Source of the DNA: Terriglobus roseus
GTDB lineage: Bacteria; Acidobacteriota; Terriglobia; Terriglobales; Acidobacteriaceae
Direction of reading: 5' to 3'
Assembly: GCF_900105625.1 (NCBI RefSeq)
Contig: NZ_FNSD01000001.1
Coordinates: 1,922,001-1,986,000, forward strand
DNA length: 64,000 bases
Of the stretch, positions 1 through 64,000 are shown piece by piece (position 1 is the stretch's first letter; every line of letters starts with the position of its first letter). Below the pieces are notes generated by a model, which worked only from the letters and a program-made list of their open reading frames with translations, made no database searches and was not told the origin of the DNA. The translations under genes and the position numbers were made by a program.

Positions 1-1063
1 CGCGCATGCTACCCAGAAAGATCAGGATCATCAGGCAGGTAAGGAAGAGGCCAACACCTCCTTCATGCACCAGCGTTGTGATGGCGACCTTCACGAAGCG
101 CGATTGATCGAACTCCACGTCGGTCTTCAAAGAGCTGGGAACGTCCACCAGCGTATTCAGCGTGTCCTTGACGCCGTTCACAATGGCGATGGTGTTGGAG
201 TCGCCGCCCTGCTTGAAGATCGGCAGGTACACACCACGCTGGCCGTTCACGCGGACGATGTTGTACTGCAGGCCGAAGGAGTCCTGCGGCGTTGCGACAT
301 CACCCACGCGCACGGGCGACTGGCCCACCATCTTCAGCGGTACCTGCGCGATATCCGCTGCGCCGCCCAGCATGGAGTTGGTATAGATGTTGTAGTCGTA
401 GCGGCCGATCTGCACATCGCCCGCAGGCAGGATCACGTTGGCGTCGTTGACCGCACGCACCACATCCATGGGACTTAGCTGATTCGCCTCAAGCTTGTAC
501 GGGTCGGCATACAGCATGATCTGCCGCCAGCGACCACCGAAGGGCTGCGTGACGGAAGCTCCCTGCACGCTTGCAAGCTGGTTGCGGACGAAGTTCTGTC
601 CCACGTCCTTCAAGGTACTTTCGTTCAGTCCAGAGCCACTGAGAGTAACGAGCGCCACCGGCGTGCTCGCGGCATCCTGCTTCAACACGATGGGCGGATA
701 GGTGCCCGGCGGCATGTCACGAAGATCACTGCTGGCAAGCGAAGAGATGCTCGCAGCATCCGCATCGGGATCCGTGCCCGCACGGAAGTAGACCTTGATC
801 AGCGACACACCCGGCAGCGATCGGGACTCCATGTGATCGATGCCGGCGGCCAGTGTGAACTGCCGCTCCAGGTGATAGGTGATGTTGGTTTCAATCTGCT
901 GCGGCGGCATACCGGAGTAGAACGTAGCGACAGCGACCACCGGCAGGTTCACGGGCGGAAACATATCGACAGGCATGCTGCCAACGCTGACCGTGCCAAG
1001 GATCATCACGACCAGGCACAGCACCACGATCAGATAGGGGTTGCGGATGGAAAATCCCGACAT
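1..1063 (-). CDS. RND-family efflux pump, inner-membrane permease (N-terminal part, cut by window edge)
   Basis: The reading frame opens at an ATG at 1063 and stays open to base 1, giving the first 354 residues or so; the C-terminal two thirds lie outside. The start MSGFSIRNPYLIVVLCLVM is the typical first transmembrane helix of AcrB/HAE-type pumps. It is followed by the PVDMFPPVNLPVV segment and periplasmic porter-domain sequence with IETNITYHLERQ and RAVNDANVILPAGDVQIGRYDY. The second membrane helix (GVGLFLTCLMILIFLGSMR) is just entered at the edge. It is the last gene of a minus-strand tripartite operon, 32 bases after the membrane-fusion gene, with AGAGGA upstream. Such pumps use the proton gradient to export drugs or metals. 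The substrate cannot be told from this half. Family call is secure. Confidence 0.93.
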   Translation of the reverse strand, partial: MSGFSIRNPYLIVVLCLVVMILGTVSVGSMPVDMFPPVNLPVVAVATFYSGMPPQQIETNITYHLERQFTLAAGIDHMESRSLPGVSLIKVYFRAGTDPDADAASISSLASSDLRDMPPGTYPPIVLKQDAASTPVALVTLSGSGLNESTLKDVGQNFVRNQLASVQGASVTQPFGGRWRQIMLYADPYKLEANQLSPMDVVRAVNDANVILPAGDVQIGRYDYNIYTNSMLGGAADIAQVPLKMVGQSPVRVGDVATPQDSFGLQYNIVRVNGQRGVYLPIFKQGGDSNTIAIVNGVKDTLNTLVDVPSSLKTDVEFDQSRFVKVAITTLVHEGGVGLFLTCLMILIFLGSMR

Positions 1064-1095
1064 GCTTTGAGCGTTTCCTCTCTGGGCTGTGGTGC

Positions 1096-2304
1096 TTAAT
1101 GACTTATTGCGGACTCGTAGGCAGCCGGCTGCGGATCGACCTTCTGTCCGTCGGACATACCGGTATGGCGACCCACGATGACCTTGTCGCCGGTGTTGAG
1201 GCCGGAGAGGATCTCGACGCGATTCGCCGTCTGCAGGCCCACCTTCACGGTCACCTGGTGGATCACGCCATCGCGTACCGTGTAGGCCTGCTGCACGCTC
1301 GTGCCAAGGCCGTCCACTGCATCCAGCGGAACGCTAAGGGCCGCAGGTCGATTTGCAAGATGCAGATGCACCTCGGCATACATGCCGGGCACCAGAGAGC
1401 CATCGGGATTGGGCACGTCGACTTCAGTGTTCATGGTGCGCGTTGCCATCTGGATGGAGTCGGCGGTGCGCGAGACCTTGCCCTGCAACGTGCGATGCAG
1501 GCTGCTTACCTCGACGTCCACAGTCTGTCCGTCCCGCACGTCGGAGACGGCGTTAACGGGGATCGGCAATGTCAGACGCAGCCGGTCGTTCTGCGCCAGT
1601 GTGACCACAGGCATGGCCTGTGTCTGCGACGATGTTCCGGCCTGGATCATGGATCCGGTATTCGCGAAGCGCTTGGTGACAACGCCAGTAAACGGCGCAC
1701 GGATCGTGGCGTACTGCATCATCGTGACGGTGCGTGCATACTCCGATTCGGCCTGCAACTTCTGCTGCTCCGCGGCCCTCAGCGATGAGTTTGCACTGGC
1801 GAGTTGGGCCGATGCTTCCAGCTGCTTGGACTGCGCGACATCGATCTCCTGCCGTGGCACCAGTCCCTGGTCGCGAGCGGCCACGTCCTTGATGCGCTGG
1901 AACGACAGCGACGCAATGTTGGCTCCAGCTTGAGCCCGTTGAATCGCGGCCTGGGCGGTGATCACGTTGGCCTCAGCGGCGGCAACGCCTGCCTTGGCCT
2001 TCGCGACGTCGTCCTGAATCTCAGGCACTTCCAACGTGGCGAGCACAGCGTTCTGCTGCACGTGGCTCCCAATGTCAACGTTGATGGCCTTCACATAGCC
2101 AGCCACCTTTGCCATCACGTCCACTTCCTGAAAGGGACGAAACTCCGCAGAGAGCACGAGATTGTTTTCGAGGCTGGCGGCTTCGGCCGTTGCCACGGGC
2201 ACCGTGACCACCGGAGCCGCAGTTGGTGCCGGTGCTTTGCAGCCCTGCAGTGCCGCGAGACCAGCGATCGCACTTGCGGTGAATACCTTCTTGATTGCAA
2301 CCAA
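1096..2304 (-). CDS. RND efflux membrane-fusion (periplasmic adaptor) lipoprotein
   Basis: About 402 residues. The start is a TTG at 2304 preceded at good spacing by AGGGGAG; no better ATG exists. The N-terminus is a lipoprotein signal ending in the lipobox LQGC (Cys at about residue 22), so the protein is probably anchored in the inner membrane. Domains in order are a lipoyl/barrel-sandwich half (VMAKVAGYVKAINVDIGSHV), a long helical hairpin rich in Ala and Gln (residues ~95-190), the second lipoyl half (ATIRAPFTGVVTKRFANTGS) and beta-barrel/membrane-proximal domains. This is the MexA/AcrA/CusB fold bridging pump and outer-membrane channel. It sits between the TolC-like gene (13 bases upstream) and the pump gene. 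Confidence 0.93.
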   Translation of the reverse strand: MVAIKKVFTASAIAGLAALQGCKAPAPTAAPVVTVPVATAEAASLENNLVLSAEFRPFQEVDVMAKVAGYVKAINVDIGSHVQQNAVLATLEVPEIQDDVAKAKAGVAAAEANVITAQAAIQRAQAGANIASLSFQRIKDVAARDQGLVPRQEIDVAQSKQLEASAQLASANSSLRAAEQQKLQAESEYARTVTMMQYATIRAPFTGVVTKRFANTGSMIQAGTSSQTQAMPVVTLAQNDRLRLTLPIPVNAVSDVRDGQTVDVEVSSLHRTLQGKVSRTADSIQMATRTMNTEVDVPNPDGSLVPGMYAEVHLHLANRPAALSVPLDAVDGLGTSVQQAYTVRDGVIHQVTVKVGLQTANRVEILSGLNTGDKVIVGRHTGMSDGQKVDPQPAAYESAISH

Positions 2305-2317
2305 AGCCCGCTCCCCT

Positions 2318-3616
2318 TTAGTTCAAAAGTCCAGCTGCAAAGTCGAGCTCTGCGCGTCGTGACAGATAGGTGTAAGTTGCAGCCGCTGAAGTAATCTCTG
2401 CGGACGTCTCGTTGAGCTGTGCTTCGTTCAACTCCACAATGCTGCCAAGGCCCGCGTCGTACCGGTCCTGTGCCAGGCGCAGCGCTTCCTTGCTCTGCGC
2501 TACGAGACGGGCGGTGACGCCCAGGCTCCGATAGGCCTCGTCGGCCCGATACCACGCGTCGCGAACCTGCTCGTTCACCTGCAGTTGCACCTGCTCGACA
2601 TCGCGCTGACGTGCGGTGGCTTCGAGTTCTGCCTCGGCACGTCGTGCGGCAAACAGGTTGCCGTTGAAGACGGGAATGTTCAGGTTGAAACCCGCGGCAG
2701 CGTAATTGTCATGCAGGGTGTGATCGTGGAACGGAATCTGACCAGCCGCGCCCAGCACGTTGAGTGACGGATAGCTAAGCCGCTTCTCTGCAAGAGCAAC
2801 TTCATGCGCGGCCTGTTGCGATGCCTGCGCCGCACTTAGATCCGCACGCTGCGCCTGAGCCTGTTGCTGCAACGCATCGGGAGCGGGCGGCAGCGGGTCA
2901 GCGAGGGATGCCGGCTCCGTCAGAGTTTCGGTGACAGGCTTCGCTTGCCCCATAGCGGTCGCCAGTCGCGATCGATCCTGCGCGACCGCGCTCTGCGCCT
3001 GCACGACGGCGAGGTCGGCTTCGCTCTCCAGCACATTCGCGAAGTTCACATCCAGTGTCGAGCGCAACTCGCTCTGCGCCAGCGCGGATAACTGCCGCGA
3101 GATGAGATGGCGGTTCGCCTGCGCAGCTTGCGCTGCTCGCAGCACGGCCTCAGCACCCAGCGCGCCGAAGTAAGCTTCGCGCACGTTCAGACGAACCTGC
3201 GCCTTCGTCAGCGTTGCCATGTCAGCCTGTGCTGCAGACTGAAACTTCGCGCTGCCAATCAGGGCGTTCGTGCGACCGAAGTCCGTTACCAACTGCGTGA
3301 GATTGCCACCATACGCAAATCGATCGGAGACTGCGGACGTGGTGACATTGCCGGCAGCGGTTGAGGTACCGGTGTCTGCAACCAGTGCTCCCGTTGCGTT
3401 GAAGTTCACCGTTGGCAACAGGCCCGACCTTGCCTGACGGATACGTTGTGAGGAGGCGCGGGCGCGCAGTTGCGCGGCGAGTAACTGCGGCTGGCGGGCG
3501 ATAGCGGTCGCCTCTGCCTGGTCCAGTGTCAAAGCGGGCGCAGCCGTCTGCGCGTTCGCTCGAACGGCCGCTGCCAGCAGAAAGACAGCGATGCGGGAAG
3601 CGTGGGCGCTCGCCAT
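2318..3616 (-). CDS. TolC-like outer-membrane efflux channel
   Basis: 432 residues from the ATG at 3616; the frame stays open for 70 codons further upstream, but that part is the shadow of the preceding gene. The start overlaps the upstream stop by one base (TAATG), a coupling arrangement. A signal peptide (MASAHASRIAVFLLAAAVRANAQ) is followed by ALTLDQAEATAIARQPQL, the usual start of an OEP repeat. Two alpha-helical OEP repeats follow, with the characteristic NLNIPVFNGNLFAARRAEAE and the closing ALRLAQDRYDAGLGSIVELNEAQ. It should form the outer-membrane trimeric duct of the RND pump encoded directly downstream. Family assignment is confident; substrate is unknown. Confidence 0.92.
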   Translation of the reverse strand: MASAHASRIAVFLLAAAVRANAQTAAPALTLDQAEATAIARQPQLLAAQLRARASSQRIRQARSGLLPTVNFNATGALVADTGTSTAAGNVTTSAVSDRFAYGGNLTQLVTDFGRTNALIGSAKFQSAAQADMATLTKAQVRLNVREAYFGALGAEAVLRAAQAAQANRHLISRQLSALAQSELRSTLDVNFANVLESEADLAVVQAQSAVAQDRSRLATAMGQAKPVTETLTEPASLADPLPPAPDALQQQAQAQRADLSAAQASQQAAHEVALAEKRLSYPSLNVLGAAGQIPFHDHTLHDNYAAAGFNLNIPVFNGNLFAARRAEAELEATARQRDVEQVQLQVNEQVRDAWYRADEAYRSLGVTARLVAQSKEALRLAQDRYDAGLGSIVELNEAQLNETSAEITSAAATYTYLSRRAELDFAAGLLN

Positions 3617-4371
3617 TAACGGCTGGCCTGCTGCACGGGCAAAACCTCCAGCAGCGCCGTGGAATGCTTCGGTACTTCCGCCGCACGCCGTGCCGAGACA
3701 AAGGTCAGCGTGGAGGGCTGCGCCGCCGATCCCGTTTCCACAGCTCGCATACCGGTAAAGCCGTACACACCGCAGGCTGACGCCGAGTAGATCCCCATGG
3801 AGACTTCCGTCGATCCACCATCGCAACGTCCGCTCGCGATCAGGTGAGCATAGACACCGTCGCGACGGCTGTAAGCCACAACATCTCCATCTTTGTTCTC
3901 GATTCCTTCCTGCGAGGCGTACATCTGATCGCCGCCCACAAGGGTCCGCGTGCTGCGCGAATCCAGGTCATTCGATACCGGTGCGTACGCGTTGATGCTC
4001 GTGATGGAATCAGCAATCGCGCGGACCGTCACATGCAACGGAAGGGAGAGTGAACCGCTCTGTACGCTGTCAAAGCGAATTGAGAGCCGCGATGCTGCCT
4101 GCTTTGCATAAGGCGTCTTGTCGAAGGTGTAACCCGATACTTCAACAACGTGGCCCGTAACGCGTGCGCCGGAAGGAAGCACGGCACCGCTGGAGAGCTT
4201 AACCTGTTGGAAGGTCTTTGCCTCTACCAAGTCACCGGCCTTTGCGTGGCTTGCATCGACCGAATGCGTGAAGGTGATGGGCAAGGTAGTCGATGCGTCC
4301 AACCAGGGACTCTGAGCAGAAATAGCCAGCGGAGAAAGCAGCAGTAACGAGAAAGCGAGGGTGCGGGACAT
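3616..4371 (-). CDS. Secreted hypothetical protein, first gene of the efflux operon
   Basis: 251 residues from an ATG with a strong GGAGG five bases upstream. A signal peptide (MSRTLAFSLLLLSPLAISAQS) indicates export. I do not recognise a named family. The mature part is beta-rich and has the pattern KAGDLVEAKTFQQVKLSSGAVLPSGARVTGHVVEV. That pattern resembles the first domain of the PEGA protein at 26464-27354 (GQMVPFEVTEDVIVQGITVIPKGSP), so both may share a small SH3-like secreted domain. Two cysteines near the C-terminus could pair. It leads the efflux operon and overlaps the TolC-like gene by one base, so it is co-expressed, but a role in efflux is only inferred. Confidence 0.8.
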   Translation of the reverse strand: MSRTLAFSLLLLSPLAISAQSPWLDASTTLPITFTHSVDASHAKAGDLVEAKTFQQVKLSSGAVLPSGARVTGHVVEVSGYTFDKTPYAKQAASRLSIRFDSVQSGSLSLPLHVTVRAIADSITSINAYAPVSNDLDSRSTRTLVGGDQMYASQEGIENKDGDVVAYSRRDGVYAHLIASGRCDGGSTEVSMGIYSASACGVYGFTGMRAVETGSAAQPSTLTFVSARRAAEVPKHSTALLEVLPVQQASR

Positions 4372-4425
4372 AATGACCTCCGGGTCAGGACAGCGCCTGC
4401 TAGCCCGAAGTTGACCACCTGTTCG

Positions 4426-4455
4426 CCTTACACTCCCTTACAAGAATCTGACAAG
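4426..4455. promoter_or_regulatory. Direct repeats in the divergent efflux/two-component promoter
   Basis: The 149 bases between the divergent genes hold CCTTACA at 4426-4432 and again at 4436-4442 (10 bases apart), then ACAAG at 4440-4444 and 4451-4455 (11 bases apart). Direct repeats spaced by one helical turn are the usual binding pattern of OmpR/PhoB-type regulators, and one is encoded next door. Binding is inferred, not shown. Confidence 0.4.
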
Positions 4456-4520
4456 AGAAGAAGGCCGCTTGTACCCTGCGGTGCTGTACGGAATCATAGG
4501 TAGGGATAGGGGAAACACGC

Positions 4521-5216
4521 ATGGTGCAGGCTCGCTCGAAAATTCTGGTGGTTGAGGACGATCGAAAACTCTCCTCCGCACTGGTGTCGGGCATTGAGGC
4601 CGCCGGTTATGAGGTAAGCGCTGCCGCCTCTGCCGAAGAGGGTTTCTTCCTTCTGCACCGGCTGCAACCGGACCTGCTGCTGCTGGACCTGACCCTTCCC
4701 AATCGCAATGGCTTGGAAGTACTGCAACAGATTCGACAGGAAGGCCTCGATGTTCGGGTGCTAATCCTTACCTCGCACAACACCATTGATGACCGTGTTG
4801 CGGGCCTGAAGACGGGTGCCGATGACTATATGGGCAAGCCGTTTTCCTTCCCGGAGTTAATCGCTCGCATCGAAGCACTGTTACGCCGCGTGCTGCCGCC
4901 GCCTCCTCCGCAGAAGTTAGTCATTGGAGATCTTGCGCTGGATGTCCGCACTAGAACCGCCACACGCAGCGACACAAGACTGGAACTTACTGCGCGTGAA
5001 TTTGACCTATTGCTTTATCTGGCAGAGAGCAACGGCAGGACCGTTTCGCGCGAGATGCTGGCACGCGATGTCTGGCAGGAGACTTCGCGATACACGCCAC
5101 TCGACAACGTGATTGACGTCCAGATGGCCCGCCTTCGCCGCAAGATAGACGATCCCTTTCCCGTCAAATTGCTGCAGACAGTGCGCGGTATCGGGTTCAG
5201 CCTGAGGGAGCCCTAA
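4521..5216 (+). CDS. OmpR/PhoB-type response regulator
   Basis: 231 residues. The receiver domain (residues 1-120) has the acidic pair E12/D13 in VVEDD, phospho-acceptor D56 in LLLLDLTLP, T84 and K106 in the switch region. A winged-helix domain follows (about 130-230) with ELTAREFDLLLYLAE and the recognition segment VDVQMARLRRKID-like VIDVQMARLRRKID. The ATG is preceded by AGGGATAGGGG. It ends in TAA directly followed by the GTG of the kinase gene, so the two are translationally coupled. The pair is divergent to the RND efflux operon, the arrangement of CusRS/CzcRS-like systems that control metal or drug pumps, but the signal cannot be read from the sequence. Confidence 0.93.
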   Translation: MVQARSKILVVEDDRKLSSALVSGIEAAGYEVSAAASAEEGFFLLHRLQPDLLLLDLTLPNRNGLEVLQQIRQEGLDVRVLILTSHNTIDDRVAGLKTGADDYMGKPFSFPELIARIEALLRRVLPPPPPQKLVIGDLALDVRTRTATRSDTRLELTAREFDLLLYLAESNGRTVSREMLARDVWQETSRYTPLDNVIDVQMARLRRKIDDPFPVKLLQTVRGIGFSLREP

Positions 5217-6638
5217 GTGCGCGTCGCCCGCCCCGCAAGCATCCGTGCGCGCCTCACCGCCTGGTATGTCGGCGTGCTGGCGGCAATGCTGCTGGTCTAT
5301 GCGGTCATCGTCTTCGTCTTTCAGTACGCCACGCTTACCAACCAGATCTTTCATGATGAAGTGCAGGACATTGTGACGGTCGAAGGTCTTCTCTACTTTG
5401 ACGCGCACGGCACGCTGGAACTACGGCAGGACTACTACTCGCGACCGCAGTCCCACCTTCTGATCGATCGCATGATGGAAGTGCGTGATCTTTCAGGGAA
5501 CACGCTGTATCGCAGCCCAACGCTGCGCGGGCAATCACTGGGCGGACCGAATCAACCGAACGAAGGCGATGCCGGCTTCAACGAACACATCACCCACCTT
5601 GCCGATGGCAATTACGTTTTTGTCATCAGCCACGTGCACGGTATGAATGGACGTGTGGTGCTTATCCGTCTGGGCTATAGCCTGGCGCCGCTTCGTGATC
5701 GCATGGAACAGTTTCTCCTCCTGCTGCTGATCGCGTTTTCGCTGGTGCTTGCAGTCGCCGCAATGGCCGGCCAATTCATCGCAAAACGGGCGCTCCTACC
5801 GCTGGAGCAGATGAGCACAAGAGCTGCAAGCATCACGGCACTTAACCTGAGTGACCGCCTGGTGATTCAGAATGCGAACGATGAACTGGGCCACATGGGC
5901 CTGGTCTTCAATCACCTGCTCGAGCGGTTGGAACAGTCGTTCCAGCAGCTTCAGCGGTTCACTGCAGATGCAGCGCACGAGTTGCGAACACCCCTCGCGT
6001 CCTTGCGCGCGGTTGGTGAGGTCGCGCTCCAAAAAGAAGAGGACATCGAGAGCTATCGCGAAGCGCTAAGCAGCATCCTGGAAGAAACCAATCGGCTGAA
6101 CGAAACCGTGGACAGTCTGCTCCTGCTCGCTCGTACCGAAGCCAATCTTGGTACGGAGGATGCAGAGGTCTTCGCCATTGGCGAGCCAGTCTACGAGATC
6201 CTCAACCTGCTGGGCGTACTACTGGAAGACCGGCAAATCTCTGTGCGGACCGATGGAGAAGATGAAAGCCGGATAAGAATACGAGCGAAGCGAGGGCTGC
6301 TTCGCGTGGCGCTGATGAATGTCATTCACAACGCGCTCAAATTCTCACCCGATGCTTCGACTCTGACGATCTCCTACCAGCCACTCGCAGCTCCGGAGGC
6401 CAGAATGCGGCTCACCGTGGAAGACCAAGGCCCCGGCATAGCACCAGGTGAACACGAACAGATCTTCGAGCGCTTTTTCCGTGGGCACCAGCAGCCTCAA
6501 GAAGGCACCGGGGGCACCGGTCTGGGTCTCGCCATCGCACGGCTCATCATCGAACGCAGTGGTGGCACCATCCACTTCGATGAAACGGCAAAAGACGGCG
6601 CACGCTGCATCATCGAACTGCCCACTTACATCGATTGA
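5217..6638 (+). CDS. Membrane sensor histidine kinase (HAMP, HisKA, HATPase)
   Basis: 473 residues starting at a GTG that touches the stop of the regulator gene. Membrane helices lie at about 16-38 and 163-188, enclosing a periplasmic sensor of some 125 residues. A HAMP linker follows (190-243), then a HisKA domain with phospho-acceptor H254 in FTADAAHELRTPLASL. The ATP-binding domain has an N box (MNVIHNALKFSP), G1 (VEDQGPGIAP), F box (IFERFFRG) and G2 (GGTGLGLAI). All catalytic motifs are intact. The layout matches CusS/QseC-type kinases, and the gene neighbourhood suggests it senses a substrate of the RND pump. Confidence 0.93.
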   Translation: MRVARPASIRARLTAWYVGVLAAMLLVYAVIVFVFQYATLTNQIFHDEVQDIVTVEGLLYFDAHGTLELRQDYYSRPQSHLLIDRMMEVRDLSGNTLYRSPTLRGQSLGGPNQPNEGDAGFNEHITHLADGNYVFVISHVHGMNGRVVLIRLGYSLAPLRDRMEQFLLLLLIAFSLVLAVAAMAGQFIAKRALLPLEQMSTRAASITALNLSDRLVIQNANDELGHMGLVFNHLLERLEQSFQQLQRFTADAAHELRTPLASLRAVGEVALQKEEDIESYREALSSILEETNRLNETVDSLLLLARTEANLGTEDAEVFAIGEPVYEILNLLGVLLEDRQISVRTDGEDESRIRIRAKRGLLRVALMNVIHNALKFSPDASTLTISYQPLAAPEARMRLTVEDQGPGIAPGEHEQIFERFFRGHQQPQEGTGGTGLGLAIARLIIERSGGTIHFDETAKDGARCIIELPTYID

Positions 6639-6867
6639 CGCAGTCTCAAGAGGCTATCTCGGTCAAGATCGTCGAAGCAGCTTGGGACAGTCTTGGAATC
6701 GGGCAGGCCTGACTTCTTCCTACGACATAAATCGCAACAAAGCTACGGCGAATAGATCCTCACGCTCGATACGGCGTTATCGGCACCGATCCGCGACACG
6801 AAGATCTTAAAACCCTCTCGCTACAAACAACAGGAAGCACTTTGTAGGCGGCGGTGCTTTGATCAGC

Positions 6868-6902
6868 AAAAGACAACCCCACCTGTGGTGGGGTTGTCTT
6901 TT
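6868..6902. terminator. Bidirectional rho-independent terminator
   Basis: A perfect 16-base inverted repeat (6868-6883 with 6887-6902) around a TGT loop, with AAAA on one side and TTTT on the other. It separates the convergent sensor kinase and TonB-dependent receptor genes and should stop transcription from both. The rest of 6639-6916 shows no gene. Confidence 0.9.
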
Positions 6903-6916
6903 GCCAAAGCTACTGA

Positions 6917-9900
6917 CTAGAAAACGTACTTCGCTGATAGCTGCATTTGACGGGCTTGTGACCGAGCAGACGTAATCTGTCCGAAGGCCGCAGACTGGGT
7001 GTTGTTTGTCGGATTACCAAGTGAGGTGATGTTGAAGACGTTCGCCGCGTCGGCACGGAAGCTAACATGCTGGCTTTCGGTGATGCTGAAGTCTTTGTAG
7101 ACCGAAGCATCCGCGGACTGGTAGCCCGGAGCGCGCTCCGAGTCCACCCGAGCCGTGCCAAAGGTTCCGTTGAGCGGCTGACCATAAGCGCAAACGCCGT
7201 TGTCATAGCCATGCGATGTTGCGGGAGAGTTCGATGGGGTGCAAGGAACCGCGGACGCGTCTGTACCAAACCAGTTATTTGCGGTACGGTTCGTGTGCGT
7301 AATGGCACGGTAGTAGTTCGCCCGTTCCGAGTTGTTTTTCGTGAAGCTGACAAGACTGGCGCCCATGTTCACCGGGAAGCCCGTATAAACGATTGCTGAC
7401 ATCGCGACGTGCCACCCGCCTACAACCTCGTCGAAGGCGCGATTCATGTTTGCGCCGAGCATCCGACCACGACCAAATGGCAAAGCGTAGTTCATGTGTC
7501 CGTTGATATTGTGCCGCACGTCCTGGGCAGTCGGGCCGTACTCTGCATGATTGTCGTAATAATTCTGAGCATAAGCCGACTGACCGTTAATGCCCTGCGC
7601 ACCGAAGAAGCCAGTGCTATTGGTCAGGGCCTTCGCCCAGGTGTAGTTCGCCGTCAGCTCTAGTCCTTTGCTTAGACGCTGGCGGTAAGTCGCCTGCAGG
7701 CTGTTGTAGTTCTCCATCGCATTCGAGTTGGTGAACACAACGGAACCTGTCTGGCCCACCAGGTTCACATACGGCGCCGGACAGGCAGTAGCAAGCGCGG
7801 CGTTGTTTGGATCGGTTGCCACGCCATTGATGTAGCAGGGTGCCGCGAGTGCATTGCCTGCGCCGGCCGTTACGAGATGCTGACCCGTCTCACCGAGGTA
7901 ACCGACGGTCAAAGACGCCGTTTTGCTGACCTGATACTCGGCCGTCAGACTAAACTCCTGAAGGAACATGGGCTTGATCTTCTGGTCCCAGGCGCGAATG
8001 GTCGTGGTGCAGGGCGTGGTGCTCGTTGTGATGTCGCAGGACGTGTTGCTTGTTCCGAAGCCTTGGGACGTGGTGTACGGTGTTCCGGCGCTTGTCGCCG
8101 TAGGCACAGCTGCGGCTGCTGTGAAGCCGTTCTGGAACGGGTAGTTGAAGTTCAGACGGAGATTCGCGCCGGTGCCTTCGAAGAAGGTTGTGATTCCGTA
8201 GCCGCCGCGCAGCACGGTTTTCGGAGTGACGTTCCAGGCGAATCCTAAACGCGGCATGAAGTTAGTCCACACACCGTCGTAAAGTGCGCGACTGTTCCCG
8301 TTCACGCCGGCCAGTAAGACTTTCTTGGTCGCAACATTGATATTGGCTTGCTTGTTGTTGACCTCCAGAATTGGCTGGTCGTACTCCCAACGCAGTCCCA
8401 GGTTGAGTGTCAAATTAGGAGATGCTTTCCAGTCATCTTGGATGAAGGCCGAATTGCGGAACTGACGCTGGCCAGCGAGACCAGTAACACCACCGATGGC
8501 ACGCTGATAGATGCGGTTCAGGTTGAAGTCAGCAAGTGAGAAGCCACCTGACGTACCGGCCTGCGCTGTGAACTGACCGCTGTAGTCAAAGTGGCCCAGG
8601 GCACCGTCGTTGCCGGGATAGAAGGTGTTCTGCTGATAGCGCAGAATCTGTACGCCACCCTTGATAGTATGCCGGGCAAGCTGGTAGGTAAGCGTGTCGG
8701 TGTAGCTGAAGGTGTTATCGATGTAAGTCGTACCGGTCGACAGGTTACCCAGGTTGGTGAGTCCGCCCGTGTTGTTGCCGGTAAAGGATTGCTGCGTAAA
8801 GCCGTTCTGGGGCTGCGGGATGCTGCCGAGGCCGACGATGGAATTGCCATTCATGCCGAAGTGACCGGTCGGGTCACTGGTATTCGCGCCAAGTACCACA
8901 ACTCGCGAAAATCCCATGTTGTAGTCATTGATCAGGCGCGGCGAGAACTGATGCACTTCATCAAACGAGAAGCTCTGGAAGGGCAAAACGGTAGAGCCAG
9001 GAAATGTAATGCCCAAAACCGGCGTGGTGTAATCGCCAGCCAGCGCATGCGAATAGCTGCCAGAAAAGTTATCCCGTTGAGACAGTGTGTAGTTCACCTT
9101 GATGTCGAACTGATCGTCATAACGGTTTGTCTTCGTGGGTGCCTGGTAGTTGTTCTGCGTGATCAGGCCGCCCGGAGTGGGTGCATGATTCGGCAGAGGG
9201 TAGTACTCAGGATGCGCATAGAGATATTGCGCTACCGGATTGGTCGCCGCGCCAAGCTGGTTGTTAACGTAGGCGGGCTGTCCCGCCACCTGCGTGTTGT
9301 ACAGCTGGATCGTCTTGCCGCCGTTGAGAGAAGGGGCAAGCAATTCGCTGAAATCGCCAGCACGCATCTTTTGCGTCGCTACGGAACCCAAGCCGACGCC
9401 CGCCGAATGGTAACGCCGTCCTTCATAGTCGACGAAAAAGAACAGCTTGTCCTTGATGATGCGTCCGCCGAACGTGCCACCGAAGATCGTCTGAGTGTAG
9501 GGCGTGATCGGCACAAACGATGCCGCGGAAGCCTGGTGCTTGTTCGCGTAGGTATTTGCGTCCATGTTGTAGTTCGACAGGTTCATGAAAGCGCTGCCGT
9601 GAAATGCGTTTGTACCGCTCTTCAGCAGCGTGATGATGTCACCACCGCCAACGTTTCCGAACTCTGCATTTGCGTTCGCAGAGATTACGCGAACCTGCCC
9701 AATCGCATCCGCACTCGGGTTGTAGCCGAGCTGGTTGTTGATCGTCTCGTTGATGTCGATGCCTTCCAGCAGGAAGTTATTCGCTTCCTGGCGGTTGCCG
9801 TTCTGCGAGGCAAGTGTGCCATTACCATTACGCTCAATAGCCGCGGCGCTGCCGGTAAACGAAGCCGGCGAGCCTGTTACCGCACCGGGCACGTAGAGTG

Positions 9901-10372
9901 TCAACTCTGTAAAATTGCGGCCCACAAGGGGCATGTTCTGGATTGCATTTGTATCGAGCGTCGATCCCAGGGTGGCATTCTCCGTGTTCAGGAGAGGAGC
10001 CACATCGCTGCTTACCTGAATGTTGGTGTTGCTGCCTTCGACTCCAAGCTTGGAGTCGAGCTTGGCTTCCTGACCGGTCTCAAGTGTGAAGGGTCCAAGC
10101 GTCTGCGTTGCAAACCCGGCGGATTCCACTGTGAGCTTGTAGTCGCCGACCTGCAGGTTACGGATGACGTACACACCATCTTTGGTGGTTGTCTGCGTAA
10201 TGGACACATTTGTGCCAACGTTCGTCGCAGTGACCTTTGCGTTGGGGATCACTGCGCCTGATGCGTCGGTCACAGTGCCATTTACGCCAGCAGTGATTGT
10301 TTGAGCTCCGGCATTACAGCTATACACCGCAGCTAACGCCAAGGTTGACGCCAAGATATGTTTTTTACGCAC
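6917..10372 (-). CDS. Oar-like TonB-dependent receptor with carboxypeptidase-regulatory N-terminus
   Basis: 1151 residues. The start is a GTG at 10372 with TGGAGG five bases upstream. A signal peptide (about residues 1-24) precedes a CarboxypepD_reg-like beta-sandwich (residues ~28-105: VTDASGAVIPNAKVTATN, VYVIRNLQVGDYKLTVESAGF). A plug-like region follows (NMPLVGRNFTELTLYVPG) and then a long outer-membrane beta-barrel ending in the aromatic LSAKYVF. This is the large receptor family greatly expanded in acidobacteria and usually linked to uptake of plant or microbial polysaccharide fragments. No substrate can be assigned. It stands alone, with terminators downstream and a long non-coding stretch upstream. 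Low-complexity Thr/Ser stretches occur near residues 790-830. Confidence 0.93.
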   Translation of the reverse strand: MRKKHILASTLALAAVYSCNAGAQTITAGVNGTVTDASGAVIPNAKVTATNVGTNVSITQTTTKDGVYVIRNLQVGDYKLTVESAGFATQTLGPFTLETGQEAKLDSKLGVEGSNTNIQVSSDVAPLLNTENATLGSTLDTNAIQNMPLVGRNFTELTLYVPGAVTGSPASFTGSAAAIERNGNGTLASQNGNRQEANNFLLEGIDINETINNQLGYNPSADAIGQVRVISANANAEFGNVGGGDIITLLKSGTNAFHGSAFMNLSNYNMDANTYANKHQASAASFVPITPYTQTIFGGTFGGRIIKDKLFFFVDYEGRRYHSAGVGLGSVATQKMRAGDFSELLAPSLNGGKTIQLYNTQVAGQPAYVNNQLGAATNPVAQYLYAHPEYYPLPNHAPTPGGLITQNNYQAPTKTNRYDDQFDIKVNYTLSQRDNFSGSYSHALAGDYTTPVLGITFPGSTVLPFQSFSFDEVHQFSPRLINDYNMGFSRVVVLGANTSDPTGHFGMNGNSIVGLGSIPQPQNGFTQQSFTGNNTGGLTNLGNLSTGTTYIDNTFSYTDTLTYQLARHTIKGGVQILRYQQNTFYPGNDGALGHFDYSGQFTAQAGTSGGFSLADFNLNRIYQRAIGGVTGLAGQRQFRNSAFIQDDWKASPNLTLNLGLRWEYDQPILEVNNKQANINVATKKVLLAGVNGNSRALYDGVWTNFMPRLGFAWNVTPKTVLRGGYGITTFFEGTGANLRLNFNYPFQNGFTAAAAVPTATSAGTPYTTSQGFGTSNTSCDITTSTTPCTTTIRAWDQKIKPMFLQEFSLTAEYQVSKTASLTVGYLGETGQHLVTAGAGNALAAPCYINGVATDPNNAALATACPAPYVNLVGQTGSVVFTNSNAMENYNSLQATYRQRLSKGLELTANYTWAKALTNSTGFFGAQGINGQSAYAQNYYDNHAEYGPTAQDVRHNINGHMNYALPFGRGRMLGANMNRAFDEVVGGWHVAMSAIVYTGFPVNMGASLVSFTKNNSERANYYRAITHTNRTANNWFGTDASAVPCTPSNSPATSHGYDNGVCAYGQPLNGTFGTARVDSERAPGYQSADASVYKDFSITESQHVSFRADAANVFNITSLGNPTNNTQSAAFGQITSARSQARQMQLSAKYVF

Positions 10373-11471
10373 GGATCCTCCAGAGACGCATTCGTATACG
10401 CCCTTCAGGTCGCGCCCTCGGGGTCGTTAGGTTGTAAATGTTTTTGTGAGCATAGCGCAGATTTAACGCAAAGGCGACATTTCTTTCGTGAGTTCGTTCC
10501 ACAGGAGAAATACAACTTTCATCAAAGGATCGATCTCGCTACGCACATCCTGACTGAAGCAGGTTGGGCTAAGCTATGTAACTTATCGGCGGGTGAGTGT
10601 TTGTCTCAGCCTTTCCGTGGTTGATGGATCGTCATTCTCGAAACTCCAGTGGGCCAATCGAGCACGCACCTATCCCGCCAGGAAGGCATTGCGACCGAAG
10701 AGTGCCGGGTTCGGGGGCTGAAGCAGCCGAAATCGAAGCCGGACACAGCGCGAAAACGGAACCGCAAGACTACCACCGCTAGGCGTAGGGGTTCCAGCGT
10801 GCTAGTTTTACGGCTTCGGATGGTCTTGTCGGAGCAAGTGCGAAGCCCTAGTGCGGAGATACACGGAGAAGGCGGGCTTCACGGTTCCGTCGTCGAGACG
10901 TAAGAGCTCGTCCGTATAGAACGTCATCGTCAGTTGCTCTGAGGTAAGTGTCTTGTGCGCAGCTACCATTTTAGGGTGACCATTCCTTTGGAACCTGAGG
11001 AAGGACAAACGTCCGCCCGTTGCTAGCAACGGCAAGCAGACGAATGGTCGGAGACATCTGTTGCCACGTGATAAGTGTTGACAGGTCCCGTCGACAGCCC
11101 GTCGCATTTGGCAACGTAAAACGTTTTCTTGTTTGTTGACAGAGCCATGGCCCTGGGCGGCATCTGCATGAAGGAAGCACGCGAGTGCCACCCCACTGCC
11201 GAGGCGTCCCGTAGGTACGGATACTATCGTCAACGGTCACGAACGCGATTCGCTTGTCTGCTGCTTGGGCGAAGCTGGCGAAACCGGCTATTCCACTTAA
11301 GCGACAGCCGTCCCCATTAGCTCCGGAAAGCTCCGTCGGCTGACCAGCGACTTAGGCATCTCTTCAGCTGTTTGGTAGAAAAATTTGCTGATCCCAACCC
11401 CTTCGCGCTCTACACGAAGGGTGTCGGGATCAGCTTGCTGCCAACGCAATCCCGGATAGGGCGCGGAAGAG
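10373..11471. other. 1.1 kb without a supportable gene
   Basis: The part next to 10372 must carry the promoter of the receptor gene. Elsewhere only short overlapping frames are found. Two minus-strand frames (about 10810-11080 and 10971-11120) each read like protein over 30-40 codons but do not join, which hints at a decayed gene I cannot name. The terminator of the gene at 11472 lies at 11387-11434. Confidence 0.5.
11376..11434 (-). terminator. Rho-independent terminator of the 11472-12878 gene
   Basis: GCTGATCCC (11387-11395) pairs with GGGATCAGC (11426-11434), and CCCTTCG with CGAAGGG inside it. On the minus strand the stem is followed by AAATTTTTC. Confidence 0.75.
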
Positions 11472-12878
11472 TTAGACCTTTCGTGCCTTGCTGAAGACTT
11501 CCGTCAGACGATCGGCGATGAGCTTATCTTCCCCTTGCTTCAACTGCCACAGGGCAAATCCGAACACCTGCGGATCGCCTTCGTCGTGGCGGGGGTGAGT
11601 GGGCACGTCGGATTTCGCCTTCTGAACGGCCGATCCCGGCCTTGGCTCACCAGCTTTGCGGCCGCGCATGCCGCTTGCATCTGCGCCAAAGGTGCCGATG
11701 CCAACCGGGCGTGTGTCCGCCAGAGCCTGCAGCACGTCGTGTCCGGTCATGTTGAGCTTCTTTGGATCCACATGCCACGAGTAAGTCGGCGTCACGTTTC
11801 CAAGGGCATCCGGATTGTATTGGCGCGGCAGGGCAGTTACGCCAAAGGGAGCGACCGCGCGGGAGATGGTCTCGGCGCGCTCGTCGTACATGCGAAGCGT
11901 CGCGTTCTCATCCTGATTCACAAAGAGTTCCAGCGCCTTAAGGAAACCAAAGATCGTCTCCTTACCCACCTTGCAGCAACGGCCAATGCGATCTTCCTGC
12001 GGGCTCATGTTCAACAGGCACCAACGGATGAGTTCTTCCTTGCCGATGAGCATGCCGCTGGCCTGCGGTCCGCAGATGTCTTTACCACCGGAGAATGTCG
12101 TGAGATCGAAACCCACTGCCGGGTACTCCCAAAGGCGGCGTACCGGCGGGACGTCGGCACTTGCATCGTTGAAGGTATACAGACCATGCGCGCGGGCGAT
12201 CTCTACCGTCTCCGGGCCGCTTACCTTACCGTGATCGGACAAGATGTTAGTGAAGTGGATGGCGACGGTCTTCGGATTGATGGCCGCGATCATCTCTTCG
12301 CGCGTGACTACCTCGACCAGCTTTGCACCGGTCTGTCGAATCTGGTGATCGAAGGCGTAGCGATGGGACTTTTGAATAATGACTTCATTACGCGGGAAGT
12401 TTGAGGTGTCGGGCACAGAGACCAGGCGGTCTTCCAGATCTTCCGTCATGAATGCGGAGTAGCCCACGACCAGCGCCGCTGCGGCGCCGCCTGTCACCAG
12501 ACCCGTGCAGCCTTCAGGCGATTTGCAGAGCTTTGCGATGAACTTGCCCGCAGCCTTCTCCAGCTCATCGATCAGGATGAAATGCTCGTTACCGCGGCGG
12601 ATGAGTTCCATCACCTCAGGCTTCATCACCGAGCCACCAATCACCGTGACGGTGCCGTTGATGTTTACAAGCGGCGTCACGCCGAGTTCGGCGTAAATAT
12701 CACCCGTTGACCCCAGGCCCGAAGTGATGGGAACGATTGGACTTCCGTCAACGCCAGAGGCCTTGGGCCCCTTGGCACCGGCCATGCTCGCCTCAGCACT
12801 CGGTACGATTGCGTTGCCACTCAGTGCGGCAAGCGCAGAAAGAAACGTGCGACGGCTCCAGCCAGTGTTCCAGCTCAT
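11472..12878 (-). CDS. Tat-exported fold-type I PLP enzyme (SelA/aminotransferase-like)
   Basis: 468 residues from the ATG at 12878, chosen because AAGGA stands about 10 bases upstream and the protein then opens with a twin-arginine signal (SRRTFLSALAALSG). The fold is that of the SelA / D-glucosaminate-6-phosphate ammonia-lyase group. Visible motifs are GGSVMKPEVMELI, a Gly-rich cofactor loop (TGGAAAALVVGYSAFM), the Asp segment FNDASADVPP and the probable PLP lysine K266 in FSGGKDICGPQ. Proteins like this are often mislabelled selenocysteine synthase, but there is no sign of selenium metabolism here. The substrate is unknown. It is followed by a terminator and preceded by the fucosidase-like gene 97 bases away, so it may act on amino sugars outside the cytoplasm; that is a guess. 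Confidence 0.8.
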   Translation of the reverse strand: MSWNTGWSRRTFLSALAALSGNAIVPSAEASMAGAKGPKASGVDGSPIVPITSGLGSTGDIYAELGVTPLVNINGTVTVIGGSVMKPEVMELIRRGNEHFILIDELEKAAGKFIAKLCKSPEGCTGLVTGGAAAALVVGYSAFMTEDLEDRLVSVPDTSNFPRNEVIIQKSHRYAFDHQIRQTGAKLVEVVTREEMIAAINPKTVAIHFTNILSDHGKVSGPETVEIARAHGLYTFNDASADVPPVRRLWEYPAVGFDLTTFSGGKDICGPQASGMLIGKEELIRWCLLNMSPQEDRIGRCCKVGKETIFGFLKALELFVNQDENATLRMYDERAETISRAVAPFGVTALPRQYNPDALGNVTPTYSWHVDPKKLNMTGHDVLQALADTRPVGIGTFGADASGMRGRKAGEPRPGSAVQKAKSDVPTHPRHDEGDPQVFGFALWQLKQGEDKLIADRLTEVFSKARKV

Positions 12879-12975
12879 AAGAAGGTTTCCTTTCGAGGTA
12901 GCCACCAGTGTCACCGCTGGTGGTCAAGATGTTCTAAGACCAGAGACCTAGTTGCGTACAGAACTTTCCGTCGCG

Positions 12976-14625
12976 CTATGGAAGGGCGACAGGCTCTCCG
13001 TAGATGGTCAGCAACGGATGCGCGAGCACGGCGCGCACCTCATACTGTTCGCCCGCGGTGGGCTGAAACTGAGCGGTGTAAGAGCCCGGCTTCGACGTTG
13101 GCTGCATGGCCAGGTGCTGCCATCCGTGCAAACGCGATTGCGTGTCCTCACCCGTGATGATTCGATAGTCGAAGCCAAACTGGGCGCCGGGCGCATCTGC
13201 GGCATCCTTCCATTCTCCGCGAAGCGTGACCGTGTTGCCGGAACGCGTCGGTGCCAGGGTCCGGACCGTTGGCGGGGTAAACGCTTCCGCGACATCGGTA
13301 AGACGGATCACCGAAGGATAGGGCCATTCGTCGCTATCCCGCAGGCGCTGGGCACGCATCACGCGGATGTGCAGACCGTCGGCCTCCTGGTGGAAGCTGC
13401 TCTTTGGATCGAGTCCCGGCCGATACTCCACCAGTTTGTCGTTCTGCCCTAGAAGGTTGACCGTAGTCTTGGGGGTCGCGCGGACTGTCTTCAGAAGGAA
13501 CTCGCGGACTGTCCCGCGCTTCCATTGCGCGGTGTTCGCTTCGCCCTGCGCGATCACGTAGAGCGCATGGTGATCCTTGGACTGCGTAAACCAGAGATCG
13601 CCTTCGTTCGTCACGACCCAGGGACGCGTTGCATAGATCGCGTCCGAGTTGATGAACATCCAGGAACCGAGTGTACGGATGCGATCTTCCTGTTCCTTCG
13701 GCAACGAACCGTCTGCTTCAAGGCCGATGTTCAGCAGCAGGTTGCCACCGCGTGCGCGCGTCTGGATCAGGATGTTCAGGAGATCCTGCACGGATTTGAA
13801 CTTCTCATCGGAGGGCTGAAAGCCCCACGAACTGCCGATGGTCATGTTGGCTTCCCAGGCGCCCGGGAGTGGGGCACCCGGAACGTTCTGCTCCGGTGTT
13901 TCGATGGCGCCGCGGGTCACGACCGTATCGGGCTGCAGTTTCCATGCGATCTCCCGCAGACCCTTGGCTTCTCCGTCGAAGAAGACGACCGAGACCGGGC
14001 CGTAGCCCTTCATCAACTCCGTCATCTGCGCCTGATCCAGGGCGAGCAAACCGGGATTCGCGCTTGGCTGCACCTCCGGCACCAGTCGCTGGATCTGCTT
14101 GCCGTTCTCATGCAGCCAGCGAAAGTCGTCCGGCGAGAAGTAGACGCCGGTCGCCAGCCCCTGCTCACGGAACGCCGTAAACAGTTGCTGTGTGATGTCC
14201 TTGCCGTAGGGCGTGTGCGCAACGCTGAATGGCTCCGTCTTCGTGTTCCACATGGCGAAGCCGCTGTGATGCTTCGTGGTGAAGACCATGTAGCGAAAGC
14301 CTGCGAGAGAGGCAAGACGGGCAAGTGCGTCCGGTTCCAGGTGCGTCGGATCGAAGGTCTTCGGCAGATCGCGATAGTAACGATCCACATATTCGTCGCT
14401 GGCACCCGCAAGCGAATGACTGATGATGGTGCCGAGTTGTGAGTCCGCACTCCAGTGGAGGAACAGACCTAAGCCCTGATCGCGAAACCACTCCAACCGG
14501 TCGGGCTTGTTACCAGGCTGCGTGGCGCTCTGGGCTCTCGCGCACCCGGGGAGCGCGAGAGCGCACAGCAGGAGAGAAGAACACCAGGCACGGCCGAACA
14601 AACCTGCTCCTAGAATCTTTGCCAT
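12976..14625 (-). CDS. GH29 alpha-L-fucosidase-like secreted protein
   Basis: 549 residues from the ATG at 14625, two bases after the stop of the upstream oxidase; a TTG two codons earlier is the alternative. The signal ends in ALPGC, so it may be a lipoprotein. The catalytic barrel shows GLFLHWS, the histidine pair in TTKHHSGFAMW, GVYFSPDDFRW and VVFFDGEAKGL, in which D217 matches the GH29 nucleophile. EANMTIGSSWG and GGNLLLNIGL follow, and the last 160 residues are a beta-sandwich. The length suits the family. GH29 enzymes remove alpha-linked fucose from glycans. The fucose specificity and the acid/base residue cannot be confirmed by eye. Confidence 0.87.
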   Translation of the reverse strand: MAKILGAGLFGRAWCSSLLLCALALPGCARAQSATQPGNKPDRLEWFRDQGLGLFLHWSADSQLGTIISHSLAGASDEYVDRYYRDLPKTFDPTHLEPDALARLASLAGFRYMVFTTKHHSGFAMWNTKTEPFSVAHTPYGKDITQQLFTAFREQGLATGVYFSPDDFRWLHENGKQIQRLVPEVQPSANPGLLALDQAQMTELMKGYGPVSVVFFDGEAKGLREIAWKLQPDTVVTRGAIETPEQNVPGAPLPGAWEANMTIGSSWGFQPSDEKFKSVQDLLNILIQTRARGGNLLLNIGLEADGSLPKEQEDRIRTLGSWMFINSDAIYATRPWVVTNEGDLWFTQSKDHHALYVIAQGEANTAQWKRGTVREFLLKTVRATPKTTVNLLGQNDKLVEYRPGLDPKSSFHQEADGLHIRVMRAQRLRDSDEWPYPSVIRLTDVAEAFTPPTVRTLAPTRSGNTVTLRGEWKDAADAPGAQFGFDYRIITGEDTQSRLHGWQHLAMQPTSKPGSYTAQFQPTAGEQYEVRAVLAHPLLTIYGEPVALP

Positions 14626-14627
14626 GG

Positions 14628-16223
14628 TCAAGCGCCGATGCTCATGCTGTTATGAAAGACATTATGCGGGTCGTACCTGTGCTTCACCTTCTTCAGAAAA
14701 GGATACAGGTCACCCGTTCCGTAATAGAGTTGCGGCCAGAAGTCGTACCGGGCCATATCGACATCCGGATAGTTGATATAGCAGCCCTCGTAATTCGCGC
14801 CCTCGAAAGGTGTGCCGGCATGCTTCCCCTGTACATTGGCCGAATAAATATCGGTGTACATCTCGTCGAAGTACTTCAACCGAGCTGCATCTTCCTCCGG
14901 CTTCTGCCAGTACATCTGGAACTGTAGCTTCATGACGGAACTACGCTGCGGAACGGAAGTCTCATGGGCCAGGTGCCGCTGATTAGCCGCACCACCGTAA
15001 GAATCCACGGCTATGACGCACCCCGTGTTGACGTCGGGGATGTCCCGCGTCAGCCAGGCGTACATGCGCTTTAGCTCGGCCGTGGTGAAGTTCTGCTTCA
15101 TGTAGCAGGATTTGTACTTGCCGCGCGTGGTGCCATACCCCCCACTGCCACCACTCCCACGCCCCACGGTCGCTTCGATCCAGGGCGTCGTGCTGAAGCG
15201 ATGCTTGCCTTCGACACACGGCGACACCTGGAAGCGGCTGACCGGTGCGTGCGCGCTTGTCTGCGGATCGCTGTCCGAGGACGCGTCGCCGCACTTAAGA
15301 AACAGATCGAGGAACTCCGTTGGAACGCTAAGATCGTTTTTCCCATCCATGTCGTGCCAGTTCATGCCGATGCCGATACGGCCGTTCGGTCCCTTGTGCG
15401 AGAGGCCCATCATGGCGAACATGGGCCATGTGTCCTTTTCTTGTCCACGTGTCGCCATGTAGTTGCCATAGGTTTGCGCGATGTGGATGAACTGCTCCTC
15501 TGTCATGGTGTCCCACGGAAAGGACACGCCTCCGCTGGTCAGCTGCTTTGGAGCGGCCGGCAGTTTGTCGAAGTAGAAGTTCGTAATGATGCCGAAGTTT
15601 GCGCCACCCGCGCCACGAATCGCACGGAAGAGATCGGGATGGTGGTGCCGGTCCACCCGCTGCGCAACGACCTTGCCACTCGCATCGACGGTGAGAACAT
15701 CTGCCGCCGTCAGAAAGTCCACGGTGAGTCCCTGCTGCCGTGTGAGCAGCCCGTAGCCGCCTCCGCTGATATGTCCACCTGCGCCGACGGTATAGCAGCT
15801 CCCCAGGGGCAAATTCAGGCCGGCCTGCTCGAACAGTGCACTGTAAATCTCTCCGAGAACAGCTCCCGGACCGACCTGGTAGCCGCCGCCCGGAGCCGCC
15901 GATATCTGACTGAGCTTGCGAACGTCAATCAGAACGCCGTTTGGATTGTTAACGACAAAGTCCTCGTAGCAGTGGGCTCCGGCACGCACCGTGGGGCGCA
16001 GCCCCGCAGCAACGGCTCGTCGCAGCGCGTCGGCAACGTCCTCCGCGGTTTCGCACAGCTCGACACGCGCAACGGCTTCGGCGTCCGTGTAAGGAAAGCG
16101 CGCATTCCTGCCCCGAGAAAGCGCCGGGTAGAGGGAATCGTTTCGGGTAACGGTCTCAATCAAATTCTGCCCTGCAGACGAGAACACGCCGTCACTGCAC
16201 TGCGGTAAGCCACAGTGCGGCAT
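14628..16223 (-). CDS. Berberine-bridge-type FAD oxidoreductase
   Basis: 531 residues. The FAD-binding (PP-loop) domain carries RAGAHCYEDF with H84 and SCYTVGAGGHISGGGYG with C143. These are the two residues that bind FAD covalently in bicovalent flavoproteins of the BBE/GOOX group. The C-terminus YDPHNVFHNSMSIG is the BBE domain. Known relatives oxidise sugars, oligosaccharides or alkaloids with oxygen. The neighbouring fucosidase-like gene (separated by two bases) suggests a carbohydrate substrate. No signal peptide is seen and the ribosome-binding site before 16223 is weak, so the true start may differ. Confidence 0.87.
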   Translation of the reverse strand: MPHCGLPQCSDGVFSSAGQNLIETVTRNDSLYPALSRGRNARFPYTDAEAVARVELCETAEDVADALRRAVAAGLRPTVRAGAHCYEDFVVNNPNGVLIDVRKLSQISAAPGGGYQVGPGAVLGEIYSALFEQAGLNLPLGSCYTVGAGGHISGGGYGLLTRQQGLTVDFLTAADVLTVDASGKVVAQRVDRHHHPDLFRAIRGAGGANFGIITNFYFDKLPAAPKQLTSGGVSFPWDTMTEEQFIHIAQTYGNYMATRGQEKDTWPMFAMMGLSHKGPNGRIGIGMNWHDMDGKNDLSVPTEFLDLFLKCGDASSDSDPQTSAHAPVSRFQVSPCVEGKHRFSTTPWIEATVGRGSGGSGGYGTTRGKYKSCYMKQNFTTAELKRMYAWLTRDIPDVNTGCVIAVDSYGGAANQRHLAHETSVPQRSSVMKLQFQMYWQKPEEDAARLKYFDEMYTDIYSANVQGKHAGTPFEGANYEGCYINYPDVDMARYDFWPQLYYGTGDLYPFLKKVKHRYDPHNVFHNSMSIGA

Positions 16224-16594
16224 GTCGCTCGGTGAAAGTTAGCAACTTGCGCTTAGGAGCATTATCCCGGTCTGATGGCCGGAAGTCATTCGGACAAAAG
16301 TCCTATTCCGATGGAAGGCGTCACTTGTCAGGCATGCCAGCCAGAAGCGAAGCGTTCGCACCGTCACTGACTTCCTGCTTTCTAGGGCCGAACTTCTAAA
16401 GCACGAAGATGAACCGATCAACCCGTTCGCCGCTAGCTATCTCAAACGCAGCCATCGTCGGCCGTGATCGCGAAGATTGCCAAATCGCTGAGTGCTCATC
16501 AACTGGAAGCGAGTGCAACGACGGGGTGGCCGCATATCCGAATCTGGCGATGCGGCCGCCCAGGAATGTGTGTCTCGGCTAGAGCACTGACGGT
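16224..16594. other. Non-coding stretch beside the integration scar
   Basis: No frame here has protein-like sequence on either strand. It includes the region upstream of the FAD oxidase gene. I see no second copy of the tRNA end that would mark the far attachment site. Confidence 0.5.
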
Positions 16595-16794
16595 CTACTG
16601 GATGCTGCCTGTCACGTGTCTCCAGCTATCGATAGACAGCGCTGTCGTTAGTTCACCCGCGCCGACTGTGAAGCCCACGAAGGCCGTGTTACCGCCAAGC
16701 AGTGCCGGCAGTCCACCACCTTGGACCAGATAAATGTCTTTCCGGTATTGGGTTCACTTAGCAGTAACGTCAGCGTTGTTCCGTCATACGTCAC
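16595..16794 (-). pseudogene. C-terminal fragment of a lectin-like beta-sandwich domain, frameshifted
   Basis: On the minus strand VTYDGTTLTLLLSEPNTGKT is read in one frame, and GGGLPALLGGNTAFVGFTVG followed by ALSIDSWRH in another, ending at TAG (16597-16595). This is the hallmark end of legume-lectin-type domains found on secreted acidobacterial proteins. At least one frameshift lies near 16735. It joins directly onto the integrase remnant, with no start of its own. Confidence 0.65.
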
Positions 16795-16982
16795 GCGTCC
16801 CGGGCTAGGAGCAAGGAAACGTCCGGGTAGCTCCCCAGCGCCATAGTCTTGCGCCTTCCATCGTGGCGCTACTTCCATCCCCAGAGCTTTCCTCCCGACG
16901 GAGTCACCTGAAGATAGGGCCCACGACCGTCGGTGAGCTTGTCGGGATCCTCCTTCGCCTTGGCATCGCGGAAGGTCACCAT
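16791..16982 (-). pseudogene. Decayed N-terminus of a P4-type tyrosine integrase
   Basis: From an ATG at 16982 the frame reads DAKAKEDPDKLTDGRGPYL, QVTPSGGKLWGWK, then a TAG at 16871-16869, then RRKTMALGSYPDVSLLLARDA and a TGA at 16793-16791. This is the arm-DNA-binding (DUF4102) start of P4-like phage integrases, in which the stop replaces the usual aromatic residue after GGKLWRWK. The catalytic domain is missing; lectin-like sequence follows instead. It lies about 180 bases behind the 3' end of a tRNA-Ser gene, the normal place for such integrases. Clear as a remnant and non-functional. Confidence 0.85.
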
Positions 16983-17165
16983 CTTTCAGCTTCATCGATC
17001 CCCAAATCCGAATACCGCCACCTCTTCGAGGCGTATAGCGCCACGCGTACCGCCAAAGCAGCCGGATGCTATGGGCACGCGCTGGACGACGATAGACGGA
17101 AAACCCATATTCTGCGGGGCTTTCTTCATGCTCTTGGGTTTTATGGGACGGCTTAGACAGGAATG

Positions 17166-17255
17166 TGGCGGAGGGAGAGGGATTCGAACCCCCGGACCCT
17201 TTTACGGGTCGACTGTTTTCAAGACAGTAGGCATAAACCACTCGCCCATCCCTCC
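17166..17255 (-). tRNA. tRNA-Ser (anticodon TGA)
   Basis: A 90-base class II tRNA. The acceptor strands are GGAGGGA and TCCCTCC, with an encoded CCA at 17168-17166. The anticodon arm is CTGT-CTTGAAA-ACAG. A long variable arm (GACCC/GGGTC) is typical of serine tRNAs, and the T-loop is GGTTCGAATCC. Its 3' end faces the integrase remnant at 16791-16982, so it probably served as an attachment site. Confidence 0.97.
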
Positions 17256-17442
17256 GCTCGGTACCGCGGCTTCCGCTAGGTTAGCAGTTTCGGGGTTTCC
17301 GTTACAGAGTGTGTGCGGCTGGCCTCGTTAGCTTTATTCAGCAGCCGGCTGGCCCGTGTGGAGCGGAGATTGTCGAGTGCGTTTCAGGGACTGGCCTATC
17401 GATGTGCGGCGCTACTCAGTTTGGCGCTGCAGCGGGCAACGA

Positions 17443-17470
17443 AAAGCGCCCCCGCGGTTGGGAGCGCTTT
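17443..17470 (-). terminator. Terminator of the DUF882 gene
   Basis: AAAGCGCTCCC and GGGGGCGCTTT pair on the minus strand, followed by TTTTC, about 22 bases after the stop at 17492. Confidence 0.75.
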
Positions 17471-17491
17471 GGCTTCTGGCCTGGATTGAAT

Positions 17492-18157
17492 CTAAGCGCG
17501 GCGACGACCGTGCTTCCGGGTGTGGGTGGACGCCATCTGCGTGCCGCGACCGCCGCCGAACTGCCACTGGCGGACTGGGCCAACGTCCACGTGGACAAAC
17601 TGGCTGGTGGGGTAGTAGCCCACGCCGCCCATGCCCAGTGCAAGTGCCGCGTTGCGGAGCTTGAGCGTGCTGACACCGGGGATACGGATGTCGATTGCCT
17701 TCGACAGCATGTGCTGCGAGTGCTCGGCCACACCGGTATCGGCGCTGCGGGTGCGCAGGAAATTGTTGGAGAACGGGGTGCGGTAGCCGCAGACGATGTC
17801 GATCGTCGCATTTGGCTTACCCAGCTTCACCAGCAACGCGTGCAACAAGTCAAACTCGCGCGGATCGTAGTCGGCCGTGTCCTGCGTGCGGTGGTCGCGC
17901 AGGAAGTGATTGAGCATGCCGACGCCCTGATCGGAGTACTGACCGCCTTCTTTGTAAGCCACATCGATCGACTCGCCCGTGTGCAGATGATGCAGCTTCA
18001 AACGCAGACCCGCGATGATGCCCGTCTTCGGTGCAGTCATCGAGGCGGATGGTGCCGTAGGGACCGATTCCTCAGCGCGTGATGCGCCGGAGAGGCTGAG
18101 AAGCGCGAAGGCGAGCGTCGAAGAAAAAGCGATGTGTCGAAGGCGAGATGAGATCAA
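17492..18157 (-). CDS. DUF882/YcbK-type peptidoglycan peptidase (M15-like)
   Basis: 221 residues from a TTG at 18157, favoured because GGAG lies 10 bases upstream and a signal peptide (LRHIAFSSTLAFALLSLSG) follows. A GTG 12 codons earlier is the alternative. The zinc-peptidase core is visible as VCGYRTPFSN, HSQHMLSKAIDIRIPG and FVHVDVGPVRQW, the His/Asp/His pattern of E. coli MepK (YcbK), which cuts mDAP-mDAP crosslinks. The C-terminus is a basic tail. The protein is probably periplasmic and works in cell-wall turnover. It stands alone and has its own terminator. Confidence 0.88.
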   Translation of the reverse strand: MISSRLRHIAFSSTLAFALLSLSGASRAEESVPTAPSASMTAPKTGIIAGLRLKLHHLHTGESIDVAYKEGGQYSDQGVGMLNHFLRDHRTQDTADYDPREFDLLHALLVKLGKPNATIDIVCGYRTPFSNNFLRTRSADTGVAEHSQHMLSKAIDIRIPGVSTLKLRNAALALGMGGVGYYPTSQFVHVDVGPVRQWQFGGGRGTQMASTHTRKHGRRRA

Positions 18158-18466
18158 TGTTGGGCTGCTCCAAAGCAAAATGGGTGGTGCCACTTCTCTT
18201 GCTGAGCGGTGAGGATGGGTCTCTATCTGCGAATCGCCGGGCCCTGTCTTTCGTCAGCCGCCATGCGATCCCCGCTCGCAGATCGATGAGTCAATTTTAC
18301 CGCGAATCAGGGCAACCTCGCCGTTTCGAATTGCAACTTATGCGCCACGACAGGACACGTCAAGCCAAAAGTTGGAACCGCCATCCCCGGGCGGATGCCT
18401 ATTATGACATCTCCAGTGTCGTGAACTGGGTTGTTCTCCACCACACCTGCGTTACGCTGGGACCGC

Positions 18467-19510
18467 ATGTCACTCCTTTCATGGCTCAAACGCCCGGCTG
18501 CTTCCACCCCTGACAGATTCGGCTTTGCCGTGGTCGGCCTTGGCCACATTGCGGGCTATTTCCTGGACGCCCTGCGCGATTCGCCAACCGTCGCCGTCCC
18601 GGCGCTTGTCAGCGGAGACGCATCAAAAGCGACTTCGATGGCTAAAAAGTATGGAGCGACCCGCACCTATACTTATGCGGACTTCGACCGCATCGCCGAC
18701 GACCCCGCTATCCACGCCGTCTACCTGGCGCTACCGGTCAGCCAGCATCGCGAGTTCACGGAGCGAGCCGCCGCCGCGGGCAAGCACGTACTGTGCGAAA
18801 AGCCCATGGCCCCGACCGCGGCTGATGCCCGAGCCATGATTGCTGCCTGCGCCGCAGCGAACGTGCGCCTTAGCATCGCCTATCGCTGTCCCTTCGACCC
18901 GGCCCATCAACAGGCCCGCAGGCTCGTGCAGGATGGAGCACTTGGAGAGACGGCCAGCCTCCACATCGCCTCCGGCTTCGGCTTCGAGCTGAAGCCGGGC
19001 TGGCGCACGGAGCCGGGACTTGCCGGGGGAGGATCCCTCTACGACGTCGGCATCTATCCGCTCAACGCCTCGCGCTACCTGCTGGGCGAAGATCCGAACG
19101 CTGTGCCGTACGCCAAGGCAATGACCGACGCGCAGGGGCTGGAACGCTCTGTCGCCTGGACGAGCAGCTTCCCTTCCGGCGCCCGTGCAGACTGCCGATC
19201 GTCCTACGTGCAGGAAATTGCCGACACGCTCCGCATTGAGGGCGAGCATGGCTGGCTTGAGCTGAATCCAGCGTTCACCCATCGCGGTCGATTGCATCTG
19301 CGCGGCAGCTATACCGGCGCCGACGGACGCAAAGTCGCCCTTGACGCCCCCTCACCGAGGAGCCTGCCATCGCACTTCCGTCTTGAGGCGGAGCATCTGG
19401 GTGCAGTGGTCCGTGAGGGAGTGGAACTGATCACACCCGGCGAGGACGGCCTTGCCGACATGGTTGCCATGGAGGCGATCTACGCTGCTGCGGGCGTCCG
19501 GCTACCATAA
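18467..19510 (+). CDS. Gfo/Idh/MocA-family NAD(P)-dependent oxidoreductase
   Basis: 347 residues from the ATG at 18467; an in-frame ATG 12 codons upstream lacks family sequence. The Rossmann domain opens with FAVVGLGHIAGYFLDAL. Further motifs are AVYLALPVSQHREFTERAA and the signature GKHVLCEKPMA, in which EKP is the catalytic motif. The C-terminal domain has GGGSLYDVGIYPLNASRYLLG. It resembles glucose-fructose oxidoreductase-like proteins acting on sugars. TTGTTC (18431-18436) and TACGCT (18453-18458) could form a promoter leaving almost no leader. It ends four bases before the yceH start, so the two form an operon. The substrate is unknown. Confidence 0.9.
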   Translation: MSLLSWLKRPAASTPDRFGFAVVGLGHIAGYFLDALRDSPTVAVPALVSGDASKATSMAKKYGATRTYTYADFDRIADDPAIHAVYLALPVSQHREFTERAAAAGKHVLCEKPMAPTAADARAMIAACAAANVRLSIAYRCPFDPAHQQARRLVQDGALGETASLHIASGFGFELKPGWRTEPGLAGGGSLYDVGIYPLNASRYLLGEDPNAVPYAKAMTDAQGLERSVAWTSSFPSGARADCRSSYVQEIADTLRIEGEHGWLELNPAFTHRGRLHLRGSYTGADGRKVALDAPSPRSLPSHFRLEAEHLGAVVREGVELITPGEDGLADMVAMEAIYAAAGVRLP

Positions 19511-19514
19511 CCCC

Positions 19515-20162
19515 ATGCAACTCACTGCCATTGAAGTCCGCGTCCTGGGCGCACTGATCGAGAAGGAAATCACCACGCCGGAATACTATCCGCTCTCGCT
19601 GAATGCGTTGCTTGCCGCCTGCAACCAGAAGAGTTCGCGCGATCCGGTGATGACGCTGGAAGAAGCAGATGTCCGCACTGCGCTGCGATCACTGGAGGAT
19701 GCGGAGCTGGTTTCAGTCGACCACGGCAGCCGCGTGCAGCGCTATGAACACCGCGCACGCACCGTCTTTCAACTGCGCCGCGATGAGACCGCGTTGCTCG
19801 CATTGCTGCTGTTGCGCGGTCCGCAGACACCCGGCGAATTGCGCAGCCGGGCCGACCGGATGCACAGCTTTGACGGGCTGGATGCAGTCGTCTCCGCGCT
19901 CAGCCGTATGTGCGCACCGACGGAGCAGCGTGCGGAGCCGATTGCGGTTCTGCTGGCGCGCCAGCCGGGATCGAAAGAGCAGCGTTATGCCCACACGCTG
20001 GGCGACCCGGCCGAGCTTGCGGTGGCTGCCGCGACCACTGCTGCCGTGCCGGTGGAAGCGTCCGGAGGCGCGTCCCTGGCGGGTCGGGTGAGCCAGTTGG
20101 AGGCGGAAGTTGCCGACTTGAAAGCCGCAGTGCAGCGGCTGGTGGAGCAGCTTGGTGGGTAG
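19515..20162 (+). CDS. yceH: YceH family protein (DUF480)
   Basis: 215 residues from the ATG at 19515, four bases after the upstream stop. It has the family's conserved pattern: LTAIEVRVLGALIEKEITTP, YYPLSLNALLAACNQKS, RDPVMTLEEADVRTALRSLE, and a second winged-helix half with ALLALLLLRGPQTPGELRSR. The C-terminus is a short coiled coil (VSQLEAEVADLKAAVQRL) as in other members. The fold is two winged-helix domains; the biochemical role is not established. The call is strong because the motifs are diagnostic. Confidence 0.93.
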   Translation: MQLTAIEVRVLGALIEKEITTPEYYPLSLNALLAACNQKSSRDPVMTLEEADVRTALRSLEDAELVSVDHGSRVQRYEHRARTVFQLRRDETALLALLLLRGPQTPGELRSRADRMHSFDGLDAVVSALSRMCAPTEQRAEPIAVLLARQPGSKEQRYAHTLGDPAELAVAAATTAAVPVEASGGASLAGRVSQLEAEVADLKAAVQRLVEQLGG

Positions 20163-20352
20163 TTTTTGCAGGTTGAGAAACGCTAGACTCGCCCCAATCG
20201 GAAACGTCGCAAAATTGTAATCAGCTGTGGTACGCTATTCGCAATCGTTTGACCCTCAGTTAAGGTTCTTTGCTCGCCCTGCCCAAAACGCACTTGCAAA
20301 ACCGTATTGAGATTCAACGAAACACAAGACGTAACAGGACAGGGACAGGCAA
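20163..20352 (+). promoter_or_regulatory. Promoter and long leader of the cold-shock gene
   Basis: 190 bases without a reading frame before cspA. The last 100 are A-rich and probably an untranslated leader, as in other cspA genes whose leader responds to temperature. AGGGACAGG before the ATG is the likely ribosome-binding site. I cannot place the promoter with confidence. Confidence 0.4.
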
Positions 20353-20553
20353 ATGGAACAGGGTAATGTGAAGTGGTTCAACGATGCTAAGGGCTTCGGA
20401 TTCATCTCGCGCGATAACGGCGAGGACGTATTCGTCCACCACACCGCCATCCAGTCGCAGGGCTTCCGCTCGCTGCAGGAAGGCCAACGCGTCACCTTCA
20501 ATGTAGTGAAGGGACCGAAGGGCTGGCAGGCTGAGAACGTTTCGCCGGCGTAA
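20353..20553 (+). CDS. cspA: Cold-shock domain protein (CspA family)
   Basis: 66 residues, a single cold-shock OB-fold domain of standard length. The RNA-binding motifs are [19 protein letters not shown] (RNP1, KGFGFI) and [10 protein letters not shown] (RNP2, VFVHH). It binds single-stranded RNA and nucleic acids as a chaperone. It has a long leader and its own terminator directly downstream. Small, intact and unmistakable. Confidence 0.97.
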
Positions 20554-20589
20554 ACTACGCCCGACCGTTCCGCAACCAAAGATCACACC

Positions 20590-20622
20590 AAAGGACGGCA
20601 TAAGCCGTCCTTTGGCCGTTTT
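20590..20622 (+). terminator. Terminator of the cold-shock gene
   Basis: A perfect 10-base stem AAAGGACGGC / GCCGTCCTTT (20590-20599, 20604-20613) with an ATAA loop, then GGCCGTTTT. Confidence 0.85.
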
Positions 20623-20685
20623 AGCCTCGGTCCCCTTGTTGTAAGCCACCTCTCGCGCCGAAGACGAGGCAATCCGCTCGCGCCA

Positions 20686-20713
20686 CTGACCGCCTCCCCC
20701 CCAGGCGTAGAAT
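20686..20713 (+). promoter_or_regulatory. Possible promoter upstream of the 20930 gene
   Basis: CTGACC (20686-20691) and TAGAAT (20708-20713) are 16 bases apart. If used, they give an untranslated leader of about 210 bases with several GC-rich palindromes before the gene at 20930. Only a guess from box similarity. Confidence 0.3.
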
Positions 20714-20929
20714 GGTGGAAGTCCTTCCGTGAGCCAAGGCGCAGCCCACAGAGCTGCCGGGCCGGTCAGCTTTCACATATTTTCCCCGGCCTCTTCCGCG
20801 ACTGCCATTTTCGGCATCCAAGACTTCATACGCTGCAAGCGGCAAATCCACACAGGGTCGCCGCGACCCAGTTCCTCATTTTGAAAACCTAGTTATTTGG
20901 CCGCCAACGGCCCAGGAGCATCCCAACTG

Positions 20930-21409
20930 ATGCGTACTGTTGTGCAGGATAAGTATTTCCTCCGTGATCTTCATCGTGAGATCGACCTTTACGACCGCAA
21001 GCTGATCCACCTGCTGAAGCATGAGGTCTTTGCGACCGAAGCTCTGCGTGATGCCGCCGTGCGCAAGCTCTCCACGAAGCGTGAGTCCCTGGCAGCTACA
21101 GCCCGGACCCTCGTCGAGTCCGGCATTGAATTCCATGACAATGATCTTCCGCGCTCCTTCCGCCCTGAAGGTTGGGTAGGCGCACCGGCCGACACCGAGT
21201 CGTCCCCTGCAGAAGTCGCAGTGGCCAGCGCGTCGCTCGGCACCACGACCGCTCCCACCTCAGCATTCGGCACGCAGGTCGCAAACCTGCAGCGCCAGGC
21301 CCTGCGCGAGGAAGAGTCGCCACTGGCGACCGCTCTCGGATCCTGGCAGGACGACCTGGCTGCTTACAAGAAGAAGCGCCAGAAGACCGCGGTAGCCACG
21401 GCCGTTTAG
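20930..21409 (+). CDS. Hypothetical protein, helical, conserved-looking
   Basis: 159 residues from the ATG at 20930, with AGGAG 11 bases upstream; a TTG 11 codons earlier is less likely. I do not recognise a family. Residues 1-65 look like two or three helices with charged heptads (DKYFLRDLHREIDLYDRKLIHLL). The middle is a disordered Pro/Ala/Thr/Ser linker, and residues 118-159 are helical and end in a very basic stretch (AYKKKRQKTAV). There is no signal peptide or membrane segment, so it is cytoplasmic and possibly nucleic-acid binding. The gpx gene follows 152 bases later on the same strand. Confidence 0.75.
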   Translation: MRTVVQDKYFLRDLHREIDLYDRKLIHLLKHEVFATEALRDAAVRKLSTKRESLAATARTLVESGIEFHDNDLPRSFRPEGWVGAPADTESSPAEVAVASASLGTTTAPTSAFGTQVANLQRQALREEESPLATALGSWQDDLAAYKKKRQKTAVATAV

Positions 21410-21561
21410 CCACTCTCGTAAGGGATGCACGTCATCCCTGCATCAAGCGAAGGGATCTGCCCATCGTCTGTCACCGGCATACAAGCCGGCGCCGGCAGCA
21501 AGCAGATCCCTTCCCTGCGTTTTACCGCAACCCATCCGCCGCGGAGAGTATCTATACGTCT

Positions 21562-22116
21562 ATGGCAACCGATCTCTATAGCATTCCCGTCACGAAAATC
21601 GATGGCAGCGACGCCTCGCTCGGCGACTATCGCGGCAAGGTTCTCCTGGTCGTCAACGTAGCCAGCAAGTGCGGCCTGACACCGCAGTACGACGCGCTGG
21701 AGAAGACCTACGCTCGCTTTCACGATGCAGGCTTTGAGGTGCTGGGCTTCCCGGCGAACGACTTCGGCGCACAGGAGCCCGGATCCAACGAAGAGATTGC
21801 CCAGTTCTGCCGCGGCACCTTCGGCGCCAGCTTCCCCATGTACTCGAAGATCCCGGTAACCGGCCCGTCCAAGCACCCGCTCTATGCCGCGTTGACTGAG
21901 GCCATTCCGGAGTCCACTGGCGAAGGCAAAGCAGGCTTCATCGAGGGCCTGATCCGCTTCGGCGCGAAGCCGAATCCGGAACCGGAGATCCTGTGGAACT
22001 TTGAAAAGTTCCTGATCGGCCGCGACGGCAAGCCCGTAGCCCGCTTCTCGCCTGACACCCTGCCCGATGCACCACAGGTCACAAGCGCGATCGAAGCGGA
22101 ACTAGACAAGAAGTAA
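21562..22116 (+). CDS. Glutathione peroxidase-family (probably thioredoxin-dependent) peroxidase
   Basis: 184 residues from the ATG at 21562; the open frame upstream of it is unrelated. The peroxidatic residue is a cysteine, C37 in NVASKCGLTPQY. The Gln of FGAQEPGSNEE and the Trp-Asn of ILWNFEKFLIGRDG complete the catalytic tetrad. C83, 46 residues later, fits the resolving cysteine of two-cysteine members that use thioredoxin, while the usual FPCNQ cysteine is replaced (FPAND). It removes organic and hydrogen peroxides in the cytoplasm. No signal peptide is present. A hairpin terminator follows. Confidence 0.92.
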   Translation: MATDLYSIPVTKIDGSDASLGDYRGKVLLVVNVASKCGLTPQYDALEKTYARFHDAGFEVLGFPANDFGAQEPGSNEEIAQFCRGTFGASFPMYSKIPVTGPSKHPLYAALTEAIPESTGEGKAGFIEGLIRFGAKPNPEPEILWNFEKFLIGRDGKPVARFSPDTLPDAPQVTSAIEAELDKK

Positions 22117-22139
22117 GAGAACGATGTGAAAGCCCGGCG

Positions 22140-22167
22140 GCCCACGTCTCGCGTGTGAGACGTGGGC
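22140..22167. terminator. Hairpin between convergent genes
   Basis: An 11-base perfect stem (22140-22150 with 22157-22167, GCCCACGTCTC / GAGACGTGGGC) between the converging peroxidase and LprI-like genes. The T-tracts are weak on both sides. Confidence 0.65.
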
Positions 22168-22171
22168 ACCT

Positions 22172-23233
22172 TTACGGAGTGACAAATCCCGCCGCCAGCA
22201 CCGGCTTCAATTGCTCCCAGGGCAGCACCGCATCCTCCGGCTGGGCCACGCGAGGCGCGATGGTGTAATCGGGATAGCCGATGTGGAGGCCATCCTTCTC
22301 CAACGTCCAGTTCGTGGGATCGGCGATGACCTTTTGCAGATCGGGAGCACTGGGGCCGTTCACCTGTTCGAACAGATACTGCTTCCCGGACCACTTCTGC
22401 AACTGATCCCAGCAAAGCGCTCCTACAATCTGCTTCCACGCCTCCCCTGCGAAGACATCCTCGGCACGCAGCGTGCGCTTTGCATCCAGCAGCCAGGTCA
22501 TCGACTCGGAAGTCTCAAAGGGATGAGCGGCTCCGTGTCCCATACCGTTCGCGTGCAGCATGGCCGTCACGCGCCCATGGTCCACGCTGCGTAGATGCGC
22601 TTCCAGCGTTGTGTCCTGCGCCTCCGCCATCTCGTCCACCCATGAGAACGGCAGCTTGCGCTTGCCCTGCACAGTTCCCTGCTGCTCGCCCGCACCGGCC
22701 ATCCTCAGCATGTGAGCTTCCACCGCTGCGCTCCACGCGATCCATGCTGGATCGTCCGAGTCTGCGCGCGGCCAGCTTGCCTGCAGCGTGCCAAATCCCG
22801 GGATCTCTGGTGTGCCGAAAGCTTCCTCCGCCTGCACCGGCATCGCCAGGAACTGCGTGCGCTTCAGCAGTGTCAGACCATCGACCACGGAGATTGCAGA
22901 ACGGAGCTGCTTCGCGCGGTCCGCGTACAGCGGTTGCAGACATGCAGCGGCCTTCGGATGTTCTGGCTCATCCACCTTGCAGACCTGCTGGGACCAGGCC
23001 AGCCACTGCACCTGGTCGGCCCGCAAAAGCCCAATGCCAGCGGACGACAAGCGGGGCAAACCGGCACGATACGCCGCGGCCATGCCCGAGTCCGCGGCAC
23101 TGAGCTTCGCGTCGCCACAGATAACTTTCTCAATGGGACGTACGGCTTTCGCGCAGTCGAAACTTGCAGCGTAAGACGACACACAGGAGGCAGCGAGCGC
23201 GGCAAAGACCAGCGCGATGGGACGGAGTGACAT
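22172..23233 (-). CDS. Secreted LprI-like/DUF3298-type protein
   Basis: 353 residues from the ATG at 23233, with GGAAG six bases upstream. A signal peptide (ALVFAALAASCVSSYAA) is followed by FDCAKAVRPIEKVICGD and LSAADSGMAAAYRAGL, the cysteine-spaced pattern of LprI/lysozyme-inhibitor-like domains (cysteines pair at the start and at QQVCKVDE). The C-terminal 180 residues end in GLHIGYPDYTIAPRVAQPE and VLPWEQLKPVL, the pattern of the RsiV-like DUF3298 domain. Both domains bind lysozyme in known proteins, so defence against host or competitor lysozyme is possible. This is inferred from fold resemblance only. Confidence 0.75.
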   Translation of the reverse strand: MSLRPIALVFAALAASCVSSYAASFDCAKAVRPIEKVICGDAKLSAADSGMAAAYRAGLPRLSSAGIGLLRADQVQWLAWSQQVCKVDEPEHPKAAACLQPLYADRAKQLRSAISVVDGLTLLKRTQFLAMPVQAEEAFGTPEIPGFGTLQASWPRADSDDPAWIAWSAAVEAHMLRMAGAGEQQGTVQGKRKLPFSWVDEMAEAQDTTLEAHLRSVDHGRVTAMLHANGMGHGAAHPFETSESMTWLLDAKRTLRAEDVFAGEAWKQIVGALCWDQLQKWSGKQYLFEQVNGPSAPDLQKVIADPTNWTLEKDGLHIGYPDYTIAPRVAQPEDAVLPWEQLKPVLAAGFVTP

Positions 23234-23304
23234 ATTCGGCTTCCACAACTCCTGGGACTGCTGATGCAAGATACACCCGAGTCACAACGTCGGGGCAAAG
23301 CGAA

Positions 23305-23330
23305 AGCGCCGCCCGGTTGGGACGGCGCTT
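23305..23330 (-). terminator. Terminator of the glycine-zipper gene
   Basis: AAGCGCCG (23305-23312) pairs with CGGCGCTT (23323-23330). On the minus strand TTCGCTTTG follows. It is 20 bases past the stop at 23350. Confidence 0.65.
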
Positions 23331-23349
23331 CGGGTACATCCACTCACGC

Positions 23350-23682
23350 CTAGTAGCGACGGCCGCGCGAGTCATAACGAGCTTCATCGCGATGACGCTT
23401 GTTTGCATTGGCGTTGCCAACCAGAGCGCCGCCACCGGCACCCAGTGCGCCACCGATCAATGCGCCCTTACCGCCGCCCACGAGTGCACCGATACCAGCA
23501 CCGCCTGCGCCGCCGATCAGCGCGCCCTTGCCTGCGCCGATACCGCTATGACGCTTGTGGCGACGTCCGTGGCTGTCGCGGTAGTACTGCTGCGCGTGTG
23601 CGTCCGTCGTCATTACCAGCGGCGCCGTTGCGCCAAACATCATCACTGCACTCAGAACCAGACCCGTAAGTTTGTTGCGCAT
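23350..23682 (-). CDS. Small secreted glycine-zipper protein (YMGG-like)
   Basis: 110 residues from the ATG at 23682, with AGGGAGAG upstream. A signal peptide ends near TTDAHAQ. The mature protein has a basic Tyr/His/Arg head (YYRDSHGRRHKRHSG), then two glycine-zipper repeats built on GKGALIGGAGGAGIGALVGG, and a charged tail (NANANKRHRDEARYDSRG). Such zippers insert into or pack against membranes and are common in outer-membrane lipoproteins. A paralogue with the same build lies at 31532-31921. The function is unknown. Confidence 0.85.
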   Translation of the reverse strand: MRNKLTGLVLSAVMMFGATAPLVMTTDAHAQQYYRDSHGRRHKRHSGIGAGKGALIGGAGGAGIGALVGGGKGALIGGALGAGGGALVGNANANKRHRDEARYDSRGRRY

Positions 23683-24028
23683 CTCTAGAACTCTCCCTTG
23701 CCGCAAGGAAGCGGCTTACCACTTTTCTGCATACTGAAAGATAGATGCGTCGTGCCGTACGTGCGAGGCCTGACACACCGCATAAATTGCAGAAATTGCA
23801 AGAAGCACGCAGGTGCGCTGCGCCGCCGCACCAACCCCTGCCAGCAGACGTGTTACCGTGGCAATCAACACTCCGCACAGCGACTGACGGTATGCTGTCG
23901 AAGTGCCAGCCAAAGCCAGGCGCCCACCCCTGCGCTGCTTTGCGGTCCGGACACAAAATCAGAAAGCATCATGGTGGCGAATCGGATTCGCTGCCTACCT
24001 GGCTTCGCAGAGGGGGAACTGCAAAGAA

Positions 24029-26236
24029 ATGCCGCATAACTCCGTTGCCACAAGGAGAACTCTCACAGCGCTGCTGATACTGTCTCTGGTTCCGCTGCTG
24101 TATTTCGCCCCATCGCTCCTGACCCGCGCCTTCTCATCCAGCTATCTTCCCCATGGCGTCTGCTACATGTGGGACAGGCAATTGCTCGGCTTCAGTGTCT
24201 CGGCCGATGCCGTCATCTTTCTCTCGTATGTTGCCATCGCATCGATGCTGACATGGATCGCCTACCGCAACCGCCGGGAGATTCCCTTCGGCGGAATGTT
24301 TGCTGCATTCGGTGCTTTCATCGTCGCCTGCGGCCTGACGCACCTGATGGACATCATCGTCCTGTGGCATCCGTACTACTGGCTCGCCGTAGACATCAAG
24401 ATCATTACGGCCGTTGCCTCTGCCATCACAGCCTGCCTGCTGCCTCCGTTGGCGCCAGCCCTTCGCAGCATGGTGAAGGCAGCCGCCATCTCGAAGAAGG
24501 CGCAGGCCGAACGGGAACAGGCGCATGCCTTCACCCGCTCCATCATTGACAGCTCCTCCTTCAGCATCATCGTGACCGATCGCAACGGAACCATCGTCTC
24601 CGCGAATCCGGCCTCCGAGCGCATGCTCTGGTACACCACGGCTGAGCTTACGTCGAACCAGAACATTGCATCGCTCATTCCCCAGCAGGAGATCACTGCA
24701 CGCGCAGCCGAACTCACCGACGACCTGGGGCAGGCCACTCCGCCGGATGCCAGGGCACTGATGGCACGCGCAGGCATGGGCCTTATCGATGAAGGCGACT
24801 GGACCTTCGTCCGCAAGGATGGATCCACCATCCCCATCCGGCTCACGGTGTCAGCTCACTCCGGTGTCAGTGGCGTTGAGGGTTATATCTTCACTGCCTT
24901 CGACATCACGGAGCGGCTGCGCAGCCAGGAATACCTTCGCCACGTCGCCACGCATGATGCACTGACCGGTCTGCCCACGCGTGTGCTCTTCCGCGATCGG
25001 CTTGATGTTGCACTGGGCCGCGCTCGCCGCTATCAGCAGGCCGTCGCCGTCATCATGATTGACCTCGACAACTTCAAACGGATCAACGACTCCATGGGTC
25101 ACCAGGCCGGTGATGAGGTCCTGGTCACCGTAGCCCAGCGGCTCCGCGACGCCGTGCGTGTGACCGACACCGTCGCACGCATGGGCGGCGACGAATTCGT
25201 CGTCATCCTCAGCGATCTTCGCGAACCGAAGGTCGGCGGCCAGCTTGCACAGAACCTGCTCGACTGCCTCGCCGTTCCCATCGTCGTCAACCAGCAGGAG
25301 ATCGTCGTCACGGCCAGCATGGGCATTTGTACCGACACCGTAAATGCCGACGCCGTCTCCATTCTCAAGAACGCGGACCTCGCACTCTATCGCTCCAAGA
25401 CCAATGGCAAGAACCAGGTCTACTGGTACACGGAAAACATGAAGCATGCGACCATCGAAAAGTTGCAGCTGGAAACCAACCTGCGGCTGGCGATCGAGCG
25501 TGACGAACTTACTCTGCACTACCAGCCGCAATTCTCACTCAAGACCGGCGCATGCACCGGCATGGAAGCACTCCTGCGCTGGGAGCGCAAAGGCCATGGC
25601 GTCATCATGCCAAGCGAGTTCATACCGCTGGCCGAAGAGACAGGACTGATCGTCCCCATCGGCAACTGGGTATTGCACCGAGCCTGCCTGGAAGCCGTTC
25701 ACCTCTTTCAGCAACTCGGGAAGAACCTGACCGTCGCGGTCAATATCTCGCCGCGACAGTTTCTCGATAAGAGCCTCTTACGGAATATTGAGATGGCACT
25801 TAGAAACAGCGGCCTGGCGCCCGGCTCCCTCGAGTTGGAAATTACAGAAAACATCCTGATGCATGACGAAGAATCTCTTGTGCTGCTGGAACGCGTACGC
25901 GACCTCGGCGTGCGCGTCTCCATCGACGACTTCGGCACAGGCTTCTCCTCCATGGCCTACATCACACGCTTCTCCATCGATCGGCTCAAGATCGATCAGT
26001 CCTTTGTTCGCAACGCCACCACCGACGCCGGCAACGGAGCCGTCATCACCGCAATCATCGCCATGGCACACGGCCTTGGCGTGGAAGTGCTGGCCGAAGG
26101 CGTCGAGACCGCGGAGCAACTCGGCTTCCTGCTGCAGCATGGCTGCGACGCAGCACAGGGCTACCACTTCTCCCCACCGGTCGTAGCGTCAGAGATGATC
26201 CAGCACTTCAGCCCACGCAAATTTCCAACCGCCTGA
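24029..26236 (+). CDS. GGDEF-EAL c-di-GMP protein with ethylene-receptor-like membrane domain and PAS
   Basis: 735 residues from the ATG at 24029, preceded by GAGGGGGAA. Residues 12-150 hold four likely membrane helices. Helices two to four match the copper/ethylene-binding domain of plant ETR1: D60, Y67, I98, C101 and H105 (AFGAFIVACGLTHLMD), with the ETR proline replaced by A71. A PAS domain (about 168-285) is followed by a GGDEF domain with an intact GGDEF at 386-390 and an RxxD inhibitory site five residues before it. The EAL domain has E513-A-L, DDFGTG and LAEGVET, all intact, so both cyclase and phosphodiesterase activities are possible. It is a stand-alone gene. What it senses is inferred only from the helix motif. 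Confidence 0.93.
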   Translation: MPHNSVATRRTLTALLILSLVPLLYFAPSLLTRAFSSSYLPHGVCYMWDRQLLGFSVSADAVIFLSYVAIASMLTWIAYRNRREIPFGGMFAAFGAFIVACGLTHLMDIIVLWHPYYWLAVDIKIITAVASAITACLLPPLAPALRSMVKAAAISKKAQAEREQAHAFTRSIIDSSSFSIIVTDRNGTIVSANPASERMLWYTTAELTSNQNIASLIPQQEITARAAELTDDLGQATPPDARALMARAGMGLIDEGDWTFVRKDGSTIPIRLTVSAHSGVSGVEGYIFTAFDITERLRSQEYLRHVATHDALTGLPTRVLFRDRLDVALGRARRYQQAVAVIMIDLDNFKRINDSMGHQAGDEVLVTVAQRLRDAVRVTDTVARMGGDEFVVILSDLREPKVGGQLAQNLLDCLAVPIVVNQQEIVVTASMGICTDTVNADAVSILKNADLALYRSKTNGKNQVYWYTENMKHATIEKLQLETNLRLAIERDELTLHYQPQFSLKTGACTGMEALLRWERKGHGVIMPSEFIPLAEETGLIVPIGNWVLHRACLEAVHLFQQLGKNLTVAVNISPRQFLDKSLLRNIEMALRNSGLAPGSLELEITENILMHDEESLVLLERVRDLGVRVSIDDFGTGFSSMAYITRFSIDRLKIDQSFVRNATTDAGNGAVITAIIAMAHGLGVEVLAEGVETAEQLGFLLQHGCDAAQGYHFSPPVVASEMIQHFSPRKFPTA

Positions 26237-26463
26237 TGCGTGCAAGGCTCGTTTCGCCTGATCGCTAACATCCGTCTTACACCGCGGACGTACTTACCCG
26301 GTACGAGCTATCTCCCTCAAACGCTTGTTATGCGGTTTCCATGACGCGTTCACGCTCGACTTTCGGGCGAGACGACAGCGCGCATGAAATATTCCTCACT
26401 TTGACCTGTACATGGCGGATGCGCTCGCATACGCTTGCCACACTCCACAAATCAGGTCCCCCA
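26237..26463 (+). promoter_or_regulatory. Intergenic region upstream of the PEGA gene
   Basis: 227 bases with no protein-like frame and no clear hairpin. It should contain the promoter for the gene at 26464; no boxes stand out. Confidence 0.3.
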
Positions 26464-27354
26464 ATGAAACCTCTTGTTGCACTGCCTCTAGCAGGCGTTC
26501 TTGCGCTTGGTCACTCTGCTTTCGCCCAGTCCGTGGCGGCTCCAATAGCCACCACCCCACAGGCCGCCACCACCGCACAGGCCGTCACCACCGCTCCCCC
26601 AGAGGTCCCGCGCGCAGCCGTTCCGAACACCCTTATGGACGGCACTTCCGTCTCTCTGCGCATCGCTGAGACGATCTCCTCAGCCGATGCGCATGTGGGA
26701 CAGATGGTGCCCTTCGAAGTGACGGAAGACGTCATCGTGCAGGGCATCACCGTCATTCCAAAGGGAAGCCCGGCGATCGCGAATGTCACCGCAGCCGAGT
26801 CAAAGAAGCGCATGGGCCGCGGCGGCAAACTCGACGTCGTCATCGACAGCGTCCGCCTCGCCGACGGCAGCAAGGTTCAACTCAGCGCCACCAAGAACAC
26901 CAGCGGCGGCGGACACGTGGGAGCCATGACCGGCGCCATGGTCGCCACCAGCATCGTCTTCTTCCCCGCCGCACCACTCTTCCTCTTCATGCACGGAAAA
27001 GACATCACCATCCCCAAGGGCACACCCATCACCGCCTTCGTAAAGGGCGACACCAAACTCGACATGGCCCGCCTGGCGCCAAAGCCTGTAACACCGACAG
27101 ACGCAACAGCAGCCACCCTTATACCCGCAGCCGCAACACTCAACACAGCCAGCCTGCAGATCGAAAGCAGCGTTCCCGGAGCTGATATCGAGATCGACGG
27201 AGCCTTCGCCGGCAACACCCCATCCACACTCGCCGTAGCGCCCGGACAACACACGATCGCAGTCAAGAAAAAGGGCTACACCGACTGGACGCGGACCATG
27301 AACGTCAGCGGGAGTGCGGTTCACTTGAAGGTGGATTTGGAGACGGCAAAGTGA
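26464..27354 (+). CDS. Secreted PEGA-domain protein
   Basis: 296 residues from the ATG at 26464. A signal peptide ends at GHSAFAQ. A Pro/Ala/Thr-rich linker leads into a beta-rich domain (residues ~55-205: VGQMVPFEVTEDVIVQG, VIPKGSPAIANVT). This resembles the secreted protein at 3616-4371. After a second linker a PEGA domain follows (residues ~230-290: IESSVPGADIEIDGAFAGN, TIAVKKKGYTDW), a surface beta-sandwich common in cell-surface proteins. A hydrophobic stretch near FFPAAPLFLFM may be buried or membrane associated. The last four bases overlap the GTG of the next gene. Confidence 0.83.
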   Translation: MKPLVALPLAGVLALGHSAFAQSVAAPIATTPQAATTAQAVTTAPPEVPRAAVPNTLMDGTSVSLRIAETISSADAHVGQMVPFEVTEDVIVQGITVIPKGSPAIANVTAAESKKRMGRGGKLDVVIDSVRLADGSKVQLSATKNTSGGGHVGAMTGAMVATSIVFFPAAPLFLFMHGKDITIPKGTPITAFVKGDTKLDMARLAPKPVTPTDATAATLIPAAATLNTASLQIESSVPGADIEIDGAFAGNTPSTLAVAPGQHTIAVKKKGYTDWTRTMNVSGSAVHLKVDLETAK

Positions 27355-28076
27355 AGCTCCCAGTGTGGGCAAAGGTCAGCTACTGGATGATGCTTGTCAT
27401 CCTGGTAGGATCTGTCCTCCTACGAAGACTTGACCTGATAGTGGCGGGCGACTCGACTCCATTTGACTCAGTCATCTTTGTCATTTGGATCGCTTTATTG
27501 CTGGCGCCTATATTTAGCGAGGTTAAGATTTGGGGAGTCGAACTAAAGCAGGAAGTTAAAGAAGTCAAGAAGGAGCTAAGTCGAGAAATCGAGTCGGTTA
27601 GAGCAATGGTGACTAACCAAGTGGTGGTAACCTCCAATTTTGGTACACTTGCCCCTCCCGCAGAAAGTGAAATGCCTCGGATTAAAGAGGAAGTGGAACG
27701 TGCGATACCTCAAAAATTGAACGACAAGTCGTACCGTGAAAACGAGCACAACAGAGCGATTCCTCTTGATGCGATCTTCCTTTTTTCTGTTCGATATCAG
27801 TTGGAGGAGCAGGTTCGCCGTATAGGCATTCACACCGTCGACGAACCGCATCATATGCCGTTCCTTAGATTAATTTCGCTACTGAAACGTCACGGCGCAA
27901 TATCGGAGTCGCTAGCTCTCGCAATAATCGACGTCTACCGGATCTGCAGTCCAGCGATTCACGGTGACACAGTCTCTCAGTCCCAGGTCGCATTTGTGCG
28001 CGACGTTGCCCCAAGATTGATCGTTAAATTGAGTGAAATACAGTCGATCTCAAGCGCCGCCCCCCTCGGCGACTGA
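27351..28076 (+). CDS. Membrane protein with coiled coil and HEPN-like C-terminal domain
   Basis: 241 residues from a GTG that overlaps the previous stop by four bases (GTGA). Two membrane helices lie at about 8-24 and 40-57, followed by a charged coiled coil (GVELKQEVKEVKKELSREIE). The C-terminal domain (about 120-235) is helical and carries R197-ICSPAI-H204, an RX6H motif of the kind found at the active site of HEPN ribonucleases, in the context YRICSPAIHGD. The segment VAFVRDVAPRLIVKL after it fits the last HEPN helix. Base composition is clearly more AT-rich than the genes on both sides, which suggests acquisition. Family membership is my reading of the motif, not certain. Confidence 0.75.
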   Translation: MKLPVWAKVSYWMMLVILVGSVLLRRLDLIVAGDSTPFDSVIFVIWIALLLAPIFSEVKIWGVELKQEVKEVKKELSREIESVRAMVTNQVVVTSNFGTLAPPAESEMPRIKEEVERAIPQKLNDKSYRENEHNRAIPLDAIFLFSVRYQLEEQVRRIGIHTVDEPHHMPFLRLISLLKRHGAISESLALAIIDVYRICSPAIHGDTVSQSQVAFVRDVAPRLIVKLSEIQSISSAAPLGD

Positions 28077-28182
28077 TGCACCAAGGCCTTTGATCTAAAG
28101 ACTTGCAGTCGGCCTTCACTGGGGTCTTGTAACGTGGGCCGCTCGTCTCGAAGGATCTTGGCGGAAGATCGAAGCAGCAATT

Positions 28183-28210
28183 AAGAGCCCCGGCATCGCC
28201 GGGGCTCTTT
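28183..28210. terminator. Bidirectional terminator
   Basis: A perfect 12-base stem, AAGAGCCCCGGC / GCCGGGGCTCTT, with an ATC loop, between the converging HEPN-like and SnoaL-like genes. A short T run follows on the plus strand and AATTG on the minus. Confidence 0.85.
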
Positions 28211-28226
28211 ATTGCTACCGAAAGGA

Positions 28227-28688
28227 CTAAGCGGAAGCGCCCGAGATTGCCGGCGGCTCGCCCATGGTCTTCGTCGGCTTGGTGGCGCCGATCTGCTCCA
28301 GGATGCCCAGTTGGTCTGAGCTGCCCCAGCGTTCTTTGATCTTTGCGTCGCTGTTGAACTTGGCGATCTGCAGACCGCGTGCCTTGATCTTCTTGCCGGT
28401 TGCGGGGATGCCTTGGAACGGACCGTCCTGCGTGCCGGTGACTGTGTACGCGATGGCGATGTTGTCCTCGTCCGCGACCAGGTGATCCACGGCAATCTTC
28501 AGATCAGGAAACGCCGCGCGGAACTGGGTGAAGAAGCCGATGAAGCCCTCGGGCCCCTTGCCCTGATCCGGAGCCGGATCGTGGTCGACCACGTCTGCAG
28601 CGAATACGTCGTGAAACTGCTCCAGCTTGCCGGAGTTGATGGCATCGCCCATCTTCGTTGCTGTTGCGATGTTTGCTTCCTTGCTCAT
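28227..28688 (-). CDS. SnoaL-like (NTF2-fold) protein
   Basis: 153 residues from the ATG at 28688, with GGAG eight bases upstream; the frame upstream of it is not protein-like. Motifs are DVFAADVVDHDPAPDQGKG and GFIGFFTQFRAAFPDLKIAV, then IAIAYTVTGTQDGPFQGIPATG. This is the standard pattern of the SnoaL-like ester-cyclase superfamily, with the usual Asp/His pocket. Many members are uncharacterised small-molecule binders or isomerases. The C-terminal 20 residues are a Pro/Ala-rich tail. There is no signal peptide. No substrate can be inferred. Confidence 0.88.
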   Translation of the reverse strand: MSKEANIATATKMGDAINSGKLEQFHDVFAADVVDHDPAPDQGKGPEGFIGFFTQFRAAFPDLKIAVDHLVADEDNIAIAYTVTGTQDGPFQGIPATGKKIKARGLQIAKFNSDAKIKERWGSSDQLGILEQIGATKPTKTMGEPPAISGASA

Positions 28689-28788
28689 ATGCACTCCCTC
28701 GATGACAGGTAGGATGCCGGCAACGGCTCTCCCGGCGCTCCATGCCGACGACACCAGGGCCCGCCACTTTCCGCTTACGCGATAAAAC

Positions 28789-30936
28789 TTATTTCATCGG
28801 GATGCCCGATGGAACAAAGCTCTCGCCCTTCAGGTAAGCGCCCAGGCGTATCGGGCTGCCGTGCTGGACGGTGATCATCCGCTCTGTCTTTTCTCCGGGC
28901 TTGAGAGAGAACGGGATCTCCGTCGGCGCTATAGTCCCGCCTTCCGCTCCCTGGTCGGTCCACATCTGAAAGGTGCCGGTCTGCGTGCTGCGTCCCTGGT
29001 TTTCGATCGTCAGCTTTGCTTGCGTTGGGCTCACTTCCGTCAACCGGCGCGCGACCTGCGGTGTATCGATGGCAAGCCCCATGCCTCGGATCCATGCCGG
29101 GTTCCATACGGGTCCTTGCGGATGGATCTGGTTGCCGGAGGAGTCCATGTTTTTCTCCGTCAACTTGTCGCGATAATCCACCCATACTCTGCACCAGCAC
29201 TGGTTGTCGTGGATGGCGTTGCCTGTCGGCATGCCCGGCGGCTGGTCCAGGAATTGCAGCAGTTGCGGATAGCGGCTGCGCCATGGTTCTTCCTTGTAGG
29301 GCATCGCCTTCAACCGGTTCAGGAGTGCCGGGTTGGTCCCATCAAAGTAAGCCTTCTGCCAGCCCATGCCGCGTGCGTCGAAGTGGACGCCGATGTCATC
29401 GTCGACGAAGCGGTTCTGCTCCAGAACATTGTCGTTACCGCCGCCGATCTTCACACCCCGAGCGGATCCCCGAATGACATTGCCTGTCACGAAGGACCCA
29501 CTCGATTCGTCATCCAGATAGATCGCGTTGATATCTCCCAGGCCGAGATTATGAAAGTAGTTGTCGCGTACCGTGTTGCCACGCTCCGTGGTGTCCGCGC
29601 CGATGTAATAGGCGCTTGCGTCGGCCGTCTCCATGGCCACGGTATGGATGTCGTTCGCTTCGATAAGGTGCTCGTTCCCATGCACCCAGATGGCAAAGTG
29701 GGGTGCATGGTCAATGGTGTTGCCGGTAACGCGATTCCCCACGCCTGACACGTTAATCGCCGGCGTATAGGTACGCGACCAGCGAGCGTAGTCGTGAATG
29801 TGATTACGCGCTGCGACGTGCGCCGCTGCCGTGAGGGTTCTGCGATCGCCACCATCGAGAACAATACCGCCATCACCCGTTGCGCGAATCTCCGAGTCTT
29901 CGACCGCATCCCCTGCTCCGCCGCGGATGACCACGCCTGCGTTACCGGTATTGGCAATCGTGCAATGTTGAATGCGGTCATGGTCGCCGTCCTGAAAGAC
30001 GATCCCGTCGGCACGAGTCAGTGCAAAATCCATGTCGTGGAACTCCACGTACGAAGCACCTTCCACACTGACCAGTGGCTTATCGAGCAGGGAGACCTCC
30101 GCCGTTCCAGAGGCAATGGGAGACGGCGGCCAGAAGTACAGGACACCCGCCGCGCGGTCCAGATACCACTCACCCGGCTCGTCCAGTTCCTCCAGCACAT
30201 TCACTAACTGCCAGCGCTGCCCGGCCCTGTAGTTGTAATTCGGATTGGGCGCTGCGGTGTCGATCACATGGTGAGCCGTATCAATGGCAGTGATGCGTTC
30301 GTAATGATCGGCCCAGTCGTAATACCAATAGCCGTGAACCCATGCATCGGGAGCCTTTGCCCACCGTGCCGCGCGCTCACCCTCATAAGCAAACTGGTTC
30401 TGGGACTTATCCCTTGTGGCTGCGGCGGTGTAGGCCCAGCCTGTGTTCGGCCATCGGGCCAGCGTCATCGGCCGCCCCTGGAAGAACAACTCCAACGCGG
30501 CAAGGTTCGGCCGCCCCATGCCGCGCGAGACGATCTCTCCATAGTTCGTGATGCCCTGTGCACGCAAATCCGCGCGCAGGATCTTATCGTGCCATTTTCT
30601 GAAGTGAGTGATCGGCGCGCCGCCAACGAGGCGCACCTTCTCGCCCGGCATGGCGCGATAGATCACGGGCGCCATCGCAGTTCCGCTATCTGCGGAAGTC
30701 AGTGCGAATGTCGTTGTCCGGCGGTATTCTCCGGCTCGCAGCCAGATGGTGATGGGTGCATCATGCCTCGCGGCGCGTGCTGCGTCCCGCGCTCGTTCGA
30801 GTGATGCAAAAGGCCGCGCCTTTGTGCCGGGATTTGTGTCCGCTCCCCTGGGTGAAACATACAGGTCTTCCCCATGAAGCGGCGCTGCAGAACAAAGCGC
30901 CAGCAACAAAAGCGCCATTAAAGACCGCGCGTACAT
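28789..30936 (-). CDS. Secreted right-handed beta-helix protein (GH141-like)
   Basis: 715 residues from the ATG at 30936; earlier codons in the frame look non-coding. A signal peptide (MYARSLMALLLLALCSAAPLHG) is followed by DLYVSPRGADTNPGTKARPF and WLRAGEYRRTTTFALTSADSG, the standard N-terminus of beta-helix carbohydrate enzymes. Helix turns run from about residue 230 to 500 (DRIQHCTIANTGNAGVVIRGG, DSEIRATGDGGIVLDGGD, HLIEANDIHT, NVIRGSARGVKIGGGND). The C-terminus is a beta-sandwich (TIENQGRSTQTGTFQMW). This architecture occurs in GH141 and related polysaccharide-degrading enzymes, so plant cell-wall breakdown is likely. The catalytic residues cannot be assigned by eye. Confidence 0.85.
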   Translation of the reverse strand: MYARSLMALLLLALCSAAPLHGEDLYVSPRGADTNPGTKARPFASLERARDAARAARHDAPITIWLRAGEYRRTTTFALTSADSGTAMAPVIYRAMPGEKVRLVGGAPITHFRKWHDKILRADLRAQGITNYGEIVSRGMGRPNLAALELFFQGRPMTLARWPNTGWAYTAAATRDKSQNQFAYEGERAARWAKAPDAWVHGYWYYDWADHYERITAIDTAHHVIDTAAPNPNYNYRAGQRWQLVNVLEELDEPGEWYLDRAAGVLYFWPPSPIASGTAEVSLLDKPLVSVEGASYVEFHDMDFALTRADGIVFQDGDHDRIQHCTIANTGNAGVVIRGGAGDAVEDSEIRATGDGGIVLDGGDRRTLTAAAHVAARNHIHDYARWSRTYTPAINVSGVGNRVTGNTIDHAPHFAIWVHGNEHLIEANDIHTVAMETADASAYYIGADTTERGNTVRDNYFHNLGLGDINAIYLDDESSGSFVTGNVIRGSARGVKIGGGNDNVLEQNRFVDDDIGVHFDARGMGWQKAYFDGTNPALLNRLKAMPYKEEPWRSRYPQLLQFLDQPPGMPTGNAIHDNQCWCRVWVDYRDKLTEKNMDSSGNQIHPQGPVWNPAWIRGMGLAIDTPQVARRLTEVSPTQAKLTIENQGRSTQTGTFQMWTDQGAEGGTIAPTEIPFSLKPGEKTERMITVQHGSPIRLGAYLKGESFVPSGIPMK

Positions 30937-31019
30937 CAGGATCAACAGCGCCCCCGGGAAAACCCTACTTTCTACCGGGAGATACCGTATCCCTCTCACC
31001 GCAGCCTTGGCAAAGAGAA

Positions 31020-31058
31020 CGCCACCGTCAACGCTGCATGGGGGCGTGGACGGTGGCG
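31020..31058 (-). terminator. Terminator hairpin between two minus-strand genes
   Basis: CGCCACCGTC (31020-31029) pairs with GACGGTGGCG (31049-31058) around a 19-base loop. On the minus strand TTCTCTTT follows. It lies 50 bases past the stop at 31109. Confidence 0.65.
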
Positions 31059-31108
31059 ATTTTGATCGAAAGTAATTCCGGGCTGACTTACTGCATTCAC
31101 AGCGAAGA

Positions 31109-31504
31109 CTACTTGGCAGCCCGAACCGGCGGCGCGGCCGTCTGCTTCACGGCAGCATCCACCACGGCATAGAGCAACTGATCGGGATCGCGGCGCGCGA
31201 TGGTCTTGATCAACATGCCCATCTTGCGTCCGGCTGCTTCGGTGTCCGGCAGCGTCACGCCGCGCTTCTGTGCGCTCATCTCCGCACACTGCTTCACCAT
31301 GTCGAAGAACTTGTCTTCGTTGCGGTCGCTTGCCAGCCATGCCTCATGCACGGTGCTGGTCAGCAATTCCCGATTTACACGTGCGGCGTCCGCACTGTTG
31401 GCCGCCGTCACGCTCGGTGCGCTCGGCTTCTGCGCCTGCGTGGCCATGGGAGCCAACAGCAAGCCACTCATCACTACGGCACGTACTGCATCCTGCATCT
31501 TCAT
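31109..31504 (-). CDS. Small secreted hypothetical protein
   Basis: 131 residues. A signal peptide (MKMQDAVRAVVMSGLLLAPMATQAQ) precedes a mostly helical domain with REDK-rich faces (ASDRNEDKFFDMVKQCAEMSAQKRG) and one cysteine. No family is recognised. The end PPVRAAK looks disordered. It lies 27 bases downstream of the glycine-zipper gene on the same strand and ends before a hairpin, so the two are probably co-transcribed. Periplasmic location is likely; function is unknown. Confidence 0.75.
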   Translation of the reverse strand: MKMQDAVRAVVMSGLLLAPMATQAQKPSAPSVTAANSADAARVNRELLTSTVHEAWLASDRNEDKFFDMVKQCAEMSAQKRGVTLPDTEAAGRKMGMLIKTIARRDPDQLLYAVVDAAVKQTAAPPVRAAK

Positions 31505-31531
31505 CGTTCGTATCCTCTCGCAGACCTGCGC

Positions 31532-31921
31532 TTAGTAGCGGCGGTAGCCGTTGTAATACCCGTTGTTGTAGTCGCGATAGTCGCGGTCATGCCGGCGATC
31601 GGCGTTCGCCTTGCCCAGCAGGGCACCACCACCCGCACCGATGCCGCCGCCGATGAGCGCGCCCTTCATGCCGCCGCCCAGCAGACCACCGATCAGCGCA
31701 CCCGCGCCGCCGCCGATCAAAGCACCCTTGCCCGGTCCGATGCCGCCCCGGTTCCGATCCCGATACCGGTCGCGGTCATAGCGGTCGTCATACGGCCGCG
31801 CGCTGCGATAGCCCCGGTCATACCCGCCGCCGTACTGCGCCTGGGCGGACGTCACACTCGCCACGGGCGCCAGTCCTCCCAGCAACAACGCACCACTCAA
31901 AACGATTCCAAGCCGTTTCAT
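31532..31921 (-). CDS. Secreted glycine-zipper protein, paralogue of 23350-23682
   Basis: 129 residues. A signal peptide (MKRLGIVLSGALLLGGLAPVA) is followed by a Tyr/Arg/Asp-rich head (DDRYDRDRYRDRNRGG), two glycine-zipper repeats starting GKGALIGGGAGALIGG and GMKGALIGGGIGAGGG, and a Tyr/Asn/Arg tail (DYNNGYYNGYRRY). The order head, double zipper, tail is identical to the protein at 23350-23682, so the two are paralogues. Probably membrane associated. The role is unknown; roles in envelope stress have been suggested for such zippers. Confidence 0.85.
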   Translation of the reverse strand: MKRLGIVLSGALLLGGLAPVASVTSAQAQYGGGYDRGYRSARPYDDRYDRDRYRDRNRGGIGPGKGALIGGGAGALIGGLLGGGMKGALIGGGIGAGGGALLGKANADRRHDRDYRDYNNGYYNGYRRY

Positions 31922-32153
31922 CGTCTTTCCAATCCGCCCCGCCGGCTGCCCGGCGACGCCTTACCGGACAAGTAGATGCGGCCACACCGCCACACGGTCA
32001 CCCGGCATGCCAAAATCCGCCAATATCGGGCAGGGAGCGGGGATCAGGGATGAGGAATTGGGAACTGTTCCCTGGTCCCCGATCCCTCTTTTCGTGCAGC
32101 CTCCTCACGCATCGGACCCGCGTCAAACCTGCCTCCTGACGTAACGCAGCAGT

Positions 32154-32169
32154 TATACTTAAGTCACAC
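32154..32169 (+). promoter_or_regulatory. gyrA -10 box with almost no leader
   Basis: TATACT at 32154-32159 is a near-perfect -10 box only 10 bases before the ATG. Transcription would start about four bases upstream of the start codon. No Shine-Dalgarno sequence is present, so the mRNA is probably leaderless. No good -35 box is seen. Confidence 0.55.
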
Positions 32170-35169
32170 ATGGCAGACGATCAGAACCTCTTCCCGAACG
32201 GCCCAGACGGCACCCCAAACGGCTCAAATCCTGAGGAAACGACACCTCCAGCGGCAGCCGCCGCGGGCGGTGGTGACGGCGGTGCCACGCCTCCCGGCTC
32301 TACCGGCCCCGGCGCGCTCTTCATGATCCCGATCAACATTGAAGAAGAGATGCGCCGGTCGTATCTCGACTACTCCATGTCGGTCATTATCGGCCGCGCC
32401 CTGCCCGACGTTCGCGACGGCCTGAAGCCCGTGCATCGCCGCATCCTGTACGCCATGCAGGAGATGGGTCTGCAGGCCAACAAAAAATACACCAAGTGCG
32501 CCAAGGTGGTCGGCCACGCCATGGGTAACTATCACCCGCACGGCGACTCCGCCATCTACGACGCCATGGTCCGCCTGGCGCAGCCCTTCTCCATGCGCTA
32601 CCCGCTGGTCGACGGCCAGGGCAACTTCGGCTCGGTTGACGGCGATCCGCCGGCCGCCATGCGTTACACCGAAGCCCGCCTCCAGAAGATCGCCGGCGAA
32701 ATGCTCGCCGACATCGACATGGACACCGTCGACTTCACGCCCAACTACGACGAGTCCACGCTCGAGCCCACGGTCCTTCCCGCGAAGTTCCCGAACCTGA
32801 TCGTCAACGGTTCGTCGGGCATCGCCGTCGGCATGGCCACCAACATTCCGCCGCACAACCTGACCGAGATCGTCTCCGCAGCCATCGCGCTCGTGAACGC
32901 GACCGGCCTCAGCCGCGACGAAGAGCTCGACCTCGTCCTCTCCCACGTGCAGGGTCCGGACTTCCCCACCGGCGGCTTCATCTTCGGCAAGCGCAACATC
33001 CGCGAGGCCTACCGCACCGGCCGCGGCCGCTTCCTCATGCGCGCCAAGTGCGCCACGGAAGACCTGAAGGGTGGTCGCGAGTCGATCATCGTCAATGAGA
33101 TCCCCTACCAGGTCAACAAGAACAACCTCATCAAGCGCATCGCCGAACTCGTGACCGATAAGGTCATCGAAGACATCAGCGACGTCCGTGACGAGTCCGA
33201 CCGCGACGGCATGCGCATCGTCATCGAACTCAAGCGCGGCGCACAGCCTGAGATCGTTCTGAACCAGCTCTTCAAGAACACCTCCATGCAGGAGAGCTTC
33301 AGCATGATCTTCCTGGCCGTGCACAACGGCCAGCCGCGCGAGCTGCCGCTGCCCGACGCCATCCGCGCCTTCATCGAGCACCGTATCGACGTCGTGCGCC
33401 GCCGCACCGCCTTCCTCCTCGGCAAGGCCCGCGAGCGCGAGCACCTCCTCCTCGGCTACCAGATCGCGCTCGACTACCTCGACCAGGTCATCCGCATCAT
33501 CCGCAACAGCAACAACCGTGCAGACGCCCGCGAGAACCTCTTCGCCTTCTTCAGCGGCCGCCGCATCAACCTGCGCGGCACCGAACTCGCAGGCGTCACG
33601 CTCGACGCAGGCAAGTATGGCGTCGACACCACGCTGCTGCCCGTCGCGCTCGCCCCCGGCGAAGTCGGCACACTCATCCTCAGCTACCGCCAGATCGACG
33701 CCATCCTCGAACTGCAGCTCTACCGCCTCACCCAGCTCTCCATCGACGAGATCCTCAACGAACTCAACAAGGTTCGCGACAACATCGCCGAGTACGAATC
33801 GATCCTGGCCAGCGAGAAGAAGCTGCGCAAGGTCATCGTCAAGGAGCTCGAAGAGATCCGCGACAAATACGGCGACGTCCGCCGCACCATCATCGTCGAC
33901 GAGACAGCCGAACTGCAGCTCGAAGACCTCATCGCCGACGAGCAGGTGGCGGTCACCGTCTCGCACTCCGGCTACCTCAAGCGCACGCCCATCTCCACTT
34001 ACCGCCAGCAGCGCCGCGGCGGCACGGGTCGCCTGGGCATGAAGACGCGCGAAGAAGACTTCGTGGCTTCTTTGATTGTGGATAGCACCCACGCCTACCT
34101 GCTCTTCTTCACCAACACCGGCCGCGTCTTCTGGATGAAGATCTACGAGATCCCGGACGTCGCATCCGCCGGCAAGGGCAAACACATGGCCTCCATGCTC
34201 GCGCTGCAGCCCGGCGAAAAGATCGTCAACTACCTCGCCGTCCGCGACCTGAAGGAAGAGGGCAAGTTCGTCTTCTTCGCGACGAGAGAGGGTGTGGTCA
34301 AGAAGACACCGCTCGTCGACTTTTCCAACGTCATGGCCCGCGGCATCATCGCCATCAACATCGACAAGGACGATGAACTCATCGCCGTCCGCGTCACCAG
34401 CGGCGACGACGTCGTCTTCCTCGCAACCCGCGAGGGCATGGCCATCCGCTTCGAAGAGAAGTACGACCCCGAACGCTCCGGCGGCCTCCGTCCCATGGGC
34501 CGTAACGCCGGCGGCAACAAGGGCATCACGCTCAAGAAGTCCGACTACGTCATCGGCGCCGCCGTCACCCCCAGCGAAGCCAGCCGCAACCGCAAGCGCC
34601 TGGAGTTCGCCGCAAAGCTCGACGCCGCCAACCCACCCAAGCCCGGCAAGCCGTCCATGGTCGAACAGGTCCAACAGGCCATCGACGACATCGCCCGCGC
34701 CAAGTCCAACACACCGCTCGAACTCGAAGGCGACCCGAACGAAGTCGTCGTCGAAGCCGGCACCCCGGAAAACCACTCGGACCGTCTCGACGCCCTCGAC
34801 AAGCAGCTCGGCGTCACGCCCTGCCTGATCCTCACCGTCAGCGAAAACGGCTTCGGCAAGCGTACCGACGTCGACGCCTACCGCCTCCAGTCCCGCGGCG
34901 GCAAGGGCGTCATCAACATGCGCACCACGCCCAAGATCGGCAAGGTCTCCAGCATCCAGCTCGTCGATGAAACAACGGAACTCATGGTCATCAGCCAGTT
35001 CGGCAAGATCATCCGCATCGACACCAAGACCATCCGCGCAGCAGGCCGAGCCACCATGGGCGTAAAACTCCTCGACCTGGACGACGCCGACAAGGTAGCC
35101 GCCGCAGTCACCATCCCACCCGAAGAAGTAAAGGAAGAGAGCGAAACCAAGCCGCCAACCATCCAGTAG
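32170..35169 (+). CDS. gyrA: DNA gyrase subunit A
   Basis: 999 residues, longer than the usual 820-900. A 50-residue Pro/Gly/Ala-rich extension precedes the conserved start [20 protein letters not shown]. The breakage-reunion domain has the catalytic Y166 in [11 protein letters not shown]. The quinolone-resistance region HGDSAIYD keeps S127 and D131 (S83 and D87 in E. coli), so no classic resistance change is present. The beta-pinwheel C-terminal domain starts with the GyrA box QRRGGTG. It contains an 80-residue charged insertion (about residues 805-880) before the blade [15 protein letters not shown], and ends in an acidic tail. A strong terminator follows. It introduces negative supercoils together with GyrB, which is not in this window. 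Confidence 0.98.
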
Positions 35170-35207
35170 GCGCCTCGCACTCAACCAAACCAACACGTGA
35201 CAACAAA

Positions 35208-35240
35208 GGGCCGACGCAAACGCGTCGGCCCCTCGTTTTT
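35208..35240 (+). terminator. gyrA terminator
   Basis: A perfect 10-base stem GGGCCGACGC / GCGTCGGCCC (35208-35217, 35222-35231) with an AAAC loop, then CTCGTTTTTTCC. Confidence 0.92.
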
Positions 35241-35253
35241 TCCTCATAGCATC

Positions 35254-35420
35254 GTCATCCTGAGTGGAGATCAGCCCTCTTCCCTCAAACAGAATTGTCA
35301 TCCTGAGCGAAGCGCAGCCCTCCTCGCCCAAAGCATTGTCATCCTGAGCGAAGCGCAGCCCTCCTCCCCCAAAGCATTGTCATCCTGAGCGAAGCGCAGC
35401 GAAGTCGAAGGACCTGCATT
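35254..35420 (+). repeat. Four-copy tandem array of a 41-base dispersed repeat
   Basis: GTCATCCTGAGCGAAGCGCAG begins at 35254 (diverged), 35297, 35338 and 35379; the period is 43, then 41, then 41 bases. The last copy continues as GAAGTCGAAGGACC, the fuller form. There are no unique spacers, so it is not a CRISPR array. It lies just after the gyrA terminator. Such elements are scattered in intergenic DNA of acidobacteria. Confidence 0.88.
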
Positions 35421-35535
35421 CCGCTCACTCACCACAAATGTGGAAGGCAGCGAATCACTCAGACCGCCTTAATATCTAGGGCGTCTCCAACACATCCGAG
35501 GAACACAAACCCGTCCGCGCAAAGCGCGAACCCCT

Positions 35536-35600
35536 CGTAAGGGCACGGCTTAAGCCGTGCCACACCTCCCGGCACGAAGAACGGCTTCAGCCGCTGAGGT
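35536..35600 (+). repeat. Palindromic repeat element, family B, copy 1
   Basis: It starts CGTAAGGGCACGGCTTAAGC and contains the palindromes GGCACGGCTTAAGCCGTGCC and CGGCTTCAGCCG, then CTGAGGT. It shares order and sequence with copies at 61326-61482. It resembles REP-type elements. Confidence 0.8.
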
Positions 35601-35650
35601 CAGCCTGTCCAAGCCTGAATGGAGAAAGAACCCCACAGGAAGCCACGGAA

Positions 35651-35706
35651 ACCGGGCGCCCCATTCTTTGCGAAGCAAAGGGTGGGTTATCGCGCAAGGC
35701 GCGACC
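35651..35706 (+). repeat. Repeat element, family C, copy 1
   Basis: The core is ACCGGGCGCCCCATTCTTTG, the palindrome TTTGCGAAGCAAAG, then GGTGGGTTATCGCGC. Related copies lie at 38226-38287 and 38347-38392. Confidence 0.8.
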
Positions 35707-35718
35707 AAGCACCCCAGA

Positions 35719-35890
35719 TCACCCAACCACCAGCCGAATCCGATACACAACCGCCCCAACACCCGCATAAAGCAAAACACTCAAAGGCAACATCGCCAAC
35801 CCCGAAAACAGACGAACTGAAGTAGCAAGGGGAAGGGCAGACGTATTTCCGTTGGCCCGTCCATTCTTGCCTAACTTCGAATCCAGATGT
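35719..35890 (-). pseudogene. C-terminal remnant of a membrane protein
   Basis: On the minus strand an open stretch ends at TGA (35721-35719) and reads PLATSVRLFSGLAMLPLSV followed by LLYAGVGAVVYRIRLVVG, a typical final membrane helix with a basic end. No start codon or upstream domain is present, and a stop closes the frame after about 55 codons. Its 3' end touches repeat family C. It may be a truncated gene; no family can be named. Confidence 0.4.
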
Positions 35891-35899
35891 AACTACCAA

Positions 35900-36619
35900 T
35901 TAGATGAGTAGGCACTCTAAGGTCGCCTGATTGCCTTCGTGGTCGCGCAAGCTCTGGCGAAGAAAATCGGCCTCGTTGAAAGCTAGCGGTGCAGATGGCA
36001 TGGCTTGGCGAAGCGCCTTTAACATCTTGAATGGATACGCAACTATTGCGTGCTGCTCATCAAACACGTAAACGTCATCCGTCGTATAGGCGGTCAGCAC
36101 TTTGCGAAGGTCGTTCGTTGCTGCAAAAGTCAAATGACTTGGAGCTACAGGTTCAGAAAACCTTGAGTTCCGATAATTGGCATCTTCGCGTAGCGCCATC
36201 AACCAATCGAGAGGTGGCTTCCCACCTATGTCCTGAGAAAGAAAATAGTCATTGGGAAAACGCGATGAAAATCGGGATATTACAGCCTTATGAGTAGTAC
36301 CGGAAAGCTTTACAGGACTGGCATTATCCGATGCCTCAAGCGCTAACGGAGAATGACCAGCATAGAAAATGCACTCACGATTGAGCGCTAGGCGCGCACG
36401 AAGCGAATAAAACACGAAATATAACTTCACCGTTGCCCAACTGAAGTAACCTAGCTCAATTCCTCGAAGTGCATCGAAGAACGTCACTGCTGCCGACTGG
36501 AAATAGTCATTCGCATCTGCAAGCAAAAATAGCCCCAAAGCCTGCGCTTCAGAGTTGTCAATTACCGCTTGGCGCACAGCTTTGCCAATTCCGTATAAAT
36601 AATTATTCGCGGCGTGCAC
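35900..36619 (-). CDS. HEPN-like partner of the DGQHR gene
   Basis: 239 residues starting with GTG three bases after the stop of the DGQHR gene, so the two are coupled. No named family is recognised. A helical core contains FSWATVKLYFVFYSLRARLA and a later helix with LMALREDANYRNSRFSEP. The spacing of an aromatic helix and an R-x5-R/NYR helix resembles HEPN-fold proteins that pair with other factors in defence or stress modules. No membrane segment or signal is present. Base composition is near 48% GC by eye, well below the neighbours, in keeping with transfer. The HEPN link is an inference from pattern only. Confidence 0.7.
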   Translation of the reverse strand: MHAANNYLYGIGKAVRQAVIDNSEAQALGLFLLADANDYFQSAAVTFFDALRGIELGYFSWATVKLYFVFYSLRARLALNRECIFYAGHSPLALEASDNASPVKLSGTTHKAVISRFSSRFPNDYFLSQDIGGKPPLDWLMALREDANYRNSRFSEPVAPSHLTFAATNDLRKVLTAYTTDDVYVFDEQHAIVAYPFKMLKALRQAMPSAPLAFNEADFLRQSLRDHEGNQATLECLLI

Positions 36620-36622
36620 GCG

Positions 36623-37659
36623 TCAAATCTCAATCTCGTGGTCGCCGCTGTTATCCTCCGGCTCGTACATCTCAAGCAGGCGATCGTATATCAACGACAC
36701 CGCCTTACTTCCTGATTGCCCGCGCACTTCAGACTGCTTCAATCTTTGTGATTTTGGCATGTTGATAAGACTGCTTATCAAATCCTTCTTGAACGATTTC
36801 TTGCTGGTGCAATAGTCAATGATCTTGTTCCTGAACAACTGAAGGGCGCCTAGAAAACCCGATGCATAAAGAAAAGGATTATCAGGGGAATTCCACTGAT
36901 CGCCATACTTATCGTTTAGCGCCCCAAACAAATTAATTAGAACGGAGGTTTGCCTCTCGAGTTCGCGAACCTTCGCGTTGTCGAGCGGGCCTTTGTTATC
37001 CACTAGAGGCTTCAAAGCTGAAACAACTGTCGAGAGGGCGATTCCTCCTTTCATGCGCGGCGAGCCTGGGAACTTGATCCATCCGCGATACGGCGACTCG
37101 TCACTTTCGTTTAGCGCTGTCGCGATATCCTTAGCACGCAATGCTGTCTCGTCGATAAGGTATTCGCTCGCGACGCCGTAAAGATCGAAAACGAGCGTTC
37201 GCGAAACAGGCTTCTGTTCCGTATTGATGGACAAGAAAATGTCTGCGCACTCACGTGTGTCTAAATTTTCATAAATTGCCACTGGTATCTCAACGGATGA
37301 AACCGTTTTGTCGCTCTTAATGGCGTCCTTAAGCCCTGCTACTCGGTGCTGGCCATCAATTATTTGGGCGCAACGGGGGGCGTCCGCAAGCGTGACCTTT
37401 CCGCCGGCTACAAGGAGCTTATCCTTCGACACCCATTCAATACGATGCAATTTGGATAGTCTCCACCCTCCATCGCAAACTGCTTGAGCCCCGCGATACG
37501 CCTTGGGTTCAGAAAGCGTTGTACGGCACCCTCCTCGTCGTTTTCACCACGGATCGAGGCATATGCAATTCTCGTCAGATGGGCAGCTTGCATCTTGGTG
37601 AGTATGAACTGGCGATGAGCCTGTTTCACTTTGACGCATGGGTAAGCTCTTGCGGGCAC
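36623..37659 (-). pseudogene. DGQHR-domain protein (DndB/DpdB-like), split by a one-base frameshift
   Basis: The first 75 codons run from a GTG at 37659 (GGAG six bases upstream): VKVKQAHRQFILTKM, FLNPRRIAGLKQFAMEGGDY, PNCIVLN. At about 37435 the frame must slip back one base to continue as WVSKDKLLVAGGKVTLADAP, the signature IIDGQHRVAGLKDA, FLSINTEQKPVSRTLVFDLYG and on to the stop at 36625. Read through, this gives about 345 residues, the normal size. DGQHR proteins occur in DNA modification and defence clusters (DndB, DpdB). No slippery sequence is seen at the shift, so it is a one-base deletion or a sequencing error. Low GC and a HEPN-like partner downstream suggest a mobile two-gene cassette. 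Confidence 0.85.
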
Positions 37660-37920
37660 GGAAGCTCCAATTGGATCGGATTCTTACGGCAATCCTACTA
37701 GACCTTCCGGATAAGAGGATCGTCTTTGGCGTCGGAGTCCACTGCTAGGTCACCACCGCTGTAAGTGGTTTTTATTGCTAGCTAAAGCACCCCGCCGTGA
37801 AGCGCGACGCACGCGCTCAAATGGAGCTGGCGTCCGCAAACATCCGTGGCATTGCGAGAAGCGGACAAGACCACCTTCAAAGATGTGATGCGTTCTTCAT
37901 TCCTATTCCCCACGGAGAGG
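37660..37920. other. Upstream region of the DGQHR cassette
   Basis: No supportable gene. It should hold the promoter of the cassette on the minus strand. A small hairpin ACCAC/GTGGT followed by TTTTATT lies at 37752-37775 on the plus strand and could be a weak terminator. Confidence 0.35.
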
Positions 37921-37935
37921 TGAAGATGCCCCACC

Positions 37936-38165
37936 GCACCCATCCAGCGGCTACGAAGCGATCTCCGCCCAATGGCTCGCAACCCGTGGCAACCGCAGCA
38001 CCCACGCGGCCGACCTCGGCGTGACGGAGGTGCGAGGATGGGCGAAGACACTGCCGCAGGGCAGCAGCGTAATCGATCTGGGTTGCGGCCCCGGCTTTCC
38101 CTTCACCGCCGTCCTGCTCGAATAGGGGCTGGAAGTCTTTGGGGTGGAGGTGTCGCCTCGCTGGG
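37936..38165 (+). pseudogene. Decayed class I SAM-dependent methyltransferase, N-terminal part
   Basis: The plus strand reads SSGYEAISAQWLATRGNRST, EVRGWAKTLPQGSSVIDLGC and GPGFPFTAVLLE, then an in-frame TAG at 38123-38125, then GLEVFGVEVSPRW. VIDLGCGPGFP is motif I of SAM methyltransferases, and the stop lies where a Glu is usual. The rest of the domain is missing; repeat family C follows within 60 bases. Clearly a fragment. No good start codon is seen. Confidence 0.8.
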
Positions 38166-38225
38166 GTCAGCGTTCCAACAGGAGTTGCCGCCCAACGGAG
38201 CTCTGAGTTCGGGGTTCCGACGGGT

Positions 38226-38287
38226 GCCGGGTGCCCCATTCTTTCGCGGCTTCCCGCGCAAGGGTGGGTTATCGCGCGCGGCGCGAC
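38226..38287 (+). repeat. Repeat element, family C, copy 2
   Basis: It reads GCCGGGTGCCCCATTCTTTC, then the palindrome GCGGCTTCCCGCGC and AAGGGTGGGTTATCGCGC. Same layout as the copy at 35651-35706. Confidence 0.8.
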
Positions 38288-38346
38288 GAGCGATGCGGAT
38301 GGGGCGTGGAGTCTGCAGGGTGAGCGGTTCTACTTCGTTCGAAAAG

Positions 38347-38392
38347 CCAACCCACCCTTTGCTTCGCAAAGGATAGGCACCCGGCCTCTGGG
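38347..38392 (-). repeat. Repeat element, family C, copy 3, inverted
   Basis: CCAACCCACCCTTTGCTTCG, then CAAAGGATAGGCACCCGG, is the reverse complement of the family C core. With copy 2 it forms an inverted pair 60 bases apart. Confidence 0.8.
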
Positions 38393-38420
38393 GCCGCTCC
38401 ATGCGGATGACCCCGGCGAT

Positions 38421-38750
38421 TTAAACCAGTGCAAATCCCACGGCGCCATTGATCATGCCGCCCACGGCGTCGATGGCGGCGTTGATGGCGGACTCTGCCG
38501 TGATTTTGCCGACACCTTCGACTTCCGCAAGGATGCTGGTTGCGGCGTCCTGCTCCATGGCGAAGAGCTCCGCCGCCTCTGCCTGGGTGATCTTCCCCAG
38601 TGCGAGCTGGTTGGAGATGTGCTCGGTCTGCAGCGCGATGGCGCTCAACTGCTGGGTGACGACAGGTCTTGCGGCGGCCCATCCATTCAGCAGCGGGACC
38701 TTAGCGGCGGCAATCATCGCGGGCAGCACTTCGTCGGGAGAGAAGCTCAT
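38421..38750 (-). CDS. Small hypothetical protein
   Basis: 109 residues from the ATG at 38750. No family is recognised. It is rich in Ala and largely helical (VVTQQLSAIALQTEHISNQL, KITQAEAAELFAMEQDA) and ends in a Gly/Ala-rich hydrophobic stretch (INAAIDAVGGMINGAVGFAL) that could contact a membrane. No signal peptide. It lies 56 bases downstream of the lipoprotein gene at 38807-39313 on the same strand, so the two may be co-transcribed. Codon use is normal for the window. Real but of unknown role. Confidence 0.7.
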   Translation of the reverse strand: MSFSPDEVLPAMIAAAKVPLLNGWAAARPVVTQQLSAIALQTEHISNQLALGKITQAEAAELFAMEQDAATSILAEVEGVGKITAESAINAAIDAVGGMINGAVGFALV

Positions 38751-38806
38751 GCATCACCTACTGGAACAGGGTGGGCGCTACGGGTTTGGGCATTGCATGG
38801 ATCGGT

Positions 38807-39313
38807 CTACTTGGAGATCGGCGGTGCGGTCGCGTTGGGAGGGACACCCTTCAGGCGTGTCCTGAGTGCGACCTGGAGGCGCGCGATGGAGGCGAACTCC
38901 GACTCAAGCGGCGCGCTGGCAAGCTCCACCACTTCCAGGCTTGGCCCGTTCGGGCCTGCGGATCGGTGCAACGTCTGGAGATGGTGGAGGGAGCTGGTGA
39001 GCGCGTCGATCTGGGTGAGCACTTCGGTGCTCTTCGGCTGGAACTGCACGCGTGTGCGAACGGTTTTGAGCGCAGCGTCTTCCCGGATGTAGAACGTCTT
39101 CGTGTTGTCGTAGGAGGCAGCGGGCGTGCCCGTGTCAGCCTCAAGCTGGCCAAGGAACTGTTCGGTGTCCTGCTGCACCTGGTTCAGCCCATGGTCCACC
39201 ACGTCGTCATACCCCATGACGAGCACAACGTGGCAACCCGTGGTGAAGAGCAGGCAGACGAAGACCATCAACGTCGCAAGGGGCGCTCGCATGAATCGCT
39301 GCATGGACGCCAT
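38807..39313 (-). CDS. Predicted lipoprotein of unknown function
   Basis: 168 residues. The signal MRAPLATLMVFVCLLFTTGC ends in the lipobox FTTGC, so the mature protein should start at that Cys and be lipid anchored. The body is helical with long amphipathic stretches (VVDHGLNQVQQDTEQFLGQL, QIDALTSSLHHLQTLHRSAG) and has no recognised domain. The exact start is uncertain: M4 or M8 would still leave a good signal. It is followed by the 109-residue gene. Envelope location is likely; function is unknown. Confidence 0.75.
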   Translation of the reverse strand: MASMQRFMRAPLATLMVFVCLLFTTGCHVVLVMGYDDVVDHGLNQVQQDTEQFLGQLEADTGTPAASYDNTKTFYIREDAALKTVRTRVQFQPKSTEVLTQIDALTSSLHHLQTLHRSAGPNGPSLEVVELASAPLESEFASIARLQVALRTRLKGVPPNATAPPISK

Positions 39314-39666
39314 TCAAACGGCAGGCGGGTCGCAAGGCAAGAGTCTGTCGGCTATGTGCGGAACGTCTGCGCAGCCTCAGAACGTATTTTCGAAGTTCAC
39401 GGAGCGGGAGCTTGAATCGCTGTCAAGCCCCTGGGCGTCCCGTAGTGATCGTAAGCTGTACCTTATGAGTCGTTTACGAGCGCAAATTGGTTGGCCGGTT
39501 TGCTGACACCGCTCACTACAATGGAAGTAGGGCTTCCCTCGGTGTCGAGACGCCGTTGCGCGGGGCACCCGATCTTAGGCGCACTCGGGCACGGCTGCCG
39601 GGCATCTGGCTTCGGGATGCTCTCACTTCGGATCGAGCAAGTAGCAAAGAAGCCCTCCGTGCGCCG
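39314..39666. other. Non-coding accessory stretch
   Basis: No frame on either strand reads convincingly as protein. The sequence lies between the lipoprotein gene and the direct repeats and probably includes the lipoprotein promoter. Confidence 0.4.
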
Positions 39667-39765
39667 TAAGTCCTTTCGAATCTAATTCTTGCGTATAAGT
39701 CCTTTGGAATCTAATTTTTACCGTTTCGGGAAACGTCAACTCCTTTGGAATCTAATTTTTACGGG
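39667..39765 (+). repeat. Three direct repeats of about 22 bases
   Basis: TCCTTTSGAATCTAATTYTT (S and Y mark variable bases) starts at 39671, 39700 and 39741, followed by GCG, ACC and ACG. The spacing is 29 and 41 bases. A run of nine or more Gs follows at about 39770. Multiple repeats of this size occur at the ends of IS21-type elements, but no transposase is present. Confidence 0.7.
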
Positions 39766-39802
39766 AAATGGCGGGGGGGGGAGGGTCCTCAGTGGCCGTG
39801 GT

Positions 39803-39958
39803 TCAGCCCTGCGTCCCACCCTCCGTGCCCGGTCGGCTCATGGCAGCGAACTGCATGGGTGGCGGGTCGGGCTGACCGGCATCCGGCAGCGAATCATCCT
39901 TGGTGGGTTTCAGCTTCGTAGGAACCAGCTTCGAGTTGAGCAGGTTGATCTTTGGCAT
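39803..39958 (-). CDS. Small Pro-rich ORF overlapping the CHASE2 gene
   Basis: 51 residues from the ATG at 39958, with AAGGA nine bases upstream; an ATG three codons earlier sits directly on that site. The protein is MPKINLLNSKLVPTKLKPTK followed by a Pro/Asp-rich tail, very hydrophilic, with no recognised family. It overlaps the last 65 bases of the CHASE2 gene in another frame, in the part encoding that protein's His-rich tail. The good ribosome-binding site supports translation, but conservation must decide. Confidence 0.5.
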   Translation of the reverse strand: MPKINLLNSKLVPTKLKPTKDDSLPDAGQPDPPPMQFAAMSRPGTEGGTQG

Positions 39959-41309
39959 GGTGTTCATCCTTTCGGTGATGGTGATGAGCGTGGACGAGTG
40001 GGTGTTCAACCGACTCCGCCGAGAAGTGCAACAGGCGTGTAATCGCGATGAACAGAATGTCTCCGAAGATGAGCAGCGGAGGCAGGAACCGCAGGGCAAG
40101 TGCCAGGACAGACGTTCCAGCAATCAATACAACTGCCCAGAACACCACCCACACATACCGCTGGCGCGGGTAAGCGTACCGCAGCAGAAACTTGTTCCTC
40201 CAGTGCGGTCGATAGGTGACGAGCACGACCGGAAGACCTTCCATGACGAGCACAAAGACTGCGAACAGACCGAAGCTGAATGCCATCGGCAGCGTGCGTA
40301 GGTAGTCGCCGGAGAGCAGGCTCTCAACGTATACGGCCTGTAGCTGGAAGCCCCACATGCGCCGGCCGAGCACGGTCTTCAGGTCCGTGTTGCTCTCGGA
40401 GCCGATGACCGCGACCTTGCCCAGCAGCCGCGCCGGTAACGCCTGCCCGGTGCAGGGAACTCCCCAGCGCTGTCGCGCGGCGTCATCGCCGGACGAGCAC
40501 AGCAACTCGGTCGTAGTCACACGCGGCAATGGCATTGCGAGGTTCGCGTAGGCATGATCGTCCCGGTCAATCAGCCGCTGGACGCTGCGGTGCTGCGCGA
40601 ACGCCGGATCGTACTGCTTCACGGCTGAGAGCATCAGCGAGTCGACGAACTCTGCCTTCGGTTCCGCTTCGGCATGCTGAACGTGCTCGTCTGGAGAAGA
40701 TTCCAGCACCTGCCAGCGCAGTGGCAGCCGCTCCGTCTCGCTGTCCAGCCTTGTCAGGCCACGCACCACGTTGGCGGAAGCGAAGTCCAGTTGCGGCTTG
40801 CGCACAAGGCACGCGTTGCCCACGCGCTCCTCGATGCCGTCGGTCGATTCCCCCACCACAATCGGTGCATGGATCGAACGCACCGCCTGCAGCAGCGCAT
40901 CGGTCGTCGCGGGTTCGCGGCTGCACGCATTCGGACTGAAGAACTTGTCGACCATGATGACCGAAGGATTCTCGCGCGCGACGGCTCGAAGAACATCTGC
41001 CAGATACGCTCGGCCAAGGCAGACGTTGCTCTGCACTTCCTCCAGCTCCGCGGGAATCACGACGGTGACTACGTGGCCCGTGGTGACCGGGCTCGCCCAG
41101 CCCAGGAATTTGGAATACCACTGGCTGTAAGCGCTGGACCGCGTCTCATCGCGCAACACGCACTCACTGGAAAGCACGTCGAGCCGCTCGCGATACTCCC
41201 AGATGATGAGCAGGCTCAACGCGCAGAGGTACAACAACGCCAGCCACACATGCGACCATCGCCCATGATGTCCAAAGCGCGCATGTGCTTTTGCAGGCCG
41301 TGCGTTCAT
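39894..41309 (-). CDS. CHASE2-domain membrane protein without an output domain
   Basis: 471 residues from the ATG at 41309, with GGAG five bases upstream. An N-terminal membrane helix (VWLALLYLCALSLLIIW) precedes an extracytoplasmic CHASE2 sensor domain (about 40-330: GHVVTVVIPAELEEVQ, ADVLRAVARENPSVIMVDKF, LGKVAVIGSESNTDLKTV). Three membrane helices follow (FSFGLFAVFVLVMEGLPVVL, YVWVVFWAVVLIAGTSVLAL, FLPPLLIFGDILFIAI). CHASE2 usually feeds a kinase, cyclase or GGDEF domain. Here the protein ends in a short cytoplasmic His-rich tail (LVHAHHHHRKDEHH) without any output domain. The signal and partner are unknown. Confidence 0.85.
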   Translation of the reverse strand: MNARPAKAHARFGHHGRWSHVWLALLYLCALSLLIIWEYRERLDVLSSECVLRDETRSSAYSQWYSKFLGWASPVTTGHVVTVVIPAELEEVQSNVCLGRAYLADVLRAVARENPSVIMVDKFFSPNACSREPATTDALLQAVRSIHAPIVVGESTDGIEERVGNACLVRKPQLDFASANVVRGLTRLDSETERLPLRWQVLESSPDEHVQHAEAEPKAEFVDSLMLSAVKQYDPAFAQHRSVQRLIDRDDHAYANLAMPLPRVTTTELLCSSGDDAARQRWGVPCTGQALPARLLGKVAVIGSESNTDLKTVLGRRMWGFQLQAVYVESLLSGDYLRTLPMAFSFGLFAVFVLVMEGLPVVLVTYRPHWRNKFLLRYAYPRQRYVWVVFWAVVLIAGTSVLALALRFLPPLLIFGDILFIAITRLLHFSAESVEHPLVHAHHHHRKDEHHAKDQPAQLEAGSYEAETHQG

Positions 41310-41545
41310 CGCATCTCCGTCACCGCGGTGCAGAATCCATCGCAGCCCTGCCGGGACGGATCGCCGCAGCATAGTTCCCCAGATTTCCGGTTATCTGTCT
41401 CTTTGTAATCCATCCACCAAACCGGTGTCCCGGCCATATCGCCTAACGCCGACAGCTCCGAGCGACAAAGCCGATTCGCAGATTCGCGCGAATTGACCGC
41501 CGTCTCAAGCGACTGGCGAGCTCAGCGGACGGTACGATAGCGGCA

Positions 41546-42844
41546 ATGGATTCCGGCACAAGCGATCTATCTCCTGAAGCTGCAGGCGCTCGACGGTACT
41601 ATCCGCCCTGGATGTTCGGCATTCTGTACGGTGGTACGTTCAACGGCTTCGCCGCGGTCAGCCTGTCGCAGTTGCTGCCGGATCGAGGCGTCTCGCTGGA
41701 GCGCGTCGCAGAGATCGTGACGCTGATCCTGACCGCGAGCTATGTCAGCTTCCTCGTCACACCGCTGGTAGATTGTGGCTTGCCACGTCGCGTATGGGCT
41801 GGTCTGCTGGCGATCACCGCTGCGATCTGCCTAGGCTTCAGCGTCCCGCTGCTGAACGCCGCGGGACACAATGCCGGACACGGCGCAGGATCGGTGACGC
41901 TGATGCTGGTGCTGTTCTTCGGCTACCTGTGCAATCAGGTTTACACCAGCGCCATCGGCGGCATGGTGCCCAACCTGGTCGCACCGAAGCTGCACGGCTC
42001 CGTGAGCGCGTGGATGAACATCAGCTACCTCGCGCTGACCGGCGCGGGCGGTGCGCTCTCCGTGTGGGAGATTCGACACCTGCCGCTGCCACTGGCCACG
42101 GTGCTGGTGCCGATTCCGATCCTGCTCGGAGCAATTCCACTGCTTTTCCTGCCAAAGGAAGCACGCAAGCCGCGCCCGGTCGGCGAGGCAATGCGACAGC
42201 TCGTCCACGACCTGAGCGCGACGGCGAAGAAGCCGAGTTACCTGTTCGCTCTGATGGTCTTCGTGGTGCCGTCTGCGACGTTTGCGCTGCAGAACCTGTT
42301 CGGTGGCATGGGTGGGGACTTCCACGCAGGACCGGAGCTGACGAACCTGTCGGTCGGCCTGCTATTCACCATCGCCTGCGCGATTGGAGCAGCAATCGGC
42401 GGCCCGCTGAGCAGCCGTATCGATCGCCGCCTACTGTTCATCGCACCTGCAATGCTCGCTGCGCTTGGGAACCTGGTGATGATCTTCGGCCCACACACAC
42501 CGTGGATGTTCGCCGGCGGATTGTTCTTCTACAACCTGATGGCAGGCATCAACTACACGGCAACGAGCGCGCTGGTCTTCCAGATCGTCGGCCGTGACAA
42601 TCCGCTGTCCGCCACGCAGTATTCGGTGTGCATCGCGGCCTGCAACCTGGCCATCGCAGGCTCGGTCTTCATGGACGGTCGCGGCTCAGGCCACGGCGGA
42701 GCGAACGGCGCGCTGGCTGTCGACGCCGCGCTGAGTCTGGTGCTCGGCACCATCGTGCTGGCGCTGGTGGGTAAGTTTGGCGGAGGCTTTCCGAAGCCGC
42801 CTGCAAGTGAAGAAGAGCTCGAGAGCGTCGCGAAGGCTGCCTAG
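41546..42844 (+). CDS. MFS transporter, AmpG-like
   Basis: 432 residues with about twelve membrane helices. It opens with PPWMFGILYGGTFNGFAAVS, then LPDRGVSLERVAEIVTLILT. Loops show LPKEARKPRPVGEAM and SSRIDRRLLFIAPAMLAALG, the typical MFS cytoplasmic basic loops, and the end GKFGGGFPKPP is cytoplasmic. The pattern is closest to AmpG-type muropeptide permeases and related sugar transporters. Its neighbour on the other strand, with which it shares stop bases, is a peptidoglycan carboxypeptidase, which supports a cell-wall recycling role without proving it. The C-terminal 25 residues are acidic and probably disordered. Confidence 0.83.
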   Translation: MDSGTSDLSPEAAGARRYYPPWMFGILYGGTFNGFAAVSLSQLLPDRGVSLERVAEIVTLILTASYVSFLVTPLVDCGLPRRVWAGLLAITAAICLGFSVPLLNAAGHNAGHGAGSVTLMLVLFFGYLCNQVYTSAIGGMVPNLVAPKLHGSVSAWMNISYLALTGAGGALSVWEIRHLPLPLATVLVPIPILLGAIPLLFLPKEARKPRPVGEAMRQLVHDLSATAKKPSYLFALMVFVVPSATFALQNLFGGMGGDFHAGPELTNLSVGLLFTIACAIGAAIGGPLSSRIDRRLLFIAPAMLAALGNLVMIFGPHTPWMFAGGLFFYNLMAGINYTATSALVFQIVGRDNPLSATQYSVCIAACNLAIAGSVFMDGRGSGHGGANGALAVDAALSLVLGTIVLALVGKFGGGFPKPPASEEELESVAKAA

Positions 42845-44442
42845 TTCGTCGCAGCAATGGCAGCAACGATGCGATCCATCGCCTTCTGGTCGTCGCTGGT
42901 GCGCGGCGTGTGCGCGTTGACCATGATGGAGAAGATCAGCGTCTGCCCACTGGCACAGTCGACGTAGCCCGAGAGACCACGCGCCTCGCTGAGCGTTCCC
43001 GTCTTGGCGAAGACATGGTCCTTCAGCGGCGCCGCAGGAAAGCGCGCCCGCAACGTACCGTCTTCCCCGCCGACTGGGAACGAGTCCTTCCAGAACGCTC
43101 CCCAAGGCTGCGTAGCAGCGTAGGCCAGCAGCTTGGTGGCAGCGCGAGGCGTGACGAGGTCGTGTCCGCTAAGACCTGAGCCGTCGAAGAACAAGAAGTC
43201 GTCGCCGTCAATGCCGACTGTCTTGGTGAGGAAGTAACGCACCACGCGCGCGCCCTGTGCTGACGTGCCCGAACCGAAGTAGTAGAAGCCAAGCTGCCGC
43301 AGGAAGAGTTCCGCGTGCTGGTTCTCGCTGGTCTTGTTGGTGATGGTGATGTCGTCGCGAAGCAACGGACCGACATGTTCGGCGAGCACACGAGTGCCGC
43401 AGTCGGAGCACGTTGGCGCGGCGAGCAGCACCTTACGACGCGGCGAGAGAGTCAGGTTGTTTACAGGCTCAGTCGAATGCCGTGTGAAGGAAGTCTCGTA
43501 GAAGCTGGAATGCTTCGCCGTAGTGGTCCCACTCACCAGGACGCCACGAGCTTCGAGCGCTGCTTTCAACGCTGCGGCAGCATACTCTGCGGGTTCAGCG
43601 ATGCTCATGTCTTGCGAATAAGGTGCAGAGCCGATGGCGAGTGTGCCGTAAATGCGGATGACGCGCGAGCCCATGCTGCGCTGGATGTCCAGCGCGGATT
43701 CGCCGCCCTTCGTCGTCGTTGTGGCCTGCATGTCAACGGTGTAGAACGGCAACGCAGGATCCATCACTACCGTCGGCTTGCTGCCGATCGCAGCGCCTGG
43801 CAGCACCTTCAGGTTGAAGGCGTTGTCCGCGATCATGAGCGCGTTGATCGGCGCGCCGTAGTACCAGGGCGAGTCATCGATGGACCAGTCTGCTGGATAG
43901 AGATCGTTGGGGAAGAGTGAGTCGTCGCCGACGATGTCTCCCTTGATCTGCGTGATGCCTGCAGCCTTCACCTTGTCGGCGAGTTCGTCGATGTAACGGA
44001 GCTCGTCGCGATGCGGTGCCGTCGTGCCTGCGGGAACACGCACAAACGGCACAGGACGGCCGGAGAAGTTGGCATCGCCAACGCCCTTTAGCACCAGGTT
44101 TCCGTCGAGAGTTCCCTTCCCGTAGTAGTTGCCGCTGGCGATCACCTGCGTCTTCAGGTGATCATCCATGGGCAGCAGCGCCATCGCCGCGGCCGTCGTG
44201 AAGAGCTTGGCGTTCGACGCTGGCTGGAAGAGCTGACCATCGTTCATCGCAGCGACTGGCGTGCCATCCAGCCTCGTGACGCTGACGCCCCAGTGCGCGC
44301 GCACCACGCCCGGTTCGCTGGTGATGCGCGTGATCTGCTCTGCGAGCGGCAGGTCAGCGTAGCTGGGTGGCGCTGTGGGCGTCTGCGCGTGCGCGCAGAG
44401 TGCGATGCCGAGCGCGATCGCAACGGAGAGTTTGCGGAACAT
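42841..44442 (-). CDS. dacB: D-Ala-D-Ala carboxypeptidase/endopeptidase, PBP4 (S13) family
   Basis: 533 residues with a signal peptide (MFRKLSVAIALGIALCAHAQ). The serine-peptidase motifs are all present: S76-N-A-K79 in FQPASNAKLFT, the SEN triad in NKTSENQHAELF, and KTG in VFAKTGTLSEARGLSGYV. The extra domain between the first two motifs that marks the S13 family is included (GDIVGDDSLFPNDLYPADWS). It trims D-alanine from or cuts crosslinks in peptidoglycan in the periplasm and is penicillin sensitive in relatives. Its stop shares CTAG with that of the converging MFS gene. The length matches the family. Confidence 0.93.
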   Translation of the reverse strand: MFRKLSVAIALGIALCAHAQTPTAPPSYADLPLAEQITRITSEPGVVRAHWGVSVTRLDGTPVAAMNDGQLFQPASNAKLFTTAAAMALLPMDDHLKTQVIASGNYYGKGTLDGNLVLKGVGDANFSGRPVPFVRVPAGTTAPHRDELRYIDELADKVKAAGITQIKGDIVGDDSLFPNDLYPADWSIDDSPWYYGAPINALMIADNAFNLKVLPGAAIGSKPTVVMDPALPFYTVDMQATTTTKGGESALDIQRSMGSRVIRIYGTLAIGSAPYSQDMSIAEPAEYAAAALKAALEARGVLVSGTTTAKHSSFYETSFTRHSTEPVNNLTLSPRRKVLLAAPTCSDCGTRVLAEHVGPLLRDDITITNKTSENQHAELFLRQLGFYYFGSGTSAQGARVVRYFLTKTVGIDGDDFLFFDGSGLSGHDLVTPRAATKLLAYAATQPWGAFWKDSFPVGGEDGTLRARFPAAPLKDHVFAKTGTLSEARGLSGYVDCASGQTLIFSIMVNAHTPRTSDDQKAMDRIVAAIAATN

Positions 44443-44536
44443 GCCGCGAGTGTAGCAAGGAACGCTGCGGTTGCGTCAGATGCTGAACCCACGTCTCAAG
44501 TGCGGGATGTGAGAGCACGCCGATTCTGTAGCTGCA

Positions 44537-44548
44537 TAAAATGCTCTT
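44537..44548 (+). promoter_or_regulatory. folP -10 box directly at the start codon
   Basis: TAAAAT at 44537-44542 stands six bases before the ATG, so transcription would begin at or near the A of the ATG. No Shine-Dalgarno sequence is present. This suggests a leaderless mRNA. Confidence 0.45.
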
Positions 44549-45418
44549 ATGTCTCCTTCTGCGCGAGCGCACTTCGATTGGCAACTGCGCACGCGCGCGC
44601 TGACGTTGGGTGTATACCCGCTTGTGATGGGGATCGTGAATGTCACGCCAGACTCCTTCAGCGATGGCGGCCAACACGCTACCACGCAGGCCGCTGTGGC
44701 CTACGCACTGCAGCTGCTGGATGACGGCGCGGACATGGTGGACATCGGTGGCGAGTCGACGCGACCTGGAACGTCTGCAGGGACTGACGTTGCGCTTGAG
44801 GCACTGGAGGAACAGCACCGCGTTCTGTCCGTCATCGAGGGCATCGTTGGGACTCGGCCGGGTGCAATCGTGTCGATCGACACCTATCGCGCAAGTACCG
44901 CACGGCTTGCAGTGGAAGCAGGCGCTGAGATGGTGAACGATGTCAGCGGCGGCCTTTGGGATCCGGCGATGCTCGCAACCTGTGCGGATCTGCGATGCGG
45001 CGTTGTGGTGATGCACACGCGTGGCCTGCCCTCCGAGTGGACCGCGCAACCGCCCATTGCAAGTGATGCGGTCGTTCCTCTGGTAGTCGAAGGACTAAGG
45101 GAACGGGTCGCAGCGGCGCTTGCTGCAGGCATCGCGCGCGAGCGCATCGCGGTCGATCCGGGATTCGGTTTTGGCAAACGCGGTGAGGAGAACTGGGCTC
45201 TGCTCGCGGGGCTCAAACAGCTTCAGACACTCGACCTGCCACTGCTTGTAGGTCTGTCACGGAAGGGATTTCTTGCCCCGTCGAAGTCTGCAGCAACACG
45301 TGATGCCGCAACGCACGCGGCAGATGCGAAAGCCATCCGCGCAGGTGCCCATATCGTGCGCGTGCACGATGTACGCGGCGCCATGCTGTCAGCCAGCGCA
45401 ACAGACCGGAAGCTGTAG
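44549..45418 (+). CDS. folP: Dihydropteroate synthase
   Basis: 289 residues. All landmark motifs of the family are present: GIVNVTPDSFSDGG (pterin site), DIGGESTRPGTSAG, IVSIDTYRASTARLAVEAGA, MVNDVSGG, VVMHTRG, VDPGFGFGKRGEENWALL, LLVGLSRKGFL, and the closing IVRVHDVRGA. It joins p-aminobenzoate to the dihydropterin in folate synthesis and is the sulfonamide target; no insertion of a resistant type is seen. The gene stands alone on the plus strand and ends five bases before the stop of the converging 1306-residue gene. Confidence 0.97.
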   Translation: MSPSARAHFDWQLRTRALTLGVYPLVMGIVNVTPDSFSDGGQHATTQAAVAYALQLLDDGADMVDIGGESTRPGTSAGTDVALEALEEQHRVLSVIEGIVGTRPGAIVSIDTYRASTARLAVEAGAEMVNDVSGGLWDPAMLATCADLRCGVVVMHTRGLPSEWTAQPPIASDAVVPLVVEGLRERVAAALAAGIARERIAVDPGFGFGKRGEENWALLAGLKQLQTLDLPLLVGLSRKGFLAPSKSAATRDAATHAADAKAIRAGAHIVRVHDVRGAMLSASATDRKL

Positions 45419-45423
45419 AGGTC

Positions 45424-48400
45424 TTACTTCCCTTTACTGAGTCGCCGGTAGTAATCGGCTACCGAGTCGTTGTAACCCGCAGGCACTGTGTATGCCTTGC
45501 CGGTATGTGCATCGGTTGTGTCGCCGGAGCGTTGCAACTGCAACTCCAGCTTGTCGACAGCGCGCAACACTTCGCCATGCATCTGCTCCACCAGCGCCGG
45601 ATTGCCGGGGAAGCGCGTGGGATCAAGACCCTGCATCTGCCGCTGTAGTTCCGCCAGGTCCTTCTGCGCCTGTGGGTCGTCCTTCACCATGCCACGCAGC
45701 GCCTGCAGGTCGCGCAGACTCTGCTGGAAGGTGCGCTCTGTGTCCGCAGGATTGCCTTCCGTCCCCTTCGCTCCATAACGAGGACCGCCCGTTGCGTAGG
45801 TGTTGTTGCCCGTGTTCGATCCGCCGAAGACGCCGCCCTGACCACCACCTCCGCCGACTCGGTTGCCGATGTCGCCGACACGACCGTTTTCACCACCGCC
45901 ACCGATGTCGTTACCGCGCGAGAGTGCACCGCCGCCCCGATTGCCAGCCTGCTGGCCGCCGCCCTGCTGAGCACCGCCGCCCTGACCACTACCCTGACCG
46001 CCCTGCTGTCCTTGACCGCCTTGCTGTCCCCCAGCCTGGGCGTTCTGCGCAGACTGTTGACCGCTGCCATTGCGTCCCTGACCGGCTTGATTTCCGCCCT
46101 GCGCCTGGCCGTTCTGCTGCCCCTGTTGATTGCCGTTGCCCTGGCCGCCGCGGCCGTTCGCGCCCTTGCCGTTGCCCTGGCCACGATCCAGCGCCGTGCC
46201 TTGTCGGGCAGCCTGCATCGCCTGCAGCTGGCTGCGAAGACGCTCCACCTGTCCGAGCGCTGCTGTCTGATCCGGCTTGCCCCTGTCTGCACCGGCTCCG
46301 ACTGCCAGCGATCCTTTGCCGACGGAGCCCTGAGCGGCACGCAGCTGCAGGCCGAGCTTCGACAGTCCGTCTGCAATGTTCTTCTCCGTGCCATTGGAGT
46401 TCGGATTGATCCCGCTGCGCAGCCAGTCCGCGGTGCGCTGCATGTGATTGTCCAGGTCAGACCGGTCCATCTCCGACAGCGCGTCGCGCAACTTCTTCGA
46501 TGTCTCAGGCTGGCTGCCGGCCATCTGCCGCGCGGTCTCGCGCATGTCCTTCTGCAGTTTCGACAGGCTGTTCGAGAGTTCCTGGCGGTCTGCCGAAAGC
46601 TGGTTGCGCTCCTGGATTTTGCGCATCATGGAATCGCGATCGAAGTTCTGATTCTCCGTCGAAGAGGCGAACTTGTTGATGCGCTCGGACTGCGCGCGTT
46701 CCTCCTGCTGCAGGCGGTCGGCCTCGCGGGAGAGCGATCCCAGGCGATTGCCCGCGATGTCCTGCTGCGCGCCACCCAGCAGGCCCGTCGCCTCGCGGAG
46801 GCGTTCGGCGGCTTGCCGCTGCGCCTCGGTGCTGCTGCCCTGCTGTGACTGTCCGGATGTGCCCGCGCGCTTCATCGCATCATTCGCGGAACGCATGCGT
46901 GACAGCGCCTGCTCGATCCGCTGATCGGAAGCAGACTTCGTTCCATTGCGGCCACCGTTTTGTTGCCGTGACGACGCCTGCTGTTGCGAGCCCGAAGATC
47001 CGCCGCCCTGGGAGCCGGGGGCGCCCTGGCCGCCCGACTGACCGCTCTGTCCCTGCTGACCGGACTGGCCCTGCTGTCCAGACTGGCCCTGTTGTCCGGA
47101 CTGGCCCGACTGCCCTTGCTGTCCCGGCTGTCCGTTCTTTGCGAGCTGCTCCATCTGCCGTTGCAACTGCTCGGCCTCGCGCCGCAACATCTCCTGCTGC
47201 CAGCGCTCCTGGAAGCTCTGCTGGGGATTCTTCTGCTGGTTCGCGAGTTCTTCCTGCCGCTTCGCGAGGGCGTCCAGCTTCGCCAGAGCGTCCTCGACTT
47301 CCTTGGCGTGCTCCTCCTGCGGAGACGATGTGCGCGCGGTCTCGTACTGATTCTTTTCCGTATCGAGTTCCAGGTCGAAGAGGCTTGCGAGATCGCGACC
47401 AGAACTCTGTCCACCGCCGCCGCCACCACCGCCCTGCTGACCGAAGGCGACCTGGATCTGGCGGAAGGTAGCCTCCGCGCGTGACAGCGCCTGCAGCGCC
47501 TTCTGCTCGCTGACCAACGCGTCCTGCCACTTCACCACGGCCAGCTTCTCGCTGGCAGGCAGCATGTTCTTCGCGGCTTCCTGCATGTCCTTTTCGAAGC
47601 CTGTGAACTCCTCGTTGGCGCCCGCCAGATCGCGGCTGTTGATGCGCGCGGAGAGCGCCATTACCTGATCGCGCAGCTTCGACTGAGCACCACTCAGGAA
47701 GTCGCCCTGCGTCTTCGCTGTCTTCTCCGTTGCCGACTTGTCGTTGATCTGTTTCCATGTCTGCGCGATCAACTCCTTTTCGCGCTTGGAAATCTCGGTC
47801 TGACCGCCCTGCTGCCCGCCACCACCATCACCACCGCCTCCACCGCCACCCTGCTGCGATTGTGAAAACTCGCGCTCAAAGGGATCGGCCTGAATGAAGC
47901 TGATGTCCGTCTTCGCCTCCGCGTGGCCGTCACGGGCAGTCGCGTAGACGCTGACCAGGTCGCCCGGCTGCATCTTGAAGTCCTCGAGTCGCAGCGTGTA
48001 GGAGCCATCTGCATTCTTCGCGCCCGGCTGTTTCAGCATCGCGATGTCTTTGTCTGGACCACCGTTGACCGAGTAGTGCAGATGCATATCCCGCAGGCCG
48101 AACTCCGCCGATCCCTTCACGCCGACAGTAACCTCTTCAATGGGGCTCGCGCGGTAGTCACGGCCGGGCTTGTCGATGGCGATCTGCGGTGCCTCCGCTT
48201 TGTCGGTCGCAATGAAGTAGTCCTCGCTCAACCGCACCGGCTGCCCGTCGCTGGTGGCTGCGACGTGATACGCACCGTCCTTGTTCATAGCGATGGTGCC
48301 TTTGTACTTGTTCCCCACGACGCTGGTCAGATGCACGGTACCGCCGCTGTCCAGTGTCAGGTTGCCGTCCTTTAGCGGCCGATCCATCTCGATCTCAAGC

Positions 48401-49344
48401 TCAGCGTTTGTGCCCTCAATGGCACGAAGATCGCCGGCATGGTCGCTCGTCTCTGTCTTCATGCCAGTCCATGACGGGTAGTGATACGTCACCTTTACGG
48501 ACTTCACGGACGGCAGATCGACCACGCGCACTTTGTAGTGTGGCGATGTGAGCGGCCCTGCGGTGACGTAGTATTCGACGTTCTCCGGTAGGCCGGTGAA
48601 GGTGAACTGATACGACGGATTGCCGGTCATGGATGCCGTGGGTTGCATGGCTACCGGCTCCCATCCGTTGCTGCTGTTGAAATGCGCGAAGATCTCAACC
48701 TTCTCCGGATGCAGGTTCGTGACCTGCGCGGTGATGAGCTGGTCGCTGTTTCGCCGTACGGCCACGTCACCGGGCAGCACGTTGATCGCATACAGCGGCT
48801 GCTCGGTCTTCTTCGGCCCGGTCCAGAGCAGCGATGCACCATAGCCCAGGTAGCCCGGACCGGCATAGATCATCCACAAAAGAACGCCAAAGCAAGCAAC
48901 GGTAACACCGGCCAGAGCAGCCAATATCGGTGCGGGTGCCATGGACGAGGGCGGCGCTTCCGCTGTGCGTGTGAGCGTGTCGGCGGCAAGCAATTCCAAG
49001 AAGGGATTCGATGTATCGGCATCGCGCTCGTGAAAGGTGCGCAGACGGTCTTCCAGTTGCGGATGTGCCGCTTCGGCATCGTGCACCGCGCACGACCTGG
49101 TCAGTCGCAGCAACGGCCAGAAGAGACCAGCAGCCGCGGCGGCGATCAGGCCGACGATCAGCACCAGTCGTGCCTTGACGGTGCTGTTCTCTGGAAAGGC
49201 GTAGTGGTTCAGGAACAGAACCAGCAGCACGGTCAGGATCAGTGCCGTGGCGAAGAAGACAGCCGCACCGCGAAGGCCGGCGCGCACCTGCAGCATGCGC
49301 CGAACGCGTGCAATATAGCTCTGAAGCTCGCTCTGTTTGCTCAT
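45424..49344 (-). CDS. Giant coiled-coil membrane protein, last gene of the MoxR/Bat operon
   Basis: 1306 residues from the ATG at 49344, which overlaps the BatA stop by four bases; the frame upstream is not coding. Membrane helices lie at about 27-46, 59-79 and 138-160. An extracytoplasmic beta-rich part (about 180-530) has Ig-like segments such as VKSVKVTYHYPSWTGMKTET. Long coiled-coil segments full of Gln and Lys follow (EREKELIAQTWKQI-like, LAKLDALAKRQEELANQQ). Several Gly/Gln low-complexity tracts (GQQGQSGQSGQQGQ) lie near residues 740-790 and 1100-1200. The C-terminus is LVEQMHGEVLRAVDKLELQL. It resembles DUF4175-type proteins found with MoxR and vWA genes. It may be a long periplasmic scaffold or tether. 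The exact function is unknown. Confidence 0.85.
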   Translation of the reverse strand: MSKQSELQSYIARVRRMLQVRAGLRGAAVFFATALILTVLLVLFLNHYAFPENSTVKARLVLIVGLIAAAAAGLFWPLLRLTRSCAVHDAEAAHPQLEDRLRTFHERDADTSNPFLELLAADTLTRTAEAPPSSMAPAPILAALAGVTVACFGVLLWMIYAGPGYLGYGASLLWTGPKKTEQPLYAINVLPGDVAVRRNSDQLITAQVTNLHPEKVEIFAHFNSSNGWEPVAMQPTASMTGNPSYQFTFTGLPENVEYYVTAGPLTSPHYKVRVVDLPSVKSVKVTYHYPSWTGMKTETSDHAGDLRAIEGTNAELEIEMDRPLKDGNLTLDSGGTVHLTSVVGNKYKGTIAMNKDGAYHVAATSDGQPVRLSEDYFIATDKAEAPQIAIDKPGRDYRASPIEEVTVGVKGSAEFGLRDMHLHYSVNGGPDKDIAMLKQPGAKNADGSYTLRLEDFKMQPGDLVSVYATARDGHAEAKTDISFIQADPFEREFSQSQQGGGGGGGDGGGGQQGGQTEISKREKELIAQTWKQINDKSATEKTAKTQGDFLSGAQSKLRDQVMALSARINSRDLAGANEEFTGFEKDMQEAAKNMLPASEKLAVVKWQDALVSEQKALQALSRAEATFRQIQVAFGQQGGGGGGGGQSSGRDLASLFDLELDTEKNQYETARTSSPQEEHAKEVEDALAKLDALAKRQEELANQQKNPQQSFQERWQQEMLRREAEQLQRQMEQLAKNGQPGQQGQSGQSGQQGQSGQQGQSGQQGQSGQSGGQGAPGSQGGGSSGSQQQASSRQQNGGRNGTKSASDQRIEQALSRMRSANDAMKRAGTSGQSQQGSSTEAQRQAAERLREATGLLGGAQQDIAGNRLGSLSREADRLQQEERAQSERINKFASSTENQNFDRDSMMRKIQERNQLSADRQELSNSLSKLQKDMRETARQMAGSQPETSKKLRDALSEMDRSDLDNHMQRTADWLRSGINPNSNGTEKNIADGLSKLGLQLRAAQGSVGKGSLAVGAGADRGKPDQTAALGQVERLRSQLQAMQAARQGTALDRGQGNGKGANGRGGQGNGNQQGQQNGQAQGGNQAGQGRNGSGQQSAQNAQAGGQQGGQGQQGGQGSGQGGGAQQGGGQQAGNRGGGALSRGNDIGGGGENGRVGDIGNRVGGGGGQGGVFGGSNTGNNTYATGGPRYGAKGTEGNPADTERTFQQSLRDLQALRGMVKDDPQAQKDLAELQRQMQGLDPTRFPGNPALVEQMHGEVLRAVDKLELQLQRSGDTTDAHTGKAYTVPAGYNDSVADYYRRLSKGK

Positions 49345-51392
49345 GCGTCCTCCCGCTGCGTGCCCATGTAGCCGCTGGAGACCGCGATCTCCGCAAGCGC
49401 TACGAGAAGTGCAAGCAGCATAACCCACCACCACAACCCAACGGGCCGATATTTCACTCCGCTGGCCGCTGCGGTCTGCGCCGCCTCCGCCGGTGCGGCG
49501 GTGTTGCTGCCAGTCCACAGCTGCAGCGTGTCGTCCGGCATAGGCTGCAGATCGCTCTCAAGCCGATCGGGGTTCACGCCGATGACAGCGTCCTTGCCGT
49601 TCGCGAACCGCACCTGGTAGAAGCCCGCGTGATCCAACCGGAATGCCTGCGCAGTACGCGCCTCTTCCAAAGACAGCGGACGTCTGCCCGCGGGATCGAC
49701 CACCTCAGCGCTTGCAACTGCCCCAGCGGGTACCCCGCCGTTACGCAGTTGCACAAAGCTGTCGACCAATCGCGATCCACTCAACCGCTCCGTCCCGCTG
49801 AGATACCGTGCCGTGCGATCGACAAAGGCAACGAAGACCGGATGCAGCGGCAGGTCATTCGTCAGGTTGTCGAAGCCTGTCGTGAAGAGCAACACATGGC
49901 CCTCGCCCATCGGCTTGTCGAGCAGCAGGGGCGTGCCATCGCTAAGCCGCGCCACCACGCGCGCATTGCCCGCATCGACGACCGATGCATAGAGAATCTT
50001 CGTCTCCGCCCAGCCACCGTTATCGCGCCCGGGCTGCGCATCTGCCAGCGCAGGATGCGTGAAGTCGACCTGTCCCACAGTTGTCGCCGCACCACCGCCG
50101 CGCGAGAAATCGCGATTGTCTTTCACCTCAGATCCCCACAGCGGGATACGAGCGTGATGTCCCGCTCCAGTGCCCAGGGCAATGAAGACGCTGCCACCTT
50201 TGTTCACGTAGTCCTGCAGATTGCGCTCGAAGATAGGCGGCAGTGCGACGGCATCGGAGAGCACAACAAAAGCAAATCGCGAAGGGTCAAGATCGTTCGT
50301 GCTGGCCGCGCTCGCCGCCTGCATGGTGAATGAAGCCTGCGCCGCCGCAGTGAGCGCTGTTCCGAAGTAAAGTTCGGAGCGCGTATCTCCAAGGCCGCGC
50401 ACAAACAGCACCTTCTGCGGATCGGAGCGACGCACCGCGAAGACACTCGCATCATCCAGCGGGAAGGCATCCGCCGCATCGACGCGCACCTCACACTTGT
50501 TGAAGCCATAACCAATGTCGAGCGGAGAAAACTCGACCGTCGCGCGCCCGTTCGCGGGCACTTCAACCTTCCTAGTCGCGATGCTGCGGCCGTTCACCAA
50601 CAGAGACACGCTCTTCGAAGTAGCAGGCGTATTCAACCCGGCAATCACGGCCAGCACGCGGGACTTCTTCGTGTCCTTGGGATCGGCAAGCTCTGCGGGC
50701 GCATCGACACTGGCGACCGTCCAGTTAGGCACCGCCACCCCCTTCACCACGGGATGCACGATCAGCTTTGTCTCCGCGGGCAGCACCATGTCTGCGAAGT
50801 TCGCGGGCATGGCCGACCTCTGCATGTCGCTGAACAGGTGCAGATCTGCAGGGCCTTTCATCTGCTCGCCCAGCGTGCGAATATTCCGACCAAGCTCTCC
50901 AAAGCTGGCGTGGCCATCGCCAGGCTGGATACCCTCCAACGCATTGCGTAGTTGCGCCAGGTCCTCGATGGGCTGCGTCAACATCGCAACCTGACCGCCC
51001 AGCGCAACGATCTGCGCCTTCTGGGAAGAAGGCTTCGCATTCAGCGTGGCCAAGGCCTGCTGCTTCGCGTCCCCGAAACGCGAACCCGCGCGCATGCTGA
51101 AGGAGTTGTCGAGAACGATCAGCAGCAGTCTCCCTGTCGGATCGCTCGCAGGCCGACGGAGGAACGGGTTCGCAAATGCCAGCACCAGCAACAACAGCAG
51201 AGCCGCACGCAGCGCGAAGAGCAACAGGTATTTCAATCGCCGGTGCTTCGTAGAGCTCTGTGTACCGCGCTCGAAGAACATCAGCGACGCCATAGGCCTC
51301 GGTACGGTGATGTGACGCTTCAGCAGGTGCACAAACACCGGCACACCCAGCGCGAGCAGACCACCCAGGAACCATGGAGAAAGAAGTCCCAT
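49341..51392 (-). CDS. BatA/vWA-domain membrane protein
   Basis: 683 residues. The N-terminus is a BatA domain (GLLSPWFLGGLLALGVPVFV, PRPMASLMFFERG) with membrane helices at about 3-24 and 54-75. A von Willebrand A domain follows with a DxSxS metal site, D95-NSFS99 in LLIVLDNSFSM. A beta-sandwich and a glutamine-amidotransferase-like alpha/beta region come next (LQDYVNKGGSVFIALGTGAG). A third membrane helix (LWWWVMLLALLVALAEIAV) is near the C-terminus. Its start shares one base with the stop of the DUF58 gene and its end overlaps the giant gene, so translation is coupled throughout. Bat proteins were named for aerotolerance in Bacteroides and usually work with MoxR ATPases. Confidence 0.9.
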   Translation of the reverse strand: MGLLSPWFLGGLLALGVPVFVHLLKRHITVPRPMASLMFFERGTQSSTKHRRLKYLLLFALRAALLLLLVLAFANPFLRRPASDPTGRLLLIVLDNSFSMRAGSRFGDAKQQALATLNAKPSSQKAQIVALGGQVAMLTQPIEDLAQLRNALEGIQPGDGHASFGELGRNIRTLGEQMKGPADLHLFSDMQRSAMPANFADMVLPAETKLIVHPVVKGVAVPNWTVASVDAPAELADPKDTKKSRVLAVIAGLNTPATSKSVSLLVNGRSIATRKVEVPANGRATVEFSPLDIGYGFNKCEVRVDAADAFPLDDASVFAVRRSDPQKVLFVRGLGDTRSELYFGTALTAAAQASFTMQAASAASTNDLDPSRFAFVVLSDAVALPPIFERNLQDYVNKGGSVFIALGTGAGHHARIPLWGSEVKDNRDFSRGGGAATTVGQVDFTHPALADAQPGRDNGGWAETKILYASVVDAGNARVVARLSDGTPLLLDKPMGEGHVLLFTTGFDNLTNDLPLHPVFVAFVDRTARYLSGTERLSGSRLVDSFVQLRNGGVPAGAVASAEVVDPAGRRPLSLEEARTAQAFRLDHAGFYQVRFANGKDAVIGVNPDRLESDLQPMPDDTLQLWTGSNTAAPAEAAQTAAASGVKYRPVGLWWWVMLLALLVALAEIAVSSGYMGTQREDA

Positions 51393-52279
51393 CAGTTGCC
51401 CGCCTGTCGCAGTGTGAGGTACTCACGCAAGGCATTGTCGAGCGGCTGATCAGTCAGCAGCAACTGATAATCCATGCCGGCCGCCTTCGTCTTCGATCGC
51501 AACGATTCGACATGCGCGTCGATCTTCTCGCGATACGTCGTCTTCGCGTATTCCGGAATCACTTCAATGCGTTGTTCCGTCTCAAGATCCACCAGCACCG
51601 ACGGCCCATTCATTACCGGCCGCACCTCCTGCGGATCGAGAATGTGAAAGAGTACGACCTCATTGCCATGGAAGCGTAGCGGCTCAATGGTCTTCACAAC
51701 GAGCTCAGGATCTTCGTAAAAATCGGAGATGACGATGGCAATACCGCGCCGGTGCAACAACTCCTGAAAATGCTGCAGTGGTTTACCAAAATCCGTCCGG
51801 GCACGCGGCTCTGCAGCTTCAAGACCTCCGAGCAGACGAGCAAGCTGCCCGTTGCGCACGGAGGGCCGAACGTAATCACGCACCTCATCGTCAAAGACGA
51901 TTAGACCCGCAGCATCGCGCTGCCGCTTGATCGCGAGATAGAAAAGTGCCGCCGCTATGAAGCGCGCGTAGTCCATTTTCTTGACGCCGCCGCTGGTGAA
52001 CTCCATTGAGTTACTCGCATCCAGCAACACGGTAAGTTGACTGTTCGTCTCACCGCGATAGCGCTTGATGTAAGTGCGATCGGTGCGCCCGTACAAGCTC
52101 CAATCGACATGCCGCAGATCGTCCCCGGGCGCGTACGCGCGATACTCCGCGAACTCCTGCGAAAACCCAAAGTCCGGCGAACGGTGCAGGCCGGCGACGA
52201 AGCCGTCCACAACCGTGCGCGCCAGCAGGTCCAGCGAGGAGATGGTGCCAAGCACCGCGGGATCGAGGAAGCGTTGCAC
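51392..52279 (-). CDS. DUF58 protein of the MoxR/Bat operon
   Basis: 295 residues from a GTG at 52279 with GAAGG upstream, five bases past the moxR stop. An ATG at 52312 inside moxR is the alternative and would add 11 residues. The family core YRAYAPGDDLRHVDWSLYGR and TDRTYIKRYRGETN is intact, followed by a degenerate vWA-like metal site, LLDASNSMEF. No membrane helix is present, so it is cytoplasmic and probably docks to the membrane partners. DUF58 genes are almost always found right behind moxR, as here. The stop shares a base with the start of batA. Confidence 0.9.
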   Translation of the reverse strand: MQRFLDPAVLGTISSLDLLARTVVDGFVAGLHRSPDFGFSQEFAEYRAYAPGDDLRHVDWSLYGRTDRTYIKRYRGETNSQLTVLLDASNSMEFTSGGVKKMDYARFIAAALFYLAIKRQRDAAGLIVFDDEVRDYVRPSVRNGQLARLLGGLEAAEPRARTDFGKPLQHFQELLHRRGIAIVISDFYEDPELVVKTIEPLRFHGNEVVLFHILDPQEVRPVMNGPSVLVDLETEQRIEVIPEYAKTTYREKIDAHVESLRSKTKAAGMDYQLLLTDQPLDNALREYLTLRQAGN

Positions 52280-52283
52280 CGTG

Positions 52284-53306
52284 TCAGCCCTTCGGCTGCG
52301 GAATCGCAGCAATCAAACGATTAAGAATGTTGTCCGTGTCGATGCGCTCAGATTCCGCATGAAAGTTCAGCAGGATCCGATGACGCAACACTGGCACTGC
52401 AACGGCGGTGATGTCCTCGTAGGTGACGTGATACCGCTTGCGCGACAAGGCCCGAGCCTTTGCAGCGAGCACGATGAACTGTGCCGCACGAATGCTGCCG
52501 CCGTAACTGACATACTTCTTCACAAAGTCCGGAGCGTTGTCGCTCTTATGACGAGTGGCACGGACCAGGTTCACGACATACCGTGCGAGTGTCTCCGCAA
52601 TGGGGACCTGCCGCACCAGTGTTTGAAAGCCAAGAAGCTCCTCCGCATGGGTCACCGGCACAATCTTCGGCGTACGAGTTGCCGTCGTCAGATCGACAAC
52701 CTTCAACTCATCCTCAGGGCTGAGATAGTCGAGGATGCTGTTGAACAGGAAGCGATCAAGCTGCGCTTCGGGTAGTGGGTAAGTCCCTTCGAGTTCAATC
52801 GGATTTTGCGTGGCAAGCACAAAGAAAGGCGCAGGCAATTGATAGACGTGCCCGCGCACCGTGCACGAGCGCTCCTGCATCGCCTCCAGCAGTGCAGCCT
52901 GCGTCTTCGGCGGTGTGCGGTTGATCTCGTCCGCAAGCACGATGTTGCCGAAGATAGGTCCCTGCACGAACGTCCACTTACGATGACCCGTCACCGTATC
53001 TTCTTCAATGATGTCGGTACCCGTAATGTCCGACGGCATAAGATCCGGCGTGAACTGGATCCGGCGAAAGACCAGGCCCAGCGCGTCCGCCACCGTGCGC
53101 ACCATCAGCGTCTTCGCCGTGCCGGGCATGCCGGTCAGCAGCACATGACCACCGACGAACAGCGCAATCAGCACCTGGTCAATCACTTCATCCTGGCCTA
53201 CGATTACCTCGCGTACCTGGCGCAGGATATCTTCGCGCACCACGTGAAAGCGCTCGATGCGTGTCTGGAGCTGTGCTGCGTCGGGATTCAAGTCAGTGAA
53301 CGCCAT
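52284..53306 (-). CDS. MoxR-family AAA+ ATPase
   Basis: 340 residues. Walker A is G59-MPGTAKT66, Walker B is NIVLADEINRTPPKTQAALL, and the family's ATQNPIELEGTYPLPEAQLDRF (sensor and arginine-finger region) is complete. The C-terminal lid has SDNAPDFVKKYVSYGGSIRA and ALSRKRYHVTYEDI. MoxR ATPases act as chaperones that load metal or remodel vWA proteins; the vWA/DUF58 partners lie directly downstream. The ATG is preceded by AAAGGGAA. It lies 27 bases after the TPR-peptidase gene. Location is cytoplasmic. Confidence 0.96.
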   Translation of the reverse strand: MAFTDLNPDAAQLQTRIERFHVVREDILRQVREVIVGQDEVIDQVLIALFVGGHVLLTGMPGTAKTLMVRTVADALGLVFRRIQFTPDLMPSDITGTDIIEEDTVTGHRKWTFVQGPIFGNIVLADEINRTPPKTQAALLEAMQERSCTVRGHVYQLPAPFFVLATQNPIELEGTYPLPEAQLDRFLFNSILDYLSPEDELKVVDLTTATRTPKIVPVTHAEELLGFQTLVRQVPIAETLARYVVNLVRATRHKSDNAPDFVKKYVSYGGSIRAAQFIVLAAKARALSRKRYHVTYEDITAVAVPVLRHRILLNFHAESERIDTDNILNRLIAAIPQPKG

Positions 53307-53333
53307 GCGTGTCGGTTCCCTTTCACTTCGTGC

Positions 53334-55520
53334 TTAGTGGCCCTGCAATTCCAGTAGGAGCTTCTGTGCAGGACGGTAGTCTGGCGCAGCTTCGAGCGCT
53401 ATCAGCACCGTCTCCTGCGCCTTATCGCGCTGCCCCGCAGCCATGTAGGCCGCGGCTAGGTTGTACTCCGCACCAGCCTTGTCTAGAGGGTTCGTGGCAA
53501 CGACAGCGCTGTATTCGCGGATGGCACCGCCGAATTGCTTCTGCGCCATCAGCAGCGTACCCAAATGCTGATGCAACTCCGTGTCTTTGACCGGATAGAT
53601 GTACAGCACGCGCGTAAGCGTCGCGATGGCTTCGGCCTTATCCCCCGCTGCCTCCTGCAACGCAGCAAGTCGCTTTAGCAGTTCCGGCTGCTGACCCCCC
53701 TGGTGCTCATACTGCAGCAGTACCGCGGCCTCGGCCTTCGCATCGCCCTTGTCGTGCTGCGCGTCGGCAAGCAGTTCATAGGCGTTCGCGTCACCGATGT
53801 ATTCGGGATAGAGCGCGATCACCGCAGGTGCCTGCTGCACAATGACGTCCATCTGCTTCGCTTGCGCAGCGGTTGCAAGAGCCTTCAGTTTCGCGCGCCA
53901 CTCATCAAAGTGCGCAGCCTCTGCGCCATACTTCCCATCGACGCTCGCAAGAAATTGCTTGTCAAACTCTTCGTGCGACATCGCAAGATTCGTCTGGATC
54001 ACCTCAGCCGTCGTCTTACCTGCGGCGTAGGAGTGCACCATCTCCAGCAGCTTGCCTTCGCCCCACTTCGCCGCGATGTAGTCACAGATGCTGCCGCCCT
54101 GGAAGTATGAGACAAGCACCTGTTGCGGATATTCCTGGAACACAAAACCGCGATCGAGCTTCAGGATCGGCAGCAGCTTCTTAGCGCGAATGGCAAGCAA
54201 CACATCGGGCGTCACGCGGTCGCTCCACTCCGGCGAGCGCTGCCCTTCTTCATGCACGGCAAGGCCTTCGGTAAACCACCGCGGCACCCGTTGATTGGTT
54301 GCCGTGATGATGAAGACGTGGCTCATCTCGTGCCACAGCGTGGCGCCCCAGTTGAAGTCGCCGGGCTTGCGTCCGCTGGGACTGTCCATGGCAACCACCT
54401 CACCGAACGTCACGCCCAGCGCACCCAGGCCCGGCATGCCCATGGTGCGAACGGCGAAGTCTTCATGGTTGGGATAGACCTCCACCTGCACCGGCGCAGG
54501 CAGAGTCATCTTGTACTTCTTCGAGTAAGTCTCGAGGATGGTGTGAAGCTCCGCCTGAATATATGGCTCAAGAAGATCGTTCTCCTTCTTGTCCAGCCGA
54601 ACAATCGTAGTTGCGTCGCGCGTTGTGGTGAAGTTCTTGTAGGTGTCCAGCAGTCGCAGGCTGTTAACCGTAGCTGGATTGCGGTAGCCGTTTTCGTAGG
54701 CCAGTTCCAGCTGCTTCAGCGGCTCGTCTTCCTGGCCAAGGCGCATCAACTCCACACCCAGCAGCGAATGCGCGGCCCACAGGCTGGGCTGCACCTCGGT
54801 TGCCTTGCGGTAATAGACCGCCGCGTCTGAGAAGCGATAGTGCAACTCAAGATGTTGGCCAACGCGTGTGTACGCTTCGCCATCGTGTGGATTGATCGCA
54901 GTGATCTTCGAGAACCATGCGTCCGCTGGTTTGTCGGCAATGAGTTCGAGCGACGCGCGAACTGCCATTGCATCCACCGCCTCGTTGTCGATCGCCAATG
55001 CCTTGTCGGCTTCCGTTGCAGCAAGCTCGCGATTGTCATTGTCGAGCGCGATGGTCGCAGCAAGTTCATGCGCGGCTGCAAGCTTTGGATCGATCGCGAG
55101 CGCCTTCGCGATGGACTCGTTCGCATCGCCGCTGTAGTCCTGCGCCTGCACCGTGGCGAGACCAAGATATGCCGCAGCATTGTTCGGATCTTTCGCGAGC
55201 GCTTCGCGGAACAGGTCGGATGCCTCGGCGTTGTTGAAACGCTCGTGCAGCAACATGCCCCAGCGGACCTTGTACTGGGCGGGACTTGCGGCAGGCGCGG
55301 TCGCTTCCCGAAACGCCGCATTGGCGTTCTGCCAGTCTTCGACGCCCCAGAAGCCCTCGGCACGCTCGTACGCATCCCGGCTCAGCGTCAACTGCGTGAA
55401 GCAAGCATCGGCCTGCTTCTGCTGGCCATGCTTCTGCATCTGCCAGCAGGTCGCAGGCAAAACGGCATGCGCGCTCACACAAGCGCAAAGCACAGTCGCG
55501 ATGGCGAGAACACGCATCAT
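53334..55520 (-). CDS. TPR protein with HExxH metallopeptidase domain
   Basis: 728 residues starting ATGATG, overlapping the stop of the caspase-fold gene. A signal peptide (VLAIATVLCACVSAHA) is followed by tetratricopeptide repeats (about 60-290: SDLFREALAKDPNNAAAYLG). Then comes a peptidase-MA-like domain with the zinc motif H397-E-M-S-H401 in GATLWHEMSHVFIITA and the third ligand E419 in PRWFTEGLAVHEE. More TPR units close the protein (RVLYIYPVKDTELHQHLGTL). All three metal ligands are intact, so it should be an active zinc peptidase of the gluzincin type. It is exported. Within this operon it could be a processing or quality-control enzyme for the envelope proteins; this is inferred. Confidence 0.88.
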   Translation of the reverse strand: MMRVLAIATVLCACVSAHAVLPATCWQMQKHGQQKQADACFTQLTLSRDAYERAEGFWGVEDWQNANAAFREATAPAASPAQYKVRWGMLLHERFNNAEASDLFREALAKDPNNAAAYLGLATVQAQDYSGDANESIAKALAIDPKLAAAHELAATIALDNDNRELAATEADKALAIDNEAVDAMAVRASLELIADKPADAWFSKITAINPHDGEAYTRVGQHLELHYRFSDAAVYYRKATEVQPSLWAAHSLLGVELMRLGQEDEPLKQLELAYENGYRNPATVNSLRLLDTYKNFTTTRDATTIVRLDKKENDLLEPYIQAELHTILETYSKKYKMTLPAPVQVEVYPNHEDFAVRTMGMPGLGALGVTFGEVVAMDSPSGRKPGDFNWGATLWHEMSHVFIITATNQRVPRWFTEGLAVHEEGQRSPEWSDRVTPDVLLAIRAKKLLPILKLDRGFVFQEYPQQVLVSYFQGGSICDYIAAKWGEGKLLEMVHSYAAGKTTAEVIQTNLAMSHEEFDKQFLASVDGKYGAEAAHFDEWRAKLKALATAAQAKQMDVIVQQAPAVIALYPEYIGDANAYELLADAQHDKGDAKAEAAVLLQYEHQGGQQPELLKRLAALQEAAGDKAEAIATLTRVLYIYPVKDTELHQHLGTLLMAQKQFGGAIREYSAVVATNPLDKAGAEYNLAAAYMAAGQRDKAQETVLIALEAAPDYRPAQKLLLELQGH

Positions 55521-56440
55521 TGGTCCAACTCCGCCTGCACCTTTGCGAGCTCCAGCAGCGATGCCGTTAACTGCTGCCGATACTGCGATGGATCCATCGC
55601 AGCCTTGCCATATTTCAGCGCGTCGATTTTCTGTTCCAGATCTTCTTTCCGCGCCAGCAACGCTACCTTCGCCGGATCACTCGCGGCCTTCTGCGCCGCG
55701 CCGAAACGCAGGATGGTGAAGTTGCTTAACTGTTGCCCCTGCCCGTTCCCGGCTTCACGAACAGGCTCCCCATGGCCGATGTCATCGAAGACGGCGTGCT
55801 CCGTTGCAAGGCGCTTCTGCGAGTCATAGAAGGCCGCCGTCTTCTTCGACGCGTAGACATACGCCTCCATAGCGGTTAGCGACTCGTTCTTGTCCGTGTC
55901 CGCCGACGGATCCTGCAACGCCTCAACCCAATAGCGCGCGAAGACCGTTGCATTCTTCTCTGTGCCGGACTTGGTCGCTGCGATGACGGCACGGTTCTGG
56001 CGCTCAAGCGCCGCGACGGCCCCACCACTGCTGCTTGTCGTATCGACGACGAGTTGTCGCTTCGCCGGGACGCGATCGCAAAGAGTAGCAAGTTCTGCTG
56101 CCGACAGGTCCGGACCGACGAGATTGAACTTGTACTCGGTGCCATCGAACGATCCATGACCAATCAGGATGAGGACAAGGTCGTCGCTTGCAGTCGCCTG
56201 CTGCGCAACCGTGGCCATAGTGCTGCGAAGCTGTGCCGCCGTGGCCTGCGCGCCAAAGAGCGTGTACACGTGCGCAGTTGTCCCGCTCGACTTGAAGACC
56301 TTGTCCAAATCCTTTGCGCTGGCCGTGAAGCGCTGTTCGTAGTCCGGCTCTCCACCAAGGCCGGCCACCGTGACGTAATACGTTGCGGCGCGTGCATGCG
56401 CGGTAAGAAGAGCAAGCGCGATGAGGATCGCGCGCTTCAT
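55517..56440 (-). CDS. Secreted caspase-fold protein lacking the catalytic cysteine
   Basis: 307 residues from the ATG at 56440, which overlaps the upstream stop by four bases (ATGA). A signal peptide ends near AHARA. The mature domain is caspase/legumain-like: VTVAGLGGEPDYEQRFTASA, strand plus His in LVLILIGHGSFDGTEYKF (H95), then RQLVVDTTSSSGGAV, where active members carry a Cys after Asp. Here Thr/Ser stand in that position. DTDKNESLTAMEAYVY matches the next caspase helix. The C-terminus is a coiled coil. It is probably an inactive, binding-only member. It overlaps the genes on both sides. Confidence 0.82.
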   Translation of the reverse strand: MKRAILIALALLTAHARAATYYVTVAGLGGEPDYEQRFTASAKDLDKVFKSSGTTAHVYTLFGAQATAAQLRSTMATVAQQATASDDLVLILIGHGSFDGTEYKFNLVGPDLSAAELATLCDRVPAKRQLVVDTTSSSGGAVAALERQNRAVIAATKSGTEKNATVFARYWVEALQDPSADTDKNESLTAMEAYVYASKKTAAFYDSQKRLATEHAVFDDIGHGEPVREAGNGQGQQLSNFTILRFGAAQKAASDPAKVALLARKEDLEQKIDALKYGKAAMDPSQYRQQLTASLLELAKVQAELDQ

Positions 56441-58746
56441 ACAACACCCCACTTACGCCGCAACAACCACTCTGCGACGGGCAGGCCCAGCAGCAGAAGG
56501 AAGACAATGGGCATGTTCCAAAGCTCCTTGGTCGAGCGCACAGAGATGCCGGCCTCAGAATACGAAATGTCGCGCGGCAGATCTTTCAAGTCATTCAACG
56601 ACCAGGCGCGGCCACCTGTCTCCTTTGCCAGCTGCTCCAACAACCTGGGGTTGGCTTCCGTGTGAAAATTCTCCGCGACTCCGTTCTCACGCTGGAAGGT
56701 GACGACGTCCCGTCCAAGTTCACCGGTTTTTGTGTCATTCGCATCCGCAGTCACTTCGGTGAGATACGGCCCAGCCTTCTCGGCGGTGTAGTCCGCTATG
56801 TAAAGACCTGGTGTCTCCTGTGAGGGCGTCATGTCCAAAACGGCATTGGCTCCTTCAGGCCCGGAGACATGCGCGCTGACACGAGCATTGCGAGCAGGCT
56901 GAAAGTCCTTGCTGCGCACCTGCGCGGTGATCTGCAGGTGTCCCTGATCTGACAAGGTGCGCGCCGACACGCTGGCACTGACACCGCCAGGCGTGTCGGC
57001 CACCAGCCATCGCAGCAACTGCTGCCAGAACAGGTTGTGTGATGGATCGCCCAGCGCCTCGCTCATTTGCCAGCGCCACGTGCCGCCTGTTGCCAGGATG
57101 GCTGTGCGGCCGTTGCCATAACTCTGCGTGATGAGCATGGGCATCTTGCGACGGCCGCCACTGCTCATCTCGGCAAGCACTGTCGCACCGGGCTTCGGCG
57201 ACCCCGGGTCTTCGTAATCGGCGAGATACGTAAGCTTGCGCCAGCGCTCCGCATTCCTCTGCGGGTCTTCCAACAGACGAGTGATGGGTGACTGCACCCC
57301 GGCATCCGTCAAATTCACCAGTGCCGCATTGCGATGGAAGTTGTTGCGACCTCCGGGGAGAAAGGTAGGTAGCAAATCATTCAGGCTGGATGCAGTCCAG
57401 CCACCATCGCTAAGCGACGAGCGGCCACCGAGAAACAAAACACCGCCGCCACGCCGATCTACATACTCGCGAATTAACTCTTGCTGCGTGGGTGTGAAGT
57501 AATCGGCATCGACCGATCCAATGATGATGCCGCTGTATTGGAACAGGTCTTCCGCCTTCGACGGAAAGCCATCCGCAAGTTCATCGGGCCCGCTGATGCC
57601 CTGTCGGTAGATCTTGTTCTCGCTGGTGCGCAGCATGGAGACCACCTGCACCGTTGGGTCATCCTCCTCCGCGCGGCGCAGGAAGCGGAACTGCCAGCGC
57701 GGCTCGCCTTCGATATAAAGGATGCGCCGTTTGGAAGCGCTGACCAGCACAGGCCGTGTCAGCGTGTTGTTGTGCGTGTTCTCTTCGCCCGCGATTGGCT
57801 CTACGCTGAAGCGCAACGTCCTGGCGCCAGCAGCACCTGCGTAAAAGTACAGGGGCTCGCTTTGAAGGACACCGCTCTGACCCAACATGACATCGTGTGC
57901 TGCCAGCGTCTTATCTCCATCGCGCACCGTCACGGTTGCGTGGCCGTTGACGTAGCCATGCTGCGTAAAGGTAATGGTCGCGGCAATGCGCGCATTCGCG
58001 ACGACAGTTGGCGAGACGCTTACATCTTCCACCTCGACGTCATGCTTCAATTCCGGCGATCCAAAGGCGACCGTATGCACCGGCAGCCGGCGGTTGCGCA
58101 GTGCCTGCATCGCCTCAAGGCCGATGCCCGATCCGCCCATGCCAGCGGCATTCTCACCACCGTCAGTCAGCAGGACCACAGCGCCCACCGGCAGGTCGCT
58201 GGTCTCATTCGCAAGCTGCTGCAGGCCATCGCCTAGATGTGTCGCTGGCGCCGTTGGGACTATGCTGTCGAGCGAATTCACTTGAGTCAGCGATCTATCG
58301 AGTTTGTAGAGGCGAGTGCGGAAACGCTTGTTCAAGCCATCAAGCACACCACTCTGCAGCGCGGTCAAAGCGGCCTGCTCGCGCGGTTTGTCGTCGACGT
58401 CAGTCGTCGCCATACTCTTCGAATCATCGACGACAACAGCAATGATGTTCTGCTGCGAGCTGAGTTCCGCTACGTTCATCGCGGGCTGCCACAGCAGCAC
58501 AAGAATCAGCGCCACGAGCAGGGACTGCGCAGCCCAGATGGCCCATGCACGACGCGGGCTCAGCGCCGCTGGCTCACCGCGCAGCCCGGGCTGTATCTGC
58601 CGAAGCCGGTACTGAATCAGCACCGCAAGCCCCGCACTTGCGAGCACGATCAACACCGGCAGCAGCCAGACAGGCGCGCTGCTGAGGAACACCAGGTGCC
58701 CCTTTGTGAAGACCGGACTCGGATACTTGAAGAGCAGCGGAAACAT
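56437..58746 (-). CDS. Membrane protein with vWA-like and glutamine-amidotransferase-like domains
   Basis: 769 residues. Membrane helices lie at about 24-44 and 68-88 and one near the C-terminus (LWNMPIVFLLLLGLPVAEWLL). A vWA-like domain (about 100-240: NIIAVVVDDSKSMATTDVDD, GAVVLLTDGGENAAGMGGSG) is followed by beta-sandwich repeats and a class I glutamine-amidotransferase-like domain (RILYIEGEPRWQFRFLRRAE, QELIREYVDRRGGGVLFLGG, FLPGGRN) without a clear catalytic triad. This layout is known in proteins of MoxR/Bat clusters. It is the second gene of the operon, 62 bases after the DUF4159 gene, and overlaps the caspase-fold gene. Confidence 0.87.
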   Translation of the reverse strand: MFPLLFKYPSPVFTKGHLVFLSSAPVWLLPVLIVLASAGLAVLIQYRLRQIQPGLRGEPAALSPRRAWAIWAAQSLLVALILVLLWQPAMNVAELSSQQNIIAVVVDDSKSMATTDVDDKPREQAALTALQSGVLDGLNKRFRTRLYKLDRSLTQVNSLDSIVPTAPATHLGDGLQQLANETSDLPVGAVVLLTDGGENAAGMGGSGIGLEAMQALRNRRLPVHTVAFGSPELKHDVEVEDVSVSPTVVANARIAATITFTQHGYVNGHATVTVRDGDKTLAAHDVMLGQSGVLQSEPLYFYAGAAGARTLRFSVEPIAGEENTHNNTLTRPVLVSASKRRILYIEGEPRWQFRFLRRAEEDDPTVQVVSMLRTSENKIYRQGISGPDELADGFPSKAEDLFQYSGIIIGSVDADYFTPTQQELIREYVDRRGGGVLFLGGRSSLSDGGWTASSLNDLLPTFLPGGRNNFHRNAALVNLTDAGVQSPITRLLEDPQRNAERWRKLTYLADYEDPGSPKPGATVLAEMSSGGRRKMPMLITQSYGNGRTAILATGGTWRWQMSEALGDPSHNLFWQQLLRWLVADTPGGVSASVSARTLSDQGHLQITAQVRSKDFQPARNARVSAHVSGPEGANAVLDMTPSQETPGLYIADYTAEKAGPYLTEVTADANDTKTGELGRDVVTFQRENGVAENFHTEANPRLLEQLAKETGGRAWSLNDLKDLPRDISYSEAGISVRSTKELWNMPIVFLLLLGLPVAEWLLRRKWGVV

Positions 58747-58808
58747 GTGCGCCGACTTAGCCCTGCGATGAAGTGGGTCGTGCCTGGTACTGTGGTCGCC
58801 CGTGAAGG

Positions 58809-59612
58809 CTAATGCGTCATGCCGTACAGGATGTAATCAAGCCCCACGCGAAAGGCCGCGGAGGCGAAGGGCTCGGGGTAATTCGGGTCGTCCGCCCACT
58901 CCCATGCGTCGCCCAGGTGCATGTTGTGACAGATGGCGACCATGATGCGTCCGTCCTTATCGCGAATTGCGCGCCACTTGGGTGTGTAGCCGTCTTTTTC
59001 ATACGTGCGATTGGTGCGGATGTAGTGCTCGCCGGGAATTTGAACTTTCTCATCCACGTCATACAGCGTGTGAAAGATCTCGTCGTTCTGCTGCAGATCT
59101 TCCACGGGCGAATCGGGCAGCACCTGCCGCAGGCCCGTCATAAAGTTTTCCCAGTCCTGCGTGCCATGGAAGTCATCCACCATGAGAAACCCACCCTTCA
59201 ACAGGTATTCACGCAACCGCTTGGCTTCGGGCTCCGTGAAACTCCAGGTCTGCACCTGCACCGCATAGATCCACGGATAGTTAAAGATTTCGTCCGAGTC
59301 GAGATTGACGACCTGCTCGTAGGGCCGGCCATCGATGCGTGTGAGACGGTGCATGGCGATCAGAAACTGCCGGTCAGCCTTCGGGTAATCACGAGACCAG
59401 GCGCTGCGACCCCAGTAACCACCGCCATAGCCGCCGTAGTTACTCATACTGGAGCTGTAAGCCAGTCGCGACCAGTAGAACTCACTCTTCACATTCGTGG
59501 CCGAGTCGTCGCTGCCAAACCCGAAGTCGGCCGTCCGCTGATACGCGCGAATCCCCATGGCACAGCACAGGCCAGCCACGGCAGACAGTAGCGCGATACG
59601 CGAGAGCTTCAT
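58809..59612 (-). CDS. DUF4159 secreted protein, first gene of the MoxR/Bat operon
   Basis: 267 residues from the ATG at 59612, with GGAGG ten bases upstream; the frame continues upstream but without family sequence. A signal or anchor helix (IALLSAVAGLCCAMGIRA) is followed by the DUF4159 domain, an amidotransferase-like fold: YPWIYAVQVQTWSFTEPEA, REYLLKGGFLMVDDFHGT, and DGRIMVAICHNMHLGDAWEW. A Gly/Tyr-rich loop (SNYGGYGGGYWGRS) sits near the start. DUF4159 genes regularly accompany MoxR/vWA clusters; the biochemical role is unknown. As first gene it should lie next to the operon promoter in the 59613-59830 region. Confidence 0.88.
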   Translation of the reverse strand: MKLSRIALLSAVAGLCCAMGIRAYQRTADFGFGSDDSATNVKSEFYWSRLAYSSSMSNYGGYGGGYWGRSAWSRDYPKADRQFLIAMHRLTRIDGRPYEQVVNLDSDEIFNYPWIYAVQVQTWSFTEPEAKRLREYLLKGGFLMVDDFHGTQDWENFMTGLRQVLPDSPVEDLQQNDEIFHTLYDVDEKVQIPGEHYIRTNRTYEKDGYTPKWRAIRDKDGRIMVAICHNMHLGDAWEWADDPNYPEPFASAAFRVGLDYILYGMTH

Positions 59613-59830
59613 CCGAAAACGGCCTCCGCTGGTTGAGTGTGCGGCGAGACTATCAGAAGTGCGGTACGTCTTACCTCTACAGACGGAGCGCACCATGCAG
59701 TTGTTGCAGCCCGACGAAAGAAGAGGCGGAATCCTTGCAGAGGGCGGTATTCCGCGTCTTGCCGCACGCGTTTGGCTCATGAGACGATGCAGCCACGCCG
59801 CACGTTAGCGTCCTTCCACGGAGCAGAGCG
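59613..59830. promoter_or_regulatory. Divergent intergenic region between the Bat operon and the multicopper oxidase
   Basis: 218 bases with no gene-like frame, so promoters for both directions must lie here. CACGGAG at about 59817-59822 would serve as ribosome-binding site for the oxidase if translation begins at 59831. No clear boxes are seen. Confidence 0.4.
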
Positions 59831-61276
59831 ATTTTCGACCGGCGGAGTCTTCTGAAGTTCGGCGGCATGGCGGCCCTGGCGAAGGCGGGCCGGTTGCCAC
59901 TGCTCGGCCAGATGGCAATGCCGGGCATGCCGGCGCAAAACGCGCCCGCGATCAAGGCAGACTTCGAACTCCGCATCGCGCCTGTGCAGGTAGAACTCGA
60001 CCCCTCGCGCACCCTCTCGACTATCGGCTACAACGGGCAAGCACCCGGCCCTCTGCTGCGCATGAAAGCCGGCAAGCCAGTCTCCATCGACATCGTCAAC
60101 AACACCGACACTCCCGAACTAGTCCACTGGCACGGCATGTTGATACCGCCGGAGGTCGACGGTACCGAAGAGGAGGGCTCGCCCTACATCCCGCCGCATG
60201 GCCGGGCGCGCATCACGCTGACGCCTGGCCCGGCAGGGCTGCGCTGGTATCACTCCCACGCCATGGCAATGGACGACTTGACCAAGGGCGGTTACACCGG
60301 GCAGTTCGGCCTGGTCTACGTGGAGGACGGCAATGACAAGGGCGCGTACGACCAGGAGCTATTCCTCTCCCTGCGCGACTGGCAGCCCTTCTTCTCCGGC
60401 TCCATGGAGGACGATGACGACGACACACACGACGCGCCCATGCTGGAGAGGCCGCCGCACATGAACACTGATCCCAACGGCCTTGAAGTCGTGTCGATGA
60501 CCTACTCCATTAACGACAAGGCACTGGGAGGCGGCGAGCCCATCCGCGTGCGCGAAGGCCAGCGAGTGCTCATTCACTTCTGCAACGCCAGCGCCATTGA
60601 GAATCGTCGCGTTGCGCTCGCGGGGCACCAGATGCGCGTGATCGGCATGGACGGCAACCCGGTCCCCTCGCCTAAGCTGGTGGACTCCGTATTCCTGGGC
60701 GCCGGCGAGCGCATCGACGTCGAAATCACCATGAACAAGCCCGGCGTCTGGATTCTCGGCTCGACCGAGAAGATGGTGCGCGAGTCTGGCCTGGGCGTGG
60801 TGGTCGAATACGCCGGACAGAAAAAGCAGCCAACCTGGGTGGATCCCAGGAAGGCACCATGGGACTACGCAAACTTCGGCATCGCCGCGCCAACCTTGCC
60901 GACGCCCAAGAACGTCCTCGATATGCGCTTTGAGAAGATTCCGCGCGGCATGGGCAAGTTCAACGTCTGGACGGTCAACGGGACACCGTACCCGCATGAC
61001 AAAGAATTCCTCCTGCAGCGCGGCGAGCGCTACCGGCTGATCATGCGCAACTGGAGCGACGACGCACATCCCATGCATCTGCACCGGCACATCTGGGAAC
61101 TTGTCGAGATCAACGGCAAGCCCATGGGTGGCCTGATGAAGGACACCGTCGTCATCCCCTACTATGGCCGCGCCGTCGTCGACTTCACTGCGGACCAGCC
61201 GGGCCTGTCGCTCTTCCACTGCCACATCCAGCAGCACATGGACTACGGCTTTAAAGCGCTCTTCCGCTACGCGTAG
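59831..61276 (+). CDS. Tat-exported multicopper oxidase, probable ATT start
   Basis: 481 residues if translation begins at the ATT at 59831; the first ATG is at 59867 (469 residues). The frame upstream of that ATG reads FDRRSLLKFGGMAALAKAG, a textbook twin-arginine signal, and GGAG stands seven bases before the ATT. Without it the protein would lack its export signal. No ATG, GTG or TTG occurs in this frame between the upstream TGA and 59867. Copper sites are all present: HWHG and HSH in the first domain, HPMHLHRHIW and HCHIQQHMDYG in the last. The fold is that of CueO/laccase-like enzymes that oxidise copper, manganese or phenols. An acidic loop (SMEDDDDDTHDAPM) is unusual. Confidence 0.92.
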   Translation: MFDRRSLLKFGGMAALAKAGRLPLLGQMAMPGMPAQNAPAIKADFELRIAPVQVELDPSRTLSTIGYNGQAPGPLLRMKAGKPVSIDIVNNTDTPELVHWHGMLIPPEVDGTEEEGSPYIPPHGRARITLTPGPAGLRWYHSHAMAMDDLTKGGYTGQFGLVYVEDGNDKGAYDQELFLSLRDWQPFFSGSMEDDDDDTHDAPMLERPPHMNTDPNGLEVVSMTYSINDKALGGGEPIRVREGQRVLIHFCNASAIENRRVALAGHQMRVIGMDGNPVPSPKLVDSVFLGAGERIDVEITMNKPGVWILGSTEKMVRESGLGVVVEYAGQKKQPTWVDPRKAPWDYANFGIAAPTLPTPKNVLDMRFEKIPRGMGKFNVWTVNGTPYPHDKEFLLQRGERYRLIMRNWSDDAHPMHLHRHIWELVEINGKPMGGLMKDTVVIPYYGRAVVDFTADQPGLSLFHCHIQQHMDYGFKALFRYA

Positions 61277-61325
61277 CTTTGGGTTTTTTGATGCGGAATC
61301 GAGCACACGGGGGCCTGCGGCGAAT

Positions 61326-61482
61326 CGTAAGGGCACGGCTTCAGCCGTGCGCTAATCACCCTTATGTCGAGCCGGGCTTTAGCCCCTGAGGTGTGCCCGG
61401 ACATCCCAAAGCGCACCTCAGCAGCTGAAACCGCCGTCAAATCCCTTCGCATTGCGGCACGGCTGAGGCCGTGCCGTTACGG
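61326..61482. repeat. Palindromic repeat element, family B, inverted pair
   Basis: 61326-61392 repeats the order of copy 1 (CGTAAGGGCACGGCTTCAGC, then GGGCTTTAGCCCCTGAGGT). 61415-61482 is the same element reversed (ACCTCAGCAGCTGAAACCG to GGCACGGCTGAGGCCGTGCC and GTTACGG). Together they form a BIME-like structure between the oxidase and rmuC genes, probably folding as a large hairpin in RNA. Confidence 0.85.
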
Positions 61483-61573
61483 TCCCAGCGTTCTCGACGC
61501 AGGACACTACGAGTCTGAACTTCTCTTCCACACGGGCAATCGGTATGCTTTCAGGTGAAGGGAAGGCGAAACC

Positions 61574-63184
61574 ATGCTGCTCGCAGTTATCGCGCTCCAG
61601 ATCATCGTATTGCTGCTCGTAGCAGTACTGTTTCTACGAAAATCCGTGCCGGCGGCACCGATCGACGCGCGCCTGAACACCCTGCCCGATCGCATGATCG
61701 AACTCGGCGCAAAATTGGAGGCGGTAGACGCTGCGTTGCGCAGCAACGTCAGCGAACTAAGGTACGAGCAGGCGAAAGCCGCGCAGGACGGCCGCGCCGC
61801 CGCCGATAAGGCCAGCCGCGATCTACGCGAAGAGATCGCCGCATCAATCGCGTCGCTGACGAAAACGCTTACCGACGGCCTCGGCGCCTTCCGCGGTGAA
61901 AACAACGCGGCATTCAGCGCATTCCGCAGCGACAATACCGCAGCGGCAGAGAAGCTGCGGGAGGCGGTCGCTCGCGATCTGGCCGCGATCAGTGAACGCC
62001 TTAACGGCTTCTTCGCCGACGCAAGTAAGGTGAGCCTTGAAGCCCGCACGGAGCTTCACCGCTCGCTGACGGACCTCCTTCAGAAGAATGCTGCGGGCCA
62101 GCAGGAGTTGCGTGATGCCCTGCAGCGCTCGCTCGCGACCATGGGTGCCGACCAGCGCGACGCGGGCGAAAAGCTGCGTGGCACCGTCGAGGCAGGACTC
62201 AAGAGCCTCAGCGCAGAGAACTCCGAGAAGCTGGAACAGATGCGCATCACCGTCGACGAAAAGCTCGAAACCACGCTCAACGACCGCCTGACGAAGAGCT
62301 TCGGCCAGGTCACAACTCACCTCGGAGAAGTCCAGAAGGGTCTTGGTGAGATGAAGGAGCTGGCGACCGGCGTCAGCGACCTGAAGAAGGTCTTCAGCAA
62401 CGTGAAATCCCGTGGCATCGTTGGCGAGTTCCAGCTCGGCATGCAGTTGGAGCAGATGTTCTCGCGTGACCAGTACGAGGTCAACGTGGCGATCAAGGCC
62501 GGTTCTGGCGAACGCGTGGAGTATGCACTGAAGATCCCGGATGGCGACCGAGACCACATCCTTCTGCCTATCGATGCAAAGTTCCCTCGCGAGGACTGGG
62601 AGCGCCTCGAACACGCCTATGAGCACGGCACGCTTGAGGAGCAGGCGAAGGCCGGCATCGCCTTTGAGCGCGCCATTCGGACGGAGGGTAAGCGCATCTG
62701 CGAGAAGTACATCGATCCGCCCAACACGCTTCCGTTCGGCATCATGTTCCTGCCAACCGAGGCCCTCTACGCCGAAGTCATGCGTAGACCGGGTCTGCAT
62801 ACCGAGTTGCAGTCCTCGTGCAACGTGACGGTCGCTGGACCATCCAGCTTCATGGCCATCCTTACCAGCTTCCAGATGGGCTTCCGGACGCTCGCCATTC
62901 AGAAGAAGGGCAACGAAGTCTGGAAAGTACTCGGCAACGTAAAGAATGAGTTCAACAAGTTCGAGCTGCTGATGAACAAGGTGGAGCGCAACGTCTCAAC
63001 GGTCCAGAACACGCTCAACGAGATCGGCACTCGCACCCGTGTGATCAATAAGAATTTGCACAACGTAAGTGAACTGAACGCGCCGCCTGTCCCCATGGCA
63101 TCGGGGTTGTTGTCCTTCGATGGCGCTGCAGGCATCGCGCCGCTGCTTGCCGCCACGAGCGAAGAGGAAGAGCCCGTCGCATAA
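61574..63184 (+). CDS. rmuC: DNA recombination protein RmuC homologue
   Basis: 536 residues. One N-terminal membrane helix (LLAVIALQIIVLLLVAVLFL), a long coiled coil (about 30-270), then the RmuC domain: VFSNVKSRGIVGEFQLGMQL, HILLPIDAKFPREDWERLEH (nuclease-fold acidic residues), GIMFLPTEALYAEVMRRPGL and SFMAILTSFQMGFRTLAIQK. This is the PDDEXK-related family thought to limit DNA inversion and recombination. The start ATG follows GAAGGG. It stands after the inverted repeats and ends 88 bases before the converging GGDEF gene. The C-terminal tail is acidic and probably disordered. Confidence 0.93.
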   Translation: MLLAVIALQIIVLLLVAVLFLRKSVPAAPIDARLNTLPDRMIELGAKLEAVDAALRSNVSELRYEQAKAAQDGRAAADKASRDLREEIAASIASLTKTLTDGLGAFRGENNAAFSAFRSDNTAAAEKLREAVARDLAAISERLNGFFADASKVSLEARTELHRSLTDLLQKNAAGQQELRDALQRSLATMGADQRDAGEKLRGTVEAGLKSLSAENSEKLEQMRITVDEKLETTLNDRLTKSFGQVTTHLGEVQKGLGEMKELATGVSDLKKVFSNVKSRGIVGEFQLGMQLEQMFSRDQYEVNVAIKAGSGERVEYALKIPDGDRDHILLPIDAKFPREDWERLEHAYEHGTLEEQAKAGIAFERAIRTEGKRICEKYIDPPNTLPFGIMFLPTEALYAEVMRRPGLHTELQSSCNVTVAGPSSFMAILTSFQMGFRTLAIQKKGNEVWKVLGNVKNEFNKFELLMNKVERNVSTVQNTLNEIGTRTRVINKNLHNVSELNAPPVPMASGLLSFDGAAGIAPLLAATSEEEEPVA

Positions 63185-63272
63185 CGTCTATCACCGTATA
63201 CGAAATACGAAGACAATGCTTCTAGGTGAGAAGCGATCGAGCAGGTAAAGGGGCCAGCCAGACGCCCAGCCC

Positions 63273-64000
63273 CTAGGCGGTCCGCAACGTTAGTGGGGCT
63301 TTCTCGCCGGTCTGGCGGAGGCGTGCCCGCTCCTTCTTCTGGCCGTACATGCGGTGATCCGCCAGGCGCATCAGGCTCGTCGCGTCGGTGCCATCTTCCG
63401 GAAAGAACGCGACGCCAACACTCGCTGATACCCGCGCCACGTTATTTCCGTAGGCAGGGCCTAGAGGCACCGGCAATTCCACGGCCTCCAGCATTGAGGC
63501 GAAAATCCGCTCTGCCTGCGGCAGAAGGATCGGGTGCGGCACGGGGCCCATGGGATCGTCGCCGATGTCGACGGCGACCAGGGAGAACTCATCGCCACCC
63601 ACCCGCGCCAGCGTGTCCGTTCTACGGGTTGCGTTTTCCAGATTTCGGCCGACGGTCTTCAGGAGCACATCGCCGGCGTCGTGGCCCAGTGTGTCGTTGA
63701 TCTGCTTGAAGCCGTCCAGGTCCAGGTTGAAGATGGCAACCCGGTGGCCGTCGCGGGCAGCACGATCCAGCGCGTTCTGCAGGCGGTCGTCGAACAGCCG
63801 CCGATTGGGCAGGCGGGTTAACTCATCGTGCAGTGCGAGCCACTGGTTGCTTATAACCTGTCGTTCCAGCCTCACCAGCAGAAAGCCGACGGTGATGATG
63901 AACTTCTGCATGTTCCAGAGTTCGTTCAGGAAGTCTGTCCAGTCCGGGTGAACCTCCGAGACCCAGGGATGAGCGAGAAAACAGCCTGACCAGATCAGAA
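63273..64000 (-). CDS. Membrane-anchored GGDEF protein (cut by the right window edge)
   Basis: The frame ends at 63273 and is open without a stop up to base 64000, so the true N-terminus lies outside; an ATG at 63911 is only an internal Met. Visible in order are hydrophobic stretches LIWSGCFLAHPWVSEV and FIITVGFLLVRLE, then a GGDEF domain starting HDELTRLPNRRLFDDRL. The signature RVGGDEFSLVAV is intact, with an RxxD inhibitory site (RRTD) five residues before it. It should make c-di-GMP and be feedback inhibited. The C-terminus RARLRQTGEKAPL is basic. It converges on rmuC. Confidence 0.9.
   Translation of the reverse strand, partial: LIWSGCFLAHPWVSEVHPDWTDFLNELWNMQKFIITVGFLLVRLERQVISNQWLALHDELTRLPNRRLFDDRLQNALDRAARDGHRVAIFNLDLDGFKQINDTLGHDAGDVLLKTVGRNLENATRRTDTLARVGGDEFSLVAVDIGDDPMGPVPHPILLPQAERIFASMLEAVELPVPLGPAYGNNVARVSASVGVAFFPEDGTDATSLMRLADHRMYGQKKERARLRQTGEKAPLTLRTA

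Follow-up and report, generated by a model that had tools for sequence, protein, structure and literature searches.

A putative c-di-GMP enzyme of Terriglobus roseus with an ethylene-receptor-type input domain and a likely copper site

Described ethylene-type receptors and the architecture of the window protein

ETR1 of Arabidopsis possesses a three-helix Cu(I) domain which is coupled to a histidine kinase and a receiver. Seven residues of this domain were found via alanine scanning (PMC11819568), and I35, P36, I62, C65 and H69 are listed among the essentials for ethylene binding, with credit to Wang et al. 2006 (PMC6586836). For copper delivery in plants, the carriers RAN1, ATX1 and CCH have been proposed (PMC6656775). 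Bacterial receptors of the ethylene type reveal a wide range of output domains (PMC7700396), although the term GGDEF does not occur in that paper. In AzoEtr1 of Azospirillum brasilense, an ethylene-binding-type domain carrying all seven residues is followed by a PAS domain; ethylene binding and an effect on biofilm were demonstrated for this protein, whose output is a histidine kinase with a neighbouring response regulator (PMC11819568). SynEtr1 (UirS, PixA) of Synechocystis, which combines the domain with a cyanobacteriochrome and a histidine kinase, as well as GeiEtr1/2, for which all seven residues were reported, have one N-terminal cysteine that possibly stands in for the disulfide-forming cysteines of the plant receptors (PMC6682694). 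In the literature searched, as far as accessible, no tested ethylene-type receptor with a c-di-GMP output was met, and the main text of a review on c-di-GMP stimuli contains neither the word ethylene nor the word copper.

The window, i.e. the whole stretch of 64,000 nucleotides that was analysed, contains an ORF whose product (the window protein) differs from these receptors by its GGDEF-EAL output. The preliminary description had given position and frame of this ORF correctly (735 amino acids plus stop), as well as its acidobacterial host. A longer reading of the same ORF would begin with a GTG at 23903, while a purine-rich stretch, judged by eye, lies immediately 5′ of the ATG at 24029. No match to a sigma-70-type promoter was detected in 23300-26700. 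The profile match to ETR1_N (PF25487; 94.7 bits at a cut-off of 27, E 4.1e-27) covers positions 2 to 96 of 97, which excludes a chance motif and makes membership of the predicted protein in this family firm. The genome has no other ETR1_N match, and none of 14 control genomes contained one. The matches to PAS, GGDEF (E 6.1e-47) and EAL (E 2.4e-72) also exceeded their Pfam cut-offs, so the proposed fusion of an ETR1-type domain to PAS, GGDEF and EAL held. With NCBIfam, a generic GGDEF domain model was over the cut-off; the 25 matches listed include 24 equivalog models, all of them under theirs. The putative diguanylate cyclase carries the hallmarks GGDEF (386-390) and RxxD (RVTD, 377-380), and the signature stretches of the EAL domain are intact (EALLRW 513, NISPRQF 572, ELEITEN 602, DDFGTG 633, LKIDQSF 653, LAEGVET 688, AQGYHF 709). 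With these, the catalytic motifs of both c-di-GMP domains and the metal motifs of EAL are complete in the sequence.

Table 1. Features of the window protein and its gene
Feature	Position	Strand	Basis
ORF: N-terminal helix, ETR1_N (ethylene-binding-type) domain, PAS, GGDEF, EAL	24029..26236	+	translation, Pfam, AlphaFold2
Additional predicted N-terminal helix, aa 6-34, probably transmembrane, ahead of ETR1_N	24044..24130	+	AlphaFold2, block pLDDT 64-79
PHGVC motif (H42, C45) preceding sensor helix 1; family-wide co-loss with the copper pair	24149..24163	+	covariation counts
ETR1_N domain, aa 52-147; predicted helices 50-80, 88-113, 117-164	24182..24469	+	Pfam E 4.1e-27, AlphaFold2
D60 (ETR1 D25)	24206..24208	+	alignment
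Y67 (ETR1 Y32)	24227..24229	+	alignment
A71 at the place of ETR1 P36	24239..24241	+	alignment
C101 (ETR1 C65), predicted Cu(I) ligand	24329..24331	+	alignment
H105 (ETR1 H69), predicted Cu(I) ligand	24341..24343	+	alignment
PAS domain, aa 168-297	24530..24919	+	PAS_9 E 2.5e-8, PAS E 3.1e-7
GGDEF domain, aa 307-463; GGDEF 25184-25198, RVTD 25157-25168	24947..25417	+	Pfam, motifs
EAL domain, aa 484-717	25478..26179	+	Pfam, motifs

Copper-site residues and the P36 position

In an alignment with ETR1, D60, Y67, I70, I98, C101 and H105 correspond to D25, Y32, I35, I62, C65 and H69, and A71 to P36. D60, Y67, A71, I98, C101 and H105 stand where the preliminary description had placed them, and its spacings (D to Y 7, C to H 4, D to C 41 compared to 40 in ETR1) are right. 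Its statement that among the listed residues only the proline is replaced is also true, but the list omitted I35; as this residue is kept as I70, six of the seven ethylene-binding positions are conserved, and the complete set is missed by A71 alone. What further separates the window protein from ETR1 is the PHGVC motif and the additional N-terminal helix.

The structure of residues 1-165 was predicted by AlphaFold2 with an alignment of 68 sequences (of 73 rows, five near-duplicate Duganella rows were omitted; the other rows had all been collected by a CxxxH pattern). The model (mean pLDDT 88.4) comprises the helices 6-34, 42-45, 50-80, 88-113 and 117-164, the last of which continues toward the PAS domain. 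D60 and Y67 are located in helix 50-80, C101 and H105 one turn apart in helix 88-113, the helix-2 cysteine and histidine being scored here by their presence only. Being i and i+4 of one predicted helix, C101 and H105 would not point apart, judging from the helix limits of the model. A solved relative was not found in the PDB (best Foldseek match E 0.7, single phmmer match E 0.51).

The sensor is genuinely related to that of the plant ethylene receptors, and its copper-binding pair is intact. A copper site is likely, and the protein probably senses something through copper. Since alanine is harmful at P36 in ETR1, the window protein naturally has the harmful residue, and because of this replacement, copper-based sensing is the probable function with ethylene only as a candidate ligand; as physiological ligand, ethylene is doubtful, being weakened by A71. 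Among 217 non-redundant domains, 72 of which had been collected by the CxxxH pattern, the P36 place is most often occupied by Pro (115), Ser (43), Ala (29), Phe (9) or Cys (8). In the 215 domains collected without this pattern, all seven ETR1 residues are kept in 90 and the other six without the proline in 30. H42, C45, C101 and H105 are all kept in 137 of the 215, and 45 of these 137 have the proline replaced, so this position is variable even where the rest of the site is preserved.

These counts bear on the possibility that the protein is an ethylene receptor in the sense of ETR1 and AzoEtr1, in which ethylene at low levels would occupy the copper site and thereby control c-di-GMP, with the change from proline to alanine tolerated in this background. 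The six conserved positions and the 45 proline-less domains with an otherwise intact site agree with it. P36, on the other hand, is listed as essential in ETR1 (PMC6586836), AzoEtr1 (PMC11819568) and GeiEtr1/2 (PMC6682694) were reported with all seven residues, and in the accessible parts of the literature consulted no tested bacterial example lacking the proline was met. On this balance, such a receptor is conceivable but rather unlikely. Somewhat less probable still is a copper or thiol-redox sensor, whose signal would be the Cu(I) occupancy or the oxidation of C45/C101 instead of a hydrocarbon. The 30 domains that keep the other six residues without the proline are in line with it, and so is the loss of an extra cysteine, mostly accompanied by a histidine, together with the copper pair (see below). 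However, four further residues with ethylene-binding counterparts in ETR1 (D60, Y67, I70, I98) are likewise retained, and none of the neighbouring genes searched is a clear copper-handling gene, the nearest to one being that of a beta-helix protein which matches NosD secondarily.

Co-loss of the N-terminal HxxC motif and the copper pair

To the 217 rows, 237 loci contributed (5 gave no domain, 16 duplicates were dropped); the loci are part of the profile matches (at most 30 per search), further ones having been hand-picked with low-scoring ones favoured. As the 72 CxxxH-pattern rows have the pair by construction, they were excluded from the covariation counts, leaving a discovery set of 145. 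For the tree and the likelihood test, the truncated or very divergent domains L024, L131 and L026 were also omitted (142 rows). A second set of 72 loci, mostly from two other groups, yielded 70 domains after removal of two duplicates; 17 of the 72 loci stem from a cyanobacterial sample, where 6 of them score below 50 bits and the other 11 between 98 and 127, and two partial or stop-containing matches of a Bradyrhizobium-class sample are not included.

In the discovery set, 101 domains have both the copper pair and HxxC, 8 the pair only, 2 HxxC only and 34 neither (p 4e-23, kinship ignored), the cut-off domains L024 (motif only) and L131 (pair only) being counted. The corresponding numbers of the second set are 36, 16, 2 and 16 (p 2e-5), and for C45 alone against the copper pair 47, 5, 6 and 12. 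Thus 16 of 52 copper-pair proteins of this set do not have H42/C45 as a pair. Eleven of the 16 form one clade with RWxC, in which the cysteine is kept and the histidine lost; ten of the eleven have a histidine a few residues further (HGW or HGI). In these eleven proteins of the Chthoniobacter-phylum sample (L308-L313, L315-L319), PxRWxCGxW, mostly followed by HGW, replaces PHxxCYxW while the copper pair is kept.

Kinship was considered by trees from which the trait columns had been excluded, with contrasts taken on well-supported branches; the trees result from quick searches with one model, and long branches may draw degenerate domains together in them. In the 142-domain tree, the copper pair provides six independent contrasts; HxxC followed its direction in 5.4 of them and ran against it in 0.0 (C45 singly followed in 5.2, H42 in 4.2). 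Seventeen other conserved columns, used for 18 control tests, gave 0.98 to 3.06, the binding positions D60, Y67, I70 and I98 scoring 0.98 to 2.17. With 212 domains and nine contrasts, HxxC followed the pair in 6.8 and ran against it in 1.0, the controls ranging from 0.72 to 3.31 (maximum I98). The median p of the sign test was 0.0625 (142 domains) and 0.07 (212 domains), the contrasts being too few for firm significance.

With the overall conservation held, the copper pair predicted HxxC in the 142 discovery rows with a likelihood ratio of 59.4, compared to 20.3 for the best of 46 other conserved columns (G102). The 70 rows of the second set gave 11.7 for HxxC, 8.7 for C45 and 6.5 for H42, while Y67 (20.2) and I98 (12.6) were higher; HxxC hence behaves like a binding-site residue, not better. 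For both sets together (212 rows), the values were 50.9 (HxxC), 35.2 (C45) and 28.1 (H42), and 34.2 for the best other of 46 columns (Y67). The co-loss is therefore not put down to general decay alone, since the copper pair predicts HxxC beyond overall conservation. At the level of single domains, L127 keeps 0.93 of the conserved columns, yet it has lost C101, H42 and C45; the equally conserved L116 is a counterexample with C101 lost and HxxC kept.

Altogether, the covariation suggests that an N-terminal cysteine, usually together with a histidine, acts as a component of the functional copper site, which it would load, hold or complete. The single N-terminal cysteine of the cyanobacterial proteins may form the dimer disulfide, according to PMC6682694. 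C45 may do so too, but this role by itself leaves the histidine and the tie to the copper pair unexplained. It is tentatively proposed that PHxxC (here H42 and C45) completes or loads the CxxxH Cu(I) site of bacterial ethylene-receptor domains and that, in proline-replaced proteins including the window protein, the site reports copper or a non-ethylene ligand to c-di-GMP; we regard this as possible without favouring it. No paper on this motif was found in the main texts of the openly available literature. The main interest of the window protein is this co-loss and its testability, less the type of fusion: thanks to the co-loss, the way in which receptors of bacteria acquire and hold copper could be examined inexpensively by mutation, and a receptor and enzyme in one protein would directly report, by c-di-GMP made or cut, what such domains sense.

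Relatives, proposed mechanism and genomic setting

Among the 217 ETR1_N proteins, the output is a kinase in 126, GGDEF in 13 and GGDEF plus EAL in 12, whereas none was seen in 66. For many loci, the stretch collected about the domain is just 1.5 kb long; the GGDEF and EAL counts are therefore lower bounds, and at least 25 of 217 are fused to GGDEF or GGDEF plus EAL. The fusion to c-di-GMP domains is therefore a recurring form and ordinary as a fusion type; it had been called notable, and while the fusion is real, its notability is reduced. A group of four proteins of the cyanobacterial sample (L232, L234, L235, L327), the first three with GGDEF output, lacks HxxC, carries CGFHH in helix 2 and has a histidine where the window protein has D60, which is possibly a different metal site.

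In the domain tree, the window protein belongs to a clade of 12 members (support 91), nine of which have lost the copper pair; it is kept in the window protein, L035 and L151. The pair is lost in eight of the ten GGDEF-bearing members including both from the same genus, L005 and L007. These two share the ETR1_N fold and PAS-GGDEF-EAL with the window protein (48% identity over about aa 152-723), but H105 is replaced by Tyr, Y67 by Ser and HxxC by YxxW. Unlike the gene of the window protein, which has PEGA as a neighbour, that of L007 does not adjoin PEGA. A third ETR1_N domain from the genus (L009), which has a kinase output, has lost C101. The nearest domain is that of L035, an uncharacterised protein of a Rhodanobacteraceae MAG at 0.97 substitutions per site, which likewise comprises EBD-PAS-GGDEF-EAL with intact Cys/His and HxxC (identity 48% over 584 aa of PAS-GGDEF-EAL, 55% in the domain) but has a serine at the P36 place. 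That ETR1_N is now a mere membrane anchor with leftover copper residues, sensing being left to PAS or other inputs, is improbable: six GGDEF-EAL proteins (L005, L007, L028, L032, L164, L165) and two with GGDEF seen (L021, L166) did keep their output after losing the copper pair, so the output stands without it, but the retention of H42, C45, D60, Y67, I70, I98, C101 and H105 over the distance to L035 is unexpected under drift.

We consider it fairly probable that the window protein is a membrane-bound c-di-GMP enzyme with a copper-dependent input domain of the ethylene-binding type. Cu(I) would be bound by C101 and H105 in helix 2 of the three-helix bundle, facing D60 and Y67 of helix 1, and the H42/C45 pair would help to load, hold or complete this site. 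Either Cu(I) as such or a small ligand bound to it (CO, ethylene or a different alkene) might alter the helix packing, and via helix 3, which is predicted to be continuous from 117 to 164 toward the PAS domain, the balance between synthesis by GGDEF and breakdown by EAL would shift. While domain homology, conserved residues, helix layout and co-loss were observed, we infer copper binding, the ligand and the direction of the output. In favour of the chain count the ETR1_N match along with those to PAS, GGDEF and EAL, the six positions, the pLDDT and helix layout, the covariation and the ethylene binding of AzoEtr1, a comparable receptor from a bacterium (PMC11819568). Against it stand A71, the copper-site losses in L005, L007 and L009, the 16 second-set proteins that have the copper pair but not HxxC, the few tree contrasts and the lack of a solved relative and of a clear copper or ethylene neighbour. 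The preliminary description is confirmed as an observation and partly supported in its interpretation.

At E <= 0.001, ETR1_N was detected in 7 of 61 related genomes and 3 of 19 of the genus (own genome included in both), in 18 of 396 of the phylum sample and in 61 of 250 of the family sample. The family would be that of Granulicella rosea and Acidobacterium sp. S8, as ETR1_N match coordinates in this sample are identical to those in the records of these two. The numbers elsewhere were 53 of 194 for the phylum of a Microseira genome, 20 of 288 for that of a Chthoniobacter genome, and 15 of 321 and 28 of 385 for the classes of a Duganella and a Bradyrhizobium genome. In one genome of the same genus (G010), h20897, GPx, glycine-zipper and PEGA are arranged in the same order as in the window. 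Window positions 23426-23676 and 26425-27311 align to 2819-3072 and 3810-4696 of its locus L262, between which there is no match to the receptor or LprI. In two further genomes (G008, G017), GPx lies near PEGA without a receptor match there. The receptor gene is thus present in some genomes and absent from others, by gain or by loss, at a site whose surroundings are conserved; its GC content (0.598) is close to that of the window (0.601).

Among the ten neighbour proteins searched, Pfam identified DUF480, GPx, LprI/DUF3298, glycine zipper (under the cut-off), PEGA, SnoaL, a beta-helix protein and GFO/IDH/MocA, two being without family; an ethylene gene or a clear copper gene was not among them. 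The beta-helix protein (28789-30999, minus strand) is encoded about 2.5 kb downstream on the opposite strand. Its better match is Beta_helix (E 3.1e-19), the secondary one to NosD (E 1.2e-11) being also over the cut-off; by its family name, NosD is a periplasmic copper-binding protein, but the match probably reflects the shared repeat fold only. The LprI/DUF3298 gene (22172-23269, minus strand) near the receptor gene is, like the latter, without a match at the syntenic place of G010. The gene 27351-28076 (plus strand) has no Pfam match and a GC content of 0.493 compared to 0.601 in the window. In the genome as a whole, the window protein has matches at 38 places, almost always through GGDEF, EAL or PAS, which suggests a large c-di-GMP repertoire.
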